From Oscillospiraceae bacterium (GTDB lineage Bacteria > Bacillota > Clostridia > Oscillospirales > Oscillospiraceae), in contig CADBYZ010000002.1 of assembly GCA_902799075.1 (NCBI GenBank), positions 1 through 52,185 on the forward strand: a stretch of DNA of 52,185 nucleotides, written 5' to 3'. The notes below the pieces were generated by a model. The model ran no database searches. It worked only from the letters and a program-made list of their open reading frames with translations, and had not been told where the DNA came from. The position numbers and the translations under genes are program-made. Positions 1 to 52,185 of the stretch are shown here, piece after piece (positions within the stretch are counted from its first letter, which is position 1; every line of letters starts with the position of its first letter).

Positions 1-492
1 GACGCGATACAGGCGTATATTGACCGTGAGGCCGCGTCCTCGACCGAGCTTGAGGCGAAATCGAAGCTTGTCGAGCAGTGGAACGCCCTGTGCATCTACC
101 GCGGTGCCGTAAAGCTTGCGCAAGGCGGGAGCAAGGTGCATCTCATGTACTGGGATGAAAAGCCGCTGATCGAGAATCTGGGCTCCGGCACGGTCGACAC
201 GGCGGCGGCGCTGCTTGGAAACGACGAGGCGCTGCAGATGTACGGCAGCGTCATGAACGCGGATCTGTCCGAGGCCCTTCAGGGCCTGCTGCTGAAATTC
301 ATAAACGGCAATGCCCTGCAGCTTTACCCCAACGAGATCAAGGGCGTCGACGCCTTCGACTGGAAGGCGTTCCCCAAGGCGCTGATCGTTTCGGACGGGA
401 AATTCGCCTGTGATAAGCTGGAAGGCCGGCTGACCGAGGTGGACGGTCTTCTGGACTTTGTCGTGCAGTATGAACAGCCTGCGCTTTCATAG
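1..492 (+). CDS. Hypothetical protein, 5' truncated by the window edge
   Basis: The reading frame is open from base 1 (Asp-Ala-Ile-Gln...) to a TAG at 490-492, so this is the C-terminal 163 residues of a longer protein. The visible part has no signal peptide, membrane segment or motif that I recognise. The N-terminal third looks helical and charged, and the rest alternates short acidic helices with a beta-like run near 'FPKALIVSDGKF'. A GTG at 136 could serve as a start, but the frame continues upstream with normal codon use, so I treat the gene as partial. A strong terminator follows within 35 bases, which makes this the last gene of its transcript. The function is unknown. Confidence 0.7.
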   Translation, partial: DAIQAYIDREAASSTELEAKSKLVEQWNALCIYRGAVKLAQGGSKVHLMYWDEKPLIENLGSGTVDTAAALLGNDEALQMYGSVMNADLSEALQGLLLKFINGNALQLYPNEIKGVDAFDWKAFPKALIVSDGKFACDKLEGRLTEVDGLLDFVVQYEQPALS

Positions 493-525
493 CTTTTATT
501 AAAACGTTTTTCACCAACAGAAAAC

Positions 526-566
526 GCCTGCGGCGAAGCTGTGTTTTCGCCGCAGGCTGTTGTTTT
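526..566 (+). terminator. Rho-independent terminator of the partial gene
   Basis: A perfect 12-bp stem (526-537 with 546-557, core CCTGCGGCGAA) encloses an 8-base loop and is followed by CTGTTGTTTT. It ends the transcript of the gene at 1-492. I see no gene in the rest of the gap up to 752. Confidence 0.8.
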
Positions 567-752
567 CCCCTCTGCCTTGAACCATGCCGCTTTTTCTCCT
601 GTCATAGGAAGTGAGCTGCCTGAAGTTTACCGGTTTTTCGAAGCGCTGTTTTGCTTCTCCCCTTCCCCGCTTTCGTCCCGGGGGTCATGGTATTTGAAGT
701 AAGCAATCCGCATAGCGGGCTTTTCTGAAAATGCCCAGGAACATGTTTATAT

Positions 753-1019
753 TTACCCCTCCAGAAGTTTTTCCAGGATCTGCGGATAACGCTCCGGCAA
801 AGCGCCCGCGACCACGCCGTCGAGCACGACGCCGTTTTCATCGACAAAATAAAGGTAAACATAGCCTTTCTCCTCCCGGTAGGCATCGGAAACAGGAAGC
901 GCAAAGCCACATTGCGTTGCCCTCCAGATGCTTTCATCGCTGTCGGTTTCGGCAAATGCAGCCGCACCCAAAGAGGCAGGCAGCAATATTGCAAGAATGA
1001 TGCAGAGAATCTTTTTCAT
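753..1019 (-). CDS. Small secreted protein of unknown function
   Basis: This is an 88-residue protein with a clear Sec signal peptide: an N-terminal MKK, a hydrophobic run to about residue 19, and a likely cleavage after 'AAFA' near residue 23. The mature part is about 65 residues and contains a beta-strand-like stretch (YVYLYFVDENG). AAGGAG lies 8-9 bases before the ATG, and a good promoter is found just upstream on the minus strand. I do not recognise a family. It is a single-gene unit between the partial gene and the divergently oriented YcxB-like gene. Confidence 0.65.
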   Translation of the reverse strand: MKKILCIILAILLPASLGAAAFAETDSDESIWRATQCGFALPVSDAYREEKGYVYLYFVDENGVVLDGVVAGALPERYPQILEKLLEG

Positions 1020-1055
1020 ATTGACAGGCTCTCCTTTTTAGACTTTGCAATGAAC

Positions 1056-1083
1056 AATATAACAAAACGAGACGATCTGACAA
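1056..1083 (-). promoter_or_regulatory. Sigma-A type promoter for the small secreted protein
   Basis: Read on the minus strand, TTGTCA (1083-1078) is followed by a 16-base spacer and TATATT (1061-1056). It lies about 35 bases upstream of the ATG of the gene at 753-1019. Confidence 0.55.
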
Positions 1084-1211
1084 GTCAAAGCTTTTGCGCG
1101 GGTTGCTGCGGCGCTCGGCCGGGGCGGCGGTGCCGCCCTGGACATCCGATCACAAAAAAACATTGACAGCGGGCATTCTCTTTTTTAAGATTGCAGCAGG
1201 AGGGGATGTGC

Positions 1212-1781
1212 ATGGCCGATTATCTCTACCGTGCGAAGATCACACACACGGAGAAAACCGTCGAGCAGCTCTATAAGATGCAATATTATGTTTATGAGAA
1301 GCCGCGCATGATTCTGCGGGCGGTCATAGGCTTCGGGCTCGTAGTCGCCGCCGTGGCGGCGGCGATCCCCACATGGGGCAAGGCGCTGCTGCTTTTGCTG
1401 GGCGCATGGCTTCTGGTAAGCCGTGACTTTCCCGCCGCCGTGCGGGCCGACCGGGCCTTAAGCGAACGCAGGGCAAAGCTGCCCGACATGAGCTACGGCT
1501 TCGGGAGCGACAGGGTGCATCTCTCGGGCGAGGGGAGCATGGACCTCCCTTATAAAAAACTCACCCGTCTCGTGGAGGACCGGCAGTATCTGTACCTCTT
1601 TGTGAACCGCAATTCGGTGTGCATGATGGAGAAGGCATCCGTAAAGCCTGACGACATCATGGCGTTTGCGAAATTCATGGAGGAAAAGACCGGCCTCACA
1701 TGGCGGGCGGAAAAGTCCTTCCTGAGCATGAGCATCTACGACCTGCGGCAAGCCTTCAAGGACATGCGCGGGAAAAAATGA
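1212..1781 (+). CDS. YcxB-like membrane protein
   Basis: A protein of about 189 residues. The N-terminal 35 residues are followed by two adjacent membrane helices (about residues 35-75, rich in Ala, Val and Leu), then a cytoplasmic C-terminal domain whose pattern ('SMDLPYKKLTRLVEDRQYLYLF') fits the YcxB-like family: a membrane hairpin plus a PH-like beta domain of unknown role. The start is set at ATG 1212 because AGGAGG (1198-1203) stands 8 bases before it; an in-frame ATG at 1206 is too close. A weak promoter (TTGACA 1163-1168, 17 bases, TAAGAT) precedes it. A terminator follows directly, so the gene is monocistronic. Confidence 0.7.
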   Translation: MADYLYRAKITHTEKTVEQLYKMQYYVYEKPRMILRAVIGFGLVVAAVAAAIPTWGKALLLLLGAWLLVSRDFPAAVRADRALSERRAKLPDMSYGFGSDRVHLSGEGSMDLPYKKLTRLVEDRQYLYLFVNRNSVCMMEKASVKPDDIMAFAKFMEEKTGLTWRAEKSFLSMSIYDLRQAFKDMRGKK

Positions 1782-1790
1782 GTACAGTTT

Positions 1791-1828
1791 CCCCCTCAGG
1801 GCCGAATGTCCCTGAGGGGGATTTTTTA
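1791..1828 (+). terminator. Rho-independent terminator after the YcxB-like gene
   Basis: A perfect 11-bp stem CCCCCTCAGGG (1791-1801) pairs with 1810-1820 across an 8-base loop, followed by ATTTTTTATT. It separates this gene from the convergent AraC-type gene, whose stop codon lies in the T-run. Confidence 0.9.
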
Positions 1829-2740
1829 TTCTGCCGGTTCCGTAAGCGGCGCGCGGTTCATGGCGCTTTTCAGCTGCTCGCGATATTCGGCGGGGGTGAT
1901 GCCGCAGAGCTTGCGGAAGGATTTGACAAAGCTGGAGTAGTCGGAAAAGCCGCTTTCCATACACGCGTCCAGCACGCTCTTGCCCGCCACAAGGCCGTAG
2001 CGGAATTCCTGCATTCTCAGGTCTGTGATGTAGTGGCTGATGCTCTCGCCGGTGTAGCTCTTGAAGGTGCGTGACAGATGCTCGCGGCTGACATAGAACT
2101 GCTGAGCCACTTTCCCCACGTTGAGCTCAACGTCGCGGAAGTGCTCAAGGATATAGCGTGTCACATCCGGGATGAGGGTGCCGGCCACGCTGGGAGCCGC
2201 CGCCCGGGATGTGCGCACTACGTTTTCAATCGTGAGCATCAGCTCTCCGATCTGGCAGCGGTACAGCGTCTCGCGAAGCGGCACATCCGGAACCGAGGCG
2301 GAGGCATTGACACGCTCCAGCAGCTCCCGCAGCCCCCAGCGGCACACATCCTCCGCACGCAGGATGTACAGCGGCGGGGGCGTGCGCCCGCCCAGCGCAC
2401 AGGCGTCCAGCACCTGAGCCATGAAATCGGCGTTGACCTGCAATATCAGCCGTTCATAGCTGCTTGAGTCTTTCGGACAAACCATGGTGTGCACGGTCCC
2501 GGGTGAAATCAGCAGCATCTCGTCCGGATGCAGCAGAAAACGCGTACCGCTGGAATGATACTCGCACACGCCGCGGCGCACCAGGATGAACTCATAATAG
2601 GGGTGGGAATGGGCAATGGACGAACGCGTCTGCACGTTTACATAGTAGCCCACAGATATGAGATTGCGGCTGAGCTGGTAATTTGCCATGTCCTGTGTCA
2701 GATGCTGATCGACCACAGATTCAACGTGATGGTATGCCAT
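1826..2740 (-). CDS. AraC-family transcriptional regulator
   Basis: A one-component regulator of about 304 residues. The N-terminal half is a cupin-like ligand-binding domain ('HSHPYYEFILVRRG', 'LISPGTVHT'). The C-terminal 100 residues hold the two helix-turn-helix motifs of AraC/XylS proteins, with the signatures 'VAQQFYVSREHLSRTFK' and 'SGFSDYSSFVKSFRKLCGITPAEYR'. The start is placed at ATG 2740 because AAGGGGC stands 7-8 bases before it; a longer frame to 2788 has no ribosome binding site. It is divergent from the TRAP transporter and is the obvious candidate to control that operon and perhaps the GH31 genes in response to a sugar or sugar acid. The ligand cannot be read from the sequence. 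Confidence 0.9.
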   Translation of the reverse strand: MAYHHVESVVDQHLTQDMANYQLSRNLISVGYYVNVQTRSSIAHSHPYYEFILVRRGVCEYHSSGTRFLLHPDEMLLISPGTVHTMVCPKDSSSYERLILQVNADFMAQVLDACALGGRTPPPLYILRAEDVCRWGLRELLERVNASASVPDVPLRETLYRCQIGELMLTIENVVRTSRAAAPSVAGTLIPDVTRYILEHFRDVELNVGKVAQQFYVSREHLSRTFKSYTGESISHYITDLRMQEFRYGLVAGKSVLDACMESGFSDYSSFVKSFRKLCGITPAEYREQLKSAMNRAPLTEPAE

Positions 2741-2821
2741 GAAAGTCGCCCCTTTTGCTGATATCACATTTTGCCATTTTCCCGTCACAAATACAGGCGT
2801 GCTGTTCCCTGCATATTTGAT

Positions 2822-2849
2822 ATTATATGCACAGAAAAGAAAAAATCAA
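2822..2849 (-). promoter_or_regulatory. Promoter of the AraC-type regulator
   Basis: On the minus strand TTGATT (2849-2844), a 16-base spacer and TATAAT (2827-2822) form a near-consensus promoter about 80 bases upstream of the regulator's ATG. Confidence 0.65.
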
Positions 2850-2938
2850 GCGCTCCCGGCCCGCAATTTTCCGGCTGCTTGTGCGAATTGCCCAAAAAAC
2901 GCCTCCGCTTTTTGTGATTTCCGAAAGGTCTGCGGCGC

Positions 2939-2967
2939 TTGTGCCCCGGTCAAAAACCTGTTATATT
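2939..2967 (+). promoter_or_regulatory. Candidate promoter of the TRAP operon
   Basis: TTGTGC (2939-2944), a 17-base spacer and TATATT (2962-2967). The -35 box is weak, which would suit an activator-dependent promoter under the neighbouring AraC-type protein. Transcription would start near 2974. Confidence 0.5.
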
Positions 2968-2991
2968 ATTATCAGTTTTTTCTGTATCCAC

Positions 2992-3009
2992 TATCAGGTA
3001 TTCCTGATA
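2992..3009 (+). promoter_or_regulatory. Palindrome in the TRAP operon leader (possible operator)
   Basis: TATCAGG (2992-2998), 4 bases, then CCTGATA (3003-3009): perfect 7-base arms about 18-35 bases downstream of the predicted transcription start and 32 bases before the dctP ATG. It could be an operator or a small leader hairpin. The binding factor is unknown. Confidence 0.4.
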
Positions 3010-3040
3010 CGGAAATAAAATTCATTTTGGAGGAAAGAAC

Positions 3041-4030
3041 ATGAAGAGAATTCTTGCCGCAGTTATGTGCCTGGTCATGATCGTCGCCCTGTGCTCCGCC
3101 ATGCCCATGACCGCCAGCGCTGCCAGCACCACCTACCTGACCCTCGCCCACAATATGGCTGAGGACCACGCCATCAATGTCGCGCTCGTCGCCTGGGCCG
3201 AAGCTGTTGACAAGGCCACCGACGGCGCCATCCAGATCGACGTCATGCCCGGCGGCACCCTCGGCTCCGAGGCCGACTGCGTGTCCCAGATCCAGGCCGG
3301 CCAGCTCGAGATGACCAAGGTCTCCGCCGGCACGCTTGCCAACTTCAACTCCGCCTGGAACTGCGTCTCCGTCCCCTATGTCTTCAAAGACAAGGATCAC
3401 CTCTACAACGTCATGAACGGCGAGATCGGCCAGGACCTCTACAACCTGACTGAGAATGACGGCTTTATCGGCCTTGCCTGGCTTGAGTCCGGCACCCGCT
3501 GCTTCTACACCGCCAAGACCCCCATCCGCACTCCCTCCGACCTCAAGGGCCTCAAGATCCGCACCATGGACTCCCAGATGGCCATTGACATGATGAACGC
3601 CTTCGGCGGCTCCGCCACCGTTATGGGCTACGGCGATATCTACACCGGCATGCAGCAGGGCGTCATCGACGGTGCTGAGAACAACATCACCGCCATGCGC
3701 GACCACGCAGACGTCACCGGCTACTACTGCTACGACGAGCACACCATGATCCCCGACGTCATCATCATCTCCACCGATATCTGGAACGACCTCACTCCCG
3801 AGCAGCAGGAGATCATGCGCAGCACCGCTGCCGACATGGTTGCCAACTACCGTGAGCTGTGGGCCCAGTTTGAGGAAGACGTGAAGGCCCAGGTCGAGGG
3901 CAAGGTCGAGTATGTCACCGACGTTGACAAGGCCGCCTTCCAGGACGCCGTCAAGGGCATTTACGAGAACCTCCAGAAGGACGCCCCCGAGACCTACGCG
4001 TTTGTCGAGCGCATCCAGGCCGCGGGCTGA
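3041..4030 (+). CDS. dctP: TRAP transporter solute-binding subunit (DctP family)
   Basis: This 329-residue protein is the extracytoplasmic receptor of a tripartite ATP-independent periplasmic (TRAP) transporter. It has a Sec signal peptide with likely cleavage at 'TASA' (about residue 27) and the typical DctP fold. The conserved arginine that pairs with the substrate carboxylate in this family is visible as 'LKIRTMDSQ' (Arg174). Family knowledge points to an organic acid such as a dicarboxylate, sugar acid or keto acid. There is no lipobox, which is odd for a Gram-positive binding protein. GGAGG stands 7 bases before the ATG. It is followed by dctQ and dctM. Codon use is strongly biased to C-ending codons, which suggests high expression. 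Confidence 0.93.
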   Translation: MKRILAAVMCLVMIVALCSAMPMTASAASTTYLTLAHNMAEDHAINVALVAWAEAVDKATDGAIQIDVMPGGTLGSEADCVSQIQAGQLEMTKVSAGTLANFNSAWNCVSVPYVFKDKDHLYNVMNGEIGQDLYNLTENDGFIGLAWLESGTRCFYTAKTPIRTPSDLKGLKIRTMDSQMAIDMMNAFGGSATVMGYGDIYTGMQQGVIDGAENNITAMRDHADVTGYYCYDEHTMIPDVIIISTDIWNDLTPEQQEIMRSTAADMVANYRELWAQFEEDVKAQVEGKVEYVTDVDKAAFQDAVKGIYENLQKDAPETYAFVERIQAAG

Positions 4031-4078
4031 GTTGACCAAGTAAACAATATTCCAACATCTGTTTTGTCTGGAACAGGG

Positions 4079-4110
4079 AGCGGCTTTCACCCAGGCGGTG
4101 CAAAGCCGCT
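4079..4110 (+). promoter_or_regulatory. Intercistronic stem-loop between dctP and dctQ
   Basis: AGCGGCTTTCACC (4079-4091) pairs with GGTGCAAAGCCGCT (4097-4110), with one bulged C and a short loop. No T-run follows, so it is not a standard terminator. Such structures after solute-binding genes commonly stabilise the upstream mRNA so that the receptor is made in excess over the permease. That role here is inference. Confidence 0.5.
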
Positions 4111-4144
4111 TCGCTGTATCAAGGATTATAGGAGATGACAGCAT

Positions 4145-4624
4145 TTGAAAAAAGTTGAAAAAGTGCTGGATACCGTCATGCGCTTTCTCATGGCGCTGGC
4201 CATGCTGACGCTGCTTGTGTTCGGTACCTGGCAGATCTTCACCCGCTGGGTCCTCGGCAACCCCTCCACCTTTACCGATGAGCTTCTGCGCTACGTGCTC
4301 ATTATCGCGGGCTTCATCGGCTCGGCCTACTGCTTCTACCGTGACGAGCACCTGGCCCTCACCCTGATTACCGACAAGGCCAAGGGCCCCTTCAAAGTTG
4401 CCCTTGACATTTTCATTGAAGTCTGTATCCTGTTCTTTGTGATCTACGTTTTCATCTTCGGCGGCTTCAAGCTTGCCAATACCGCCACCAACGTCTCCTC
4501 CGTCATGCACATCCCGATGAAGAGCCTGTACATGATCGAACCCATCTGCGGTATTCTGATCGTGCTGGCCCGTATCCTCAAGTACGTGAACCTCTACACC
4601 GAAAAGAAAGGAGAGAACAAATAA
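4145..4624 (+). CDS. dctQ: TRAP transporter small permease (DctQ family)
   Basis: A 159-residue integral membrane protein with four predicted helices (about 13-32, 45-63, 86-108, 125-147), the usual architecture of the DctQ small subunit. 'FTDELLRYVLI' is the conserved motif after helix 1. It joins DctM in the sodium-driven TRAP transporter and sits in the cytoplasmic membrane. The start is a TTG at 4145 preceded by AGGAG (4130-4134) at 10 bases; the ATG inside that stretch (4135) is out of frame and soon stops. Its TAA shares one base with the dctM ATG, so translation is probably coupled. Confidence 0.9.
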   Translation: MKKVEKVLDTVMRFLMALAMLTLLVFGTWQIFTRWVLGNPSTFTDELLRYVLIIAGFIGSAYCFYRDEHLALTLITDKAKGPFKVALDIFIEVCILFFVIYVFIFGGFKLANTATNVSSVMHIPMKSLYMIEPICGILIVLARILKYVNLYTEKKGENK

Positions 4625-5949
4625 TGGTCGTAACCGCTACAATCGTTCTGTTTGTCTCCTTCTTCGTGATGCTGCTGGCGGGCGTACCCATCTCCGCGGG
4701 CATCGGCATCGCCTCCGTCATCGCCATCTGCGCCTCCGGCCGCTCCGACTTCCAGGGCTTTGCCTTCACCGCCGCGCAGAAGTGCTTCTCCGGCCTTGAC
4801 AGCTTCTCTCTGCTGGCGCTGCCCTTCTTCTCGCTGGGCGGCAACATCATGAACAAGGGCGGCATTGCCAAGCGCCTGGTGCGTCTTGCCCGCCTGCTGG
4901 TGGGCGGCATCCCCGGCTACCTCGCCGCCACCAACGTCCTTGCCAACATGTTCTTCGGCGCGGTGTCCGGCTCCTCTGTCGCCGCCACCTCCGCCATGGG
5001 CTCCATCCTGTCCCCTCTCGAGGCGGATGAGGGCTACGATCCCAACTACTCCGCTGCGGTCAACATCTGCTCTGCCCCGACGGGCATCCTGATCCCGCCC
5101 TCCGGTCCGTTGATCCTCTACTCCATCACCGCCGGCGGCGTGTCCGTGGCGGCGCTCTTCATGGGCGGCTACTTTGTCGGCGCGATCCTCGGTCTGTGCG
5201 TCGCCATCGTCGCCATCGTTTTGGCCGTCAAGAAGGGCTACAAGAAGTCCGAAGTCAAGGACCCCGATCCCGCGTGGAAGATCTGGGTCGACGCCATCCC
5301 GTCCCTGCTCGCGGTCATCATCGTCATGGGCGGCATCCTCGCCGGTATCTTCACCGCCACCGAGGCCGGTGTCGTCATGTGCCTTTACTGCGGCATCCTC
5401 GCGCTCATCTATCGCGAGATGGACTTCAAGACCTTCTATAACCTGCTGGCCGATACCATGAAGTCCTCCGCCACCATCCTCTTCCTGATCGCGGCCTCCT
5501 CCATCATGGCCTACGTCATGGCGCGCACCAAGATCCCCGCCGCCATCTCCGACATGATCATGGGCGTGTCCGACAACCGCTATGTGATCCTGCTCATTAT
5601 GAACGTGTTCCTGCTGGTCATGGGCATGTTCCTCGACCTGACCCCGGCCGTGCTGATCTTCGTGCCCATCTTCCTGCCCATCGCCCGCAGCATCGGCATG
5701 AGCGATGTGCACTTCGGTCTCATGCTCATCATGAACCTCGGCATCGGCTCCGTTACCCCGCCGGTCGGCTCCTGCCTGTTCGTCGGCTGCGGCGTTGCCA
5801 AGGTCAAGATCGAGGGCGTCACCAAGTACATCGTGCCCATCTTTGCCGCGATGGTGGTGGCCCTCTTCCTCGTCACCTACATCCCGCAGATTTCCCTCAG
5901 CCTGCCTTACTGGACGAAGCTGATCCCCGCCATGGGCTGGAACAGCTGA
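4624..5949 (+). CDS. dctM: TRAP transporter large permease (DctM family)
   Basis: A 441-residue membrane protein with about 12 helices and the conserved DctM signatures 'LPFFSLGGNIMNKGGIA', 'SGSSVAATSAMG', 'PPSGPLILYS' and 'GIGSVTPPVGSCLFVG'. It is the transport-carrying subunit of the ion-coupled TRAP system and works with DctQ and the DctP receptor encoded just upstream. Length and motif order are complete. GGAGAG lies before the ATG at the end of dctQ. A strong terminator follows at 5974, which ends the TRAP transcript before the GH31 genes. Confidence 0.93.
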   Translation: MVVTATIVLFVSFFVMLLAGVPISAGIGIASVIAICASGRSDFQGFAFTAAQKCFSGLDSFSLLALPFFSLGGNIMNKGGIAKRLVRLARLLVGGIPGYLAATNVLANMFFGAVSGSSVAATSAMGSILSPLEADEGYDPNYSAAVNICSAPTGILIPPSGPLILYSITAGGVSVAALFMGGYFVGAILGLCVAIVAIVLAVKKGYKKSEVKDPDPAWKIWVDAIPSLLAVIIVMGGILAGIFTATEAGVVMCLYCGILALIYREMDFKTFYNLLADTMKSSATILFLIAASSIMAYVMARTKIPAAISDMIMGVSDNRYVILLIMNVFLLVMGMFLDLTPAVLIFVPIFLPIARSIGMSDVHFGLMLIMNLGIGSVTPPVGSCLFVGCGVAKVKIEGVTKYIVPIFAAMVVALFLVTYIPQISLSLPYWTKLIPAMGWNS

Positions 5950-5973
5950 TCCTGAATCCGAAACCCCTTTCGG

Positions 5974-6029
5974 CGGCGGTCTGCCCCTGCCAAAGCTTTA
6001 CGCCGGCAGAGCGGCAGGCCGCCGTTTTT
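5974..6029 (+). terminator. Terminator of the TRAP operon
   Basis: A 12-bp stem (5974-5985, CGGCGGTCTGCC, with 6013-6024 and one G-U pair) encloses a 27-base loop and is followed by TTTTTG. Confidence 0.8.
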
Positions 6030-6044
6030 GAATCATTCCTCTTT

Positions 6045-6231
6045 GCCTTCCCCTTGAGGGGAAGGTGCCCCAGTGCGTACACTTGGGCGGATGAGGTGGA
6101 GGTCACCGATTCTGAGCGGTTTGTATATTGTACAGGCGGTAAGGTTTCCACCTCATCCGTCACGGCGCTTGCGGGAGACGCGCCGCGACACCTTCCACCC
6201 GTGAAGGGCGCAATGCCCTCAAGGGGAAGGC
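6045..6231. repeat. MITE-like palindromic repeat, about 187 bp
   Basis: Perfect 16-base terminal inverted repeats (6045-6060, GCCTTCCCCTTGAGGG, and 6216-6231) enclose a second, inner inverted repeat built on CGGATGAGGTGGA / TCCACCTCATCCG. Nothing in it codes convincingly. The nested palindrome without a transposase is typical of small non-autonomous elements scattered through Oscillospiraceae genomes. A related half-element with the same CCTTCCCC arm forms the terminator at 42857-42883. Confidence 0.75.
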
Positions 6232-6259
6232 TTTACTCTGACATAAAGGAGCACCACCT

Positions 6260-8755
6260 ATGGAAATATGCAGAAAAATCACGGGCATTGAGAACAAGAA
6301 CGCTTACACCCTTATTCATACCAACAGCTGCGATATCAAAATCGTATTCGTGACCGACGAGATCGTGCGTGTGCGCGCCTCCTTCGACAAGGAGCTGGCG
6401 GAGGAATCCTACATTCTCATGACCACCGCGTGGGAAGACCGCCTCGATCCCCTCTTTGAAGGCCAGCGCACCCGCCTTGCCCCCGTGGAGCCGAAGCTCA
6501 CCGAGGGCGAGAAGACCCTCGTCTTCGAGTCTGCCGCCCTGCGCCTGGAGCTGGACAAAGACCCCATCTGCATCCGTCTCTATGACGCTGATGGCACTGA
6601 ACTCTATTCCACGCTTGCAGGCAGCCCCTTCACTCTCGATACCAACAAGCGCGTCACCGCCTATTCGCGCATGCAGGAGGACGACTGCTTCTACGGCTTC
6701 GGTGAGAAGGCCGGAGCTCTCAACAAGAATAAGGCCTTCCTGCGCGAGCGCGCCACCGACGCCATGGGCTACGACGCAGAGCTCATGGACACCCTCTATA
6801 AGCACATCCCCTTCTACATCCGTCTCAATCGCGAGACGAAGAAGGCTGTGGGCCTGTTCTACCATAATTTCTATGAATCCGTGTTCAACATGGGCAAGGA
6901 AAAGTCCAACTACTGGCCCCGCTATACCTACTGGCAGGCAGACGGCGGCGACATCGACCTGTTCCTGCTGGGCGGCAATACCCTGAAAAAGATCGTCGAC
7001 AACTACACCCTGCTCACGGGCCGCCCCGCCCTGCTGCCGAAGCGCGCGCTGGGCTACCAGGGCTCGAGCATGTACTACCCCGAGCTTGAGAAGGACAGCG
7101 ACGACGCGGTCCTGGACTTCATCAACACCATAAAGGAGGAGGGCTTCCCCATCGACGGCTTCCACCTCTCCTCCGGCTACACCAGCGTAAACGGCAAGCG
7201 CTGCGTCTTCACCTGGAATACCGAGCGCTTCAAGGACCCCAGAGCCTACTTTGCCGCCATGAACGAAAAAGGCGCGCAGAACGTGCCGAACGTCAAGCCC
7301 GGCATTCTCCTCTGCCATCCCTGGTTCGACGAATTCAACAAGAAGGACGTTTTTGTCAAGGACAGCGAAAACCCCGACACCTACGCGGTCGGCTCCTGGT
7401 GGGGCGGCGACGGGGCCTTCTGGGACTATACCAAGCCCGAGGCGCGCCGTGCGTGGAAGGACTACCTCATTGAAAACGTCATCGACGTGGGCACAGACTC
7501 CGTCTGGGACGACAACTGCGAATACGACAGCCTGCTGGACAAGGACGCAAAATGTGATTTTGACGGCAAGGGCGGCACCATCGGGCAGTTAAAGCCCCTG
7601 ATGTGCACCATCATGTGCCGTCTCGGCAACGAAGCTGTCGAGGAGCATAACCCCGATGCGCGCCCCTACGTGGTCTGCCGCAGCGGCAGCTCCGGCATTC
7701 AGAAGTATGCCCAGACCTGGTGCGGCGACAACTTCACGAGCTGGAAGAGCCTGCAGTACAACATCCCCATCATTACCGGCATGGGTCTCTCCGGCCAGCC
7801 CAACGAGGGCGCGGACATCGGCGGCTTTGCCGGCCCCGCGCCGAGCGAGGAGCTGTTTGTCCGCTGGGTGCAGAACGGCATTTTCCAGCCCCGCTTCTCC
7901 ATCCACTCCGCCTCCAACGACAACACCGTCACCGAGCCCTGGATGTTCCGCGACTCCGCGCCCATCATCCGCGACGCGATCCTCCTGCGCTACCGCATGA
8001 CGCCCTACCTCTACTCGGCCGAGTATGAGGCCAGCCGGACCGGCGCCCCCATCATGCGCGCGCTGGTGTATGAGTTCCAGAACGACGAGCAGGTCTACGA
8101 CGAGAGCTTTGAGTTCCTCTATGGCCGCGACATCCTGGTGGCAAACGTCATTGAGGAAGGCGCAAAGACGAAAAAGGTCTACCTGCCCGCCGGGTGCAAG
8201 TGGTACGACTGGAACGACAAGTTTAAATGCTATGAGGGCGGACAGACCATCGAGCTGCCCGTTGACCTCACGACCATCCCGCTCTTCATCCGCGAGGGAG
8301 CCATCATCCCCATGGCGGACAACCAGCTCATGAGCATGGAGCGCGACCACACCACCGATCTGCACCTGATCCTCGCCCCCGGCAGGGAGAGCAGCTACAC
8401 ACTGTACGATGATGACGGCGTGTCCAACGGCTTCCGCAAGGGCGTCTACCGCAAGACCGGGATCAGCATGACCGGCGAGAGCGTTGTGAAGGTCGCCTTC
8501 AAATCCGAGGGCAGCTACACCGACTTTGTGGAGACCGTCACGGTGGAGATGATCCGTAAGGACCGCAGCCCCTTCTGGGTGGCACTGGGTGATTGGAAGC
8601 TTCCGCACTACCTCAACCGCCGCAAGTTCGACGAGGCCAAAGAGGGCTGGTACTACAGCCAGTCCAAACGCGCCGTGCTGGTAAAATACACGAACCCGAA
8701 GCAGGATACCGTGCTCACCGTGAGCTTTGAGGACTTCGACCTGATCGGCATGTAA
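6260..8755 (+). CDS. Glycoside hydrolase family 31 (alpha-glucosidase type), copy 1
   Basis: An 831-residue GH31 enzyme without a signal peptide, so cytoplasmic. An N-terminal beta-sandwich (about 1-230, with 'FYGFGEKAG') precedes the catalytic (beta/alpha)8 barrel and C-terminal beta domains. The retaining nucleophile is the third residue of 'WDDNCE' (Asp418) and the acid/base is the Asp of 'WCGDN' (Asp490). The nucleophile motif resembles the WNDNNE form of bacterial alpha-glucosidases more than the WxDMNE form. AAAGGA stands 9 bases before the ATG. It probably releases glucose or a related alpha-linked sugar from imported oligosaccharides. It shares domain order and catalytic spacing with the gene that follows. 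The exact substrate (glucose, xylose or galactose linkage) cannot be read here. Confidence 0.92.
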   Translation: MEICRKITGIENKNAYTLIHTNSCDIKIVFVTDEIVRVRASFDKELAEESYILMTTAWEDRLDPLFEGQRTRLAPVEPKLTEGEKTLVFESAALRLELDKDPICIRLYDADGTELYSTLAGSPFTLDTNKRVTAYSRMQEDDCFYGFGEKAGALNKNKAFLRERATDAMGYDAELMDTLYKHIPFYIRLNRETKKAVGLFYHNFYESVFNMGKEKSNYWPRYTYWQADGGDIDLFLLGGNTLKKIVDNYTLLTGRPALLPKRALGYQGSSMYYPELEKDSDDAVLDFINTIKEEGFPIDGFHLSSGYTSVNGKRCVFTWNTERFKDPRAYFAAMNEKGAQNVPNVKPGILLCHPWFDEFNKKDVFVKDSENPDTYAVGSWWGGDGAFWDYTKPEARRAWKDYLIENVIDVGTDSVWDDNCEYDSLLDKDAKCDFDGKGGTIGQLKPLMCTIMCRLGNEAVEEHNPDARPYVVCRSGSSGIQKYAQTWCGDNFTSWKSLQYNIPIITGMGLSGQPNEGADIGGFAGPAPSEELFVRWVQNGIFQPRFSIHSASNDNTVTEPWMFRDSAPIIRDAILLRYRMTPYLYSAEYEASRTGAPIMRALVYEFQNDEQVYDESFEFLYGRDILVANVIEEGAKTKKVYLPAGCKWYDWNDKFKCYEGGQTIELPVDLTTIPLFIREGAIIPMADNQLMSMERDHTTDLHLILAPGRESSYTLYDDDGVSNGFRKGVYRKTGISMTGESVVKVAFKSEGSYTDFVETVTVEMIRKDRSPFWVALGDWKLPHYLNRRKFDEAKEGWYYSQSKRAVLVKYTNPKQDTVLTVSFEDFDLIGM

Positions 8756-8760
8756 TAAAA

Positions 8761-8869
8761 AGTGAAAAGTTAAGAGTGAAAAGTGGAGTTATGGTGTCCG
8801 CTTCGCGGACAAATCAGAATTGTCGCGCAGCGACTCCTTCACTTCACTTTCCACTTTTCAATTTTCACT
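8761..8869. repeat. MITE-like palindromic repeat between the two GH31 genes
   Basis: The left arm (8761-8788, AGTGAAAAGTTAAGAGTGAA...) and the right arm (8840-8869, ending TTTTCAATTTTCACT) are inverted copies. The centre carries two small hairpins (GTCCGCTTCGCGGAC at 8796-8810; GTCGCGCAGCGAC at 8822-8834). It fills nearly the whole gap between the paralogues, so it lies within their likely common transcript. Confidence 0.7.
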
Positions 8870-8886
8870 CTCGAAAGGATGGTACT

Positions 8887-11397
8887 ATGCTGGTAAACCG
8901 CCTTGTATCTTATGAAAAAACGGAAAACGGCTGGCTGCTGCATGCCGACACGGCGGACGCGCTGCTCGTTTTCCTGACGGACGACATTGTCCGCATCCGC
9001 GTCAATTTCGACCGCAAGTTTGACGAGGCGTCCTATACCCTCGTCACCACCGCCTGGGCCGACCGCCTTGATCCCCTCTTTGCGAGCGAACGACAGCGCA
9101 TCAAAGCGCTGGTCATTCCCTGTGAAGAGGACGAGAAAAAGCTGGTTTTTAAGACCGCGACCATGACGCTCGTCCTGTTAAAGCAGCCCTTCTCCTTCAA
9201 GCTCCTGGACGCCGACGGCAAAACTCTTTACCGCGATCTGCCCGAGCGGGCCTTTGAGAAGGACCATCTGGGCCGCCTCTCCCATTACTCCTGCATGGAC
9301 CGGGAGAAGGACCATTTCTACGGCTTCGGCGAAAAGACCGGGCACCTGGACAAGAAATTCCGACGCCTGCGCATGAGCCCCAAGGACGCCATCGGCCACG
9401 ATCCCGAGACCGGCGACCCCATGTACAAGCACATCCCGTTTTATATCCGCGTAAACGAGGACAAGCGCCGGGCTCTGGGCCTGTTCTACCATAACTCCTA
9501 TGACTGCGTGTTCGATCTGGGTCAGGAGATCTCCGGCTACTGGGAGCGCTACTGTTATTACCAGACCGACGGCGGCGACATCGACCTCTTCCTCATCAAC
9601 GGCCCCGACATGAAGGACGTGGTCTCCCGCTACACCTGGCTCACGGGCCGGACCATCCTGCCCACGAAGCAGTCTCTCGGCTACTGCATGTCCACCATGT
9701 ACTACGCGGAGCTTGAAAAGGACTGCGACCAGGAGATCTACAAGGTGGTGGACAAGCATCTGCAGGAGAAGATCTGGATCGACAACTTCTGGCTCGCCTC
9801 CGGCTACTCCTCCGGCGAGGAAGATAACCTGCGCTACACCTTTAACTGGAACCGCCGCCGCTTCCCCGATCCCGAGGGCTTCTTCGAGAAGATGAACGCC
9901 ATGGGCATCAATGTCATCTGCAACCTGAAACCCGGTGTTCTGAAGAACCACCCCTACGCCCATTACTACGAGGAGCGCGATGCCTTCATCAAATCCGCCG
10001 ACGGAACTTCGGACGCCACCGGGCGCTGGTGGGGCGGCGAAGGCAGATTCATCGACTTCACCGGTCCGAAAGGGCGTGAAGCCTGGAAGCACCTTCTGGA
10101 GGAAAACATTCTCAAGAAGGGCACCAAGACCGTCTGGAACGACAACTGCGAAATAGACGGCATCGAGGACCGCCTCTCCCAGTGCGACTATGAGGGTGCG
10201 AAGGGCACCATGGAGGATTTGAAGATCATCCACTCCAACATGATGGCCTATACCGCCGTGCAGGCGATCGCCGACGTGTACCCCAACGAGCGCCCCTACG
10301 TCATCAACCGCGCGGGCTTTGCGGGTATCCAGCGCTATGCCCAGGTCTGGGGCGGCGACAACCTGACCGACTGGCGCACGGTGAAGTTCAATCTTGCCAC
10401 CATCATGGGCATGGGCCTTTCGGGCTGCGCCAACATGGGCTGCGACATCGGCGGCTTCGCGGGCGGCGCGCCCGAGTGCGAGCTGCTGCTCAGATGGATC
10501 CAGAGCGGCGTGTTCCAGCCGCGCTTCACCATCAACTCCGCAAACTCCGACAACACCGTCACCCAGCCCTGGATGTACGCGGAGAACCTGCCGTACGTGC
10601 GTGAAGCCTACGCCCTGCGCTACCGCATGCTCCCCTACCTATACTCCCTCATGCGCGAGGCGAGTGTGGACGGCCTGCCCGTCATGCGCCCGCTGTTCCT
10701 GGAGTTTCCCGACGATCCCGCCTGCTACACCGACGAGAGCCTCACCTTTATGTACGGTCCCGCGGTGCTGGTGGCAAACGTGGTCGAAAAGGGCGCGAAG
10801 ACAAGAAAGCTCTATCTCCCGAAGGGCTGCACATGGTACGACATGAACGATCAGCTCAAAGCATATGAGGGTGGGCAGAACATCGAGATCCCCGTCGATT
10901 TGGGGAGCATCCCCATGTTCCTCAGAGGCAGCGCGATCTTTTGCACCAGCGAGGATGTCAAGCGCATCCTGGCCGACAAGGTAAAGACGCTCGACCTGCT
11001 GATCGCCGCAGAAAGTGACGTGAGCTTCACCTATTACGATGACGACGGCCACACCGAGGACTATAGGCGCGGGCACTATAGCGAGACAAAAATAAGCGTC
11101 AAGGCGGGCGACCGCACGCGCATCCGCTTTGAAAAATCCGGCGACTATGCAGACAGCGTGGAGCGTCTGACCATCAGGCTTGTCAGCAAGAAAAAGGGTG
11201 CCTTCTGGGTCACGGTGGACGGGGAGCAGATCCCCCGCTATCTGGTGCGCGACGTGTGGGAGACAAGCGAGTCCGGCTGGTACTACGAGCTCAGTGACCG
11301 CAGCATCCTGGTCAAGACCCCGAAGCCCAAGAAGGACAGCTTTGAGATCGTGATCTCCACCGAAAAATTCGACCTCATCGGCATGGTCGACGAGTAA
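8887..11397 (+). CDS. Glycoside hydrolase family 31 (alpha-glucosidase type), copy 2
   Basis: An 836-residue cytoplasmic paralogue of the preceding enzyme with the same domain order. The nucleophile is Asp419 in 'WNDNCE' and the acid/base is Asp491 in 'WGGDN', so both catalytic residues are intact and their spacing is the same as in copy 1. The start is ATG 8887, with GAAAGGA 7 bases upstream. An open frame extends back to 8776, but that part is translated repeat DNA. The two copies differ at many positions, including the residues around the nucleophile, which suggests different linkage or chain-length preferences rather than a recent duplication. A terminator follows. Confidence 0.92.
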   Translation: MLVNRLVSYEKTENGWLLHADTADALLVFLTDDIVRIRVNFDRKFDEASYTLVTTAWADRLDPLFASERQRIKALVIPCEEDEKKLVFKTATMTLVLLKQPFSFKLLDADGKTLYRDLPERAFEKDHLGRLSHYSCMDREKDHFYGFGEKTGHLDKKFRRLRMSPKDAIGHDPETGDPMYKHIPFYIRVNEDKRRALGLFYHNSYDCVFDLGQEISGYWERYCYYQTDGGDIDLFLINGPDMKDVVSRYTWLTGRTILPTKQSLGYCMSTMYYAELEKDCDQEIYKVVDKHLQEKIWIDNFWLASGYSSGEEDNLRYTFNWNRRRFPDPEGFFEKMNAMGINVICNLKPGVLKNHPYAHYYEERDAFIKSADGTSDATGRWWGGEGRFIDFTGPKGREAWKHLLEENILKKGTKTVWNDNCEIDGIEDRLSQCDYEGAKGTMEDLKIIHSNMMAYTAVQAIADVYPNERPYVINRAGFAGIQRYAQVWGGDNLTDWRTVKFNLATIMGMGLSGCANMGCDIGGFAGGAPECELLLRWIQSGVFQPRFTINSANSDNTVTQPWMYAENLPYVREAYALRYRMLPYLYSLMREASVDGLPVMRPLFLEFPDDPACYTDESLTFMYGPAVLVANVVEKGAKTRKLYLPKGCTWYDMNDQLKAYEGGQNIEIPVDLGSIPMFLRGSAIFCTSEDVKRILADKVKTLDLLIAAESDVSFTYYDDDGHTEDYRRGHYSETKISVKAGDRTRIRFEKSGDYADSVERLTIRLVSKKKGAFWVTVDGEQIPRYLVRDVWETSESGWYYELSDRSILVKTPKPKKDSFEIVISTEKFDLIGMVDE

Positions 11398-11431
11398 TCA
11401 CCGGCGAGCGAATAAAACAGACAGACACGGG

Positions 11432-11463
11432 AAGCCCTGTGAACGAATCCGCAGGGCTTTTTT
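11432..11463 (+). terminator. Terminator after the GH31 pair
   Basis: An 8-bp stem (11432-11439, AAGCCCTG, with 11452-11459), a 12-base loop, then TTTTT. Confidence 0.85.
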
Positions 11464-11520
11464 GTGTTTCAGCTTTCCGCACGGTCCAGCACCGTGGGTA
11501 CGAAAAAGGAAATAGAAACA

Positions 11521-11549
11521 TTGAAGATTACGCGGATTGCAGCTATAAT
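11521..11549 (+). promoter_or_regulatory. Promoter of the YdcF-family gene
   Basis: TTGAAG (11521-11526), a 17-base spacer, then a perfect TATAAT (11544-11549), about 45 bases upstream of the start codon. Confidence 0.75.
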
Positions 11550-11593
11550 ACTCACAAAGCTGCCACGCCGGCAGGGAAGGGATGATTGGGACT

Positions 11594-12484
11594 GTGAAAA
11601 AGTATCTTGCGTTGATCCTCGTATTTCTAATGGCTTTCGGCGCGTTTCCTGTGAAGGCGTCAGCCGACGCCGCTGTCCACGGCAAGGTCGCTGAAGCGGA
11701 AGCGGAGCTGATCAAAGACATCATCCTGTACTACGGATGTCACGGCGAAGCGGCAGCGGAAGAGATCCAAGATCTTCTTGTGGCCCTGAAAGAAAAGGAC
11801 GCGGAGCAGGGCAAGCTCTGGGAAGACATCATGGATTACTGGAGGTATGTCAATACCGGCCTCGCGATCAACATGAAGAAGCTGCCCGAAGATCTTCCGA
11901 AGGACGACAGCCTTGCCATCGTGATTCTGGGCGCGGCGCTCAATGCAGACGGCAGCATGCGCGATGAGCTGATCGGGCGGCTGCAGGCCGGCCTTGCCTG
12001 TGCCGAGCAATATCCGAACGCCTGTGTTGTCTGTACCGGAGGCGGGACGGCAAAGGAGAACAGGGATGTTACGGAAGCGGGGCAGATGGGGGCCTGGCTG
12101 CTGGAGCACGGTCTGGAAAAAGACAGACTGATTTTGGAGGATCAGTCCCTGTCCACGATCGAAAACGCGCAGTACACGCTGGACATCCTCCGCAGGGAAT
12201 ATCCGCAGGCCGCCTCTCTTGCAATCGTCAGCAGCGATTACCACGTTGCAAGAGGCGCGCTGCTGTTTGAGACCGCTTCGCTCATGGCAAAGTACGAAAT
12301 ACGGGTCGTTTCAAACTGCGCTTCTCCCGCTCCGGATAAGGCGTATACGGACGACTATCTCCGCGGATGGCAGATGTATAATCTGCTGCAGTTGATCGGG
12401 GAAAAGGATCTGGCATGGCAGTACATACATGATCCCGAACATTTTCCGAGACCGGAACTGTATGAGCAGGCTGAAGCCGCATAA
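11594..12484 (+). CDS. YdcF/SanA-like DUF218 protein with signal peptide
   Basis: A protein of about 296 residues with a signal peptide (cleavage near 'VKASA') and a DUF218 domain from about residue 95 onward. The family motifs are 'IVILGAALNADGS', 'LIGRLQAGLA', 'CTGGGTAKEN...EAGQMGAWLLEHG', 'LEDQSLSTIENA' and 'VSSDYHVARG'. Members act at the envelope, but their reaction is not settled. The about 65 residues between the signal peptide and the DUF218 core are an extra helical segment. The GTG at 11594 gives the best signal peptide and suits the AGGGAAGGGA before it; an ATG at 11582 overlaps that site. It is monocistronic, with its own promoter and terminator. Confidence 0.85.
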   Translation: MKKYLALILVFLMAFGAFPVKASADAAVHGKVAEAEAELIKDIILYYGCHGEAAAEEIQDLLVALKEKDAEQGKLWEDIMDYWRYVNTGLAINMKKLPEDLPKDDSLAIVILGAALNADGSMRDELIGRLQAGLACAEQYPNACVVCTGGGTAKENRDVTEAGQMGAWLLEHGLEKDRLILEDQSLSTIENAQYTLDILRREYPQAASLAIVSSDYHVARGALLFETASLMAKYEIRVVSNCASPAPDKAYTDDYLRGWQMYNLLQLIGEKDLAWQYIHDPEHFPRPELYEQAEAA

Positions 12485-12520
12485 GAAAGCGCCCGCACTC
12501 CGGCGGCGGTATATAAGAAT

Positions 12521-12567
12521 CCAGTCCGTTTCTGTTGTTCATTCATGCAGAAACGGGCTGGATTTTT
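12521..12567 (+). terminator. Terminator after the YdcF-family gene
   Basis: A 14-bp stem (12521-12534, CCAGTCCGTTTCTG, with 12548-12561 and one G-U pair), a 13-base loop, then ATTTTTT. Confidence 0.85.
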
Positions 12568-12649
12568 TACATTGCTATATTGGTATCAGGTGCGGGTCTG
12601 TGTCAGATTCATGCCCAACCGTATAATTCAACAGAGACGCTTACATACA

Positions 12650-12781
12650 ATGAACGTTACTGACATCCGGCGTATCATCAGGGAAAACCGGCCGGCAAAG
12701 CTTCGGATCACGCCCAATGTATATCACCTCGCCGACGGCCTTCGTGCCGGCGTTGGGCTCATCACACCCGCTTTACTTTAG
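12650..12781 (+). CDS. Doubtful 43-residue open frame
   Basis: An ATG at 12650 opens a 43-residue frame whose composition (mixed charged and hydrophobic residues, ending 'VGLITPALL') looks protein-like, and a perfect TATAAT lies at 12622-12627. It has no clear -35 box or ribosome binding site, and its stop overlaps the end of the convergent VWA-FHA gene. It could be a small peptide gene, a decayed gene tail or chance. It lies in the otherwise empty 293-base gap 12485-12777. Confidence 0.22.
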   Translation: MNVTDIRRIIRENRPAKLRITPNVYHLADGLRAGVGLITPALL

Positions 12782-14358
12782 CTGTTGGAACGCCAGGTTA
12801 CAAAGAAGTCCGATTCACCCGCATGAATCACATCGTTCTGGTTAAGCGCGACTGCGCGGTCGATTTTGTTGCCGTTTACATATGTACCGTTCTTGGAGTT
12901 GATATCCTGAACATAGAGGATCCCGTTCTGCCAGATAAACTCCATATGTCTGCGGGAAATAGCCGGGTCGCCCGAAAGCTTCAGCGTGGATTCCAGGCCC
13001 GCCCTGAGGGTGGAGTCCGTGATTTCCCCGGTATAGCGTTCTCCGGTATCTTTTTTGGTCAGCTCAATCGTAACCTTGCTGCGCACCGGCATGGTCCCGC
13101 CTTCGTATTCGTCGACAACAGGTCTGGTTCTCGAGCTGCTGTAGTCATCAATTTCATCTGCCTTGGAACGCTTTTTCTTTATCAGCACGATCAGCAGGAC
13201 GATGAGCAGGATGAAGAGTACCCCGCCCAGAGCTGCGGCGATCATATTCTGCTTGACCCAGTCCATGACCTTTTTAATGCCGCCCTGAGGAGCAATTGGC
13301 TCACCGCACCACACACAGTGTCCGGTGCCGTCATCCTTGTGGGCAGCAAGCTCGCCGTTGGGGTTTTCCTCGCCGCAGATCGTGCAGGTTTCCGCGCTCT
13401 GGCAGGTCGCATTGTCGCCCCAGCTGTGCTCATGCTGTTCAGGAGGAGGAGCCGCTTCCGATACCGCAACTTCGACCTGTGCAAGGCTTGCGTCGAGGGT
13501 GTTGAACGAAACATGCAGCGTTCCTGTCGTCGCAGCTGTCAGCTCGGAAAGGTCAACCGACAAAACTGCGCATCTATTCTCATTATCCAGAATGGTTACG
13601 GCGGCATCTGCTCCGGCGCTTTTCGGGAAGGAATCCAGCGCGAAGGCCAGGCCGCTCGGCATGGCGTCAGAAAGAGCGCGCGTCTCATTAAAGGCGCTGA
13701 TGTAATTGGAAATTCCCCTTGTAATACCAACAGTATAGAAGGTGACGGAAGAATCCATCGCCTGCCGCTGCAGCTCTCTGAAACTGCAGGTGCTGTTCGT
13801 GTCAACGCAGCCGGAAACAAGCAGAAGGCACTTGCGAGGGTTGAGCGAGGGATTCGACTTAAACGCGGAGAATGCGGTGTTGATTGCGTCGTACAGGCGC
13901 ACATACCCGCCGTCAAAGGACTGCGCCGCCGCGGCGCTGACAAAAGCACGAATCGTCGGCATGTCGCTCACAAAAGAGGTCATCTCTCTGGTGGAGGCGT
14001 CAAGGACAGCCAGATTATCTTTCGGCCCAAGATGATTGACGAGGCTCTCAACCAGAGAAGTGGCCGTATCTGTGATGCTGCTGTTCGGAGACGGCTCCAG
14101 AACGACGATCCAGGATGTGCCGTAATCCGCATTCGAGAGCGCGCTTATTGTGTTGACCGGCAGCTTCGTGTCGTCGAGTCTGACCGAAAAGCTCTCGGGC
14201 GTGAGGATCGTGCTGCCTTTGGCGTAGAGAAGAATATCCAGACTGGCGTCGTTCTGCTGGTATCCAAGAATCTGGAGCGCAGAATCTCCGGCTGCGTATG
14301 CTGCCGTGCCTAACCCCAGCAGTAAAACACACAGCAGAAGCGAAATAAAACGTTTCAT
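12778..14358 (-). CDS. Membrane protein with extracytoplasmic VWA-like domain and cytoplasmic FHA domain
   Basis: A 526-residue type-I membrane protein. In order: a signal peptide (1-22), a VWA-like domain (about 50-290), a cysteine-rich stretch (about 315-360, one CxxC pair after 'ATCQSAETC' and a second in 'CVWCGEP'), a membrane helix (about 372-395), a basic stop-transfer segment (KKKRSK), and a C-terminal FHA domain (about 427-526) with 'ISRRHMEF' and 'NSKNGTYVNG'. The MIDAS motif, normally DxSxS, reads 'LEPSPNSS', so metal binding may be lost. The FHA residues that contact phosphothreonine are intact. It is the last gene of the kinase operon, 14 bases after the kinase, which is the likely source of its phospho-ligand. 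No clear terminator is visible downstream. Confidence 0.85.
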   Translation of the reverse strand: MKRFISLLLCVLLLGLGTAAYAAGDSALQILGYQQNDASLDILLYAKGSTILTPESFSVRLDDTKLPVNTISALSNADYGTSWIVVLEPSPNSSITDTATSLVESLVNHLGPKDNLAVLDASTREMTSFVSDMPTIRAFVSAAAAQSFDGGYVRLYDAINTAFSAFKSNPSLNPRKCLLLVSGCVDTNSTCSFRELQRQAMDSSVTFYTVGITRGISNYISAFNETRALSDAMPSGLAFALDSFPKSAGADAAVTILDNENRCAVLSVDLSELTAATTGTLHVSFNTLDASLAQVEVAVSEAAPPPEQHEHSWGDNATCQSAETCTICGEENPNGELAAHKDDGTGHCVWCGEPIAPQGGIKKVMDWVKQNMIAAALGGVLFILLIVLLIVLIKKKRSKADEIDDYSSSRTRPVVDEYEGGTMPVRSKVTIELTKKDTGERYTGEITDSTLRAGLESTLKLSGDPAISRRHMEFIWQNGILYVQDINSKNGTYVNGNKIDRAVALNQNDVIHAGESDFFVTWRSNS

Positions 14359-14372
14359 ATCTCATTCCTTCC

Positions 14373-16130
14373 TCAGTTGGTAGTTATAATCACTTTTTCT
14401 TTTCCAAATGTGATGGTTGAACCTACAGGCACTCTTTCTTCAGTATTCTCGTCAAGGCGGCGCCCGTCAAGCCAGGTACCGTGTCCGGACCGGCCGGTGA
14501 TAAAAATGTTTCCCGCGGCGTCGACCACAAGCTCGAAGTGTACGCGGCTTACAACATTATAAAGCAGCGGATAAACAATCGTACAGCGGTCCGGATTCCG
14601 GCCGAATATGTATCGCCCGGGGGCTACCGGGATCGTACTGCCCTGATAGAAGCCGTCTGTGATCTTGAGAACAAGCTGTTTTCCCGTCTGAGCTTCTCCC
14701 TTCAAGTGAGAGCTGCAGCCGGAGACCTCTTCGTTGAGCAGTTTCTTCGTTGCCAGATAATAGACCGCTTCCGCGGCCTTTATCGGCCATACGATTCTGA
14801 TAAGGCAATACAGAAGCGCTTGCCTGCGATCAGGCTTTATTCCGCCTGCCGAAACCTCCAGGCCGCACAGGACTTCACCCGGCCCGCCGTTGGCATCGGA
14901 GTTTGTCATAAGCCAGGTCACGATAACGCCGAGAGCGAGACCGGCGAGCATCCATACCGGAAGCGGTCCGCCGACAAGCTGACCGAGTGCAAAGGGCACC
15001 GCCTGGAAAAAGAACATATCCAGCACGAAAGCGACAAGCCTTCTGCTCCGGGGAGCCTTCGGCCCCGGTGGAAGAGGCTGTGGAGGCGGCGGAGGAGGCG
15101 GAAGCGGAACCGAGTGCCCGGCGGTCGTCAACTCCGGGTATGTCTGGTAAAGCTTTGCGGCCTCGGCGCTATTGATGCATTTCACGATTTCCTGCGCAAA
15201 GGACAGCATGCTCTGGCAACGCTGATCCGCGTCAAGAGACAGGTTCTTTTCCAGTGTCCGGATCTGCTGCTGTGTCAGCCCGCTGTGTGCAAAATCCAGT
15301 TCATCTCCCGCCTGTCTTTGAGAGGCGGAGGGAGGCCGTTTTCCGACACAGCAGCGGTAGAGCGTACCCGCCATGGCATAAATATCGCTCCAGATTCCCT
15401 GTGTATCCCCGCGGGTGGAAACCGTATGCTGTTCCGGGGGACTGTAGCCTTCTTTTTCAATCGGAATAAAGGAGCGGGCCAGAGGACTGTTGCGGGAAGC
15501 TGCCGCGCCGAAGTCAATGATCCTCACACTCCCGTCCCGGCAAAGGAACATGTTGTCCGGGCTGATATCGCGGTGCGTCGTCCCGGAGTCATGCACCTTC
15601 TTCATGCCAAGGATGAGCGGCATCATGAGCGTGACCGAGTCGGAGAAGCTGAGTTTGCCTTTGTGATCTCTCAGGTAGCTCAGAAGTGTTTCGCCTTCCA
15701 GAAACTCCATCACATAGTACGAAGTGTTGTTCTCGTCAAAGTCATCGTACAGACGTACGACCTCGGGGATGCTCTGTATGGAGCGCATAATCTGCGCTTC
15801 GCCCTTGAAATGCTTGAGACCATAGTCAAATGATTCGGGATCTTTCACCGTCATCTGACTAACGCCTTGCTCACGTACGCACCACGCGGAAGGATAATAC
15901 TCCTTGATTGCCACAATACGCCGCGTGAAAAGATCAAGCGCCTTATAAATTGTGCCGAAACCGCCCTTGCCGAGGAAGATCCCGGTCAAATAACGGCCGT
16001 TCAGCACAACACCGGGAGGGAGAACACCAACAGGCAAATTCAAATCTATTCTTTTTTTGCAGAATCTGCAGTATCCATTGCTGAGCGCGTCTTCCTGCAG
16101 GCAAACCGGACACACAGTTGAGGTATCCAC
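14373..16130 (-). CDS. Ser/Thr protein kinase with zinc ribbon, RDD membrane domain and FHA domain
   Basis: A eukaryotic-like kinase of about 585 residues. A small zinc ribbon (CPVC...CRFC) precedes the kinase domain (about 45-310) with glycine loop 'GKGGFG' (54-59), lysine in 'VAIKEY' (Lys76), catalytic loop 'HRDISPDN' (Asp188) and DFG (206-208), all intact. A proline-rich linker leads to an RDD-type membrane domain with two or three helices (about 365-450), then a C-terminal FHA domain ('YIFGRNPDR', 'VSRVHFEL', 'GHGTWLDG'). The start is GTG 16130, which has GGGAG 8 bases upstream; an ATG six codons earlier has no such site. It should phosphorylate Thr on partners that carry FHA domains. It lacks the PASTA repeats of the cell-wall kinase PrkC. 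Confidence 0.9.
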   Translation of the reverse strand: MDTSTVCPVCLQEDALSNGYCRFCKKRIDLNLPVGVLPPGVVLNGRYLTGIFLGKGGFGTIYKALDLFTRRIVAIKEYYPSAWCVREQGVSQMTVKDPESFDYGLKHFKGEAQIMRSIQSIPEVVRLYDDFDENNTSYYVMEFLEGETLLSYLRDHKGKLSFSDSVTLMMPLILGMKKVHDSGTTHRDISPDNMFLCRDGSVRIIDFGAAASRNSPLARSFIPIEKEGYSPPEQHTVSTRGDTQGIWSDIYAMAGTLYRCCVGKRPPSASQRQAGDELDFAHSGLTQQQIRTLEKNLSLDADQRCQSMLSFAQEIVKCINSAEAAKLYQTYPELTTAGHSVPLPPPPPPPQPLPPGPKAPRSRRLVAFVLDMFFFQAVPFALGQLVGGPLPVWMLAGLALGVIVTWLMTNSDANGGPGEVLCGLEVSAGGIKPDRRQALLYCLIRIVWPIKAAEAVYYLATKKLLNEEVSGCSSHLKGEAQTGKQLVLKITDGFYQGSTIPVAPGRYIFGRNPDRCTIVYPLLYNVVSRVHFELVVDAAGNIFITGRSGHGTWLDGRRLDENTEERVPVGSTITFGKEKVIITTN

Positions 16131-16205
16131 CGTCTGTACTCCCTTCATTCAGGCTATGTTTCGATTTGACTGCTCCAGCTTCCGTTGGAATCGGGAGCAA
16201 TTGCG

Positions 16206-16910
16206 TTACCACTGGAACTGATCAGAGCAGAAGGGAACAAAACGGAATATGCTGGTCCCGATTTCGATCAGGTCATAGGGATGGAGTTCAATGGTGGAAT
16301 TGCTGGGAAGCAGCTTATTGTTTACGCGGACAAGATTGGTGGACTGGCCGGCGCTCAGATAGAAGCAGTTCTCTCTGTCGTCGTATATGGTGTTGGCGTT
16401 TTTGCTGCGGGAGACGGCTCTGTCCTTCTTCAGAATCACATCGCCCTCATCCCTGCCGATAAAGGTATTGCCGGCATAAACCTCAAAGCTCCTGCCTATG
16501 TAGGGCCCGTCTACGGCGACAATCCAGCCGACGACATAGCGCTCCGGCAGATCGTCTTCGCTTTCGCATGCGTTATCCTGGGCACTGGTCTCTTTCACCC
16601 GTTTCGGCTTGACGATCGTGGTGGGGCCGATATTCTCGATCACGGGATTTTTCGGCGGCACAGTATCGCCGGAGCTGATCGGATAGTTGACACCAAACGT
16701 GTTGATAAAGCTGTTTGGAGAAGCTGTCGGAGTCGGGCTTTCCGGACTCATGTCAGATACATTAACAGAGCCGGTGTGGACAGACGTCTTAATGCCATAG
16801 TCGGAAACAGACCTGTCAATTCCGACGCTTGCGCCGTTGCAGTATGGGCAGGAGGGATACATGCTGGGATCATAATAGTGACCGTTTGCACATTGTTTCA
16901 GTTGAGCCAT
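16206..16910 (-). CDS. Soluble zinc-ribbon and FHA domain protein
   Basis: A 234-residue cytoplasmic protein. The N-terminus carries a CxxxH...CPYC-type zinc ribbon ('CANGHYYDP', 'CPYCNG'), followed by a low-complexity Ser/Thr/Pro linker (about 30-130) that could itself be a kinase substrate, then an FHA domain (about 135-230). The FHA arginine of 'FIGRDEG' is present, but the usual SRxH signature reads 'SRSKNAN', with the His replaced, so phosphopeptide binding may be weakened or altered. It lies between the protease-FHA and kinase genes on the same strand and is likely an adaptor in that circuit. It has no membrane segment. Confidence 0.82.
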   Translation of the reverse strand: MAQLKQCANGHYYDPSMYPSCPYCNGASVGIDRSVSDYGIKTSVHTGSVNVSDMSPESPTPTASPNSFINTFGVNYPISSGDTVPPKNPVIENIGPTTIVKPKRVKETSAQDNACESEDDLPERYVVGWIVAVDGPYIGRSFEVYAGNTFIGRDEGDVILKKDRAVSRSKNANTIYDDRENCFYLSAGQSTNLVRVNNKLLPSNSTIELHPYDLIEIGTSIFRFVPFCSDQFQW

Positions 16911-16956
16911 TCTCTTTGCCTCCGTTTATCTCATAAATCGTCTTTCATATACACGT

Positions 16957-18369
16957 TTATTGCAGGGTGAAGCGGTTGCTCTTGCTGCCGATATCGATCG
17001 ACAGACCGCGGTGGAGCGTTGTCGGGGTATTGGGTGTGAGCTGCTTCCCGTCTACCGCCGTGCCATAGCTGGATTTCAGGTCAGTGATCGTTGCGGTCTT
17101 GCCGTCAAAGCTGATTTTGCAGTGCAGGTTGCTGACGCCGGGGGTCTTATCCGGGAAAAGCACCTTACATTTGTTTTTGTCACGGCCGACATAAACAGCC
17201 TTGCCTTTTTCAATCGTAAAACGCTTGCCCGCCAGCGGCCCTTCCACGCCGACCAAAACACGCCGGGGGTTTGAAGGAGGCGCAATGTGTATATCCTTTC
17301 CGGTCTGGGTATGCGGGCCATCTTTCTTTACGGTCGGCTTGGGCTTGCGGAGAAGAACAATCAAAACAACTGCCACACCGAGTATGGCTGCGCAGAGAAT
17401 CCCGTAGAGCAGCCAGTTGGTGGTGGGGTTGTGCTGGGGCTGGGGTTTAACCGGCTCATCCGGCACATCCTGCGCCTCCGGCTTCTGTGCGCCTTCATCC
17501 TTCGGAGAGATGCTGTCCAGCCCGATAAGCGTATAGGGCACGTTGTTGCGATCCAGATACGGCTTGATGGTTTCCATACCGACGCCATAGCACAGATCGT
17601 CCACCGTCCAGGTGGTCACGGCAATTGCAGCGCCGTTGTCAAAGACCAGCGGCCCGCCCGAGTTGCCGTGATTGATTTTGGCGTCGAACTCGAGGATCTG
17701 AACGCCGGTGCCGGTCTCCGTGAAAATCTTGTTGACTATACCGGTCGTGATATGGGAGTCAGCCTCTCCGGTGATGGAGACAGACTTGAAAATCTCGTTG
17801 TCGGCAACGCCGGGGAAGCCGACCGTGATGACCTTTTTGTTGGGATCGGATACCGCCTGAGAAGGGACGGAAATCGGCAGCGCGGCGCGCTTGTCGGTAG
17901 GCTCCGCGAGACGCAGGATCGCGAAATCCTTCGGGTGGCGCAGGTTTTCGTCACGATAGTCGACATTCTTGGGGTCACCGACTTCCACAACAAAGGCTTC
18001 CGCATAGTCGTCTTTATCAAAATAAACGCGTATCTGCGCTCTGGCATAACCGGTAATGTTCCCGGCGTTGTCTACCGCATAGGCTCTTTGCCCCTCATCG
18101 TAGTACAGGTAATAATCAATAACATGCTGGTTCGTAATCAAATACTGGGGATTTTCACCCTCGTTCCCGATAAAGAAGCCCGTTCCTGCGCCCACGGGTA
18201 TCCATTCGCTCTCATAAAACACCTCGTCGGTGCTGAACATGTCACCAACGTAGACCCTCGCGACAGTGTGACGAAGCGTTTTCTCATCTGTTGGTGCGGC
18301 AAAGGCAGGGCCTGAAAGACTGAGCATAAGCACAAGTGCCAGTGCCAGGGAAATCAGCCTTTTCTTCAT
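16957..18369 (-). CDS. Membrane trypsin-like serine protease with cytoplasmic FHA domain
   Basis: A 470-residue type-I membrane protein: signal peptide (1-25), a chymotrypsin-fold protease outside the membrane (about 35-275), a proline-rich linker, a membrane helix (about 319-341), and a cytoplasmic FHA domain (about 370-470, 'VYVGRDKNK', 'GVSNLHCKI', 'SSYGTAVDG'). The catalytic triad looks intact: His82 in 'ITNQHVI', Asp148 in 'DFAILRL' and Ser237 in 'NHGNSGGP'. There is no PDZ domain, unlike HtrA/DegP. The FHA domain replaces it as the regulatory module, which suggests recruitment or control by the kinase in the same operon. AGAGGA precedes the ATG. The substrate is unknown. Confidence 0.88.
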   Translation of the reverse strand: MKKRLISLALALVLMLSLSGPAFAAPTDEKTLRHTVARVYVGDMFSTDEVFYESEWIPVGAGTGFFIGNEGENPQYLITNQHVIDYYLYYDEGQRAYAVDNAGNITGYARAQIRVYFDKDDYAEAFVVEVGDPKNVDYRDENLRHPKDFAILRLAEPTDKRAALPISVPSQAVSDPNKKVITVGFPGVADNEIFKSVSITGEADSHITTGIVNKIFTETGTGVQILEFDAKINHGNSGGPLVFDNGAAIAVTTWTVDDLCYGVGMETIKPYLDRNNVPYTLIGLDSISPKDEGAQKPEAQDVPDEPVKPQPQHNPTTNWLLYGILCAAILGVAVVLIVLLRKPKPTVKKDGPHTQTGKDIHIAPPSNPRRVLVGVEGPLAGKRFTIEKGKAVYVGRDKNKCKVLFPDKTPGVSNLHCKISFDGKTATITDLKSSYGTAVDGKQLTPNTPTTLHRGLSIDIGSKSNRFTLQ

Positions 18370-18413
18370 CTTGATAAATCCTCTCTTTCTTTTCTCTTTT
18401 ATCTGCTGCGTTG

Positions 18414-19310
18414 TTATTCGATGCCTAAGACAATAATCGTCAGGTTATCCTGGTGCGGGTTCTTCTTTGCGAGAATGGCATTCTTGACTGCCGTTGCAGC
18501 CTTCATGGGCTTTTGCATAAGCAGCTCCGTGAGCTCTGCCTCGGGCAAGTAATTATACACGCCGTCGGACATCAGGATCACCTTGTCGCCGGAAAACAGG
18601 GGAATCGCGTTGATGTTGCGGTCTACGACGACCTCGTCTGTCTTGCCAAGGTAGCTTGTTATGGCAGCGCGCTGTCGATCCGTCAAAGCCTCCTCCTCAC
18701 TGAGGACGCCGTTCAGGGCCAGGTCATCCAGTTCTCTCCCGTAAACGTGCTCTCGGTTCAGCTGGATCAGGCCGCCGTTTCTCATAAGGCAGATACGGCT
18801 GTCGCCGACAGAAACGAAATGCAGCTGCTGGTTGCGGATCAGTACGGCGATGAAGGTCGTGCCGCCGTCCGTGAGTCCTGTTTCAGAAACAGCTTCGCGG
18901 GCTCTTTTCAGGATACGCAGCATCGTTGCCTCGTCGCTCTTTTCAGGCGCCTCGGTGTTGAACGACTGGAGAGCCGCCTGCACGGCAACCTTTGAATAAA
19001 CTGCTCCGTTTGACAGCCCGCCCATTCCATCGGCCACAACGGCGAGCAGGCCGGTTTTTGCGATCGTCTCCTCATTGGAGGTGCCAAAGCAGTCCTGCTG
19101 CTCCTTTCTCGCGCCGGTGTCCTGATCGTTGCCGATCAAAATTCCGCCTCTTTTCGGAACCGCTGATTTGATATCGGGACCGTGGGTCTCGGGCAGAGGC
19201 ATCGTTTTACCCTCATCAGGGTCGCCTTTTGACCTTCTCAAAAACTTGAAAATACAATACACCCCCACTCCAATTAAAGCAGCTGCTATCAATGCATAAA
19301 TATAAGACAC
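18414..19310 (-). CDS. Membrane-anchored PP2C-family Ser/Thr phosphatase
   Basis: A 298-residue protein with an N-terminal membrane anchor (about 3-24, then FLRRSKG) and a cytoplasmic PP2C domain. The metal-binding motifs are present: 'RKEQQDCFG', 'VVADGMGGLSNG', 'VGDSRICLM', 'LMSDGVYNY' and 'QDNLTIIV'. It should remove phosphate from Ser/Thr marks made by the kinase encoded further along the operon. It lies 44 bases upstream of the protease-FHA gene and 24 bases downstream of a second PP2C gene. The membrane anchor distinguishes it from that soluble paralogue and suggests that it acts on the membrane FHA proteins. Confidence 0.9.
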   Translation of the reverse strand: MSYIYALIAAALIGVGVYCIFKFLRRSKGDPDEGKTMPLPETHGPDIKSAVPKRGGILIGNDQDTGARKEQQDCFGTSNEETIAKTGLLAVVADGMGGLSNGAVYSKVAVQAALQSFNTEAPEKSDEATMLRILKRAREAVSETGLTDGGTTFIAVLIRNQQLHFVSVGDSRICLMRNGGLIQLNREHVYGRELDDLALNGVLSEEEALTDRQRAAITSYLGKTDEVVVDRNINAIPLFSGDKVILMSDGVYNYLPEAELTELLMQKPMKAATAVKNAILAKKNPHQDNLTIIVLGIE

Positions 19311-19334
19311 TAATGCACATCCTTTCTCTGCGCT

Positions 19335-20162
19335 TTATGATGAAATACGCTCGACGACGATTACGCTCATGTTGTCCTGATGCGGCATTTTCTTTTCCAG
19401 AACATGCCTGACAAGCTCGTCCGATGCCTTGTCCGGCGTCAGCTCAAGGTCTTTGGCCATTTCTTCTTCAGAAAGAGACCGGTATATTCCATCGCTCATG
19501 AAGACAACTTTATCGCCTGTAAGCAGCCGGATGGGGTTTAAGGTCAAATCGATCCGGCGTATCTTTTCCGACCCGATTCCGGAGATGAGAGAATCCCGAT
19601 ACATATTATCTTTCGCGTCTTCAAAGGATATCTTTCCCATCCATGCCCGCTCATCCAAAGAGGGGCCGAGCACATGCTCCCGATTCAACTGCAGAGGGAC
19701 ATATTTTTTTTCGGTCTTGTGCTTACGGAAAAGGTATATCCTGCTGTCACCGACGGAGAGCATATAAAACCGGTCTTCCACAAACATGCCGGCAATCAGC
19801 GTCGTACCGCCGGGCTTTTCTTCATCGTAAATCTTGTACGCCTCATTATTCGCCCCGTAGGCCAGCGACAAAAGGATCGAAAACGGGGGAAGTCCTGTAT
19901 CGAGAGCCTCCTGAAAATGCTTCATCAGATACTCTACCGTGATCCAGCTGAATTGAGCGCCGTTTTTCATTCCCCCCATTCCATCTGCGAGAACTGCAAG
20001 CAGCGTTTGTTTCCCCTTGTACGTACCGAGCACCATACCGTAATCGTCCTGCTGCTCTTTTCGTGAGCCCTGGTTTGACTGGGCCCCTTTTTTCCAGTAG
20101 AAGGAGGAAATAACATTTTCGCTTTCCAATTGCCCGCTGTGTTCAGGCCTGCCGTCTTGCAT
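19335..20162 (-). CDS. Soluble PP2C-family Ser/Thr phosphatase
   Basis: A PP2C phosphatase of about 275 residues without a membrane segment. Conserved motifs are 'NQGSRKEQQDDYG', 'LADGMGGMKNG', 'VGDSRIYLF', 'FMSDGIYRS' and 'QDNMSVIVV', so the manganese-binding aspartates are intact. The start is ATG 20162, which has AGAGGAG about 6 bases before it; an in-frame ATG at 20183 has no such site. It is the second gene of the operon, after the HTH regulator. Its pairing with an anchored PP2C in the same operon implies a division of substrates or compartments. Confidence 0.9.
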   Translation of the reverse strand: MQDGRPEHSGQLESENVISSFYWKKGAQSNQGSRKEQQDDYGMVLGTYKGKQTLLAVLADGMGGMKNGAQFSWITVEYLMKHFQEALDTGLPPFSILLSLAYGANNEAYKIYDEEKPGGTTLIAGMFVEDRFYMLSVGDSRIYLFRKHKTEKKYVPLQLNREHVLGPSLDERAWMGKISFEDAKDNMYRDSLISGIGSEKIRRIDLTLNPIRLLTGDKVVFMSDGIYRSLSEEEMAKDLELTPDKASDELVRHVLEKKMPHQDNMSVIVVERISS

Positions 20163-20261
20163 ATAATCTCCTCTTCCATCCATTGTTTGCTGTCATATTT
20201 GTTCTGTAATCCTGTATCTTCGCTTTGCTGCCATGATAATAACAAAGAAAGAACGCTGCCG

Positions 20262-20280
20262 TGTCGCTTCCTAAGCGACA
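20262..20280 (-). promoter_or_regulatory. Hairpin directly after the HTH gene (possible attenuator)
   Basis: TGTCGCTT (20262-20269), a 3-base loop and AAGCGACA (20273-20280) form a perfect stem that abuts the stop codon of the HTH gene. Only a mixed pyrimidine stretch (GTTCTTTCTTTG) follows on the minus strand, so termination would be partial. Confidence 0.5.
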
Positions 20281-20745
20281 TTATTCCTTGCTGTACAGAT
20301 CAAGAAAATAATGTGCCTGCAGATGGGAATTAACATCGTCAATTGTGCTTTCCTTAATGATCCCGTTGCTGATGATAATATCCCTTGCCCGGTTTCCGCT
20401 CAATGGCGCGCAGCCGCCATAATGCAGAAGACGCTGCGTTTCATCGAAGCTCAAGCGGAGGACAAGCGCAAGACGAATCAGGACATTCCGCTGCGGATGC
20501 TTTGTGGAACCGTTCAGGATTTTGTACAGCGAAGCGCGGTTAAGCGCTGCCAGCTCAGCCAGCGCGTCTGTTGAAATGGCGCGCTTGCTCATAAAGCTGA
20601 TCAGACAAGCGCGAAGCGAGTTCGGCGGCAGCTCGTTTATTAACGCTGTCGGAGACGTATCTTGCCTCAGTGCCTTTTCCATGGCTCGTGTTTTTGAACT
20701 GTTTTCATCAAATTGGTGCAAACTCCCACCTTCTTCACTCATCAT
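20281..20745 (-). CDS. HTH transcriptional regulator at the head of the kinase operon
   Basis: A protein of about 154 residues. A central segment ('LAELAALNRASLYKILNGSTKHP') is a helix-turn-helix of the XRE/Cro kind, followed by 'RNVLIRLALVLRLSFDETQRLL', the usual continuation in such regulators. It probably binds DNA and controls its own operon. The start is uncertain. A frame extends to a TTG at 20859 with translation that looks unnatural, and the ATG pair at 20745/20742 is the more likely start although its ribosome binding site is weak. It is followed by a hairpin and then by the PP2C, protease, FHA and kinase genes. Confidence 0.65.
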   Translation of the reverse strand: MMSEEGGSLHQFDENSSKTRAMEKALRQDTSPTALINELPPNSLRACLISFMSKRAISTDALAELAALNRASLYKILNGSTKHPQRNVLIRLALVLRLSFDETQRLLHYGGCAPLSGNRARDIIISNGIIKESTIDDVNSHLQAHYFLDLYSKE

Positions 20746-20886
20746 AACATCCGAATAGCTTTGCTGTAATGCAGCGCCGAACACGGGCGGAGCATACCGT
20801 CCGTCAGAAACCTTGATAAGCAGCAACGCAAAAGCCGCCCGCCGTGCGGCATGCGCCAACGCCTTCAGCCTATGTTTATGAACTAT

Positions 20887-20915
20887 ATATTAACATGGGA
20901 GTATAGCGTTTGCAA
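20887..20915 (-). promoter_or_regulatory. Promoter of the HTH-PP2C-FHA-kinase operon
   Basis: On the minus strand TTGCAA (20915-20910), a 17-base spacer and TAATAT (20892-20887). Transcription would start near 20880, giving a leader of about 135 bases to the preferred start codon. Confidence 0.6.
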
Positions 20916-21259
20916 GCGGTTTTGAATCATTTGCTGCTATATTCTGTAATTGATTTGGTAATCGGCTCTGAACAATTTATAGCAGACTGATACGAAATGG
21001 CCCTTGTTTTCATCACTTTGGCCCCTTCTTTATAATCCCAGCCGCCCACATCGGTGAGCCGCTATACATGGACACGGAAAGAATCGAGGAAATCGGCAAA
21101 AATTCAATTTTGCAACTGTCCTCGTAAAATAGACAGATATGTATTATGACGGTGTTTCAGCTTTTTGAACCCCAATTGGTGCTGATCGTATAGGACATCG
21201 CCCCTTTTCGCAGGAAAGCGCAGAAGCCGTCTCAAACACTTTTCGATGTGCTGATGCGC
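20916..21259. other. AT-richer intergenic stretch without a supported gene
   Basis: This 344-base stretch between the kinase operon promoter and the leucine-rich-repeat gene holds no convincing gene, RNA or promoter. A 19-codon frame from an ATG near 21069 ('MDTERIEEIGKNS...') ends at a TAA and might be a decayed gene tail, but it cannot be supported. Confidence 0.4.
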
Positions 21260-21282
21260 AAAAATAGACATTGTCTATTTTT
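21260..21282. repeat. Perfect hairpin at the 5' end of the leucine-rich-repeat gene
   Basis: AAAAATAGAC (21260-21269), a 3-base loop, and GTCTATTTTT (21273-21282). It reads like a terminator or an operator. The only in-frame start codon of the downstream gene (TTG 21271) lies inside its loop. Confidence 0.6.
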
Positions 21283-21816
21283 TGTGGGAGAGTAGTATGC
21301 TTTCTCCTGATCTTTGCTCTTCTCCTTACCCTGGGCGCCTCCGCTTTCGCGGAGGGCGAGGTGGAGATCATTTACATGGACGGCATCCCCGTCGTGATGG
21401 AGTCCTTCGGCCTGTCCCTCTCGGACAGCGATACCTTTGACGCGCAGGGCGAGGGCTTCAAGCTCCCCGCCGCGCTCGTCGACATTGAAGAGGAGGCCTT
21501 CGCGGGCATCCCGGCCTCGCGCGTGGAGATCACCGAAAACGTGAAGACCATCGGCCCGCGCGCCTTCGGCGACTGCCAGAACCTCAGAGTTCTCGTCATC
21601 CCCGAAACGGTGAAGAGCATTGACGTCAGCGCTGTCGAGGGCTACAAGTACATCATCACCGTCTACGGCAAGACGGGCAGCGAGGCCTGGCGCTTCGCAA
21701 CCACGGCCCCCGGCTGTATCTTCGTGGCCACGGACTCCCAAGGCGGGGACGGAGATATCGAAGTCGATCCGATCCCCGCATCGGCCCCCGTGGTGATGCC
21801 CTACGTGGCTTTTTAA
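21271..21816 (+). CDS. Short secreted BspA-type leucine-rich-repeat protein, start disrupted
   Basis: The frame encodes a hydrophobic signal-like segment ('LLIFALLLTLGASAFA') and then one or two BspA-type leucine-rich repeats ('AFAGIPASRVEITENVKTIGPRAFGDC'), ending with the family's typical cap ('VYGKTGSEAWRFA') and a Pro-rich tail. Such proteins are usually surface-exposed or secreted. The start is odd. The only in-frame start is a TTG within a hairpin, whereas a well-placed GGGAG and ATG at 21297 lie in another frame and would have been the natural start. A small indel in the signal peptide, or a sequencing error, would explain this. No partner genes are visible. Confidence 0.55.
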   Translation: MSIFCGRVVCFLLIFALLLTLGASAFAEGEVEIIYMDGIPVVMESFGLSLSDSDTFDAQGEGFKLPAALVDIEEEAFAGIPASRVEITENVKTIGPRAFGDCQNLRVLVIPETVKSIDVSAVEGYKYIITVYGKTGSEAWRFATTAPGCIFVATDSQGGDGDIEVDPIPASAPVVMPYVAF

Positions 21817-21920
21817 AAACGCATACGAAAACAGGGCGCGGTCTTGTGATCGCGCCCCTGTGCGTGAACAGCAGGTTAATCAGAATGATTGCCTATGAAT
21901 CAGGCCCTGACCGCAAGCAT

Positions 21921-22088
21921 TCAGCCGGGAAAAACAATTTTCGCAAAGACACAGTAACGAAACGGGATCTGTCCCAGGCGGATCTGCGCGGTACGCCGCC
22001 CGCAGAGAATCACAAGGGCACTCCCCTTGCGCTCATACTTGCTCTGCAGGGTGTCCATTTCCTGCTCAAGGTCAATAAATCTTTCCAT
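21921..22088 (-). pseudogene. Remnant of an archaeal-type AAA ATPase gene (N-terminal fragment)
   Basis: On the minus strand, GAGGT and an ATG at 22088 open a 55-residue frame that begins 'MERFIDLEQEMDTLQSKYER', continues 'KGSALVILCGRR' and then loses similarity before a TGA at 21923-21921. The beginning matches the start of ATPases of the PF01637 type, where GRR is followed by the Walker A motif (VGKT). Here that motif is missing and the sequence reads TAQIRLGQ. I interpret it as the decayed 5' end of such a gene. The family match is from memory of the conserved N-terminus. Confidence 0.5.
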
Positions 22089-22174
22089 GTGAATTACCTC
22101 AAGTGTTAAGTCAGTAAAAATATTGTTAACCCGCTAAGCTCTGTTTTGCCTCTCATGAATGCACCTCAAAAGTG

Positions 22175-22220
22175 AAAAGTACCCATAGCGGGCAATGATG
22201 CCTCTGCTATGGGTACTTTT
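22175..22220. terminator. Bidirectional terminator-like hairpin
   Basis: A perfect 15-bp stem (22175-22189, AAAAGTACCCATAGC, with 22206-22220) encloses a 16-base loop. Its A/T ends supply a T-tract in both directions. It lies just past the stop codon of the minus-strand gene at 22243. Confidence 0.75.
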
Positions 22221-22242
22221 GTTGGCTTCTGTGAAATGGAAA

Positions 22243-23133
22243 TCAGGCGAACACGTCGTAGGTGATCTCGCCGTCCTCGATGGTCAGGAAGCTGGTCTCT
22301 TCCTTGGCATCGCAAAAGTGCATGGTCAGCACGATGTCATCCATGTGGAAATTCTCCAGGACATTTCTGTAGAGCTTGTACAGGTCGATCTTGTCCTGCC
22401 TGAGGGTGTCCCAGTTGTTGACGCTCTTGATGCTGTCGGCATCGATGCCCTCATCCCACATGTTGACGGTGATGCCGGACTTGTCAGAGTCCTGGATCTT
22501 GCCGTAGAAAACATGATGGTTGGGACCCCAGATGTTCTGCTGGTCAGCGTCCATCATCAGGGCAACATCTTCAATATCGAGGGTATGGTGCTGGATGGTG
22601 GCCAGGACAAGAGAGCTGAGGGAGTACATGTCCTGATTCGACACGCCGGAGAAGACGAACTCCACACCGGCGTCTTCATCGGTGATGAGGATGACGGCAT
22701 TGATGCTGTCGTTGGACTTGTTCTCATAGACCAGCGCGTCAAAGCCGTTGATCCAGTAGATGCCGTCGCTCTGGCAGCCGGCATCGATGACATTCTTCTC
22801 CACCTCTTCCAGCGTCTTGGCGCCGTCAAGGTCGACAAGGTGGGCTTTGATGGTGGCGTTGCCGGTGCTGTCGGCATACAGGAAATAGGTGTCGTCGGGC
22901 TTGTCCGTCTGCGCGGTCAGCACATCGGGGAGCCACACATCCATTTCAAGGTCGCCGATCTTGTAGAAGGCTCCGTTGAGTTCGGCCGCCGTGATCCCTC
23001 TCCAGGCAGAGATAAAGCTGAGAGTTTTGGAGCCGGAGTCTTCGCCGTCTGTGGGGGCTTCGTCAGCCAGAGCCGTCGCGGACAGCGCCATCAGCATGAC
23101 AAAAACGAGAAGTATAGCAATGATTTTTTTCAT
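22243..23133 (-). CDS. Secreted protein of unknown function
   Basis: A 296-residue protein with a Sec signal peptide (MKK start, cleavage near 'ALADEA', residue 24). The mature part is acidic, rich in Asp, and alternates beta-like stretches with short helices; it resembles no family that I can name. There is no lipobox, membrane helix or sorting motif, so it is probably released. A promoter (TTGCTT, 17 bases, TATACT) lies upstream and a hairpin terminator downstream, so it forms its own unit. The neighbouring divergent gene also encodes a secreted protein. Confidence 0.75.
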   Translation of the reverse strand: MKKIIAILLVFVMLMALSATALADEAPTDGEDSGSKTLSFISAWRGITAAELNGAFYKIGDLEMDVWLPDVLTAQTDKPDDTYFLYADSTGNATIKAHLVDLDGAKTLEEVEKNVIDAGCQSDGIYWINGFDALVYENKSNDSINAVILITDEDAGVEFVFSGVSNQDMYSLSSLVLATIQHHTLDIEDVALMMDADQQNIWGPNHHVFYGKIQDSDKSGITVNMWDEGIDADSIKSVNNWDTLRQDKIDLYKLYRNVLENFHMDDIVLTMHFCDAKEETSFLTIEDGEITYDVFA

Positions 23134-23168
23134 GGTTTATGTCCTTTCTTAAAGCGTAGTTTGAAGTC

Positions 23169-23197
23169 AGTATAACAGCTTTCTTCCGACAAAGCAA
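23169..23197 (-). promoter_or_regulatory. Promoter of the secreted-protein gene at 22243-23133
   Basis: Minus strand: TTGCTT (23197-23192), a 17-base spacer, TATACT (23174-23169). Confidence 0.65.
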
Positions 23198-23232
23198 ATG
23201 TTTTTATTGATGTCCGGCGGCAAACAGGCAAA

Positions 23233-23261
23233 TTGACTTTCTCGACCGCCTATGTTATGAT
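23233..23261 (+). promoter_or_regulatory. Promoter of the secreted HAD-family gene
   Basis: TTGACT (23233-23238), a 17-base spacer, TATGAT (23256-23261), about 60 bases upstream of the ATG. Confidence 0.7.
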
Positions 23262-23321
23262 TTTCCTGCTTTTGATCCGCCGGGCTCAGGCGCGGCGCAA
23301 TTATAGTTAAGGAGAATGACC

Positions 23322-24758
23322 ATGAAAAAGCTGCTCGCACTCTGCCTGGTCCTTGCCATGGCGCTGGGCCTGTGCTCCTTCGGCGCGGCCTTTGCGGACG
23401 ATGGCGGCACGACCGAGGAAATCTTCGCCGACTGGAACGACGGCGCCCCCGCGCTCGGCGCGCTGATCGACTATGTGGAGGCCGTGACGGATGAAGCCTC
23501 GCCGGACTACATCCCGCCCGCCGACCGCATCGCGGTCTTCGATATGGACGGCACTCTCTGCGCCGAGCTCTGCCCGACTTATCTGGAGTACTACCTGCTG
23601 GCCTGGCGCATTCTGAAGGACCCCAGCTATACGCCTGACGCCGAAATGCTGGAATTCGGGCGCATGCTGCGCGACCACGCGATCGACAAATCCTTCCCCG
23701 ATCACATGGACATGCTCCACGCGACCCACGCGGCCAAAGCCTACGCGGGGCTCACGCTCAGGGAGTTTGCGGACTTTGTGACCGGGTGCCTGGTGCGCAA
23801 TGTGGACGGCTTCGAGGGCATGACCTACGCCACCTGCTTCTACACCCCGATGATCGAGGTCGTGGACTATCTGGAGGACAACGGCTTTCAGTGCTACATC
23901 TGCTCCGGCAGCGACCGCTTCATCTGCCGCACCTTCATTGAAGGCATGCTCGACATCCCCTATGAGCGCATCATCGGCATGGACGTGGCGCTCGAGGCCA
24001 CCGGCCAGCACGGCGCGGACGGCCTGGACTATGTGTTCAAGGCCGGGGACGACGTGGTCCGCACCGATCAGCTGCTCATCAAGAACCTCAAGATGAACAA
24101 GGTCACCCAGATCGTCAAGGAGATCGGCCGCAAGCCCGTGCTCTCCTTCGGCAACTCCGGCGGCGACGTGAGCATGCACATGTACACCATCAGCGATAAC
24201 CCCTACCGCAGCGCTGCCTTCATGCTGGTGGCGGACGATGACGTGCGCGACTATGGCAATCCCGCAAAAGCCGAGAGCCTGAAGACCCAGTGGGCCGACG
24301 CCGGTTTCCATGTGATCTCCATGCGCGACGACTTCCGCACCATTTACGGCGACAAGGTGGTCAAGACCGGCAGCTTCAACTGGCTGAACGAGCTGGCCGA
24401 GGACCGCAGCCCCGCTGCCTCCGCCGAGCCCGAGAATGACAGCCATACCCAGTACGTCCTCTACCTTGGCACCAATGACAAGGACACCAACAAGCCCGTC
24501 TTCACGCAGGCCGAAGCCCAGGAGAAGGCCAAGGAGATCCTGGTGCGCCACTTCGGCGGCTACACCATGCAGGAGGCCAACGGCGGCTGGCTCGACGGCG
24601 ATACGCTCTACCAGGAATACACGCTGGTGATTTATCTGAGCGATACGAACGAACAGGCCGTGCACGCGGCGGCGGACGAGCTGGTCGAGACCTTCCGCCA
24701 GAGCTCCGTCCTCATTCAGGCCAATCCCACGACTTCCGAGTTCTATTCCGGGAAATAA
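23322..24758 (+). CDS. Secreted HAD-family hydrolase with an extra C-terminal domain
   Basis: A protein of about 478 residues with a signal peptide (cleavage near 'GAAFA', residue 25). The HAD domain spans about 65-370: motif I 'VFDMDGTL' (nucleophile Asp74, Asp76), motif II 'CSGSDRF' and motif IV 'SFGNSGGDVSM'. It is likely an extracytoplasmic phosphatase. After a Pro/Ala linker, the C-terminal 100 residues ('YVLYLGTNDKDT', 'LYQEYTLVIYLSDTN') form a separate domain resembling the small secreted DUF3574-type proteins, which makes this a fusion. The start is ATG 23322, with GGAG 7 bases before it. It is a single-gene unit with promoter and terminator. Confidence 0.82.
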   Translation: MKKLLALCLVLAMALGLCSFGAAFADDGGTTEEIFADWNDGAPALGALIDYVEAVTDEASPDYIPPADRIAVFDMDGTLCAELCPTYLEYYLLAWRILKDPSYTPDAEMLEFGRMLRDHAIDKSFPDHMDMLHATHAAKAYAGLTLREFADFVTGCLVRNVDGFEGMTYATCFYTPMIEVVDYLEDNGFQCYICSGSDRFICRTFIEGMLDIPYERIIGMDVALEATGQHGADGLDYVFKAGDDVVRTDQLLIKNLKMNKVTQIVKEIGRKPVLSFGNSGGDVSMHMYTISDNPYRSAAFMLVADDDVRDYGNPAKAESLKTQWADAGFHVISMRDDFRTIYGDKVVKTGSFNWLNELAEDRSPAASAEPENDSHTQYVLYLGTNDKDTNKPVFTQAEAQEKAKEILVRHFGGYTMQEANGGWLDGDTLYQEYTLVIYLSDTNEQAVHAAADELVETFRQSSVLIQANPTTSEFYSGK

Positions 24759-24770
24759 GACTTAAGCTAA

Positions 24771-24811
24771 AAAATGTGCGCGCATCTCAAACGGGATGCA
24801 CGCACATTTTT
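24771..24811. terminator. Bidirectional terminator between convergent genes
   Basis: A 16-bp stem with one mismatch (24771-24786, AAAATGTGCGCGCATC, with 24795-24810) carries A and T tracts at its ends. It serves both the HAD gene and the convergent 4Fe-4S/TlpA gene. Confidence 0.8.
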
Positions 24812-24820
24812 ATGTATGGA

Positions 24821-26371
24821 TCACTTTGCGGACGCCTGCTCGTACAACGTCGCCAACATCTCGGGCGTCACACTGCCGCGCTGGTTGTAAACGACCTCGC
24901 CCTTCCGGTTGAGCACGATGGTCTGCGGCATGGCGGTCGTTCCGCCCACAAGGTCCCAGATCACCTCGTCCTCGTTTTCTACCGCAAACGGCATGACCCA
25001 GTCCTTGCCGAACTCGTCCAGATACTCCTGGGGATCGTCGGCCACAATATCCGAGTGCAGGGCCAGCATGGCGATATCGTCTTCATGCTCCTTGTAAAGC
25101 TCGCTGAAATGCGGCAGCTCCTTCACGCAGGGGCCGCAGTAGGTCGCCCAGAGGTTGATGAACACCGGCTTGCCGCGATAATCGGCAAGATGGAACTCGC
25201 TGCCGTCAAGGCAGGTGATGGTGAAGTCGGGCAGCTGATTGCCCACCTCGCAGCCGAGGGGCGCGTCGCTCGACCAGTCCGTCTCAGCCGCTTCCGTCTG
25301 CGCCGCCTGGACAGGCTCGGCGGGTTCGGCGTCCTGCTTTTTGATGTTCGGGTCAAGGAAGTTATACCAGGCCAAGGCAAAGCACAGTACCGCGAGGGCA
25401 ACGCCCCAGGCGATCTTCCCGAGCTTTTGGCGCTTTTCCTCGCTGTCGGGCTTGTCGTCGGCGCAGCCGCCCGCCGGGGCCTTGAGGGTGAAGGTGCCCG
25501 CCTTGAGGCTGATAGCCTTCTGGCTGCACACGTCCATGCACCTGGCACAGTGGATGCACTCATGGTCCCCCACATGGCGCACGTCCATGCCGCAGCTGCG
25601 CACGCAGGAGCCGCAGTGGTTGCAGCGCGTCGGGTCCACCTTCACGCCCACGACCGCGACCTTGCTGAACAGGCCGTAGATCGCGCCGAGGGGGCAGAGG
25701 AAGCGGCAGAAGCTGCGGTAGCAGAACACGCAGGCAAGGCCGATGATGAGCATGATGACGAACTTGCGGGTAAAGAGGATGTTCAGCATGCTGAAGTCCC
25801 CGGCGTTGGCGGGATTTGCCAGCAGGAACATCGCGCCCTCAGAGGTGCCAGCCGGGCATATGTACTTGCAGAAGGCGGGCAGGGCAACGCCGTGGGCAAT
25901 GCCGTACCAGGCGGTGATACCGATAACGAAGACGCCGAGGATCACGTATTTGAGCCACGTAAGTGCCCGCGTAACGCGGTTCTTTTTGAGCTTCGGCGTG
26001 GGCAGCTTGTTGAGCAGCTCCTGGATGAGCCCCAGCGGGCACAGCCAGCCGCAGATCGTACGGCCCAGCATGAGACCGTAGAGCATGAGGATACCAAAGA
26101 CATAGAAGCCGATCTGCTTGTTCGTGGTGCCGATGGCGTTTTGCAGCGAGCCCAGGGGACACGCGCCTATTGCGCCGGGGCAGGAATAGCAGTTGAAGCC
26201 CGGCACGCAGATGCCCTTGGTGGTGGGGGACTTGCTCTTGTAGATCTCGCCCTCCAGAAAGCCCTTGACGTGGGCATTGTACAAAAGCGCACAGTAGAGC
26301 TGCACGAGCCGTCTCTTGGACGGGCGGTGGGATTCCCACCAGGAGGTTTTCACATTATCCAAGGCCAACAC
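24821..26371 (-). CDS. 4Fe-4S polyferredoxin membrane protein fused to a TlpA-type thioredoxin
   Basis: A 516-residue fusion. The first half is a NapH-like membrane protein with helices near 88-105, 138-160, 200-218 and two 'CPLG' motifs (Cys111, Cys226). A cytoplasmic double cluster follows: C250xxC253xxC256xxxC260 and C272xxC275xxC278xxxC282. A further helix (about 318-337) exports a TlpA/ResA-type domain (about 372-516) with active site 'YCGPC' (Cys412, Cys415). This suggests electron flow from cytoplasmic iron-sulfur clusters across the membrane to an extracytoplasmic disulfide. The GTG at 26371 is one start; a TTG at 26362 is better spaced from GGAG. It overlaps the end of the gene before it, so the two are coupled. 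Confidence 0.9.
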   Translation of the reverse strand: MLALDNVKTSWWESHRPSKRRLVQLYCALLYNAHVKGFLEGEIYKSKSPTTKGICVPGFNCYSCPGAIGACPLGSLQNAIGTTNKQIGFYVFGILMLYGLMLGRTICGWLCPLGLIQELLNKLPTPKLKKNRVTRALTWLKYVILGVFVIGITAWYGIAHGVALPAFCKYICPAGTSEGAMFLLANPANAGDFSMLNILFTRKFVIMLIIGLACVFCYRSFCRFLCPLGAIYGLFSKVAVVGVKVDPTRCNHCGSCVRSCGMDVRHVGDHECIHCARCMDVCSQKAISLKAGTFTLKAPAGGCADDKPDSEEKRQKLGKIAWGVALAVLCFALAWYNFLDPNIKKQDAEPAEPVQAAQTEAAETDWSSDAPLGCEVGNQLPDFTITCLDGSEFHLADYRGKPVFINLWATYCGPCVKELPHFSELYKEHEDDIAMLALHSDIVADDPQEYLDEFGKDWVMPFAVENEDEVIWDLVGGTTAMPQTIVLNRKGEVVYNQRGSVTPEMLATLYEQASAK

Positions 26372-27119
26372 ACTCCGTACAAATTCTGATCGCCTTGTTG
26401 ACGACCGCCGCCATGCTGCCGTTGCGGATGCCGATGATGATGAACGCCACTGCGACCGCGAGGATCACCCAGCGCAGCGCGTTCACATTCCGCTGCGGCG
26501 TCTCAGCCTTCGGCTCAGGCTTGATTCCGGCCGCCTTCTCTTCCCTGATGCGCGCCATGATGGCGTCGTATTCCCGCTCGATGCTCTTGCCCTGCAAAAC
26601 GGCGGACACCATCAGGCAGGCAAGGCCCAGGATGATCCAGGGGAAGACATGGGCGGCCAGCGCCCCCATCACCTGCTCCAGATCGTCGTTCGGGAAATGC
26701 GCGCCGTTTGCCATGTACAGCGCCACCGGGACCATGCACAGCGCAAAGCCGCCCCAGCCGCCGTACAGGAGCTTTTTCTGCAGGACCTGCTCCTTTTTCA
26801 TAGCCGCACTCGGCTGCGCGACACGAGAGCGCATGAGGTCGCGGTTGAGCTCTATGTCCTTGACGGGCTTGTTTTCGTTTTCATCCCGGACGTTCAGCAC
26901 CGCACAGGCGACCGTCACGCCCACCGCCAGCAGGAACACCGGCAGCGCGGGCTTAAGGGCCACGGCGGCCTTCTCGCGGGTATAGACCCAGGCCAGCGGA
27001 TCGGCCTGCTTCTCGGCGATCCCGCTGCGGTAGATCCCCACCGCCGAGACAGCCAGCATCACGACCAGCGCCGCGCACAGCAGCGACTGGGCGATCAGCA
27101 GAATTTTTTTATATGACAT
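26355..27119 (-). CDS. Polytopic membrane protein ending in a CD1871A-type CXXC motif
   Basis: A 254-residue membrane protein with about five helices (near 7-28, 57-77, 122-138, 150-172, 217-236) and a short cytoplasmic linker. The last helix and tail ('NKAIRICTECVGLG', Cys247 and Cys250) match the C-terminus of the tiny CD1871A family, which elsewhere is a separate protein of about 40 residues encoded next to 4Fe-4S/TlpA genes. Here it is fused to a larger membrane protein and its gene overlaps the fused 4Fe-4S/TlpA gene, so the two almost certainly form one redox complex. The rest of the protein is unrecognised. Confidence 0.75.
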   Translation of the reverse strand: MSYKKILLIAQSLLCAALVVMLAVSAVGIYRSGIAEKQADPLAWVYTREKAAVALKPALPVFLLAVGVTVACAVLNVRDENENKPVKDIELNRDLMRSRVAQPSAAMKKEQVLQKKLLYGGWGGFALCMVPVALYMANGAHFPNDDLEQVMGALAAHVFPWIILGLACLMVSAVLQGKSIEREYDAIMARIREEKAAGIKPEPKAETPQRNVNALRWVILAVAVAFIIIGIRNGSMAAVVNKAIRICTECVGLG

Positions 27120-27162
27120 GTATACACCACTCCCCCTCAGGATTTGTCTTGGGTTATGGGAC

Positions 27163-27192
27163 AGTATACCACAATGCGTGAGATTTGCTCAA
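27163..27192 (-). promoter_or_regulatory. Promoter of the membrane redox operon
   Basis: Minus strand: TTGAGC (27192-27187), an 18-base spacer, TATACT (27168-27163), about 45 bases upstream of the ATG at 27119. Confidence 0.6.
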
Positions 27193-27268
27193 CAGTTTTT
27201 GGGGCTGTTTTTTTATGAATACGCATGCCCCGCTCCGGAAAGCGGGTAATAAGCTGCCGCAAGGCAGT

Positions 27269-27299
27269 ATGATACCCCCGGCTTTCGCCGGGGTATCAT
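27269..27299. terminator. Hairpin after the export operon
   Basis: ATGATACCCCCGGC (27269-27282) pairs with GCCGGGGTATCAT (27287-27299) with one bulge and a 4-base loop. The T-run is poor on either strand, but its place just past the stop codon of the gene at 27308 suggests that it ends the export operon. Confidence 0.55.
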
Positions 27300-27307
27300 T
27301 TATTATA

Positions 27308-27640
27308 TCATTTGTATGCGAGCTGTTCCTGGATCTGCTCGTTCTGTCTGCGAAGCTCCTCGTTCTGCTCCTGGAGCTCATCGAGCTTTTCCGTCACGGG
27401 CTCAAGCTGCTTCTTCATCTCTGCCGCAATAGCAGTGCGGTAGGTGTGGATCTCGCTCCAGCGCTTGATAAGCGTGAAGATAATCACACCGACGATCGCG
27501 ATGATGCCGAGGCGCTTGAGGTTTTCCGGGTTGAGAAGCTTTCCGATGATGCTGAGGGTCTTGTTCTCCTCATAAGTCTGCTCCTCCCAAGCCTTTTTGA
27601 TCCGGTCGGCGATCAGGTTCTTGATGAATGTCAGGATCAT
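27308..27640 (-). CDS. Small membrane protein with a C-terminal coiled coil
   Basis: A 110-residue protein with an amphipathic N-terminus, one membrane helix (about 44-61) and a C-terminal coiled coil (about 70-108) made of Glu, Gln and Leu heptads. No family is recognised. AAAGGAG stands 8 bases before the ATG. It is the last gene of the NHLM-type export operon, 54 bases after an ABC transporter gene. Since the HlyD-like protein of this operon lacks its helical hairpin, the coiled coil here could supply part of an adaptor function; this is inference. Confidence 0.7.
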   Translation of the reverse strand: MILTFIKNLIADRIKKAWEEQTYEENKTLSIIGKLLNPENLKRLGIIAIVGVIIFTLIKRWSEIHTYRTAIAAEMKKQLEPVTEKLDELQEQNEELRRQNEQIQEQLAYK

Positions 27641-27694
27641 GTCGCTTTCTCCTTTCTTCCAATATTCCGATTATGTAAAGATGGTTAATCGGCC

Positions 27695-29896
27695 TTATTT
27701 TGCGGCTGTCTCTGCCGGAACATCAATGCGCTGGCGCGCGACCAGCTCGGCAAAAAAGCCGTCCTTTGCGATCAGCTCGTCGTATGTACCGTCCTCGAGG
27801 ATCCTGCCCTTGTCCAGGACCAGGATGCGGTCGCAGTTTTTGATGGTGGAGAGCCTGTGGGCAATGACGATGCGGGTGCACTTGAGCTTGTCCAGCGCGT
27901 CCGACACCTGCTTTTGCGTGCGGTTATCCAGGGCGGAGGTGGCCTCGTCGAAGATAAGGATCTTCGGCTTCGGGGCAACGGCGCGCGCGATCATGAGGCG
28001 CTGCTTCTGTCCGCCGGAGATGCCGCCCTGGCCCTCGGAGATGATGGTCTGCATGCCCATGGGCATGGCGCGGATATCGTCGGCGATGCCCGCCATTTCC
28101 GCGGCCTCCCACGCCTCCGGCAGCGAGAGGCTCGGCGCGGAGATGACGATGTTCGAGTAGATGTCCCCCTGGAAGAGGCTGCCGTCCTGGGTGACGGTGC
28201 CGATGCGGCGGCGCAGGGATCTGAGATCCAGCTTGGACATGTCCTTGCCGTCGTAGTAGATGGCCCCTCTCTCCGGGGTCTCGAAGCCCAGCAGCAGGCG
28301 CACCAGGGTGGACTTGCCGCAGCCGGTGCGGCCCACGATGGCGATGTACTCCCCGGACTTGATCTTGAGACTCATGCCGTCCACCACGTAGGGCATGGTG
28401 TCGGTATAGCGGAAGTAGACATTGGAAAGCTCGATGCCGCCCTTGAGGGAGGTGACCATTTCCTTGTTCTCGCTCGATTCCGGCTCGGTCTTCAAAATAG
28501 GCTCGGCCATTTCGAGGATGGGCTTGATCTGCGCGATGGACAGCGCCACGCTCGTCAGGGCGCTGAACGCGCCGGAGACCATGCCGTAGGCGGAGTTGAA
28601 AGCGATAAACTCCGAGGGGCTCACGCGGGTCTCGACGGCGATGGAGTAGATGATGATGTTGCCGACGAGGGCGATGGCGGTGGAGATGACGCCGTTGACG
28701 ATCAGGAACACCGGCGGGTTGTAGGTATAGCGGGCGGCGGCGGAGTAGGCGTCCGCCCAGCGGGCGAAGGCGCGCTTCTCGGCGCCGGCGAGCTTGACCT
28801 TCTGCACGCCCGAGATGAGCGCGTAGCTGATGCCGCTGGACTTGGCGCTCAGCTCCATGATCTGGCGGCTGACGCGGATCTGCATGATGGAAGCCGTGAT
28901 GCTCACCGCAAGGCTTGCGAGGATAATGATGATAGATGGCGTCACCAGCGCGGGGGCATACTTAAAGATCTGCGTGATGTACAGAAGGCTTGTAAGCGAG
29001 GTGAGGCCGGTGGAAAAGACGCTCCCCAGCAGCAGGGTGCAAAGCTGGTTCACCGCGCCCGAGCGGCTGGAAAGCTCGCCCGAAGAGTATTTGCGGAAAA
29101 AGTTTGCGGGCAGGTTCATGATGCGCATCATGATCGCCGCCTCCACCGAGAGGGAGGTCTTGATCTCGATGCGGTTCATCATCAGCTCACGCACGGTGGA
29201 GATGAGCTGGCTGGAGATGATGGCTGTGAGCAGGAAGATCGCCGTGCCGGCCAGAAGATTCAGGTTGCCGCTTTTCAGCACGAAATCCGTGAGCACGCGG
29301 TTGATGGGCGTAATGACCATGCCGAAGGCCGTGACCAGGAACGTCATGCCGATCAGCGCCGCCCAGTCGCCGATGTCCAGGCAGTCCGTGAGATAGCGGA
29401 TGAGATCGGGAATGCCCAGCGCTTTGAGCGGCAGGGGCCGGTAGAAGCAGATGGCCTCCTGCTGAAACTGGGCGGCGGTGGATTTGCTGAGAATTTTCTT
29501 CTCGCCGTTTTCGTCCTTGAAGCGGTAGCCGCTCACCGGCAGCGGGATCAGGGCCACCGGCAGACCGTCCTCCTTGCGGAAGGCGATCATGGGGCCGTAG
29601 GCGTCCTTGTACCAGCCCTCCTCCAGCTTCACGTTGCGGCGCATGATGCCGTGGGGGCGCAGGCAGTACTCCAGCGCCTCGTCCGCGTCGCCGACGGAGG
29701 CGGGGATGTCCACGGGCTTGTAGTGGTAGTATTTCAGGATATCGTCAATGGCGGCCTTGGTGACTATGCGCTTGTCATCCAGCGCGCCCGCCTGGCTCTT
29801 GCCCAGCACGACGGAGGCCATGCGGAAGATGGACTCTTCAAAAACGTCCTGATCGTTTTGTTTGCGCTGTCGGATCTGTTCGTCAAACCATCCCAT
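27695..29896 (-). CDS. NHLM-type exporter, ABC transporter (permease and ATPase, no peptidase)
   Basis: A 733-residue half-transporter. The N-terminal about 160 residues form a soluble domain that replaces the C39 peptidase of its partner. The six-helix permease spans about 170-450, and the ATPase domain about 490-730 with Walker A 'GRTGCGKST', signature 'ISGGQKQR', Walker B 'ILIFDEATSALDN' and the switch His in 'VIAHRLSTI'. Family knowledge: NHLM systems use one ABC protein with and one without a peptidase, exporting peptides that carry nitrile-hydratase-like or Nif11-like leaders. It follows the peptidase-bearing partner by 13 bases on the same strand and probably forms a heterodimer with it. 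Confidence 0.88.
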   Translation of the reverse strand: MGWFDEQIRQRKQNDQDVFEESIFRMASVVLGKSQAGALDDKRIVTKAAIDDILKYYHYKPVDIPASVGDADEALEYCLRPHGIMRRNVKLEEGWYKDAYGPMIAFRKEDGLPVALIPLPVSGYRFKDENGEKKILSKSTAAQFQQEAICFYRPLPLKALGIPDLIRYLTDCLDIGDWAALIGMTFLVTAFGMVITPINRVLTDFVLKSGNLNLLAGTAIFLLTAIISSQLISTVRELMMNRIEIKTSLSVEAAIMMRIMNLPANFFRKYSSGELSSRSGAVNQLCTLLLGSVFSTGLTSLTSLLYITQIFKYAPALVTPSIIIILASLAVSITASIMQIRVSRQIMELSAKSSGISYALISGVQKVKLAGAEKRAFARWADAYSAAARYTYNPPVFLIVNGVISTAIALVGNIIIYSIAVETRVSPSEFIAFNSAYGMVSGAFSALTSVALSIAQIKPILEMAEPILKTEPESSENKEMVTSLKGGIELSNVYFRYTDTMPYVVDGMSLKIKSGEYIAIVGRTGCGKSTLVRLLLGFETPERGAIYYDGKDMSKLDLRSLRRRIGTVTQDGSLFQGDIYSNIVISAPSLSLPEAWEAAEMAGIADDIRAMPMGMQTIISEGQGGISGGQKQRLMIARAVAPKPKILIFDEATSALDNRTQKQVSDALDKLKCTRIVIAHRLSTIKNCDRILVLDKGRILEDGTYDELIAKDGFFAELVARQRIDVPAETAAK

Positions 29897-29909
29897 TCAT
29901 GCCACCTCC

Positions 29910-32090
29910 TCAGTCGCTGGATATGAGCTCGGTGTAATACCCGCCCTTGGCGTAGAGCTCGTCGTGTGTGCCGCGCTCAACCACCTTGCCGTGGTCGAGG
30001 ACGATGATCTCGTCGCAGTCGCGGATGGTGGAAAGGCGGTGGGCGATCACGATGCAGGTGATGCCGCGGTCCTTGACCGCCTTGACCAGCTCGTACTCGG
30101 TCTTGGCGTCAAGGGCGGAGGTCGCCTCGTCCATGATAATAATGGAGGGGTCCTGGGCCAGGACGCGGGCGATCTCGATACGCTGGCGCTGTCCGCCGGA
30201 CAGATCCTTGCCGCCCTCTGTGAGCATGCCGTAGAAGCCGCCGTCGCGGGCCATGATGTCGTCATAGATCTGGGCGTCGCGGGCGGCAAGGATCATCTCG
30301 AAGTCCTCGATGGAGTTGTCCCACATCTTGATGTTGTTGGCGATGGTGTCCTCAAAGAGGGTAATGTCCTGGTCCACGACCGCGACCGAGCCGGTAAAGA
30401 CGCTGCGGTCGATGGTGTTGATGGGCCTGCCGTCAAAGAGGATCTCGCCGCTCCAGGGCTGGTAGAGCCCCGAGATGAGCTTGGAGAGGGTGGATTTGCC
30501 GCAGCCGGAGGTGCCGACGAAGGCAACACGGCTGCCGGGCTTCATGTGCATGGAGAAGTTTTCGATCAGGGGCTTGCCGAGTCTGGAATAGCCGAAGCAC
30601 ACGTCCTTGAGCTCCACCTCGCCGCCGAGCTTGGAGTAGTCCGCGTCCTCCTCCAGGGGGGTGTCGGTAAAGCTCGGGTCGACGGGATACTGCATCACGT
30701 CCTCCACGCGCTCCATGTCCGTGCGCATCTCCTGGATGGTCTGCCCGGCGGAGACGAGGGTCATGGCCGGGGACATGAAGGCGCTCAGAAAGCCCTGAAA
30801 GCTCATGATCGCGCCGAGCGTAAACGCCCCGCGCATCGCAAGGCCTACGCCGATCACGGTCACGGCGGCGTTTGCGATCATGGAAAGGGTGGAGGGGATG
30901 ATGCCTAAGTACTGGTTGATCTTGGCGAATTTGACCTTCTGGGTGTTGACCGAGGCCTGGTAGCCCGCCCATTTCTGGAAGTAGCCGTTCTCGGCGCCGC
31001 TGGACTTGATGGTCTCCACCATCTGGATGCCGGAGACCGTGGCGGCGGCGAGCTTGCCCGCGTCGCGCATCTGCACGCGGGTGATGTTCACGCGCTTTTT
31101 GGAGATTATGCGCGACACCAGCAGGTTCAGCACGATGGTCACGATGCCGACCAGGGTCAGCAGCGGGCTCATCTTGAGCATGACAAAGAGGTAGAACACC
31201 ATCATGATGGCGTTGAGAGCCAGAGGTGTGAGGGTGTTGACAAGGGTAGAGGAGATGGAGGCGTTGGTGCTCTGGCGCTGGAGGATATCGCCCGCCATGC
31301 GCTGGGAGAAAAACTCCATCGGCATGCGCAGCACCTTCCACATGTACTCGCTGCTGCCGACGATGCTCATCTTGCCGTCGATCTTGCGGGAGTAGACCGC
31401 CTGCACCCAGGCGACCACGATCTGCGCGATTCCCGTCACGGACATGAGCAGGATGAAGGGCATCAGCAGCTCCCTGTTTTCCCCGGTCAGGAGCCGGTCC
31501 ATGAAGAAGCGGGAGAAGATGGGGTTGATGATGCCGAAGAGATAGCTGATGACGCTTGCCAGCAGCACGAAGGCCACCGCCGCCCCCGCGCCCTTGAGCC
31601 GCTTGCGGGCAAACTCCAGTGTGCTCTTGGGCTTGCCGCCGGGCTGGAAGTCCGGGCCGGGGGTGATCTGGAGCACGATACCGGTAAAGGACGTGTCAAA
31701 CTCCTCCATCGGCACCTTGACCTCGCCGCGGGCGGGGTCGTTGAGCCAGGCGTAGTTGCCCTTGAAGCCGTCAAGCACCACAAAGTGGTTGAAGTTCCAG
31801 TGGATGATGCAGGGGAAGCACATCTCTTCCTTCAGGGCCGCCACCTCGCAGCGGAAGCCCTGGGCCTCGAAGCCGTAGCTGCGCGCGGCGATGAGGATGT
31901 TGCGCGCGTTGGAGCCGTCACGGCTCACGCCGCAGTCAAGGCGCACCTGCTCCAGCGGCACCCATTTGTCATAGTAGGCCATGACCATGGCAAGCGAGGC
32001 CGCGCCGCATTCCAGCGCCTCCATCTGCATGACGACCGGAACCTTGGCATGGCCTTTGGTCACCGGCTGTTTGATCTTGTTTTCTGCCAT
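29910..32090 (-). CDS. NHLM-type exporter, C39 peptidase ABC transporter
   Basis: A 726-residue transporter with an N-terminal C39 peptidase (about 15-145), a six-helix permease and a C-terminal ATPase. The peptidase triad is visible: Cys28 in 'LECGAAS', His102 in 'NHFVVLDG' and Asp118 in 'NDPA'. ATPase motifs are 'GTSGCGKST', 'LSGGQRQR', 'IIMDEATSALD' and the His of 'VIAHRLST'. It should cleave a leader after a double-glycine-like site and export the core peptide. It is preceded by a short HlyD-like protein and followed by its peptidase-less partner. No precursor peptide gene is visible nearby. Confidence 0.92.
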   Translation of the reverse strand: MAENKIKQPVTKGHAKVPVVMQMEALECGAASLAMVMAYYDKWVPLEQVRLDCGVSRDGSNARNILIAARSYGFEAQGFRCEVAALKEEMCFPCIIHWNFNHFVVLDGFKGNYAWLNDPARGEVKVPMEEFDTSFTGIVLQITPGPDFQPGGKPKSTLEFARKRLKGAGAAVAFVLLASVISYLFGIINPIFSRFFMDRLLTGENRELLMPFILLMSVTGIAQIVVAWVQAVYSRKIDGKMSIVGSSEYMWKVLRMPMEFFSQRMAGDILQRQSTNASISSTLVNTLTPLALNAIMMVFYLFVMLKMSPLLTLVGIVTIVLNLLVSRIISKKRVNITRVQMRDAGKLAAATVSGIQMVETIKSSGAENGYFQKWAGYQASVNTQKVKFAKINQYLGIIPSTLSMIANAAVTVIGVGLAMRGAFTLGAIMSFQGFLSAFMSPAMTLVSAGQTIQEMRTDMERVEDVMQYPVDPSFTDTPLEEDADYSKLGGEVELKDVCFGYSRLGKPLIENFSMHMKPGSRVAFVGTSGCGKSTLSKLISGLYQPWSGEILFDGRPINTIDRSVFTGSVAVVDQDITLFEDTIANNIKMWDNSIEDFEMILAARDAQIYDDIMARDGGFYGMLTEGGKDLSGGQRQRIEIARVLAQDPSIIIMDEATSALDAKTEYELVKAVKDRGITCIVIAHRLSTIRDCDEIIVLDHGKVVERGTHDELYAKGGYYTELISSD

Positions 32091-32101
32091 TGGGGATCTC
32101 C

Positions 32102-32518
32102 TCAGTTAAACAGCAGGTCCAGCACCTGTGTCTGCTTGTAGCTGATGCGCACAGGATAGACACCGTCGGCGAGGGTGGTGTTGGCGGTGGCGATGAGCAG
32201 GCCGTTATCGTCGCGGCCGATGCTGGAGATCACGGTCTCCGTGTCCCCGGCGCGCACCGGCATGCCCTTTTCCACTTTGTTGGTAAACTGCTGATCGTGG
32301 AAGCGGATGGTCATGACCCCGTTCTGCACCTGGGCCGAGCCCTCGGTATAGCTCTCGATGGTGGCGACGGAGCTCCAAACGAGCAGGCCTGCCAGCAGGA
32401 GGATCACTGCCGCGAGGATCACCCATACGGAGGCGTTGGTGACACGCAGATAGTCGTTGAGCTGCTCGGGTGAGGAAATGCGGTCGATGCTCTTTTGGCG
32501 GTAAAGCTGTTGGTCCAT
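32102..32518 (-). CDS. Short HlyD-like secretion protein of the export operon
   Basis: A 138-residue protein with a cytoplasmic N-terminus, one membrane helix (about 31-50) and an extracytoplasmic beta-rich part of about 85 residues. Position and layout correspond to the membrane-fusion protein of NHLM export systems, but it is much shorter than usual and lacks the coiled-coil hairpin. The start is ATG 32518, which has AAGGAG about 9 bases upstream; the frame extends further back without a ribosome binding site. It is the first gene of the operon and is 11 bases before the peptidase transporter. It may be a reduced form that works without an outer membrane. Confidence 0.72.
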   Translation of the reverse strand: MDQQLYRQKSIDRISSPEQLNDYLRVTNASVWVILAAVILLLAGLLVWSSVATIESYTEGSAQVQNGVMTIRFHDQQFTNKVEKGMPVRAGDTETVISSIGRDDNGLLIATANTTLADGVYPVRISYKQTQVLDLLFN

Positions 32519-32566
32519 ATCCTTCTCTCCTTGTCGGGCAAGAAATCGGTTTACATATTCCGTTTT

Positions 32567-32595
32567 ATTATACGCCCCTTCGCCGGGAAAATCAA
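32567..32595 (-). promoter_or_regulatory. Promoter of the NHLM-type export operon
   Basis: Minus strand: TTGATT (32595-32590), a 17-base spacer, and a perfect TATAAT (32572-32567), about 50 bases before the first ATG. Confidence 0.75.
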
Positions 32596-32629
32596 TGGTG
32601 CAATTGGATAGAATTGTGAACATGTTTTA

Positions 32630-32671
32630 CGTAAAAAAGAATGTCATCCTGAGCGTCAGCAAAGGATGACA
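32630..32671 (-). terminator. Terminator of the spoVAD-spoVAE operon
   Basis: TGTCATCCT (32642-32650) and AGGATGACA (32663-32671) form a 9-bp stem with a 12-base loop, followed on the minus strand by ATTCTTTTTTAC. The stem is a short member of the TGTCATCCTGAGCG repeat family seen at 37191-37267, here serving as a terminator. Confidence 0.75.
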
Positions 32672-32692
32672 CGGTTTAGTGCAGGTTCAGCT

Positions 32693-33058
32693 TTATTGAT
32701 CTTTGTCCTTGGGCCTGCACAGCAGCGACACCGCAAGTCCCGCAATGACAGCTGCGCCAAGACCCGCGGAGGAAGCCGTGAAGCCGCCGGAGAAAATGCC
32801 CAGGAGGCCCTTCTCCCCCACCGCCTCGCGTATGCCTTTGGCGATGGCGTTTCCGAAGCCCGTCAGCGGCACCGTCGCCCCGGCTCCGGCCCACGCGGCA
32901 AAAGGCTCGTAGAGGCCCAGCGCCCCGAGGATCACCCCCGCTACCACATAGCTTGTAAGAATGCGGGCCGGGGTGAGGCGGGTATAGTCGATGAGCACCT
33001 GACCGATGAGGCACAGAAGCCCGCCCACGGCAAAGGCCCGGATATACGGCATCAGCAT
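32693..33058 (-). CDS. spoVAE: Stage V sporulation protein AE
   Basis: A 121-residue membrane protein with four helices and the SpoVAE/SpoVAC-type glycine-rich segments ('GLLCLIGQVLIDYTRLTPAR', 'VPLTGFGNAIAKG', 'GIFSGGF'). SpoVA proteins move dipicolinic acid into the forespore during sporulation and release it at germination. The start is ATG 33058, with GAGGAGGGAGGG upstream. It begins two bases after the spoVAD stop codon, so the two genes are coupled. A terminator follows. Confidence 0.9.
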   Translation of the reverse strand: MLMPYIRAFAVGGLLCLIGQVLIDYTRLTPARILTSYVVAGVILGALGLYEPFAAWAGAGATVPLTGFGNAIAKGIREAVGEKGLLGIFSGGFTASSAGLGAAVIAGLAVSLLCRPKDKDQ

Positions 33059-33060
33059 GC

Positions 33061-34074
33061 TCACACGCCCTCCCTCCTCTCGATGGTCACCGCGTGGCAG
33101 ACGCCGGGGATGCTCTCCCCCTGCTGGCAGGTAAGCGGGGACATGAGCGCCCCGGTCCCGGCAAAGAGTACCCGCCGCCACACGCCGCGCTCCATGGCGG
33201 GCAGGATGTGCGCCGCCAGCACGGAGGCGGAGCACCCGCAGCCCGAGCCGCCCGCGTGCACGTCTTGGGTCAGCAGGTCGTAGATCAACACCCCGCAGTC
33301 CATATATTTCAGTCCCGGCGACAGGCCCTCCCGCTGCAGAAGGTCCTGCAGGATGTCGTGCCCGATGGCGCCGAGGTCGCCGGTGAAGACCGCGTCGTAG
33401 TCGTCAAAGCTCCGGTTCAGGTCGTCAAAATGAGCGAGGATGGTGTCGAGCGCCGCCGGGGCCATGGCGGCACCCATATTGTTGGCATCCGTGATGCCCG
33501 CGTCCACCACCCGTCCCGGTGTCACATCGGTGATGCGCAGGCTGTCGCTCTCGCGGGCCAGCAGCACCGCCCCCGCGCCCGTGACCGTCCACTGCGAGGT
33601 AGGGGTGCGCTGGCCGCCGTATTCCAGTGGGAAACGGTACTGCCGCTCTGCGGCGCAGAAGTGGGATCCGGTGAAAGCAAGGGCGCTGTTAATTCCCCCG
33701 CCGTCTATGAGCAGCGCAGCCAGGCCCAGGCCCTCCGCCATGGTGGAGCAGGCCCCGTAAAGACCGAGGTAGGGCATACTCCGGTCCCGCACCGCGAAGG
33801 CGGAGCTCACGCACTGGTTTAGGAGGTCTCCGCCCAGGATGCAGTCCGGCTTGAGTCCATCCCCCTTCTCGAGGCAGCGGCTGAGACAGCGGGAGAGCAT
33901 CGTGGTCTCCGCCTTTTCCCAGCTCTCCTGCCCGAAGTAGGAATCCGCCGACACCTCATCGAAGCCCTTTTTCAGAGGCCCCGCCCCCTCCTTGCCGCCG
34001 ACGACCGAGGCGAAGGAAACGATGCCCGGCTTGCTTTCCAGTTGGATCGTTCGCTTTCCGATTCGTTTTGCCAT
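33061..34074 (-). CDS. spoVAD: Stage V sporulation protein AD
   Basis: A 337-residue soluble protein with the thiolase-like SpoVAD fold. Motifs include 'GAGPLKKGFDE', 'CILGGDLLNQCVSSAF', 'YGACSTMAEGL', 'TSQWTVTGAGA' and 'HAGGSGCGCSASV'. SpoVAD binds dipicolinic acid and is needed for its uptake into spores. AAAGGA precedes the ATG. In many Clostridia and Bacilli spoVAC stands directly upstream, but here the preceding gene on this strand is a cytidylate-kinase-like gene behind a terminator, so spoVAC is not adjacent. Confidence 0.95.
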   Translation of the reverse strand: MAKRIGKRTIQLESKPGIVSFASVVGGKEGAGPLKKGFDEVSADSYFGQESWEKAETTMLSRCLSRCLEKGDGLKPDCILGGDLLNQCVSSAFAVRDRSMPYLGLYGACSTMAEGLGLAALLIDGGGINSALAFTGSHFCAAERQYRFPLEYGGQRTPTSQWTVTGAGAVLLARESDSLRITDVTPGRVVDAGITDANNMGAAMAPAALDTILAHFDDLNRSFDDYDAVFTGDLGAIGHDILQDLLQREGLSPGLKYMDCGVLIYDLLTQDVHAGGSGCGCSASVLAAHILPAMERGVWRRVLFAGTGALMSPLTCQQGESIPGVCHAVTIERREGV

Positions 34075-34120
34075 AGAAACATTCCTTTCCTTTTTGTTTT
34101 AGTTTCCCCCTGAAAGCACG

Positions 34121-34158
34121 AAAAATGCCATTCCGGTTTTTGTCCGAAATGGCATTTT
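34121..34158 (-). terminator. Terminator of the cytidylate-kinase-like gene
   Basis: An 11-bp stem (34122-34132, AAAATGCCATT, with 34148-34158) extended by CCG pairs; the minus strand reads into TTTTT. It lies just past the stop codon at 34173. Confidence 0.75.
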
Positions 34159-34172
34159 CTGTTGAAAGACTA

Positions 34173-34760
34173 TTATTTCGCAGCGTTGATAAAGTCCTCG
34201 ATGACCTTGGCGGCGCCCTCGATGCCGACACGCCCGACATTCAGGCACAGGTCATAACAGTCGCTCGCGCCCCAGACCTGGTCCGTGTAATAACGGTAAT
34301 AGCTGGCGCGGTCCTTGTCCACCTCTTTGATGAGCTTTTTGGCCTGGTCCCGGTTGAGATCCTTGCGCTCCATGACGGTTTTGATGCGGTAGGGCATGTC
34401 CGCCAGCAGGAACACGCGCACCAGGTCCTCGCGGCCGCGGAGGACATAGTCGGCGCAGCGGCCCACGAAGACCGCGTCCCCCTCGTTTGCCAGGCTGCGG
34501 ATCGCGTCGAACTGGGCGGAGGCGATCTGCATGTTCAGGCGAAAGCCCTCGTCCATGCCGAAGAAGTGGGTGCTGGGCGCGACGAAGGGCGAAACGCGCT
34601 TTTCGTCGTAGGAGCGGATGACCTCGGAGCTGAAGTTGGAGTCGCGGGCCGTGCGGTCAACGATCTCCTTGCTGTAGCAGGGAATGCTCAGGCGCTTTGC
34701 CAGGGTCTCCGCGACAGCGTGGCCGTTGGAGCCGTGCTGTCTGCCGATGGTGATGATCAT
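34173..34760 (-). CDS. Cytidylate kinase-like family protein
   Basis: A 195-residue P-loop protein of the Cytidylate_kin2 group. The N-terminal 'IITIGRQHGSNGHAVAETLA' is a modified Walker A region (GRxxGSNG instead of GxxGxGK). Other family marks are 'YSKEIVDRTA', 'AVFVGRCADYVL' and 'YYTDQVWG'. Despite the name, members are common in Clostridia and their substrate is not established; they are distinct from true cmk. It has no membrane segment. It forms its own transcript between the spoVA operon and the divergent flippase gene. Confidence 0.85.
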   Translation of the reverse strand: MIITIGRQHGSNGHAVAETLAKRLSIPCYSKEIVDRTARDSNFSSEVIRSYDEKRVSPFVAPSTHFFGMDEGFRLNMQIASAQFDAIRSLANEGDAVFVGRCADYVLRGREDLVRVFLLADMPYRIKTVMERKDLNRDQAKKLIKEVDKDRASYYRYYTDQVWGASDCYDLCLNVGRVGIEGAAKVIEDFINAAK

Positions 34761-34890
34761 GGGATCGTCCCCCTTTCCTTCACGCAGAGTTTACCACCGC
34801 GAAGGCACTTTTTCAAGCGTTTTGTGCCTGCGGGACAAGTGCCGCTTTCTCCCCGCATAGACTGGTGACAGCATAGATAAGGGGTGAAAC

Positions 34891-36198
34891 ATGAAGCGCG
34901 TTCTGGTTTACAACACGGCATTGCTCACGGCGTCCTCGCTTCTGATGCAGGGGATCGCCATGGCCTTTCAGGTGTGGCTGGCGGGGCGGATCGGCCCGGC
35001 GGGGATCGGGCTTTATCAGCTGGTGCTGTCGGTGACGGGGCTTTGCGCCACCTTTGCCATCTCCGGCATACGCTTTGCCTCCACGCGCCTCGTGGCCGAG
35101 GAGCTGGGGCTGGAGCACCCAGGCGGGGTGAGGGCGGCGATGGGGCGCTGTCTCGGGTACGGGGCGTTTTTTGGCCTCGCGGCGGCGGTGATCCTCTGGG
35201 AGCTCTCAGGGCCCATCGGCTTTCTCTGGATCGGCGACGCGCGCACGGTGCGCTCGCTGCGCATCTCGGCTTTGAGCATGCCGTGCATCTCCCTGTGCTC
35301 GTCCATGTCCGGGTACTTCACCGCCTGCGGCCGGGTGTGGAAGCCGACGCTTATCCACCTGATCGAGCAATTGAGCGGCATCGCGCTGGTGGCGTTTTTT
35401 CTCGATCGGGTCCCGGCGGGGGACATCGAAAAAAGCTGCGCCGCCGTCACCCTGGGCCGGGCGGCGGCGGACGTGCTGAGCCTTGCGCTGATGGCGCTGG
35501 CATATCTCTTTGACCGGCGGGGCCACTACCGGGATCAGGGTGCGGGCGGCAGGCTCACGCTGCGCATGCTGCACATTGCCGTTCCCCTGGCCCTCTCAGC
35601 CTATGCCAGAAGCGCGCTCACCACGCTTCAGCACCTGCTGGTGCCGCGGGGGCTCAAGGCGGCGGGCTTTTCCGCCAACAGCGCCCTCGCGGGCTACGGG
35701 GTCATCCAGGGAATGGTGCTGCCGGTGATCTTCTTCCCCTCCTGCATCCTGGCGGCGGCAGCGGAGCTCATCGTGCCCGAGCTCACCGCCGTGCAGGTGC
35801 GGCGCGACGAAAAGGCCATCCGCCGCACAGCCGGGGAGCTTATGCGCCTGAGCGTGCTGTTCTCTCTCGGCGTCGGCGCGTTTCTCTTTTTCTGCGCAGA
35901 CCCCCTCGGCATGCTCATCTACGGCAGCCGGGACGCGGGGCGCTATATCCGCATCCTCGCGCCGCTGGTGCCCTTCATGTATACGGACATGAGCGTGGAC
36001 GGCTGCCTCAAGGGCCTGGGGCAGCAGGTGTGGAGCATGGGCATCAACATCGTCGACGCGCTGCTCGGCCTGCTGCTCACCTGGCAGCTTCTTCCCCAAT
36101 ATGCGCTCGCGGCATACATTGGGATCATCTATGCAACCGAGCTTTTGAACTTCGTTCTGAGTGCCGGGCGGCTGTGGAAGGTCACGCGGACTCTTTAG
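34891..36198 (+). CDS. SpoVB-like flippase (MOP/MATE superfamily)
   Basis: A 435-residue membrane protein with about 12-14 helices and the SpoVB/polysaccharide-exporter pattern ('GPAGIGLYQLVLSV', 'GIRFASTRLVAEELG', 'AYARSALTTLQHLLVPRGL', 'GMVLPVIFFPSCIL'). SpoVB-type proteins flip lipid-linked precursors during spore cortex synthesis; related proteins export polysaccharide. The neighbourhood (spoVAD, spoVAE, ymxH) fits a role in sporulation, but paralogues are frequent in Clostridia, so the name is tentative. AAGGGGTG stands 7 bases before the ATG. Its 3' end overlaps the convergent ECF transporter gene by 17 bases. Confidence 0.85.
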   Translation: MKRVLVYNTALLTASSLLMQGIAMAFQVWLAGRIGPAGIGLYQLVLSVTGLCATFAISGIRFASTRLVAEELGLEHPGGVRAAMGRCLGYGAFFGLAAAVILWELSGPIGFLWIGDARTVRSLRISALSMPCISLCSSMSGYFTACGRVWKPTLIHLIEQLSGIALVAFFLDRVPAGDIEKSCAAVTLGRAAADVLSLALMALAYLFDRRGHYRDQGAGGRLTLRMLHIAVPLALSAYARSALTTLQHLLVPRGLKAAGFSANSALAGYGVIQGMVLPVIFFPSCILAAAAELIVPELTAVQVRRDEKAIRRTAGELMRLSVLFSLGVGAFLFFCADPLGMLIYGSRDAGRYIRILAPLVPFMYTDMSVDGCLKGLGQQVWSMGINIVDALLGLLLTWQLLPQYALAAYIGIIYATELLNFVLSAGRLWKVTRTL

Positions 36199-36913
36199 CG
36201 ACTCGGCGCTGCTGACGGCGCGCATCGCCCTTGTGAAGGATGGGAGAAATGCGCTTATACAGCAGGAAGGTCAGAACGGAGTCCACCACGCCCTTGAGAA
36301 GGTTGAAGGGCACCACGGCAAAAAGTACAAGGGTGGAGACGCTGGTAATGGAGGGGTTGATCTTCGTGCCCATGCCGATGATGGCCTCCATGGGCATGCC
36401 GTAGAGAGCCGCGAATTTCGGCAGGAGGTAGACCGCGTTGAAGGCGCTGCCGAAGACGGTCATGACGAGGGTGCCGATGAGCATGCCGATTAGCGCCGAG
36501 CGCCTGCCGGGCTTTGCGTGGTAGACCATGCTTGCCGGCAGCACGAAGGAGCAGCCCACCGCGAAGTTTGCAAAGTCGCCCACGAAGGCGGTGGAGGTGC
36601 CCTTGAGCAGGAGCTTGACCATGACCTTCAAAAGCTCCGCCGCCACGCCCGCCACGGGGCCGAGGTAGAAGGTGCAGATGAGGACCGGGATCTCGCTCAG
36701 GTCGATCTTATAGAAGGAGGGCGCAAAGAAAAGCGGGATCTCAATAAACATCAGTACGCCCGCGAGGCTTGCGAAAATAGCGGTATAAGTGATGTAGTGG
36801 GTGTTGGAAAAGGCCTTGCGCTCCTTGACCACGTATTTTTCAAACAATGCCGCGAGGATGAACAGCGCCGCCACGGCGGCGATGCAGGCCAGTACGAATC
36901 CCAGATTTTCCAT
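36182..36913 (-). CDS. ribU: Riboflavin ECF transporter S component (RibU type)
   Basis: A 243-residue membrane protein with five or six helices and the RibU motifs 'FYKIDLSEIPVLIC', 'GPVAGV' and 'GDFANF'. It should bind riboflavin and join the shared ECF energy-coupling module encoded elsewhere. An FMN riboswitch with its own promoter precedes it, which confirms the substrate class. It is longer than a typical RibU (about 190 residues) because of an extra N-terminal helix and a basic C-terminal tail (KGDARRQQRR) that runs into the 3' end of the opposite gene. Confidence 0.9.
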   Translation of the reverse strand: MENLGFVLACIAAVAALFILAALFEKYVVKERKAFSNTHYITYTAIFASLAGVLMFIEIPLFFAPSFYKIDLSEIPVLICTFYLGPVAGVAAELLKVMVKLLLKGTSTAFVGDFANFAVGCSFVLPASMVYHAKPGRRSALIGMLIGTLVMTVFGSAFNAVYLLPKFAALYGMPMEAIIGMGTKINPSITSVSTLVLFAVVPFNLLKGVVDSVLTFLLYKRISPILHKGDARRQQRRVAKESA

Positions 36914-36936
36914 GTTTGTGCCTCCAATCTTGATTT

Positions 36937-36970
36937 AAAAACAAAAACGCCCGAAGAATCTTCTTCGGGC
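36937..36970 (-). terminator. Riboswitch-controlled terminator upstream of ribU
   Basis: GCCCGAAG (minus strand, 36970-36963) pairs with CTTCGGGC (36956-36949) across a 6-base loop and is followed by GTTTTTGTTTTT. This is the expression platform of the FMN riboswitch: with ligand bound the terminator forms and ribU is not transcribed. Confidence 0.85.
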
Positions 36971-36998
36971 AACGGCGGAACCCGCACATATACGTGCG

Positions 36999-37121
36999 GT
37001 TATCTTCTTCCATCCAGACTCTACTGTCGGTACCGGAATCACACCGGTTCATGCCTGACGAATGAACGTTTCGGCTCGCGGACTGTACCGCCGGTCGGGA
37101 ATTACACCCTGCCCTGAAGAC
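36999..37121 (-). promoter_or_regulatory. FMN riboswitch (RFN element)
   Basis: On the minus strand the aptamer begins TCTTCAGGGCAGGGTG, continues AATTCCCGACCGGCGGT and includes the GTCCGCGAGCC segment, and closes with GGATGGAAGAAGAT. These are the conserved six-junction blocks of the RFN element. A small hairpin (CCGCAC...GTGCGG, 36982-36999) and then the terminator follow. The predicted transcription start (about 37121) coincides with the first aptamer base. Confidence 0.95.
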
Positions 37122-37127
37122 AGGTTG

Positions 37128-37156
37128 AGTATAGCACATCACATTGGTTTTGACAA
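37128..37156 (-). promoter_or_regulatory. Promoter of the FMN riboswitch-ribU unit
   Basis: Minus strand: TTGTCA (37156-37151), a 17-base spacer, TATACT (37133-37128). Confidence 0.75.
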
Positions 37157-37190
37157 GTGCTTTTTTATGGCGTACAATAACATCATCTTC

Positions 37191-37267
37191 TGTCATCCTG
37201 AGCGCAGCAAAGGTTCTCCATGCTTCTGCAAGAGACTGCGGGATCGTTCGCTTCGCTCAGAATGACA
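37191..37267. repeat. Small palindromic repeat (TGTCATCCTGAGCG family)
   Basis: TGTCATCCTGAGCG (37191-37204) and CGCTCAGAATGACA (37254-37267) are inverted copies with one G-U mismatch, enclosing a variable centre with its own short pairings. Shorter relatives occur at 32642-32671 and 46776-46797. Confidence 0.65.
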
Positions 37268-37301
37268 GCGTTTTCCGTCGCAGGGCGAGGGAGGTGAAGA
37301 C

Positions 37302-37811
37302 ATGGCCGATCGGGAACACAGCTGCTGCTTTACGGGGCACCGGCCCCAGAAGCTGCCCTGGGGGATGAATGAAAACGACCCGCGCTGCGTTAAACTCAAG
37401 GCGGAGCTGGACGCGCGGCTCGGGGCCATCTATGAGCTGGGCTACCGGCACTTTATATGCGGCATGGCCATCGGCTGCGACATGTACTTTGCCGAGGCTG
37501 TGCTGAAGCTCCGGGAAAAATACGGCGACGTGACGCTGGAGGCGGCGATCCCCTTCGGCGACCAGCCGGGACGCTGGAACTCGACGCTCAGACGGCGGTA
37601 CAACGGTCTCATCGACAATGCCGACAAGGTGACGGTTTTGCAGTACGGCTACACGCCTGACTGCATGATGCGCCGCAACCGCTACATGGTGGACCGCGCT
37701 TCCCTGCTGCTGGCCTGCTACGACGGCAGACCCGGCGGCACCATGAACACCATCCTCTACGCCGGGCGCGAGGGCGTCAAGGTGATCGTGGTGGATATCG
37801 AAAACGACTGA
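37302..37811 (+). CDS. SLOG-family protein (DUF1273/YpsA-like)
   Basis: A 169-residue cytoplasmic protein of the DUF1273 type, a Rossmann-like SLOG domain. Visible marks are 'CCFTGHRPQKLPWG' near the N-terminus, 'HFICGMAIGCDMYFAEAVL' and the C-terminal 'LLLACYDGRPGGTMNTILYA'. SLOG proteins bind nucleotides or their derivatives; YpsA in Bacillus has been linked to cell division and stress, and other members to mobile elements. GGAGGTG precedes the ATG. It is a single gene, with a palindromic repeat upstream and a shared terminator downstream. Confidence 0.85.
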   Translation: MADREHSCCFTGHRPQKLPWGMNENDPRCVKLKAELDARLGAIYELGYRHFICGMAIGCDMYFAEAVLKLREKYGDVTLEAAIPFGDQPGRWNSTLRRRYNGLIDNADKVTVLQYGYTPDCMMRRNRYMVDRASLLLACYDGRPGGTMNTILYAGREGVKVIVVDIEND

Positions 37812-37848
37812 GATGCAGGGCAAACGCCTCACATCTCAGTCGCTTTTT
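37806..37848. terminator. Terminator shared by convergent genes
   Basis: GACTGAGATG (37806-37815) pairs with CATCTCAGTC (37832-37841), followed by GCTTTTTATT. The left arm contains the stop codon of the SLOG gene. On the other strand it lies just past the HD gene. Confidence 0.75.
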
Positions 37849-39106
37849 ATTCTCTCGCAGCCATGGAGTCATAGTACCGCCGCCCGGCCTCACGGGACTG
37901 GGCCGCTCTCGCCGCGTCCACCTCGTCGTAGTGGGCGATCAGAAGCTCCACGAGCTCTGTGTCGATGGCCTCGCGCTGCGCGTTTTCGCGCAGGATCTCC
38001 ATGACCTTCTCGCGCGGCATGCCCTTGCGGTAGGGCCGGTCCTCGGTGATGGCGGAGAAAATGTCCGCCACCGCCATGATGCGCGAGCCGAGGTCCAGAT
38101 ACTCCCGCCCGAAGTGGAAGGGATAGCCCTTTCCGTTGAGCTTCTCATGGTGAAAGCCCGCCCAGTTGGCGATGTCCTCAAAGCCGTCCATATCCATGAG
38201 GATGAGGCGCGTGAAATAGGGATGCTCGCGGATGATGCTGAACTCCTCATCGTCGAGCTTGCCGTTTTTCTCCAGGATGGCGCGCGGCACCACAAGCTTG
38301 CCCACATCGTGCAGGTTCCCCGCGATCTCCATCTTGAGGCAGTCATCTTCACTCATGCCGCTGAGCTTTGCAAGCTCACGCGCCGTGGCCGCCACGCCCG
38401 CCGAGTGCATGGCGGTGAAGGCAGAGCGGTAGTCGATGATGCGGGACATGAGGCGGGTCAGCTCCGCCGCCTTTTGCAGGGAGATCCGGTGGAAATCCCC
38501 GGTGAAAACCAGCAGAAAATCAGGATTGTGTGCCGCGTCCAGCCAGATCATCTCGATGTCCTTCAGCTGCAAAAGCGCGTCCACCGCCTCAGGCATGAAC
38601 TCCGTGCCCCGGTGCTGTTCCACAAGGCTGCAGATGCGCGGCACCTGGCTGAGGACACGGCGGTCGGGATTGAGACAGGTGGAGACAAAGTCACCCAGAT
38701 GGATGACGGCAGAACAGCGGGCGCCCTGCAGGCAGTCCAGACGCGCGGCCGCCTCGGCGAGGGTTTCCCAGTCCGTCTGGCAGTATTCGATGACGGCGGC
38801 GATCTCCTCAAAGTCGGGCAGGTCCCGGATCATATCCGCGCCGATGCGGGCGTATTCCCGGGCGTTGCTCTCGATCTGCTCCACGGAGACCCGCTCCTCG
38901 AGAATGATGGAGCCGATATCGTGCAGGAGGGCCGCGTATACAATGGTGTGCAGCTCTTCCGTCTCCAGGCCAAGCTGCCGCCCGATGAAGTAGGAGAAGT
39001 AGGCCGTGCGCTCATGGTGGTTTTCCAGGGCGGGGTTGATGAGGTTCAGAGCCTTGGCCACCGCCACCAGCAGGGAGCGGATGTTGGTGAAGGACACGTC
39101 GTTCAT
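37847..39106 (-). CDS. Double-HD phosphohydrolase (HD plus HD-GYP type)
   Basis: A 419-residue cytoplasmic protein with two HD domains. The first (about 28-190) has 'HHERTAYFSYFIGRQLG' and 'ALLHDIGSI'. The second (about 235-400) is an HD-GYP domain with 'NLHDVGKLVVP', 'EHPYFT', 'FHHEKLNGKGYPF' and 'IMAVADIFSAI'. HD-GYP domains hydrolyse cyclic di-GMP or related cyclic dinucleotides. It carries no sensor or receiver domain, so the N-terminal HD may be the input. It is the last gene of a five-gene run and starts 9 bases after the patatin stop codon. Confidence 0.88.
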   Translation of the reverse strand: MNDVSFTNIRSLLVAVAKALNLINPALENHHERTAYFSYFIGRQLGLETEELHTIVYAALLHDIGSIILEERVSVEQIESNAREYARIGADMIRDLPDFEEIAAVIEYCQTDWETLAEAAARLDCLQGARCSAVIHLGDFVSTCLNPDRRVLSQVPRICSLVEQHRGTEFMPEAVDALLQLKDIEMIWLDAAHNPDFLLVFTGDFHRISLQKAAELTRLMSRIIDYRSAFTAMHSAGVAATARELAKLSGMSEDDCLKMEIAGNLHDVGKLVVPRAILEKNGKLDDEEFSIIREHPYFTRLILMDMDGFEDIANWAGFHHEKLNGKGYPFHFGREYLDLGSRIMAVADIFSAITEDRPYRKGMPREKVMEILRENAQREAIDTELVELLIAHYDEVDAARAAQSREAGRRYYDSMAARE

Positions 39107-39115
39107 GTTGTCACC

Positions 39116-39964
39116 TTATCCTTTGAGGAAATTTCTGACCTTCGGCAGCATTTTATACGCCTCACGCCTGCCGGTCTGATAGACCCGCTCAAGCTCGTTG
39201 GGGTCATGCTCGGTGCGGCTGATGCCAAGGCTCTCGGGCGGGCGGATCACGAGGATCTCGCCGCGCGCTTCCTTTTCGTTGATCTGGGCCATCTGGCGGT
39301 TATAGACCTCGTGGCGGACCTCCATGGCTTCCACGATCTTCGGTGTTTTGCAAAGGGCCACGCGCATGAGCGGAAGGGCAGAGGACGGTTTTTTATTAAA
39401 GCCCTTCGGCTGGGTGAGGATGTAGACATTGCGGTCGCAGCCGAGGCTTTCCATGTACCGGTACGGCACGGGGTCGACGATGCCGCCGTCGAGCATGCGG
39501 TATCCGTCCACCTCCACGATGCTGGACACCAGCGGCATGGAGGCCGAGGCCCGCATCCACAGAAGGTCCTTTGTCCCGCCGTCGGTACACTTATGGTAGC
39601 GGATCTCCCCGGTGTCCACATCGGTCGCACCGACATAGAAGTCCATGGGGTTTTCCTCAAAAGCCCTGTTGTCAAAGGGGTCCAGGACCTCCGGCAGCTC
39701 CCGGTAGCAGAAGTCCGCGCCGTAGAGGTCGCCGGTTTTGATCAATGATCTGATACTGCAAAAGCGCGGGTCCCGGCTGTAGCGCTTGTTGTAGCGGATG
39801 GCGCGGCCAGCCTGTCTGGATTTGAAGTTGCAGCCGAAGCAGGCCCCCGCCGAGATTCCGGCGGCAGCATCAAAGGTGATATTCTCCTCGAGGAACACAT
39901 CCGTCACGCCGCAGGTGAACATCCCGCGCATGGCGCCGCCCTCCATGATGAGCGCTGTTTTCAT
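39116..39964 (-). CDS. Patatin-like phospholipase
   Basis: A 282-residue cytoplasmic lipase of the patatin/RssA group. The oxyanion loop is 'GGAMRG' (9-14), the nucleophile Ser38 sits in 'GISAG', and the catalytic Asp159 in 'DGGIVDP' completes the Ser-Asp dyad. It should hydrolyse acyl esters of phospholipids or similar lipids. Its ATG overlaps the TGA of yigZ (ATGA), so the genes are translationally coupled. The C-terminal about 80 residues are helical and basic. There is no signal peptide. Confidence 0.9.
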   Translation of the reverse strand: MKTALIMEGGAMRGMFTCGVTDVFLEENITFDAAAGISAGACFGCNFKSRQAGRAIRYNKRYSRDPRFCSIRSLIKTGDLYGADFCYRELPEVLDPFDNRAFEENPMDFYVGATDVDTGEIRYHKCTDGGTKDLLWMRASASMPLVSSIVEVDGYRMLDGGIVDPVPYRYMESLGCDRNVYILTQPKGFNKKPSSALPLMRVALCKTPKIVEAMEVRHEVYNRQMAQINEKEARGEILVIRPPESLGISRTEHDPNELERVYQTGRREAYKMLPKVRNFLKG

Positions 39965-40602
39965 TCCTTCACTCCCCCGCTCAGCGGCACGGCACGAAAG
40001 CTCTCGCCCGTCACCTTCGCCGTGACGCTCCCGGCGCTCTGGTCGAAAATCCTGGCGGCAAAGCTCTCGCTCTGTTCCTCCGGCACCAGGACCTTCAGGG
40101 TGACATCCGCGCCGTACTCCACATCCGCAACGATCCCGCCCGCGGCGGAAGCCTCCAGCTTCATGCGCTCCATCTGGGCATAGGTGCAGGGAAGCTCTGT
40201 CTCTACCCAGCGGCGCACCACCGAGATCCCGGCGGCATTCAGCGCATCAGCGGTACTTTTTGTATAGGCGCGCAGAAGCCCGCCCGTGCCCAGCAGCACC
40301 CCGCCGAAATAGCGCGTCACCACGCAGACGCAGTTGGTGACGCCCTGGCGGCGCAGCACCTCCAGCATGGGGATGCCCGCGCTGCCCTGGGGCTCGCCGT
40401 CGTCGCTGTAGCGCTCGGCCCCGTCCCGGATGCTGTAGCACCAGCAGTTGTGCCGCGCGTCATAGTATTTCTTTTTCATCTCCGCGATGAAGGCGCGGGC
40501 CTCGTCCTCGGTCTCCGCCACGCGGACGTGGCCCAGAAAGCGCGAGCGCTTTTCGGTGAACTCCGCCTCGCCCGGCCCGGTGGGGATATAGTATTCGCTC
40601 AT
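39961..40602 (-). CDS. yigZ: YigZ/IMPACT family protein
   Basis: A 213-residue protein with the IMPACT/UPF0029 N-terminal domain ('EKRSRFLGHVRVAETEDEARAF', 'DARHNCWCYSI', 'SDDGEPQGSAGIPML', 'VVTRYFGGVLLGTGGLLRAY') and the DUF1949 C-terminal domain (about 140-205). Family members bind RNA or ribosome-associated partners, but the bacterial role is poorly defined. It lies between hflX and the patatin gene with ATGA overlaps on both sides, so the three are made together. Confidence 0.92.
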   Translation of the reverse strand: MSEYYIPTGPGEAEFTEKRSRFLGHVRVAETEDEARAFIAEMKKKYYDARHNCWCYSIRDGAERYSDDGEPQGSAGIPMLEVLRRQGVTNCVCVVTRYFGGVLLGTGGLLRAYTKSTADALNAAGISVVRRWVETELPCTYAQMERMKLEASAAGGIVADVEYGADVTLKVLVPEEQSESFAARIFDQSAGSVTAKVTGESFRAVPLSGGVKE

Positions 40603-41897
40603 GTCTCCCAGTCCTCTTTGGGCTCCACATAGCCCGGGATATAGGCCTTCACCTTTCCGAACAGCTCCGGCGGGACAATGGCCTCCACCTCGATGCCGTC
40701 CTCGGTGTACTCGCTCCTTAAAACCGCCGCGTCGCGGTTGAGGCTGTCGAGCAGCGCCGCGGCTGCGTAGGGCAGCTTGATGGTCACATGGCGCTTGCCG
40801 CGGTCGAGCCTGGCGGAGAGCATCTGCATCAGCTCCGCCGCCCCCTCCCCGCTCTTGGCGGAGATGCAGACGATGTCCTCCCCGTGGGGCAGGATGCCGA
40901 AGTAAGCGTCACACTTGTTGAAAACGCGGATGCATGGCGTAGCCTCGGCCCCGAGCTGGCGGATGAGCTCGTCCACTACGCGGGCCTGCTCCATCCACTC
41001 GGGGTTGGAGATGTCGATGACATGCAGCAGCACATCGGCATACTGCAGCTCCTCCAGCGTCGCCTTGAAGGCCTCGATCAAATGCGTGGGCAGCTTGCGG
41101 ATGAAGCCGACGGTGTCGGACAGCAGGATCTCCTGGGTCTCGTCCACCTTGAGGCGGCGGGTGGTGGTGTCGAGGGTGTCAAAGAGGCGGTCGTTTGCCG
41201 GGATGTCCGAGCCGGTCAGGCAATTTAGGAGCGTGGACTTGCCCGCGTTCGTATAGCCCACCAGGGCTACGACCGGCATGGCATTTTTCTCGCGCTTTCT
41301 CCGCTGCGTGCCGCGCACCTTGCGCACCTCGGAAAGCTCTTCCTCAAGCTTCTGGATCTTGCGGCGGATGTGGCGGCGGTCGGTCTCAAGCTGGGTCTCG
41401 CCGGGCCCGCGGGTGCCGATGGGCGACGAGCCGCCGGAGGCCGTCTGGCGCACCAGGTGGGTCCACATGCCGGTCAGGCGCGGCAGGAGGTACTTGTACT
41501 GGGCAAGCTCCACCTGCAATTGTCCCTCGCGGGTCCTGGCCCGCTGGGCGAAGATGTCCAGGATCAGGCCCGAGCGGTCGAGCACCTTCACGCCCAGCTC
41601 CTCAGACAGCACACGCATCTGCGAGGGGGAAAGCTCGTTATCGAACACGGCGAGGTCGCATTCGTTTGCTTCGATCAGCTCCTTGAGCTCCCTGACCTTG
41701 CCGTCGCCGAGGAAGGAGCGCGGATCCGGGGTGGGGCGGGCCTGGATCATGGTGGCCGCGACCTCGCCCCCGGCTGTCTCCACCAGGGCGGCAAGCTCAT
41801 CCATGGTCACGTCGCTTGACCGCTCGTGCATATCCATGCTCGCGGCAGCCAGCCCTGCCAGCACCGCGCGTTCTTTTTTCGTTTCGATTGATTCCAT
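40599..41897 (-). CDS. hflX: Ribosome-associated GTPase HflX
   Basis: A 432-residue GTPase with the HflX N-terminal domain (about 10-110), a linker helix, and a G domain (about 200-365): G1 'GYTNAGKST', G3 'DTVGFIRKLP' and G4 'FNKCD'. The C-terminal domain ends with 'PPELFGKVKAYIPGYVE'. HflX splits stalled or hibernating ribosomes. 'IGTRGPGETQLETDRR' is the family signature before the G domain. It overlaps yigZ by ATGA and follows the lipoprotein gene by 20 bases. Confidence 0.95.
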   Translation of the reverse strand: MESIETKKERAVLAGLAAASMDMHERSSDVTMDELAALVETAGGEVAATMIQARPTPDPRSFLGDGKVRELKELIEANECDLAVFDNELSPSQMRVLSEELGVKVLDRSGLILDIFAQRARTREGQLQVELAQYKYLLPRLTGMWTHLVRQTASGGSSPIGTRGPGETQLETDRRHIRRKIQKLEEELSEVRKVRGTQRRKREKNAMPVVALVGYTNAGKSTLLNCLTGSDIPANDRLFDTLDTTTRRLKVDETQEILLSDTVGFIRKLPTHLIEAFKATLEELQYADVLLHVIDISNPEWMEQARVVDELIRQLGAEATPCIRVFNKCDAYFGILPHGEDIVCISAKSGEGAAELMQMLSARLDRGKRHVTIKLPYAAAALLDSLNRDAAVLRSEYTEDGIEVEAIVPPELFGKVKAYIPGYVEPKEDWET

Positions 41898-41917
41898 GTA
41901 TTCTCCGTTCTTCTTCT

Positions 41918-42754
41918 CTACGCCGCTCCTTTTTCGCCGAAGGTCGGCAGCCTGCTCGGCTCAGGCGTCACGATCTCGCTGCCGTCGCTGAAGCGCAGGA
42001 GATAGCAGACCGCAGCGATGAACTCCTCATCGCTCATGTTGACGCCGCAGGTCACCGTCAGCAGGATCTGGCGCTGGGGTACGTATGTGGGATCGTCCGC
42101 CATGATGCGGCGGGAATCGGCAAAGTAGGAGCTGGGCGTGAGCTTCATGACCTGCCCGATGCGCTGCTGCTCGATCTTTGCCAGCACGAAGTCCTTGAGA
42201 TAATAGGTGGAGGTACGCAGCTTTTCCCCCTGGGGCATGAGCAGGTGCGGGTAGAGGCCGTTGTATATCTCCTGCGCCGCCTCCAACGAGCACAGCTCCG
42301 CCATCACGTAGAGGCCCTCGTCCTCCTTGCCGCTCTTGGGCAGGTACTGAAACTCGATGTACGAATGCTCCGCAAGCGCGCCGTTTTCGTCCAGCAGCAC
42401 GGCGTGGTCCACGCGCTTGATGCCGAGGCGCTCATAGCTTGCGTAGCTCTCCCCGAAGATCGCCGAGGGCAGGAAGTTGTAGGGAAACAGGGCCAGGCAC
42501 TGGCGGTGGGTATAGGTCTCCTGGCGGCTGTCGGGCGCGGCGCCGGGATTGTTCATCAAAAGCAGCGCCGCCTCGTTCCAGACATAGCGCTCGGGACTGC
42601 CGCCGCCGAAGGTCGGAGCCGGAGTGCGCACCGGCGTGGGCTTTGCGTCCACCGTCGGCATCTCCCAGGGTTCGAGCGGTTCCTCCTTGCGGCAGGCCGT
42701 GAGCACGGGGCACAGAAGGCACAGCGCCAAAAGCAGCGCGATCATTCGTTTCAT
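41918..42754 (-). CDS. Lipoprotein of unknown function
   Basis: A 278-residue lipoprotein: the signal peptide ends in a lipobox 'LTAC' with the lipidated Cys at residue 21. A Pro/Thr-rich spacer (about 28-50) leads to a globular domain of about 220 residues that I cannot assign; it contains 'YVWNEAALLLMNNPG' and a beta-rich C-terminal third. It is the first gene of the hflX-yigZ-patatin-HD run and has its own strong promoter. Its placement does not suggest a specific role. Confidence 0.78.
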   Translation of the reverse strand: MKRMIALLLALCLLCPVLTACRKEEPLEPWEMPTVDAKPTPVRTPAPTFGGGSPERYVWNEAALLLMNNPGAAPDSRQETYTHRQCLALFPYNFLPSAIFGESYASYERLGIKRVDHAVLLDENGALAEHSYIEFQYLPKSGKEDEGLYVMAELCSLEAAQEIYNGLYPHLLMPQGEKLRTSTYYLKDFVLAKIEQQRIGQVMKLTPSSYFADSRRIMADDPTYVPQRQILLTVTCGVNMSDEEFIAAVCYLLRFSDGSEIVTPEPSRLPTFGEKGAA

Positions 42755-42794
42755 ATCAATTTCTCCCTCCCGGGCAAAATCTTATGAATGAGGT

Positions 42795-42823
42795 ATTATA
42801 CTATATTCCCGCGCGCTTAACAA
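42795..42823 (-). promoter_or_regulatory. Promoter of the lipoprotein-hflX operon
   Basis: Minus strand: TTGTTA (42823-42818), a 17-base spacer, and a perfect TATAAT (42800-42795), about 40 bases before the ATG. Confidence 0.75.
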
Positions 42824-42856
42824 GGCTCTGATTTGCATGATTCCCGGTCCGGGTGT

Positions 42857-42883
42857 AAAAAACCTTCCCCTCAAAGGGGAAGG
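42857..42883 (-). terminator. Terminator of the ymxH-like gene
   Basis: CCTTCCCCT (42863-42871) and AGGGGAAGG (42875-42883) form a 9-bp stem with a 3-base loop. The minus strand runs into TTTTTT. The stem matches the terminal arm of the repeat at 6045-6231. Confidence 0.85.
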
Positions 42884-42892
42884 CGAGCTTGC

Positions 42893-43165
42893 TTACCAGC
42901 GGTTTTGCCGCTTGCGGCGCGGGAAATCGCCCTTGATCTCCACCAGCACGATGTCGCTGCCGACGCGGACGATGTTCTTCCAGGGCAGCACATAGTCGTC
43001 CTCCCGCCCGAACAGGCCGAAGAAGCGGGCCCTGCCCGGCGTCACCAGAGAGGCGATGCAGCCCTCCTTGTCGTCCAGCTCCACATCGCAGACATAGCCC
43101 AGGCGAAAGCCCGTGTGGATGTCAATGACCTCTTTGCAGCAAAGCTCCGAAAAATAGCACATCAT
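42893..43165 (-). CDS. YlmC/YmxH-type sporulation protein (PRC-barrel)
   Basis: A 90-residue protein with a PRC-barrel-like fold and the YlmC/YmxH pattern: 'CCKEVIDIHTGFRLGYVCDVELD', 'GCIASLVTPG' and 'YVLPWKNIVRVGSDIVLVEI', ending in a basic tail. Family members are conserved in endospore formers, but their exact role is not settled. It is a single gene with a terminator; no ribosome binding site as strong as those of its neighbours is visible. Confidence 0.88.
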   Translation of the reverse strand: MMCYFSELCCKEVIDIHTGFRLGYVCDVELDDKEGCIASLVTPGRARFFGLFGREDDYVLPWKNIVRVGSDIVLVEIKGDFPRRKRQNRW

Positions 43166-43208
43166 ATCCGATCCCCCTCGCCTGAGTCTATGCGCGGGGG
43201 ATTATGTC

Positions 43209-44108
43209 CTATTCCGCCGCTTTCGTCCTCGGCGCGGGCAGCTGCACGAGGATGATGGCGGCAAACATGATGATGCAGCCGAGAAGCTCCCGCCCGCTCA
43301 TGCGCTCACCGAGCAGCAGTGCCCCGGTGAGGGCGGCAAATACCGACTCAAGGCTCATGAGCAGTGACGCCACCGTGGGGTCTGTAAAGCGCTGGGCGAT
43401 CATCTGCAGCGTATACCCCACGCCGCCGGACATGACGCCGCACCAGAGGATCGGGATCGCAGCGGCCCTGATCTGCGCCAGGGAGGGCTCCTCGACCATC
43501 AGCGCGATGACGCCCGAGACCAGCGCCACCGTGACAAACTGGATCGTGGACAGACGCACGGGGTCGGCCTTTTTTGTAAAGTAATCGCAGCAGAGGATGT
43601 GCCCGCTGAACACCACCGCGCAGCAGCAGACCAGCGTGTCGCCCCTGGTGAGGCGGAAGCCCTCCTTCATGCACAGAAGATACATGCCGAACACACCGAT
43701 GGCGATGGCGGCCCAGACATGCGCCCCGCAGCGCTTTTTGAACAGCACCAGGTTCAAAACCGGGACGATGAGGATATACAGCGCCGTGATGAAGCCCGCC
43801 TTGCCCGCCGTGGTGGTGACGATGCCGTATTGCTGGAAAAGGCTCGCGGCGGCAAGGAACAGGCCGCAGCAGATGCCGCCGATAATTGTATGGCGTTTTC
43901 TCTCTACGTCTTCCTGCTCGTCGGGCATCCGGCGGCTTAAAAACAGGGAGGCTGTCCCGGCGGTCATGGCCGCAAGCCACATGCGCGCCGAGGTAAAGGT
44001 GACGGGGCCGATGCTCTCCATGCCCACGCGCTGGGCCACGAAAGCCGTGCCCCAGATCATCGCCGTGATGAGCAGGAGGATATTGCCCAGCATTTTCTTG
44101 TTTTTCAT
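43209..44108 (-). CDS. EamA/DMT-superfamily transporter, copy 1
   Basis: A membrane protein of about 299 residues with ten predicted helices in two EamA repeats (about 8-145 and 155-292). The N-terminal signature 'ITAMIWGTAFVAQRVGME' is typical. DMT proteins export or import small metabolites such as amino acids or drugs; the substrate cannot be predicted. The start is ATG 44108, preceded by AAAGG; the open frame runs back to 44255 across the promoter and is not coding there. It is divergent from ppk, with back-to-back promoters. Confidence 0.88.
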   Translation of the reverse strand: MKNKKMLGNILLLITAMIWGTAFVAQRVGMESIGPVTFTSARMWLAAMTAGTASLFLSRRMPDEQEDVERKRHTIIGGICCGLFLAAASLFQQYGIVTTTAGKAGFITALYILIVPVLNLVLFKKRCGAHVWAAIAIGVFGMYLLCMKEGFRLTRGDTLVCCCAVVFSGHILCCDYFTKKADPVRLSTIQFVTVALVSGVIALMVEEPSLAQIRAAAIPILWCGVMSGGVGYTLQMIAQRFTDPTVASLLMSLESVFAALTGALLLGERMSGRELLGCIIMFAAIILVQLPAPRTKAAE

Positions 44109-44145
44109 TTGGATCACGCCTTTAGCATTTTGCTCAATGATCCAT

Positions 44146-44174
44146 AGTATAAGCGGTCTTCCGAGCCGCCGCAA
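44146..44174 (-). promoter_or_regulatory. Promoter of the EamA transporter
   Basis: Minus strand: TTGCGG (44174-44169), a 17-base spacer, TATACT (44151-44146). Confidence 0.6.
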
Positions 44175-44199
44175 GTGTGGAAACTGCACAACTCTTGTG

Positions 44200-44228
44200 T
44201 TGACTTCCAGGGGGTAATATCGTAAAAT
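44200..44228 (+). promoter_or_regulatory. Promoter of ppk
   Basis: TTGACT (44200-44205), a 17-base spacer, TAAAAT (44223-44228). The short leader then contains a GC-rich hairpin (CGCAGGC-CGG-GCCTGCG, about 44258-44274) just before the GGAG at 44281, which could tune translation. Confidence 0.75.
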
Positions 44229-44293
44229 AGCAATAAATATGGGAAACCCAAGCAAACGCAGGCCGGGCCTGCGTCAATAAGGAGTATCGTTTC

Positions 44294-46771
44294 ATGCCGC
44301 AGAAAGAGAAAAAGGCCGCGCCCGAGAAGAAGAGCGCCGGCGAAAAGAAGGCCGCCGAAAAGAAAGGCACCCCTGAAAAGAAGAGCACCGCTGAGAAGAA
44401 GGCGGCCCAGGAAAAGAAGGAAGCCGCCGAACGCAAGGCCGCCCAGGAGCGGCAGGCGCTTGCCGAGAAGAAGGCCGCCGAGGAGCGCAAGGCCGCGGCA
44501 AAAAGCGTCTACATCAACCGCGAGCTGAGCTGGCTTGCCTTTAACGAGCGCGTGCTGCTCGAGGCCGCCGATCCCGCCGTGCCGCTTTTGGAGCGGCTCA
44601 AGTTCCTGATGATCTACCAGTCGAACCTGACGGAGTTTTACCGGGTGCGCATCGGCATCCTGACACACCGCGCCCTTCTGACCCCCGACATGCGCGACGC
44701 CCTGTCCGGCATGTCGCCCGAGACGCAGATCCACGAGGTGCTGCGTGTTACCCGCGAGCAGCAGGTCCTGATGGAGAGCATCTGGAAGGGCATCCGCGAG
44801 GAGCTGCGCGCAAACGGTGTGGACGTGCTGGACTTCAAGAAGATCAGCAAGGTAGACGAGCTGATGAGCAAGAAGCTCTTCGGCGACATCAAGGACCTGC
44901 TCTTCCCCAAGATCATCGACGTAAACCAGCCCTTCCCCTTCCTCTGGAACGGGGAGTCGAATGTCGTCGCCTTCCTCGGGCGCACGACGGTACAGAAGCT
45001 TGCGGTCATCCCGCTGCACCGGGTCCCGGCGTATTTGAGCTTTGAGATCAACGGCTGCCAGAAGATCGTGCTCACGGCCCAGCTCATCCGCCACTTCCTG
45101 CCGCTGCTGCTCAAAAAGGAGAGCATCCTTCAGACCGCCACTGTGGAGGTCACGCGCAATGCCGATGTGTTCCTTGCCGACGTGCAGGACAGCGCCGACG
45201 ACGACCTGCGTCAGAAGATGTCCTCCATGCTCACAAAGCGCAAGCGGGAGCTTCCGGTGCGCGCGCGCATTTACGGCAAGCTCTCGGACCAAAACCGCGC
45301 CCTGCTCATTAAAAAGCTCCGCGTGCCGGAGAGCCGGGTCTTCACCCAGACGGTGCCCTTTGACCTGTCCTTCCGCTCCTGCATAGGCGGGCACGAAAAT
45401 TTCAAATACGAGGAGCGCCGCCCGGCGCGGGATATCGGGCTTAAAAAGGGCGAATACTTCTCCTACATAGAAAAGCACGATCTGCTCATGAGCTTTCCGT
45501 TCCAGAGCATGATGCCCTTCGTGGATCTCATCTACGAGGCGGCGGACGACCCGGAGGTTTTGAGCATCAAGATCACTCTCTACCGTATGTCCGGCAGCAG
45601 CAAGATCGCGGCCGCCCTGGCCTACGCCGCCGACAAGGGCAAGGACGTGCTTTGCCTGCTTGAGCTGCGGGCCAGATTCGATGAGCAGAACAACATCGAC
45701 TACTCCGAGATGCTGGAGGACGCAGGCTGCCATGTGATCTACGGCCTGCCCGAGTACAAGGTGCACTCCAAGCTCTGCGTCATCACCCGGCAGCATGACG
45801 GCAATCTCACGCGCATCACCCAGGTGGGCACCGGCAACTACAACGAGGTCACCGGCGAGCAGTACACCGACCTCTCCCTTATTACCGCAAACGAGCAGGC
45901 GGGTCTCGACGGTGAGGCCGCCTTCACCGCCCTGCTGCACGGCGAGCTGCCGCCCGAGGCGCAGTACCTCTGGATCGCGCCCAACAGCTTTAAGCCCCGG
46001 GTGCTGGAGTACCTGGAGCGTGAAAAGGCCAAGGGCGACAAGGGCCGCGTCGCCATCAAGATCAACGCCCTGAATAACCGGGACGTGATGGAAAAGCTCA
46101 TCGAGTGCTCCAAGGCGGGCGTGAAGATCGAGCTCTTTATCCGCGGCATCTGCTGCCTGCGCCCCGGCATCGAGGGCATGACGGAGAACATCACGGTCAC
46201 AAGCGTCGTGGGCCGCTGGCTCGAGCATTCGCGCATCTACTCCTTCGGTGAGGGCGAGGACCAGCGCCTCTTTCTCGGCTCGGGCGACCTTCTCAGCCGC
46301 AACCTGGAGCACCGGGTGGAGGCCTTCATCGAGGTCGTGACCCCCGACACGCGCGAGCAGATCAACACCGTGCTCGACGCTTTGCGCAATGACCGGGAGA
46401 AGTCCCGCCGCATGCTGTCCGACGGAACCTACGTACGCGAAAAAGGCGGTGAGGGCACCAGCTCCCAGGAGGCACTGTACCGCTATTTCAGCGCCTACAA
46501 GGTGAACACCGAGCCGCCCGCGCCGGTCGTGCAGACAGCCCCCGCGGCAGAGTCCGCACCGGTCGAACAGACGGCCCCTGCGGCAGAGCCCGCACCTGCC
46601 TTGCAGGCAGCTCCTGCGGCAGAGCCCGTGCCGGTCAGAAGCGAACCCGTCGCGGCGGAAAAGGCCCCGATCATCGCGCCGCCGAAGGCGTTGGAGACCA
46701 CCCCGCCCCCGGAGCCGGTGGGCCTGCTCCGAAAGATCAGGAGCTTTGCCCGCTGGCGGGGCCGCATGTAA
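44294..46771 (+). CDS. ppk1: Polyphosphate kinase 1 with Lys/Ala-rich N-terminal and Pro/Ala-rich C-terminal tails
   Basis: An 825-residue protein. The core (about 71-735) is PPK1, which reversibly polymerises the ATP gamma-phosphate into polyphosphate. It starts 'INRELSWLAFNERVL' and contains the two catalytic histidines, His491 ('YKVHSKLC') and His645 ('LEHSRIY'). Residues 2-70 are an unusual extension of short Lys/Glu/Ala repeats ('AEKK', 'QEKK'), and the last about 85 residues hold imperfect repeats of 'TAPAAEPAP'. Neither tail belongs to the family core. GGAG precedes the ATG. A ROK kinase gene follows after 61 bases. Confidence 0.95.
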   Translation: MPQKEKKAAPEKKSAGEKKAAEKKGTPEKKSTAEKKAAQEKKEAAERKAAQERQALAEKKAAEERKAAAKSVYINRELSWLAFNERVLLEAADPAVPLLERLKFLMIYQSNLTEFYRVRIGILTHRALLTPDMRDALSGMSPETQIHEVLRVTREQQVLMESIWKGIREELRANGVDVLDFKKISKVDELMSKKLFGDIKDLLFPKIIDVNQPFPFLWNGESNVVAFLGRTTVQKLAVIPLHRVPAYLSFEINGCQKIVLTAQLIRHFLPLLLKKESILQTATVEVTRNADVFLADVQDSADDDLRQKMSSMLTKRKRELPVRARIYGKLSDQNRALLIKKLRVPESRVFTQTVPFDLSFRSCIGGHENFKYEERRPARDIGLKKGEYFSYIEKHDLLMSFPFQSMMPFVDLIYEAADDPEVLSIKITLYRMSGSSKIAAALAYAADKGKDVLCLLELRARFDEQNNIDYSEMLEDAGCHVIYGLPEYKVHSKLCVITRQHDGNLTRITQVGTGNYNEVTGEQYTDLSLITANEQAGLDGEAAFTALLHGELPPEAQYLWIAPNSFKPRVLEYLEREKAKGDKGRVAIKINALNNRDVMEKLIECSKAGVKIELFIRGICCLRPGIEGMTENITVTSVVGRWLEHSRIYSFGEGEDQRLFLGSGDLLSRNLEHRVEAFIEVVTPDTREQINTVLDALRNDREKSRRMLSDGTYVREKGGEGTSSQEALYRYFSAYKVNTEPPAPVVQTAPAAESAPVEQTAPAAEPAPALQAAPAAEPVPVRSEPVAAEKAPIIAPPKALETTPPPEPVGLLRKIRSFARWRGRM

Positions 46772-46775
46772 ATTC

Positions 46776-46797
46776 ATTCTGAGAATCCGCTCAGGAT
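46776..46797. repeat. Mini hairpin of the TCCTGAG repeat family
   Basis: ATTCTGAG (46776-46783), 6 bases, CTCAGGAT (46790-46797). It lies in the gap between ppk and the ROK gene and lacks a T-run, so it is unlikely to terminate. Confidence 0.5.
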
Positions 46798-46832
46798 AAC
46801 AGACATACAAAACATTCAGGAGGAAAACAGCT

Positions 46833-47795
46833 ATGGCGGAAAGCTACAATATCTGCCTCGACGTGGGCGGGACCAAGGTCCTCGGCGCCATTTTCAACGA
46901 GAAGGACGAGATCATCTACCGGCTGAAAAAACGCTCCAATAGCGAGGGCGAGGGCTCGGCGGATGTGGAAAAGGTCATCATCAGCGTGGTGGAGGAGATG
47001 ATCAAGAAATCCGGCATTGACCCCAAGAAGCTCAATGCCATCGCCTCCTGCGCCCCCGGCGTCATCGACCAGGACAGGGGCATCGTGCTCTTCACCCCGA
47101 ACCTTCCCTGGCGCAACTATGACATTGCCGGGGCCATGAAGAAGAAATTCGGCGTGCCCTTCTTTGTGGGCAACGACGTGAATCTCGGCGTGCTGGGCGA
47201 ATACAAGTTCGGCGCGGCGAAGGGCTATAAGAACATTGTCGGCTTCTTCCCCGGCACCGGCATGGGCGGCGGCCTGATCCTCGACGGCAAGCTCTTCACC
47301 GGCAACCAGTTCAAGGCCGCCGAGTACGGCCACATGACCCTCGACCCGGACGGGCCCCTCTGCGGCTGCGGTCAGAGCGGCTGCCTGGAGGTCTTCTCCA
47401 GCAAGCGCGGCATGTCCGATTATATCCGCCAGCAGGTCGGCCGCAAACGCCCGTGCATGCTGGCCGAGGATGTTGCGAACGGAGGCATTTTCCGCAGCAA
47501 GCGTCTCAAGAAGGCCCTCGCCGCCAAGGACGAGGTCGCCATGGAGGCGGTGGACCGCGCCTGCCACTATCTCGCCATCGCCACCGGCAACATGATCAAC
47601 ACCATCTCTCCGGACCTCGTGATCTACGGCGGCGGCATCATGGAGGCCATGGGCCCGCTGTTTCTGGAAAAGATCCTCAAGGAGCTGGACCGCTACTGCA
47701 TGATCTCCATCCGCCCGACGGTGGACGTGAAGCTCGCCGCCCTCGGCGACGACTCCATCCTCTACGGCGACCTGGCCCTCATCAAGGGGCTGTAA
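46833..47795 (+). CDS. ROK-family sugar kinase (glucokinase-like)
   Basis: A 320-residue kinase of the ROK family. The phosphate loop 'DVGGTKVLGAIF' is at the N-terminus, the catalytic Asp lies in 'VGNDVN', and the zinc site is formed by the His of 'EYGHMTLDPDG' and the cysteines of 'CGCGQSGC'. 'PGTGMGGGLI' completes the sugar site. It likely phosphorylates glucose or a related hexose. It stands directly behind ppk on the same strand. Some ROK glucokinases use polyphosphate, so that donor is possible here, though not shown. AGGAGG precedes the ATG. Confidence 0.9.
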   Translation: MAESYNICLDVGGTKVLGAIFNEKDEIIYRLKKRSNSEGEGSADVEKVIISVVEEMIKKSGIDPKKLNAIASCAPGVIDQDRGIVLFTPNLPWRNYDIAGAMKKKFGVPFFVGNDVNLGVLGEYKFGAAKGYKNIVGFFPGTGMGGGLILDGKLFTGNQFKAAEYGHMTLDPDGPLCGCGQSGCLEVFSSKRGMSDYIRQQVGRKRPCMLAEDVANGGIFRSKRLKKALAAKDEVAMEAVDRACHYLAIATGNMINTISPDLVIYGGGIMEAMGPLFLEKILKELDRYCMISIRPTVDVKLAALGDDSILYGDLALIKGL

Positions 47796-47810
47796 TCAAA
47801 CACTTACACA

Positions 47811-47850
47811 GCAAGAGCGCGGGGCAAAGTTGCTCCGCGCTCTTGCTGTT
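47811..47850. terminator. Terminator after the ROK gene, shared with the convergent VOC gene
   Basis: A perfect 12-bp stem (47811-47822, GCAAGAGCGCGG, with 47835-47846), a 12-base loop, then TGTTTTA. Confidence 0.85.
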
Positions 47851-48216
47851 TTATCTCTTCGGGATGATCTCGATCCAGTACCCGTCCGGATCCTCGAGGA
47901 AGTAGATGCCCATTTCGGGATTTTCAAAGCATATACAGCCCTGGGCTTTGTGCTTTTCGTGGGCGGCGTCGAAGTCCTCCGCCATGAAGGCCAAGTGGTA
48001 TTCCTGCTCGCCCAGGTCGTAGGGCTCGCTGCGGTCACGCAGCCAGGTCAGCTCGAGCTGGAAGGGGCTCTTTCCGTCGCCGAGAAAGACGATCTTATAA
48101 TGCCCGTCGGCGGCGTTTTTCTCCCGTACCGGCTTGAGGCCCAGAGCCTCGTCATAGAATTTCAGGCTTCGCTCGAGATCGAAGACGTTGAAGTTAAAGT
48201 GGTTGAAGGTGAACAT
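47851..48216 (-). CDS. VOC-family protein (glyoxalase I-like)
   Basis: A 121-residue single-domain vicinal-oxygen-chelate protein. 'HFNFNVFDLERSLKFYDEALGL' begins the first beta-alpha-beta unit, and 'YHLAFMAEDFDAAHEKH' and 'YFLEDPDGYWIEII' form the second. Candidate metal ligands are a His near the N-terminus, a Glu in 'QLELTW', the His of 'YHLAF' and the Glu of 'WIEII', as in lactoylglutathione lyases. The substrate is unproven; methylglyoxal detoxification is the usual guess. It is convergent with the ROK gene and forms a separate unit. Confidence 0.88.
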   Translation of the reverse strand: MFTFNHFNFNVFDLERSLKFYDEALGLKPVREKNAADGHYKIVFLGDGKSPFQLELTWLRDRSEPYDLGEQEYHLAFMAEDFDAAHEKHKAQGCICFENPEMGIYFLEDPDGYWIEIIPKR

Positions 48217-48270
48217 GGCCTGCCCTCCCCTTTCGGTTTTTGTCTATTATACAAAATCCGCCGCCCGCGG

Positions 48271-49128
48271 TCAATCCTTCAGCTCGCTGACGATCATGGC
48301 CCCGATGACCAGCGCCGCGCCGATCATGGCCGGGACGCTCATCGGCTCCTTCAAAACCAGCAGCGACAGGAGAACCGCCACCACCGGGTCAAGATAGCTC
48401 AAAAGTGCGGCGGTCTGGGCCGGGACACGGGCGATGCTCCCGAAGTAGAGCACATAGGCGATGCCCGTGTGCACCACGCCGACGATGAGCAGCAGGACCG
48501 TGACCGACGGGGTAAAACGCAGGGCGGCCACATTTTCGGTCAGCAGCACGTAGGGCAGCATCACCGCGGCGGAGACGGCAAACTGAATCACGGTGCGGTC
48601 GGCGCCGGAGATATCTTTGAGGGTGCGGTTGATGATGACGATGGCGGCATAGAGCGCCGCGGCGACAAGACCGAAGGCCAGCCCCTTCGCCCCGTGCAGC
48701 CCGGTCGTGAGCACATCCGACACCAGCACCATCCCGAACACCGCAACGGCGGCGCACACTCCCTTGCGGAGGGTGATCCTCTCGCCGAACACCAGCGGCG
48801 ACAGCAGGATAATGAACACCGGGGCCATGTAATAGCACATGGTGGCCGCGGCGACGGAGGTGTAGTTGTACGCCTCAAAGAGGCAGATCCAGTTGATGCC
48901 CAGCATCGCGCCCGGGATCAGCAGCCGCCACAGGTTTTTCTTCACCGCCGAACGGTCGACGGGATCATGGCGCAAGGTGCGAACGGCCAGCAGAAACACA
49001 AGGCCGATCACCGACCGGGCCAGCGCCACAACGCTCGAGGGAAACGGGATGGCGCGCCGGAAAAGGCCGATGGTGCCGAAGATCAGCATGGACAGCACGA
49101 TCTGCGCGCGCGGGGAGAGTTTTTTCAT
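48271..49128 (-). CDS. EamA/DMT-superfamily transporter, copy 2
   Basis: A 285-residue membrane protein with ten helices in two EamA repeats. Conserved patterns are 'MLIFGTIGLFRR', 'WICLFEAYNYTSVAAATM' and 'TGIAYVLYFGSIARVPAQTAALLSYLDPVVAVLLS'-like segments of the second repeat. The substrate is unknown. It differs clearly in sequence from copy 1 at 43209. It is divergent from larB, and its promoter abuts the larB promoter. Confidence 0.88.
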   Translation of the reverse strand: MKKLSPRAQIVLSMLIFGTIGLFRRAIPFPSSVVALARSVIGLVFLLAVRTLRHDPVDRSAVKKNLWRLLIPGAMLGINWICLFEAYNYTSVAAATMCYYMAPVFIILLSPLVFGERITLRKGVCAAVAVFGMVLVSDVLTTGLHGAKGLAFGLVAAALYAAIVIINRTLKDISGADRTVIQFAVSAAVMLPYVLLTENVAALRFTPSVTVLLLIVGVVHTGIAYVLYFGSIARVPAQTAALLSYLDPVVAVLLSLLVLKEPMSVPAMIGAALVIGAMIVSELKD

Positions 49129-49163
49129 GGGTGCATCCTCTCTTTATCTCAGGGGATGGGCGC

Positions 49164-49193
49164 ATTATACCAGCTTATACTGACACCGTGCAA
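49164..49193 (-). promoter_or_regulatory. Promoter of the second EamA transporter
   Basis: Minus strand: TTGCAC (49193-49188), an 18-base spacer, and TATAAT (49169-49164). Confidence 0.65.
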
Positions 49194-49255
49194 GTTTAAA
49201 TGCTTGCATATAAGGGGAAAGTGGATTAAAATACAGGCACTGTACACTTGCACGG
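49186..49255. promoter_or_regulatory. Inverted 9-base arms flanking the divergent promoters
   Basis: CCGTGCAAG (49186-49194) overlaps the -35 box of the EamA promoter, and its inverted copy CTTGCACGG (49247-49255) lies just past the predicted larB transcription start. The arms are 52 bases apart. This could be a pair of operator half-sites controlling both promoters, or chance. Confidence 0.35.
49204..49232 (+). promoter_or_regulatory. Promoter of the larBEC operon
   Basis: TTGCAT (49204-49209), a 17-base spacer, TAAAAT (49227-49232), about 35 bases before the larB ATG. Confidence 0.65.
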
Positions 49256-49266
49256 GAGGTCAGACT

Positions 49267-50019
49267 ATGGATAAAACGGAGATGACGGCGCTGCTTCACG
49301 AGGTCGCCGCCGGGAACATAAGTCCCGAGGACGCGGCTTTGAAGCTCAAGATGCAGCCCTTTCAGGAGATCGGTGAATATGCCAAGGTGGACTTTCACCG
49401 CGGCATCCGCCAGGGCGTGCCGGAGGTGATCTACGGTGCGGGCAAGACGAAGGAGCACATCCTGGGCATTGCGCAGGCCATGGTGAAAAACGGGCAGCAG
49501 ACGGTGCTCATCACGCGTCTCACCCCGGAGGCGGCGGATTTTGTGAGGGCCGAACTGCCGCTCAAATACGACGAGCTCTCCAAGACCGGCGTCATCGGGG
49601 AGCTGCCGAAGCCCACGGGCAAGGGCCGTGTGGTGGTCGCCACCGGCGGTACCAGCGACATCCCGGTGGCCGAGGAGGCCGCCGTCACGGCGGAGGTGCT
49701 GGGCAACGAGGTCGTGCGCCTGTATGATGTGGGCGTGTCCGGCATCCACAGGCTTCTGAGCCACATGGATCTCATCATGTCCGCCCGGGTGATCGTCGCC
49801 GTTGCCGGTATGGAGGGGGCGCTGCCCTCGGTCATCGGCGGGCTTGCCGACTGCCCGGTCATTGCGGTTCCCACGAGCGTCGGCTACGGGGCCAGCCTCG
49901 GCGGCATCGCTGCGCTGCTTTCGATGCTCAACTCCTGCGCCAGCGGCGTGTCGGTGGTGAACATCGACAACGGCTTCGGCGCGGGCTATATGGCGAGTAT
50001 GATCAACCATCTGGATTGA
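49267..50019 (+). CDS. larB: Nickel-pincer cofactor synthesis protein LarB
   Basis: A 250-residue protein. LarB carboxylates and hydrolyses nicotinic acid adenine dinucleotide to start synthesis of the nickel-pincer nucleotide cofactor. Family motifs: 'DFHRGIRQGVPEVIYGAGKT' near residue 45, then the AIR-carboxylase-like core 'VVVATGGTSDIPVAEEAAVTAE', 'DVGVSGIHRLL', 'GMEGALPSVIGGL' and 'PTSVGYGASLGG'. The start is ATG 49267, with GGGAGG 7 bases upstream. It is the first gene of the larB-larE-larC operon. No larA (lactate racemase) lies in the window. Confidence 0.95.
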   Translation: MDKTEMTALLHEVAAGNISPEDAALKLKMQPFQEIGEYAKVDFHRGIRQGVPEVIYGAGKTKEHILGIAQAMVKNGQQTVLITRLTPEAADFVRAELPLKYDELSKTGVIGELPKPTGKGRVVVATGGTSDIPVAEEAAVTAEVLGNEVVRLYDVGVSGIHRLLSHMDLIMSARVIVAVAGMEGALPSVIGGLADCPVIAVPTSVGYGASLGGIAALLSMLNSCASGVSVVNIDNGFGAGYMASMINHLD

Positions 50020-50020
50020 T

Positions 50021-50776
50021 ATGGAACTACAGGAATTTTTCACAGCCCATCCGCGTGTCGCGCTGGCCTTCTCCGGCGGGGTGGATTCATCGTATCTGCT
50101 GTACGCGGGGTTCAAATGGGCAGCGAAACTGGGGGTGTACTATGTCAAGTCCCCATTCCAGCCCGAATTTGAATATCGCGACGCGCTGCGGCTCACGCGG
50201 GAGCTGGGGGCCGAGGTCACGGTACTGACCGCCGATCCACTGTCCGATCCGCTGGTCGCCGCCAATCCCGCAAACCGCTGCTACTATTGCAAGAAAGTAA
50301 TTATGTCAACTATCAAAGCTGCCGCCGTGCGGGACGGCTTTGACCTCATCATCGACGGGACGAACGCCAGCGATGACATCTCCGACCGCCCCGGTTATAA
50401 GGCGCTGGGCGAGGAAGGGGTGCTGTCCCCTCTGCGCATCTGCGGCATCACGAAGGCAAGGCTGCGGGAGCTATCGAAAGAGGCCGGGCTTTTCACCTGG
50501 TCCAAGCCCGCCTATGCCTGTCTCGCCACACGCATCCCGACGGGTGAGGCCATCACCGCCGAGAAACTCCACGCCGTGGAGCAGAGCGAAGACGCCCTGT
50601 TCCGGATGGGCTTTACGGATTTTCGCGTGCGCACAAAGGACGGCGCGGCAAAGCTCCAGTTCATCGCCGAGCAGCACGGCGAGGCGGCGAAGCGCATGGA
50701 CGAGATCAAAGCGGCGCTCGCGCCTTACTATTCCGAGGTCAGTCTTGACCCGATCCCGAGGGAGAAAAGCAAATGA
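50021..50776 (+). CDS. larE: Sulfur transferase LarE
   Basis: A 251-residue PP-loop enzyme that adds sulfur to the LarB product. The ATP-binding loop is 'FSGGVDSSYLL'. 'CYYCKK' lies about residues 87-92, and the cysteine in 'YACLATRIP' sits where sacrificial LarE enzymes donate their own sulfur. Its ATG follows the larB TGA by one base and its TGA overlaps the larC ATG (ATGA), so the three genes are tightly coupled. Whether it is sacrificial or uses an iron-sulfur cluster cannot be settled by eye. Confidence 0.95.
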   Translation: MELQEFFTAHPRVALAFSGGVDSSYLLYAGFKWAAKLGVYYVKSPFQPEFEYRDALRLTRELGAEVTVLTADPLSDPLVAANPANRCYYCKKVIMSTIKAAAVRDGFDLIIDGTNASDDISDRPGYKALGEEGVLSPLRICGITKARLRELSKEAGLFTWSKPAYACLATRIPTGEAITAEKLHAVEQSEDALFRMGFTDFRVRTKDGAAKLQFIAEQHGEAAKRMDEIKAALAPYYSEVSLDPIPREKSK

Positions 50777-51816
50777 AAACACTGTACGTTGACTGCGGCA
50801 TGGGTGTCGCCGGCGATATGCTTACGGGCGCCCTGCTGGATTTACTGGACGAGCAGGGGCAGGCGGAATTTCTGAGAGAAATCAACGAAGCCCTCGCCGG
50901 GAAAGCGATCGTCACCGCAGAGTGGGAGACAAAGTGCGGCGTGAAGGGCCTGCATGTCCACGTCACGATAGGCGGCGAGGAAGAGGGGCACGAGCACCAT
51001 CATCACGATGGGGAACACCACCATCACCACAACGGCATCAAAGAAATCCGGGCGCTGATCGACGCCATGCCGCTGTCAGAAGACGTGCGGGACAACGCCC
51101 GTTACGTCTTTGATTCCATTGCCAAAGCCGAGAGTGAAGTACACGGCCAGGACATGGAGCACATCCATTTCCACGAGGTCGGCACGATCGACGCGGTGGC
51201 GGACGTGGTGGGCGTGTGCCTGCTGATGGAGAAGCTCCGGCCTGAGTCGGTGATCGCCTCCCCCATCAATGTGGGCGGCGGCACGGTCCCGGCGACGGAG
51301 ATTCTTCTTCGGGGGCTGCCCTGGTATGAAGGAGACATCAAATCCGAGCTCTGCACCCCGACGGGCGCAGCACTGGCGCGGCACTTTGCCATGCGCTATG
51401 AGAGTGTGCCGGTGCTGCGCGTGGTAAAATGTGGTTACGGCATGGGGACGAAGGAGTTTGAACGCCTCAACGCCGTGCGTGTCCTGCTGGGCGAGGGGCC
51501 GGACGCGCCGGAGGACGTGACGGAACTGTGCTGCAACATTGACGACATGAGCGGCGAGGAAATCGGTTTTGCCATGGAACGTCTCTTTGAGGCCGGAGCC
51601 CTCGATGTATGGACGACGCCTATCGGCATGAAAAAAAGCCGCCCGGGTGTCATGCTGTCGGTGCTTCAAGCATACCTCGACGCTCGGTGTGCGTCAGCAT
51701 TGGCTCTCCCGGCACAGTCTCGGACGTTCCTTCCGAGACGCGCAGACCCCTTGGGGCGAGGTGACAGTCAAGCAGGCCGAGGGCTGGGGCGCAAAGCGCG
51801 AAAAGCCCGAATATGA
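50773..51816 (+). CDS. larC: Nickel insertion protein LarC, first part (frame 1)
   Basis: LarC inserts nickel into the pincer cofactor in a CTP-dependent reaction. The frame carries the expected N-terminus ('YVDCGMGVAGDMLTGALLDLL'), a His-rich nickel-binding stretch (about 75-88), 'HFHEVGTIDAVADVVG', 'TPTGAALARHF' and 'CNIDDMSGEEIGFAMERLFEAGALDVWTTPI'-type core. Homology ends at 'GVMLSVL' (codon 298, base 51666). The remaining about 50 codons to 51816 are out of frame and have no family character. The C-terminal domain continues in the next frame (51647-51883). Some LarC genes are split and joined by programmed frameshifting, but here about 13 residues also seem to be missing at the junction. 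Confidence 0.85.
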   Translation: MKTLYVDCGMGVAGDMLTGALLDLLDEQGQAEFLREINEALAGKAIVTAEWETKCGVKGLHVHVTIGGEEEGHEHHHHDGEHHHHHNGIKEIRALIDAMPLSEDVRDNARYVFDSIAKAESEVHGQDMEHIHFHEVGTIDAVADVVGVCLLMEKLRPESVIASPINVGGGTVPATEILLRGLPWYEGDIKSELCTPTGAALARHFAMRYESVPVLRVVKCGYGMGTKEFERLNAVRVLLGEGPDAPEDVTELCCNIDDMSGEEIGFAMERLFEAGALDVWTTPIGMKKSRPGVMLSVLQAYLDARCASALALPAQSRTFLPRRADPLGRGDSQAGRGLGRKARKARI

Positions 51817-51883
51817 GGACCTGGCGCGTATCGCGCGGGAGCACAGCCTGAGCCTGCGGGAAGTAAAGGAACAGATAAAATAA
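51647..51883 (+). CDS. larC: LarC C-terminal part (LarC2-like) in a shifted frame
   Basis: From about base 51665 this frame reads 'FKHTSTLGVRQHWLSRHSLG', 'TPWGEVTVKQAEGWG' and 'KREKPEYEDLARIAREH', which is the LarC C-terminal domain. It has no credible start of its own: the GTG at 51647 lies within the coding part of frame 1 and has no ribosome binding site. Expression would need a +1 shift near CTT-C-AAG (51664-51670) or the gene is broken. A deletion of 38 or 41 bases in an ancestral single frame would give both the frame change and the missing residues. Confidence 0.75.
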   Translation: MSCCRCFKHTSTLGVRQHWLSRHSLGRSFRDAQTPWGEVTVKQAEGWGAKREKPEYEDLARIAREHSLSLREVKEQIK

Positions 51884-51916
51884 AGGATCCGTCTCCCGAT
51901 CGAGCGATAAATAGCA

Positions 51917-52081
51917 AAAGGCAGTGCCGCATAATTCGGCAAGAGCAGATTTCGAGAAAAAACGGGTTCTGGCGAAGGCAGTTTTTCGCAGGAATACTTT
52001 GTGTATTTCAAGAAAAGCTGCCAAAGCCAGGGCACATTTTTTCCGAAAGATGCCGAAGCCGGATTATGCGGTGCTGCCTTT
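51917..52081. repeat. MITE-like repeat with 24-base imperfect terminal inverted repeats
   Basis: AAAGGCAGTGCCGCATAATT... (51917-51940) and its inverted counterpart (52058-52081, ending GTGCTGCCTTT) match at 21 of 24 positions. The interior also pairs with itself (runs of GAAAAAA and GGCAAG). Open frames across it are not protein-like. It lies directly downstream of larC. Confidence 0.6.
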
Positions 52082-52082
52082 A

Positions 52083-52121
52083 AGAAAAAATAACAAAAGC
52101 AGAGTGCCTGACCACTCTGCT
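52083..52121 (-). terminator. Terminator for a minus-strand gene beyond the window
   Basis: AGCAGAGTG (52098-52106) pairs with CACTCTGCT (52113-52121) across a 6-base loop. The minus strand then reads TTTTGTTATTTTTTC. Confidence 0.6.
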
Positions 52122-52185
52122 ATGTGTTAAGGAAGATTCCTTTTATGAAGTTCTTTCCTGCTTGCGAGTATAGAATACCAGACAG
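52120..52185 (-). CDS. Possible C-terminal end of a gene cut by the window edge
   Basis: On the minus strand a frame is open from base 52185 and ends '...AGKNFIKGIFLNT' at a TAG (52122-52120) that abuts the terminator hairpin. With only 21 codons the product cannot be identified, and the call rests mainly on the terminator placed behind it. Confidence 0.3.
   Translation of the reverse strand: MSGILYSQAGKNFIKGIFLNT

Follow-up and report, generated by a model that had tools for sequence, protein, structure and literature searches.

A recurrent kinase, PP2C and FHA gene neighbourhood with an HtrA-like ectodomain: a candidate phospho-signalling hub of Bacillota

The window (the whole 52,185-nucleotide stretch that was analyzed) carries seven genes on the minus strand between positions 12778 and 20859 (Table 1). 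Their order is HTH protein, soluble PP2C, membrane PP2C, trypsin-TM-FHA protein, zinc-knuckle-FHA protein, zinc-ribbon kinase-RDD-FHA protein and VWA-TM-FHA protein, and the ORF coordinates bear out an earlier note that had placed all seven on one strand with short gaps (14–97 bases). In a Pfam scan of the seven proteins, Pkinase with FHA, Trypsin_2 with FHA, two PP2C domains, the FHA domain of the VWA protein and HTH_26 scored above the cut-off. Below it fell the VWA (best E 0.0099), the RDD and the zinc-knuckle protein's FHA domain, which scored 19.4 bits vs. 20.7 here and 21.3, slightly above, when the whole genome was searched. Structure modeling recovered VWA-like and FHA folds. Five FHA matches were found in the genome that carries the operon, four of which are inside it.

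Table 1. Features of the operon and its borders, in window coordinates
Feature	Position	Strand	Evidence
Hairpin in the gap between the operon and the convergent DUF218 gene (+ strand)	12505..12575	.	RNA fold -25.7 kcal/mol, z -7.2
Broken relic of another FHA gene	12641-12763	-	tblastn, 20/44 identities with the protease's FHA
Signal peptide - VWA-like domain - TM - FHA	12778..14358	-	Pfam, modeling, hydropathy
Zinc-ribbon - Ser/Thr kinase - RDD-like membrane segment - FHA	14373..16148	-	Pkinase 5.7e-28, FHA 6.6e-11, RDD 0.0013 (below cut-off)
Zinc-knuckle - linker - FHA adaptor, GarA/OdhI-like	16206..16910	-	Pfam, profile and modeling evidence
Signal peptide - trypsin-like (HtrA-type) domain - TM - FHA	16957..18369	-	Trypsin_2 1.9e-16, FHA 2.3e-13
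PP2C anchored by an N-terminal TM, with EGKTMPL in its cytosolic linker	18414..19310	-	PP2C_2 3.6e-16; TM 6-24
Soluble PP2C phosphatase, 282 aa	19335..20183	-	PP2C_2 2e-10
HTH (Cro/C1-type) protein of 192 aa with a TTG start; shorter if ATG 20745 is the start	20281..20859	-	HTH_26 1.8e-5
Possible promoter TTGCAA-17-TAATAT	20887..20915	-	Read from sequence; 8/12 consensus positions

The single promoter proposed earlier can be read ahead of the first gene, but it is weak: at 8/12 it lies below the threshold of the promoter scan (9/12), whose 15 sites do not include it. Directly downstream of the last gene lies a decayed FHA fragment. The T-run of the hairpin beyond it is on the plus strand, so the hairpin is a likely terminator for the DUF218 gene and only possibly one for the operon. 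Homologues of the HTH protein were detected with phmmer in only 2 of 56 other loci scanned (L215 and L191). The regulator had been listed with the cluster; judged by these searches, it is rarely conserved and not a regular member.

The active-site residues of kinase and protease are intact. The kinase, for which hydropathy predicts two TM segments, retains the catalytic Lys, the HRD Asp and the DFG Asp, and the protease retains its His-Asp-Ser triad (H82, D148, S237). The translation of the soluble PP2C shows ADG, GDSR, SDG and DN, motifs of the PP2C family. By profile, the solved structures nearest to the protease are HtrA-type (HtrA, HTRA1, HTRA2 and DegS among them). The window protein shares the protease domain and catalytic triad of HtrA/DegS-type enzymes, but it has no PDZ domain in Pfam and bears a cytosolic FHA tail in its place. 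Membership in the HtrA/Do family proper was rejected (TIGR02037, 32 of 416 bits, no PDZ; family models far below cut-off). Membrane topology was predicted by hydropathy only, which places both the protease and the VWA domains outside the cell. The term “VWA-like” proved right as to fold; the metal-site residues, however, are lost in the window copy, as is the GR pair of its FHA domain, and with the metal-site residues missing, the adhesion that had been envisaged is not supported for this VWA.

The adaptor was compared with solved structures by profile; GarA ranked first with OdhI close behind, and the fold neighbours of its model include DgcB bound to its own phosphopeptide. GarA and OdhI are self-binding FHA switches of Actinobacteria that act in a self-peptide mode, according to the portion of the source consulted (PMC6733907). 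Similarly, an aligned threonine, putatively phosphorylated, precedes the FHA domain in 23 of 31 zinc-knuckle-FHA members (absent in 8), followed by a hydrophobic +3 residue in 15 of the 23; the window adaptor has the threonine, but its +3 residue is Gln. Unlike GarA and OdhI, the adaptor adds a zinc knuckle and shares an operon with a membrane protease, and family membership by score was rejected (NCBIfam: 13.6 of 125 bits to FhaB, and no match to the OdhI model reported).

A candidate phosphothreonine motif, [KRG]T[VMIL][AGPS][ILVMF], occurred 24 times in the linkers of 14 of 32 zinc-knuckle-FHA proteins, vs. 0.49 expected from shuffling, and was present in 0/73 and 2/52 neighbour proteins used as controls. 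The idea of a motif common to all members was not carried further; there was no enrichment in trypsin-FHA proteins (2 vs. 1.02 shuffled) or PP2C (1 vs. 0.76). The VWA-FHA proteins gave 4 vs. 0.45, three of the four looking like close relatives, and the kinases 5 vs. 3.04; the shorter pattern GKT/GRT[VMIL] gave 6 vs. 1.62 in kinases, with their ectodomains included in the count. The window holds the motif in the membrane PP2C (EGKTMPL) and in the VWA protein (EGGTMPV), and at least two occurrences arose in 36 of 20000 shuffles, the pattern having been picked after the sequences were seen.

Neighbourhood, motif and phylum domain calls were made with custom HMMs, built by iteration starting from the domains of the window itself. 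Conservation of the neighbourhood had been set beforehand as the refutation test, and the cluster survived it: within 6 kb of 25 trypsin-FHA loci, a PP2C was found in 24, another FHA protein in 22, a kinase in 21 and a VWA-FHA protein in 7. All four parts of the recurrent cluster are present in the window, where the trypsin-TM-FHA gene stands beside PP2C, FHA adaptor and kinase. The writer-reader-eraser set with an extracytoplasmic protease, as the earlier note had described it, is a neighbourhood conserved in several families. No name for the gene set was found in the literature searched, in keeping with that note's statement that it knew of none.

In a 293-genome sample of the class, the trypsin-FHA fusion was counted in 17 genomes (18 less G129, which matched by the trypsin part only) and the zinc-ribbon kinase in 23. 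For the latter, scoring was confined to the four best candidates of each genome, and 10 of 33 genomes whose best E fell in the range 1e-100 to 1e-60 were left out, the E-value gap running from 2e-102 to 3e-82. The two occurred jointly in 13 genomes vs. 1.33 expected, although the genomes in these counts are not phylogenetically independent; four of the 17 (G082, G127, G213, G326) had no kinase at the threshold used. Zinc-knuckle-FHA proteins were found in 28 genomes, 19 of them with the zinc-ribbon kinase; of the 9 without that subfamily, 8 had a different FHA cluster. Full-length VWA-FHA proteins were counted in 10 genomes (90 of 100 left out as partial FHA or VWA matches), 9 of which also had trypsin-FHA. 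Sixteen of the 17 trypsin-FHA genomes and all ten VWA-FHA matches are seeds of their own profiles; the search therefore added no full-length VWA-FHA copy beyond its ten seeds in this sample. The ectodomain of G287 looks Ig-like rather than VWA. The three-row seed A1, of which the window is the only row in the sample, matched 12 of the 293 genomes, one (G150) by the FHA part only. Outside the class, trypsin-FHA was found in six genomes of a 398-genome phylum sample (G699, with no FHA in its frame, was left out).

The operon had also been called self-contained, but six further kinases of the zinc-ribbon subfamily lie elsewhere in the genome, and the operon is therefore not self-contained. Five of the six have recognizable ectodomains (Sel1, RCC1, TPM and LRR_5 were identified); in another genome (G022), orphan-kinase ectodomains include NMT1 (solute-binding), among others. 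Fusion of kinase to FHA recurs (window, L192, L194). A first scan of genome contigs with the kinase as query found no relative.

Several known systems share parts of this composition. In PrkC-PrpC and PknB-PstP, receptor Ser/Thr kinases are paired with PP2C; both components are present here too, but these kinases have a zinc-ribbon N-terminus and no PASTA domains. Assignment to the PASTA kinases was rejected (113.6 of 450 bits, all from the kinase region; no PASTA in Pfam). The threonine phosphorylation pathway of type VI secretion (PpkA/PppA/Fha) has the same writer-eraser-reader logic through kinase, PP2C and FHA; in contrast, no T6SS core gene was detected among the seven operon genes or the neighbours that were scanned, and TagH/Fha identity of the FHA protein was rejected (TIGR03354 matched through the FHA part alone and scored no more than 18.2 of 120.25 bits). 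In the TerY-P triad a cytosolic VWA protein (TerY) accompanies a kinase and a PP2C; membership was rejected on the hydropathy-predicted signal peptide and TM of the VWA protein, which put its VWA domain outside. In the ArnA/ArnB archaellum regulatory network of Sulfolobus, a zinc-finger protein with a C-terminal FHA is paired with a VWA protein, and Ser/Thr kinases and a phosphatase, named as PP2A, act on them (PMC6509490, as far as the consulted part describes it). The pairing resembles that of the operon, and an ArnAB chain ranked second among the structural matches to the modeled VWA-FHA protein, at a TM-score of just 0.28 to the query. The network is, however, archaeal and uses PP2A rather than PP2C, and the consulted part of that source mentions neither a protease nor an FHA-TM-ectodomain fusion.

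Our preferred reading, to which we give a probability of roughly 0.55, is that the operon represents a single copy of a phospho-signalling hub that recurs in Bacillota, in which several receptor kinases feed an FHA hub tied to an HtrA-like ectodomain and PP2C resets it. The zinc-ribbon kinases, i.e. the RDD-anchored one of the operon and the scattered single-pass receptor kinases, would phosphorylate threonines at candidate sites in cytosolic tails. The presumed binding partners of these phosphothreonines would be the soluble GarA/OdhI-like adaptor and the FHA tails of the two membrane proteins, which are predicted to display the HtrA-like protease and the VWA-like domain on the outside. The two PP2C enzymes, one tethered to the membrane, would reset the phospho-state. 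The signal would run from the inside out, and the likely output would be control, by recruitment or clustering, of the extracytoplasmic protease, acting on a presumed substrate, and of its VWA partner. Among the 25 trypsin-FHA proteins, the FHA residues (G-R/K, S, H) are present in all 25, whereas the catalytic triad is lost in 4, which makes the cytosolic reader more constant than the protease. The four protease domains are probably inactive, and proteolysis thus cannot be the output everywhere.

The direction of signalling could instead be the reverse. The protease and VWA ectodomains would then be DegS-like sensors whose FHA tails relay inward and recruit kinase and adaptor, the protease often being only a receptor. 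The loss of the triad in 4 of 25 proteins that all keep their FHA residues would fit this reading too. Furthermore, the ectodomains of proteins with the layout signal peptide-ectodomain-TM-FHA vary, being mostly VWA but Ig-like by inspection in L194. The triad is nevertheless kept in 21 of 25, and sensing could already come from the separate receptor kinases with their varied ectodomains; we consider this reading unlikely.

It is quite improbable that the genes are a module regulating a secretion machine, either T7SSb-like or an NHLP exporter, that is located elsewhere or was lost. FtsK/SpoIIIE ATPases of 1516 and 1507 aa are near the trypsin-FHA gene in G082 and G326, and a genome of the same genus (G012) has FHA, PP2C and kinase genes beside a 1507-aa FHA-bearing protein, presumably EssC-like by its length. 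The absence of secretion machinery asserted earlier is true of the operon, but an NHLP-type peptide exporter (27695-32090) starts about 7 kb upstream. Seven called genes on both strands, however, separate the operon from that exporter, WXG100 matches numbered 0 in the genome (76% complete), and no secretion family was recurrent among the 25 families listed, of 114, for 73 scanned neighbours of the main type.

There is only a slight chance that the window genome holds a decaying cassette in which phosphatases and kinase still work and the VWA arm no longer does; the FHA relic downstream and the residues lost from the VWA protein would fit, but all seven frames are long and intact, with active-site residues of kinase and protease kept. 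An anti-phage or conflict module of the TerY-P or MADS type has hardly any probability: the operon is patchy (3/37 same-genus genomes) and compositionally foreign-looking in its host genome, and its kinase matches the PADLOC models mad6 and PD-T4-6, but the PADLOC matches listed cover the kinase domain, none of the seven proteins was reported to match another MADS component, both the VWA and the protease are predicted to be extracellular, and the protease had no match in plasmid or phage collections. MADS membership was itself rejected (the mad6 match spans only profile positions 49-262 of 659, and the matches listed include no other mad model; NF047741, 97 of 460 bits).

The inside-out hub may extend, at somewhat less than even odds, to a phylum-wide receptor-kinase network in which variable zinc-ribbon kinases share one phosphothreonine hub. 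Acting back across the membrane through the FHA-TM-ectodomain proteins, this hub would control an outer protease and VWA module from inside. The gene set is compact and recurrent and its domains are expressible, which allows writer, reader and eraser to be paired in vitro. Through an FHA domain joined by a membrane helix to an outer protease, Ser/Thr phosphorylation in Gram-positives could exert inside-out control in an unusual way, and the kinases, with their LRR, RCC1, Sel1, TPM and solute-binding ectodomains, resemble in bacteria the receptor-kinase families known elsewhere.

The seven genes that the earlier note had read as one operon were confirmed to be real: all lie on the - strand with intergenic gaps of 14-97 bases, and all were also called by a codon-based gene picker. 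Pfam matches over the cut-off were obtained for the kinase, trypsin, PP2C, HTH and three FHA domains, and matches under it for the VWA, RDD and fourth FHA domains. AlphaFold models of the VWA-FHA and zinc-knuckle-FHA proteins (mean pLDDT 70 and 76), searched with Foldseek, supported the FHA fold in both and, less strongly, the VWA-like domain; the second match of the VWA-FHA model was an ArnAB chain (TM-score 0.28 over the full-length query), and about 0.6 was reached by single VWA domains on their own length. By hydropathy, the trypsin-FHA (protease) and VWA-FHA proteins each feature a signal peptide and one TM segment; their FHA tails are therefore predicted to be cytosolic and their other domains outside. 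The same analysis predicts one N-terminal TM segment in the membrane PP2C and two in the RDD part of the kinase; none was found in the soluble PP2C, zinc-knuckle-FHA or HTH proteins. Four of the genome's five FHA matches fall inside the operon; the fifth gene lies close to a contig end.

Neighbourhood conservation, the check proposed for the operon, was found: a PP2C gene lies within 6 kb in 24 of the 25 trypsin-FHA loci, window included (two in 18), as do another FHA protein (22/25), a kinase (21/25) and VWA-FHA (7/25). Three of the four kinase-less loci (L188, L210, L213) are at or close to contig ends. Among the 60 nearest genomes, trypsin-FHA was restricted to the window's own (G000), G018 and G022, i.e. 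3 of 37 in the genus; loci L046 and L047 additionally encode zinc-knuckle-FHA, PP2C and zinc-ribbon kinases. In a 293-genome class sample, trypsin-FHA was counted in 17 genomes (18 matched, one partial match removed) from eight families (f1, f25, f33, f38, f48, f68, f69, f90), and zinc-knuckle-FHA in 28. At an E threshold of 1e-100 the zinc-ribbon kinase was present in 23 genomes, rising to 33 at 1e-60. Full-length VWA-FHA was counted in 10 genomes, each the source of a profile seed. The kinase was present in 13 of the 17 trypsin-FHA genomes (1.33 expected) and in 19/28 zinc-knuckle-FHA genomes; zinc-knuckle-FHA accompanied trypsin-FHA in 14/17, and trypsin-FHA occurred in 9/10 VWA-FHA genomes. 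All six tested pairs had a Fisher p of 2e-10 or lower, values that ignore shared ancestry. Pairwise identities of trypsin-FHA and zinc-knuckle-FHA were correlated (r 0.69, 19 loci; 0 of 5000 permutations as high), as would result from joint inheritance of the two or from the common history of their species. Outside the class, the fusion was detected in six genomes of a 398-genome phylum sample (one partial match removed), and PP2C adjoins it in four of these six loci, which are short. The named carriers, at L108-L112, are MAGs bearing the labels Clostridiales, Mageeibacillus, Ruminococcaceae, Clostridia and Ruminococcus.

The window's operon was probably acquired horizontally, because its third-position GC is low (0.55-0.67 for the seven genes; mean 0.81, sd 0.07, for 40 other called window genes) and its distribution in the genus is patchy. 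Its compositional edges are not sharp, as GC near 0.5 continues to about 21.5 kb. A broken FHA fragment directly follows the operon, and the protease had no match in plasmid or phage collections.

The circuit had been proposed to be self-contained. This was not borne out, as the genome encodes six more kinases of the same subfamily (E below 1e-40). Their outer parts were recognized as Sel1, RCC1+Sel1, TPM, LRR_5 and RCC1 in five and were unrecognized in one. At this threshold G022 encodes eleven kinases, including one whose ectodomain is of the NMT1 solute-binding type; G018 encodes two, with a further two weaker matches clustered beside them; and three other genomes among the 60 nearest encode one each. 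The three of these genomes that carry the FHA/PP2C/trypsin-FHA set (the hub) are thus the richest in such kinases, as would be expected of one hub shared among many receptors.

All 20 aligned kinases, window included, retain the catalytic Lys, HRD Asp and DFG Asp (in two orphan kinases DFG reads DMG and DLG, Asp retained), and the four zinc-ribbon Cys are invariant across these 20. Of 25 aligned trypsin-FHA proteins, the window's among them, 21 keep the whole trypsin triad, which is lost in L200, L213, L216 and L217; the FHA residues G-R/K, S and H are retained in 25/25. The window's VWA protein departs from this conservation: it reads E-P-S-P where 7 of 10 aligned proteins show D-x-S-G, and its FHA domain is without the GR pair at the aligned place.

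The zinc-knuckle-FHA proteins (31 aligned) comprise a C..NGHxYD...CPYC knuckle (Cys in 29/31), a linker and a divergent FHA domain (GR in 30/31, Ser in 29/31). By profile, the closest solved structures were GarA, then OdhI and others; the DgcB paper (PMC6733907) describes GarA and OdhI as binding their own tails and emphasizes a hydrophobic +3 residue. A threonine occupies the aligned pre-FHA place in 23/31, with an acidic residue in the preceding four in 21 of these and a hydrophobic +3 in 15; the window's protein has the threonine, with Gln at +3. Because the linker alignment is loose, more weight was given to an alignment-free count, in which [KRG]T[VMIL][AGPS][ILVMF] matched 24 times in 14 of 32 proteins versus 0.49 in shuffled linkers.

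Coordinates of neighbouring and related features
Feature	Location	Strand	Remark
NHLP-type peptide/bacteriocin exporter pair	window 27695-29896, 29910-32090	-	both over NCBIfam cut-off
HlyD-like partner of NHLP exporter	window 32102-32623	-	weak, far under its cut-off
Fifth FHA gene of the genome	L053 (G000:C22:59438-59644)		outside operon
Additional subfamily kinases (six)	own genome, contigs 5, 6 (three), 26, 37		CxxC pairs in all six; kinase followed by one TM
TIR-FHA fusion proteins	L052 5276-16225; L062 3766-8474; L048 4917-6218		same-genus genomes
Double-FHA ABC transporters	L047 2893-5556; L200 11319-13634		adjoin hub
Same FHA and TM layout as the transporters	L196 7698-10004

The window also contains a SpoVAD gene, which together with the named relatives suggests a clostridial Bacillota. 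TIR-FHA adjoins PP2C and a kinase in L052 and L062, and in L052 an NHLP exporter pair directly abuts these genes as well. The double-FHA transporters are presumably Rv1747-like. At L049/L050 (G012, same genus), FHA, PP2C and kinase genes lie beside that of a 1507-aa FHA-bearing protein, which we take, by its length, to be EssC-like; this set suggests a link to T7SSb. A second cluster type (TM-FHA, zinc-knuckle-FHA, TM-PP2C and PP2C-TM, without kinase or protease) occurs at L198, L201, L204, L206, L207, L209 and L211, and at L208 without a detected PP2C. Among 52 scanned neighbours pooled from these and five other loci, two carried phage-baseplate/VgrG-like domains and four carried DnaJ domains. 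Around the main cluster type, 8 of the 73 neighbour proteins carried Cu_amine_oxidN1, and such proteins are a possible recurrent secreted partner.

The earlier note knew of no named system of this composition, and none was found in the open-access literature, although a description in subscription papers is possible. No such cluster was seen in the accessible portions of an eLife conflict-system survey (PMC7159879), a 2005 kinase survey (PMC1262709) or a 2025 PP2C survey (PMC12088040). Judged from the accessible part of its description, ArnA/ArnB (PMC6509490) is closest in parts, sharing a zinc finger-FHA protein with VWA, kinases and phosphatase, but it comes from archaea and lacks the membrane protease. 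The cluster is real and recurrent, a variant composition of known parts in bacterial Ser/Thr phospho-signalling that is, as far as searched, unnamed. In the mechanism proposed as most likely, receptor kinases and the RDD kinase would phosphorylate threonines on the adaptor (zinc-knuckle-FHA) and on the membrane-protein tails; FHA domains would dock on these phosphothreonines, bringing the protease, the VWA protein and the kinase together; and the PP2Cs, one at the membrane, would reverse the assembly. Because the FHA residues are retained even where the protease looks dead, the sequences argue that docking would be the constant function and proteolysis one among several outputs.
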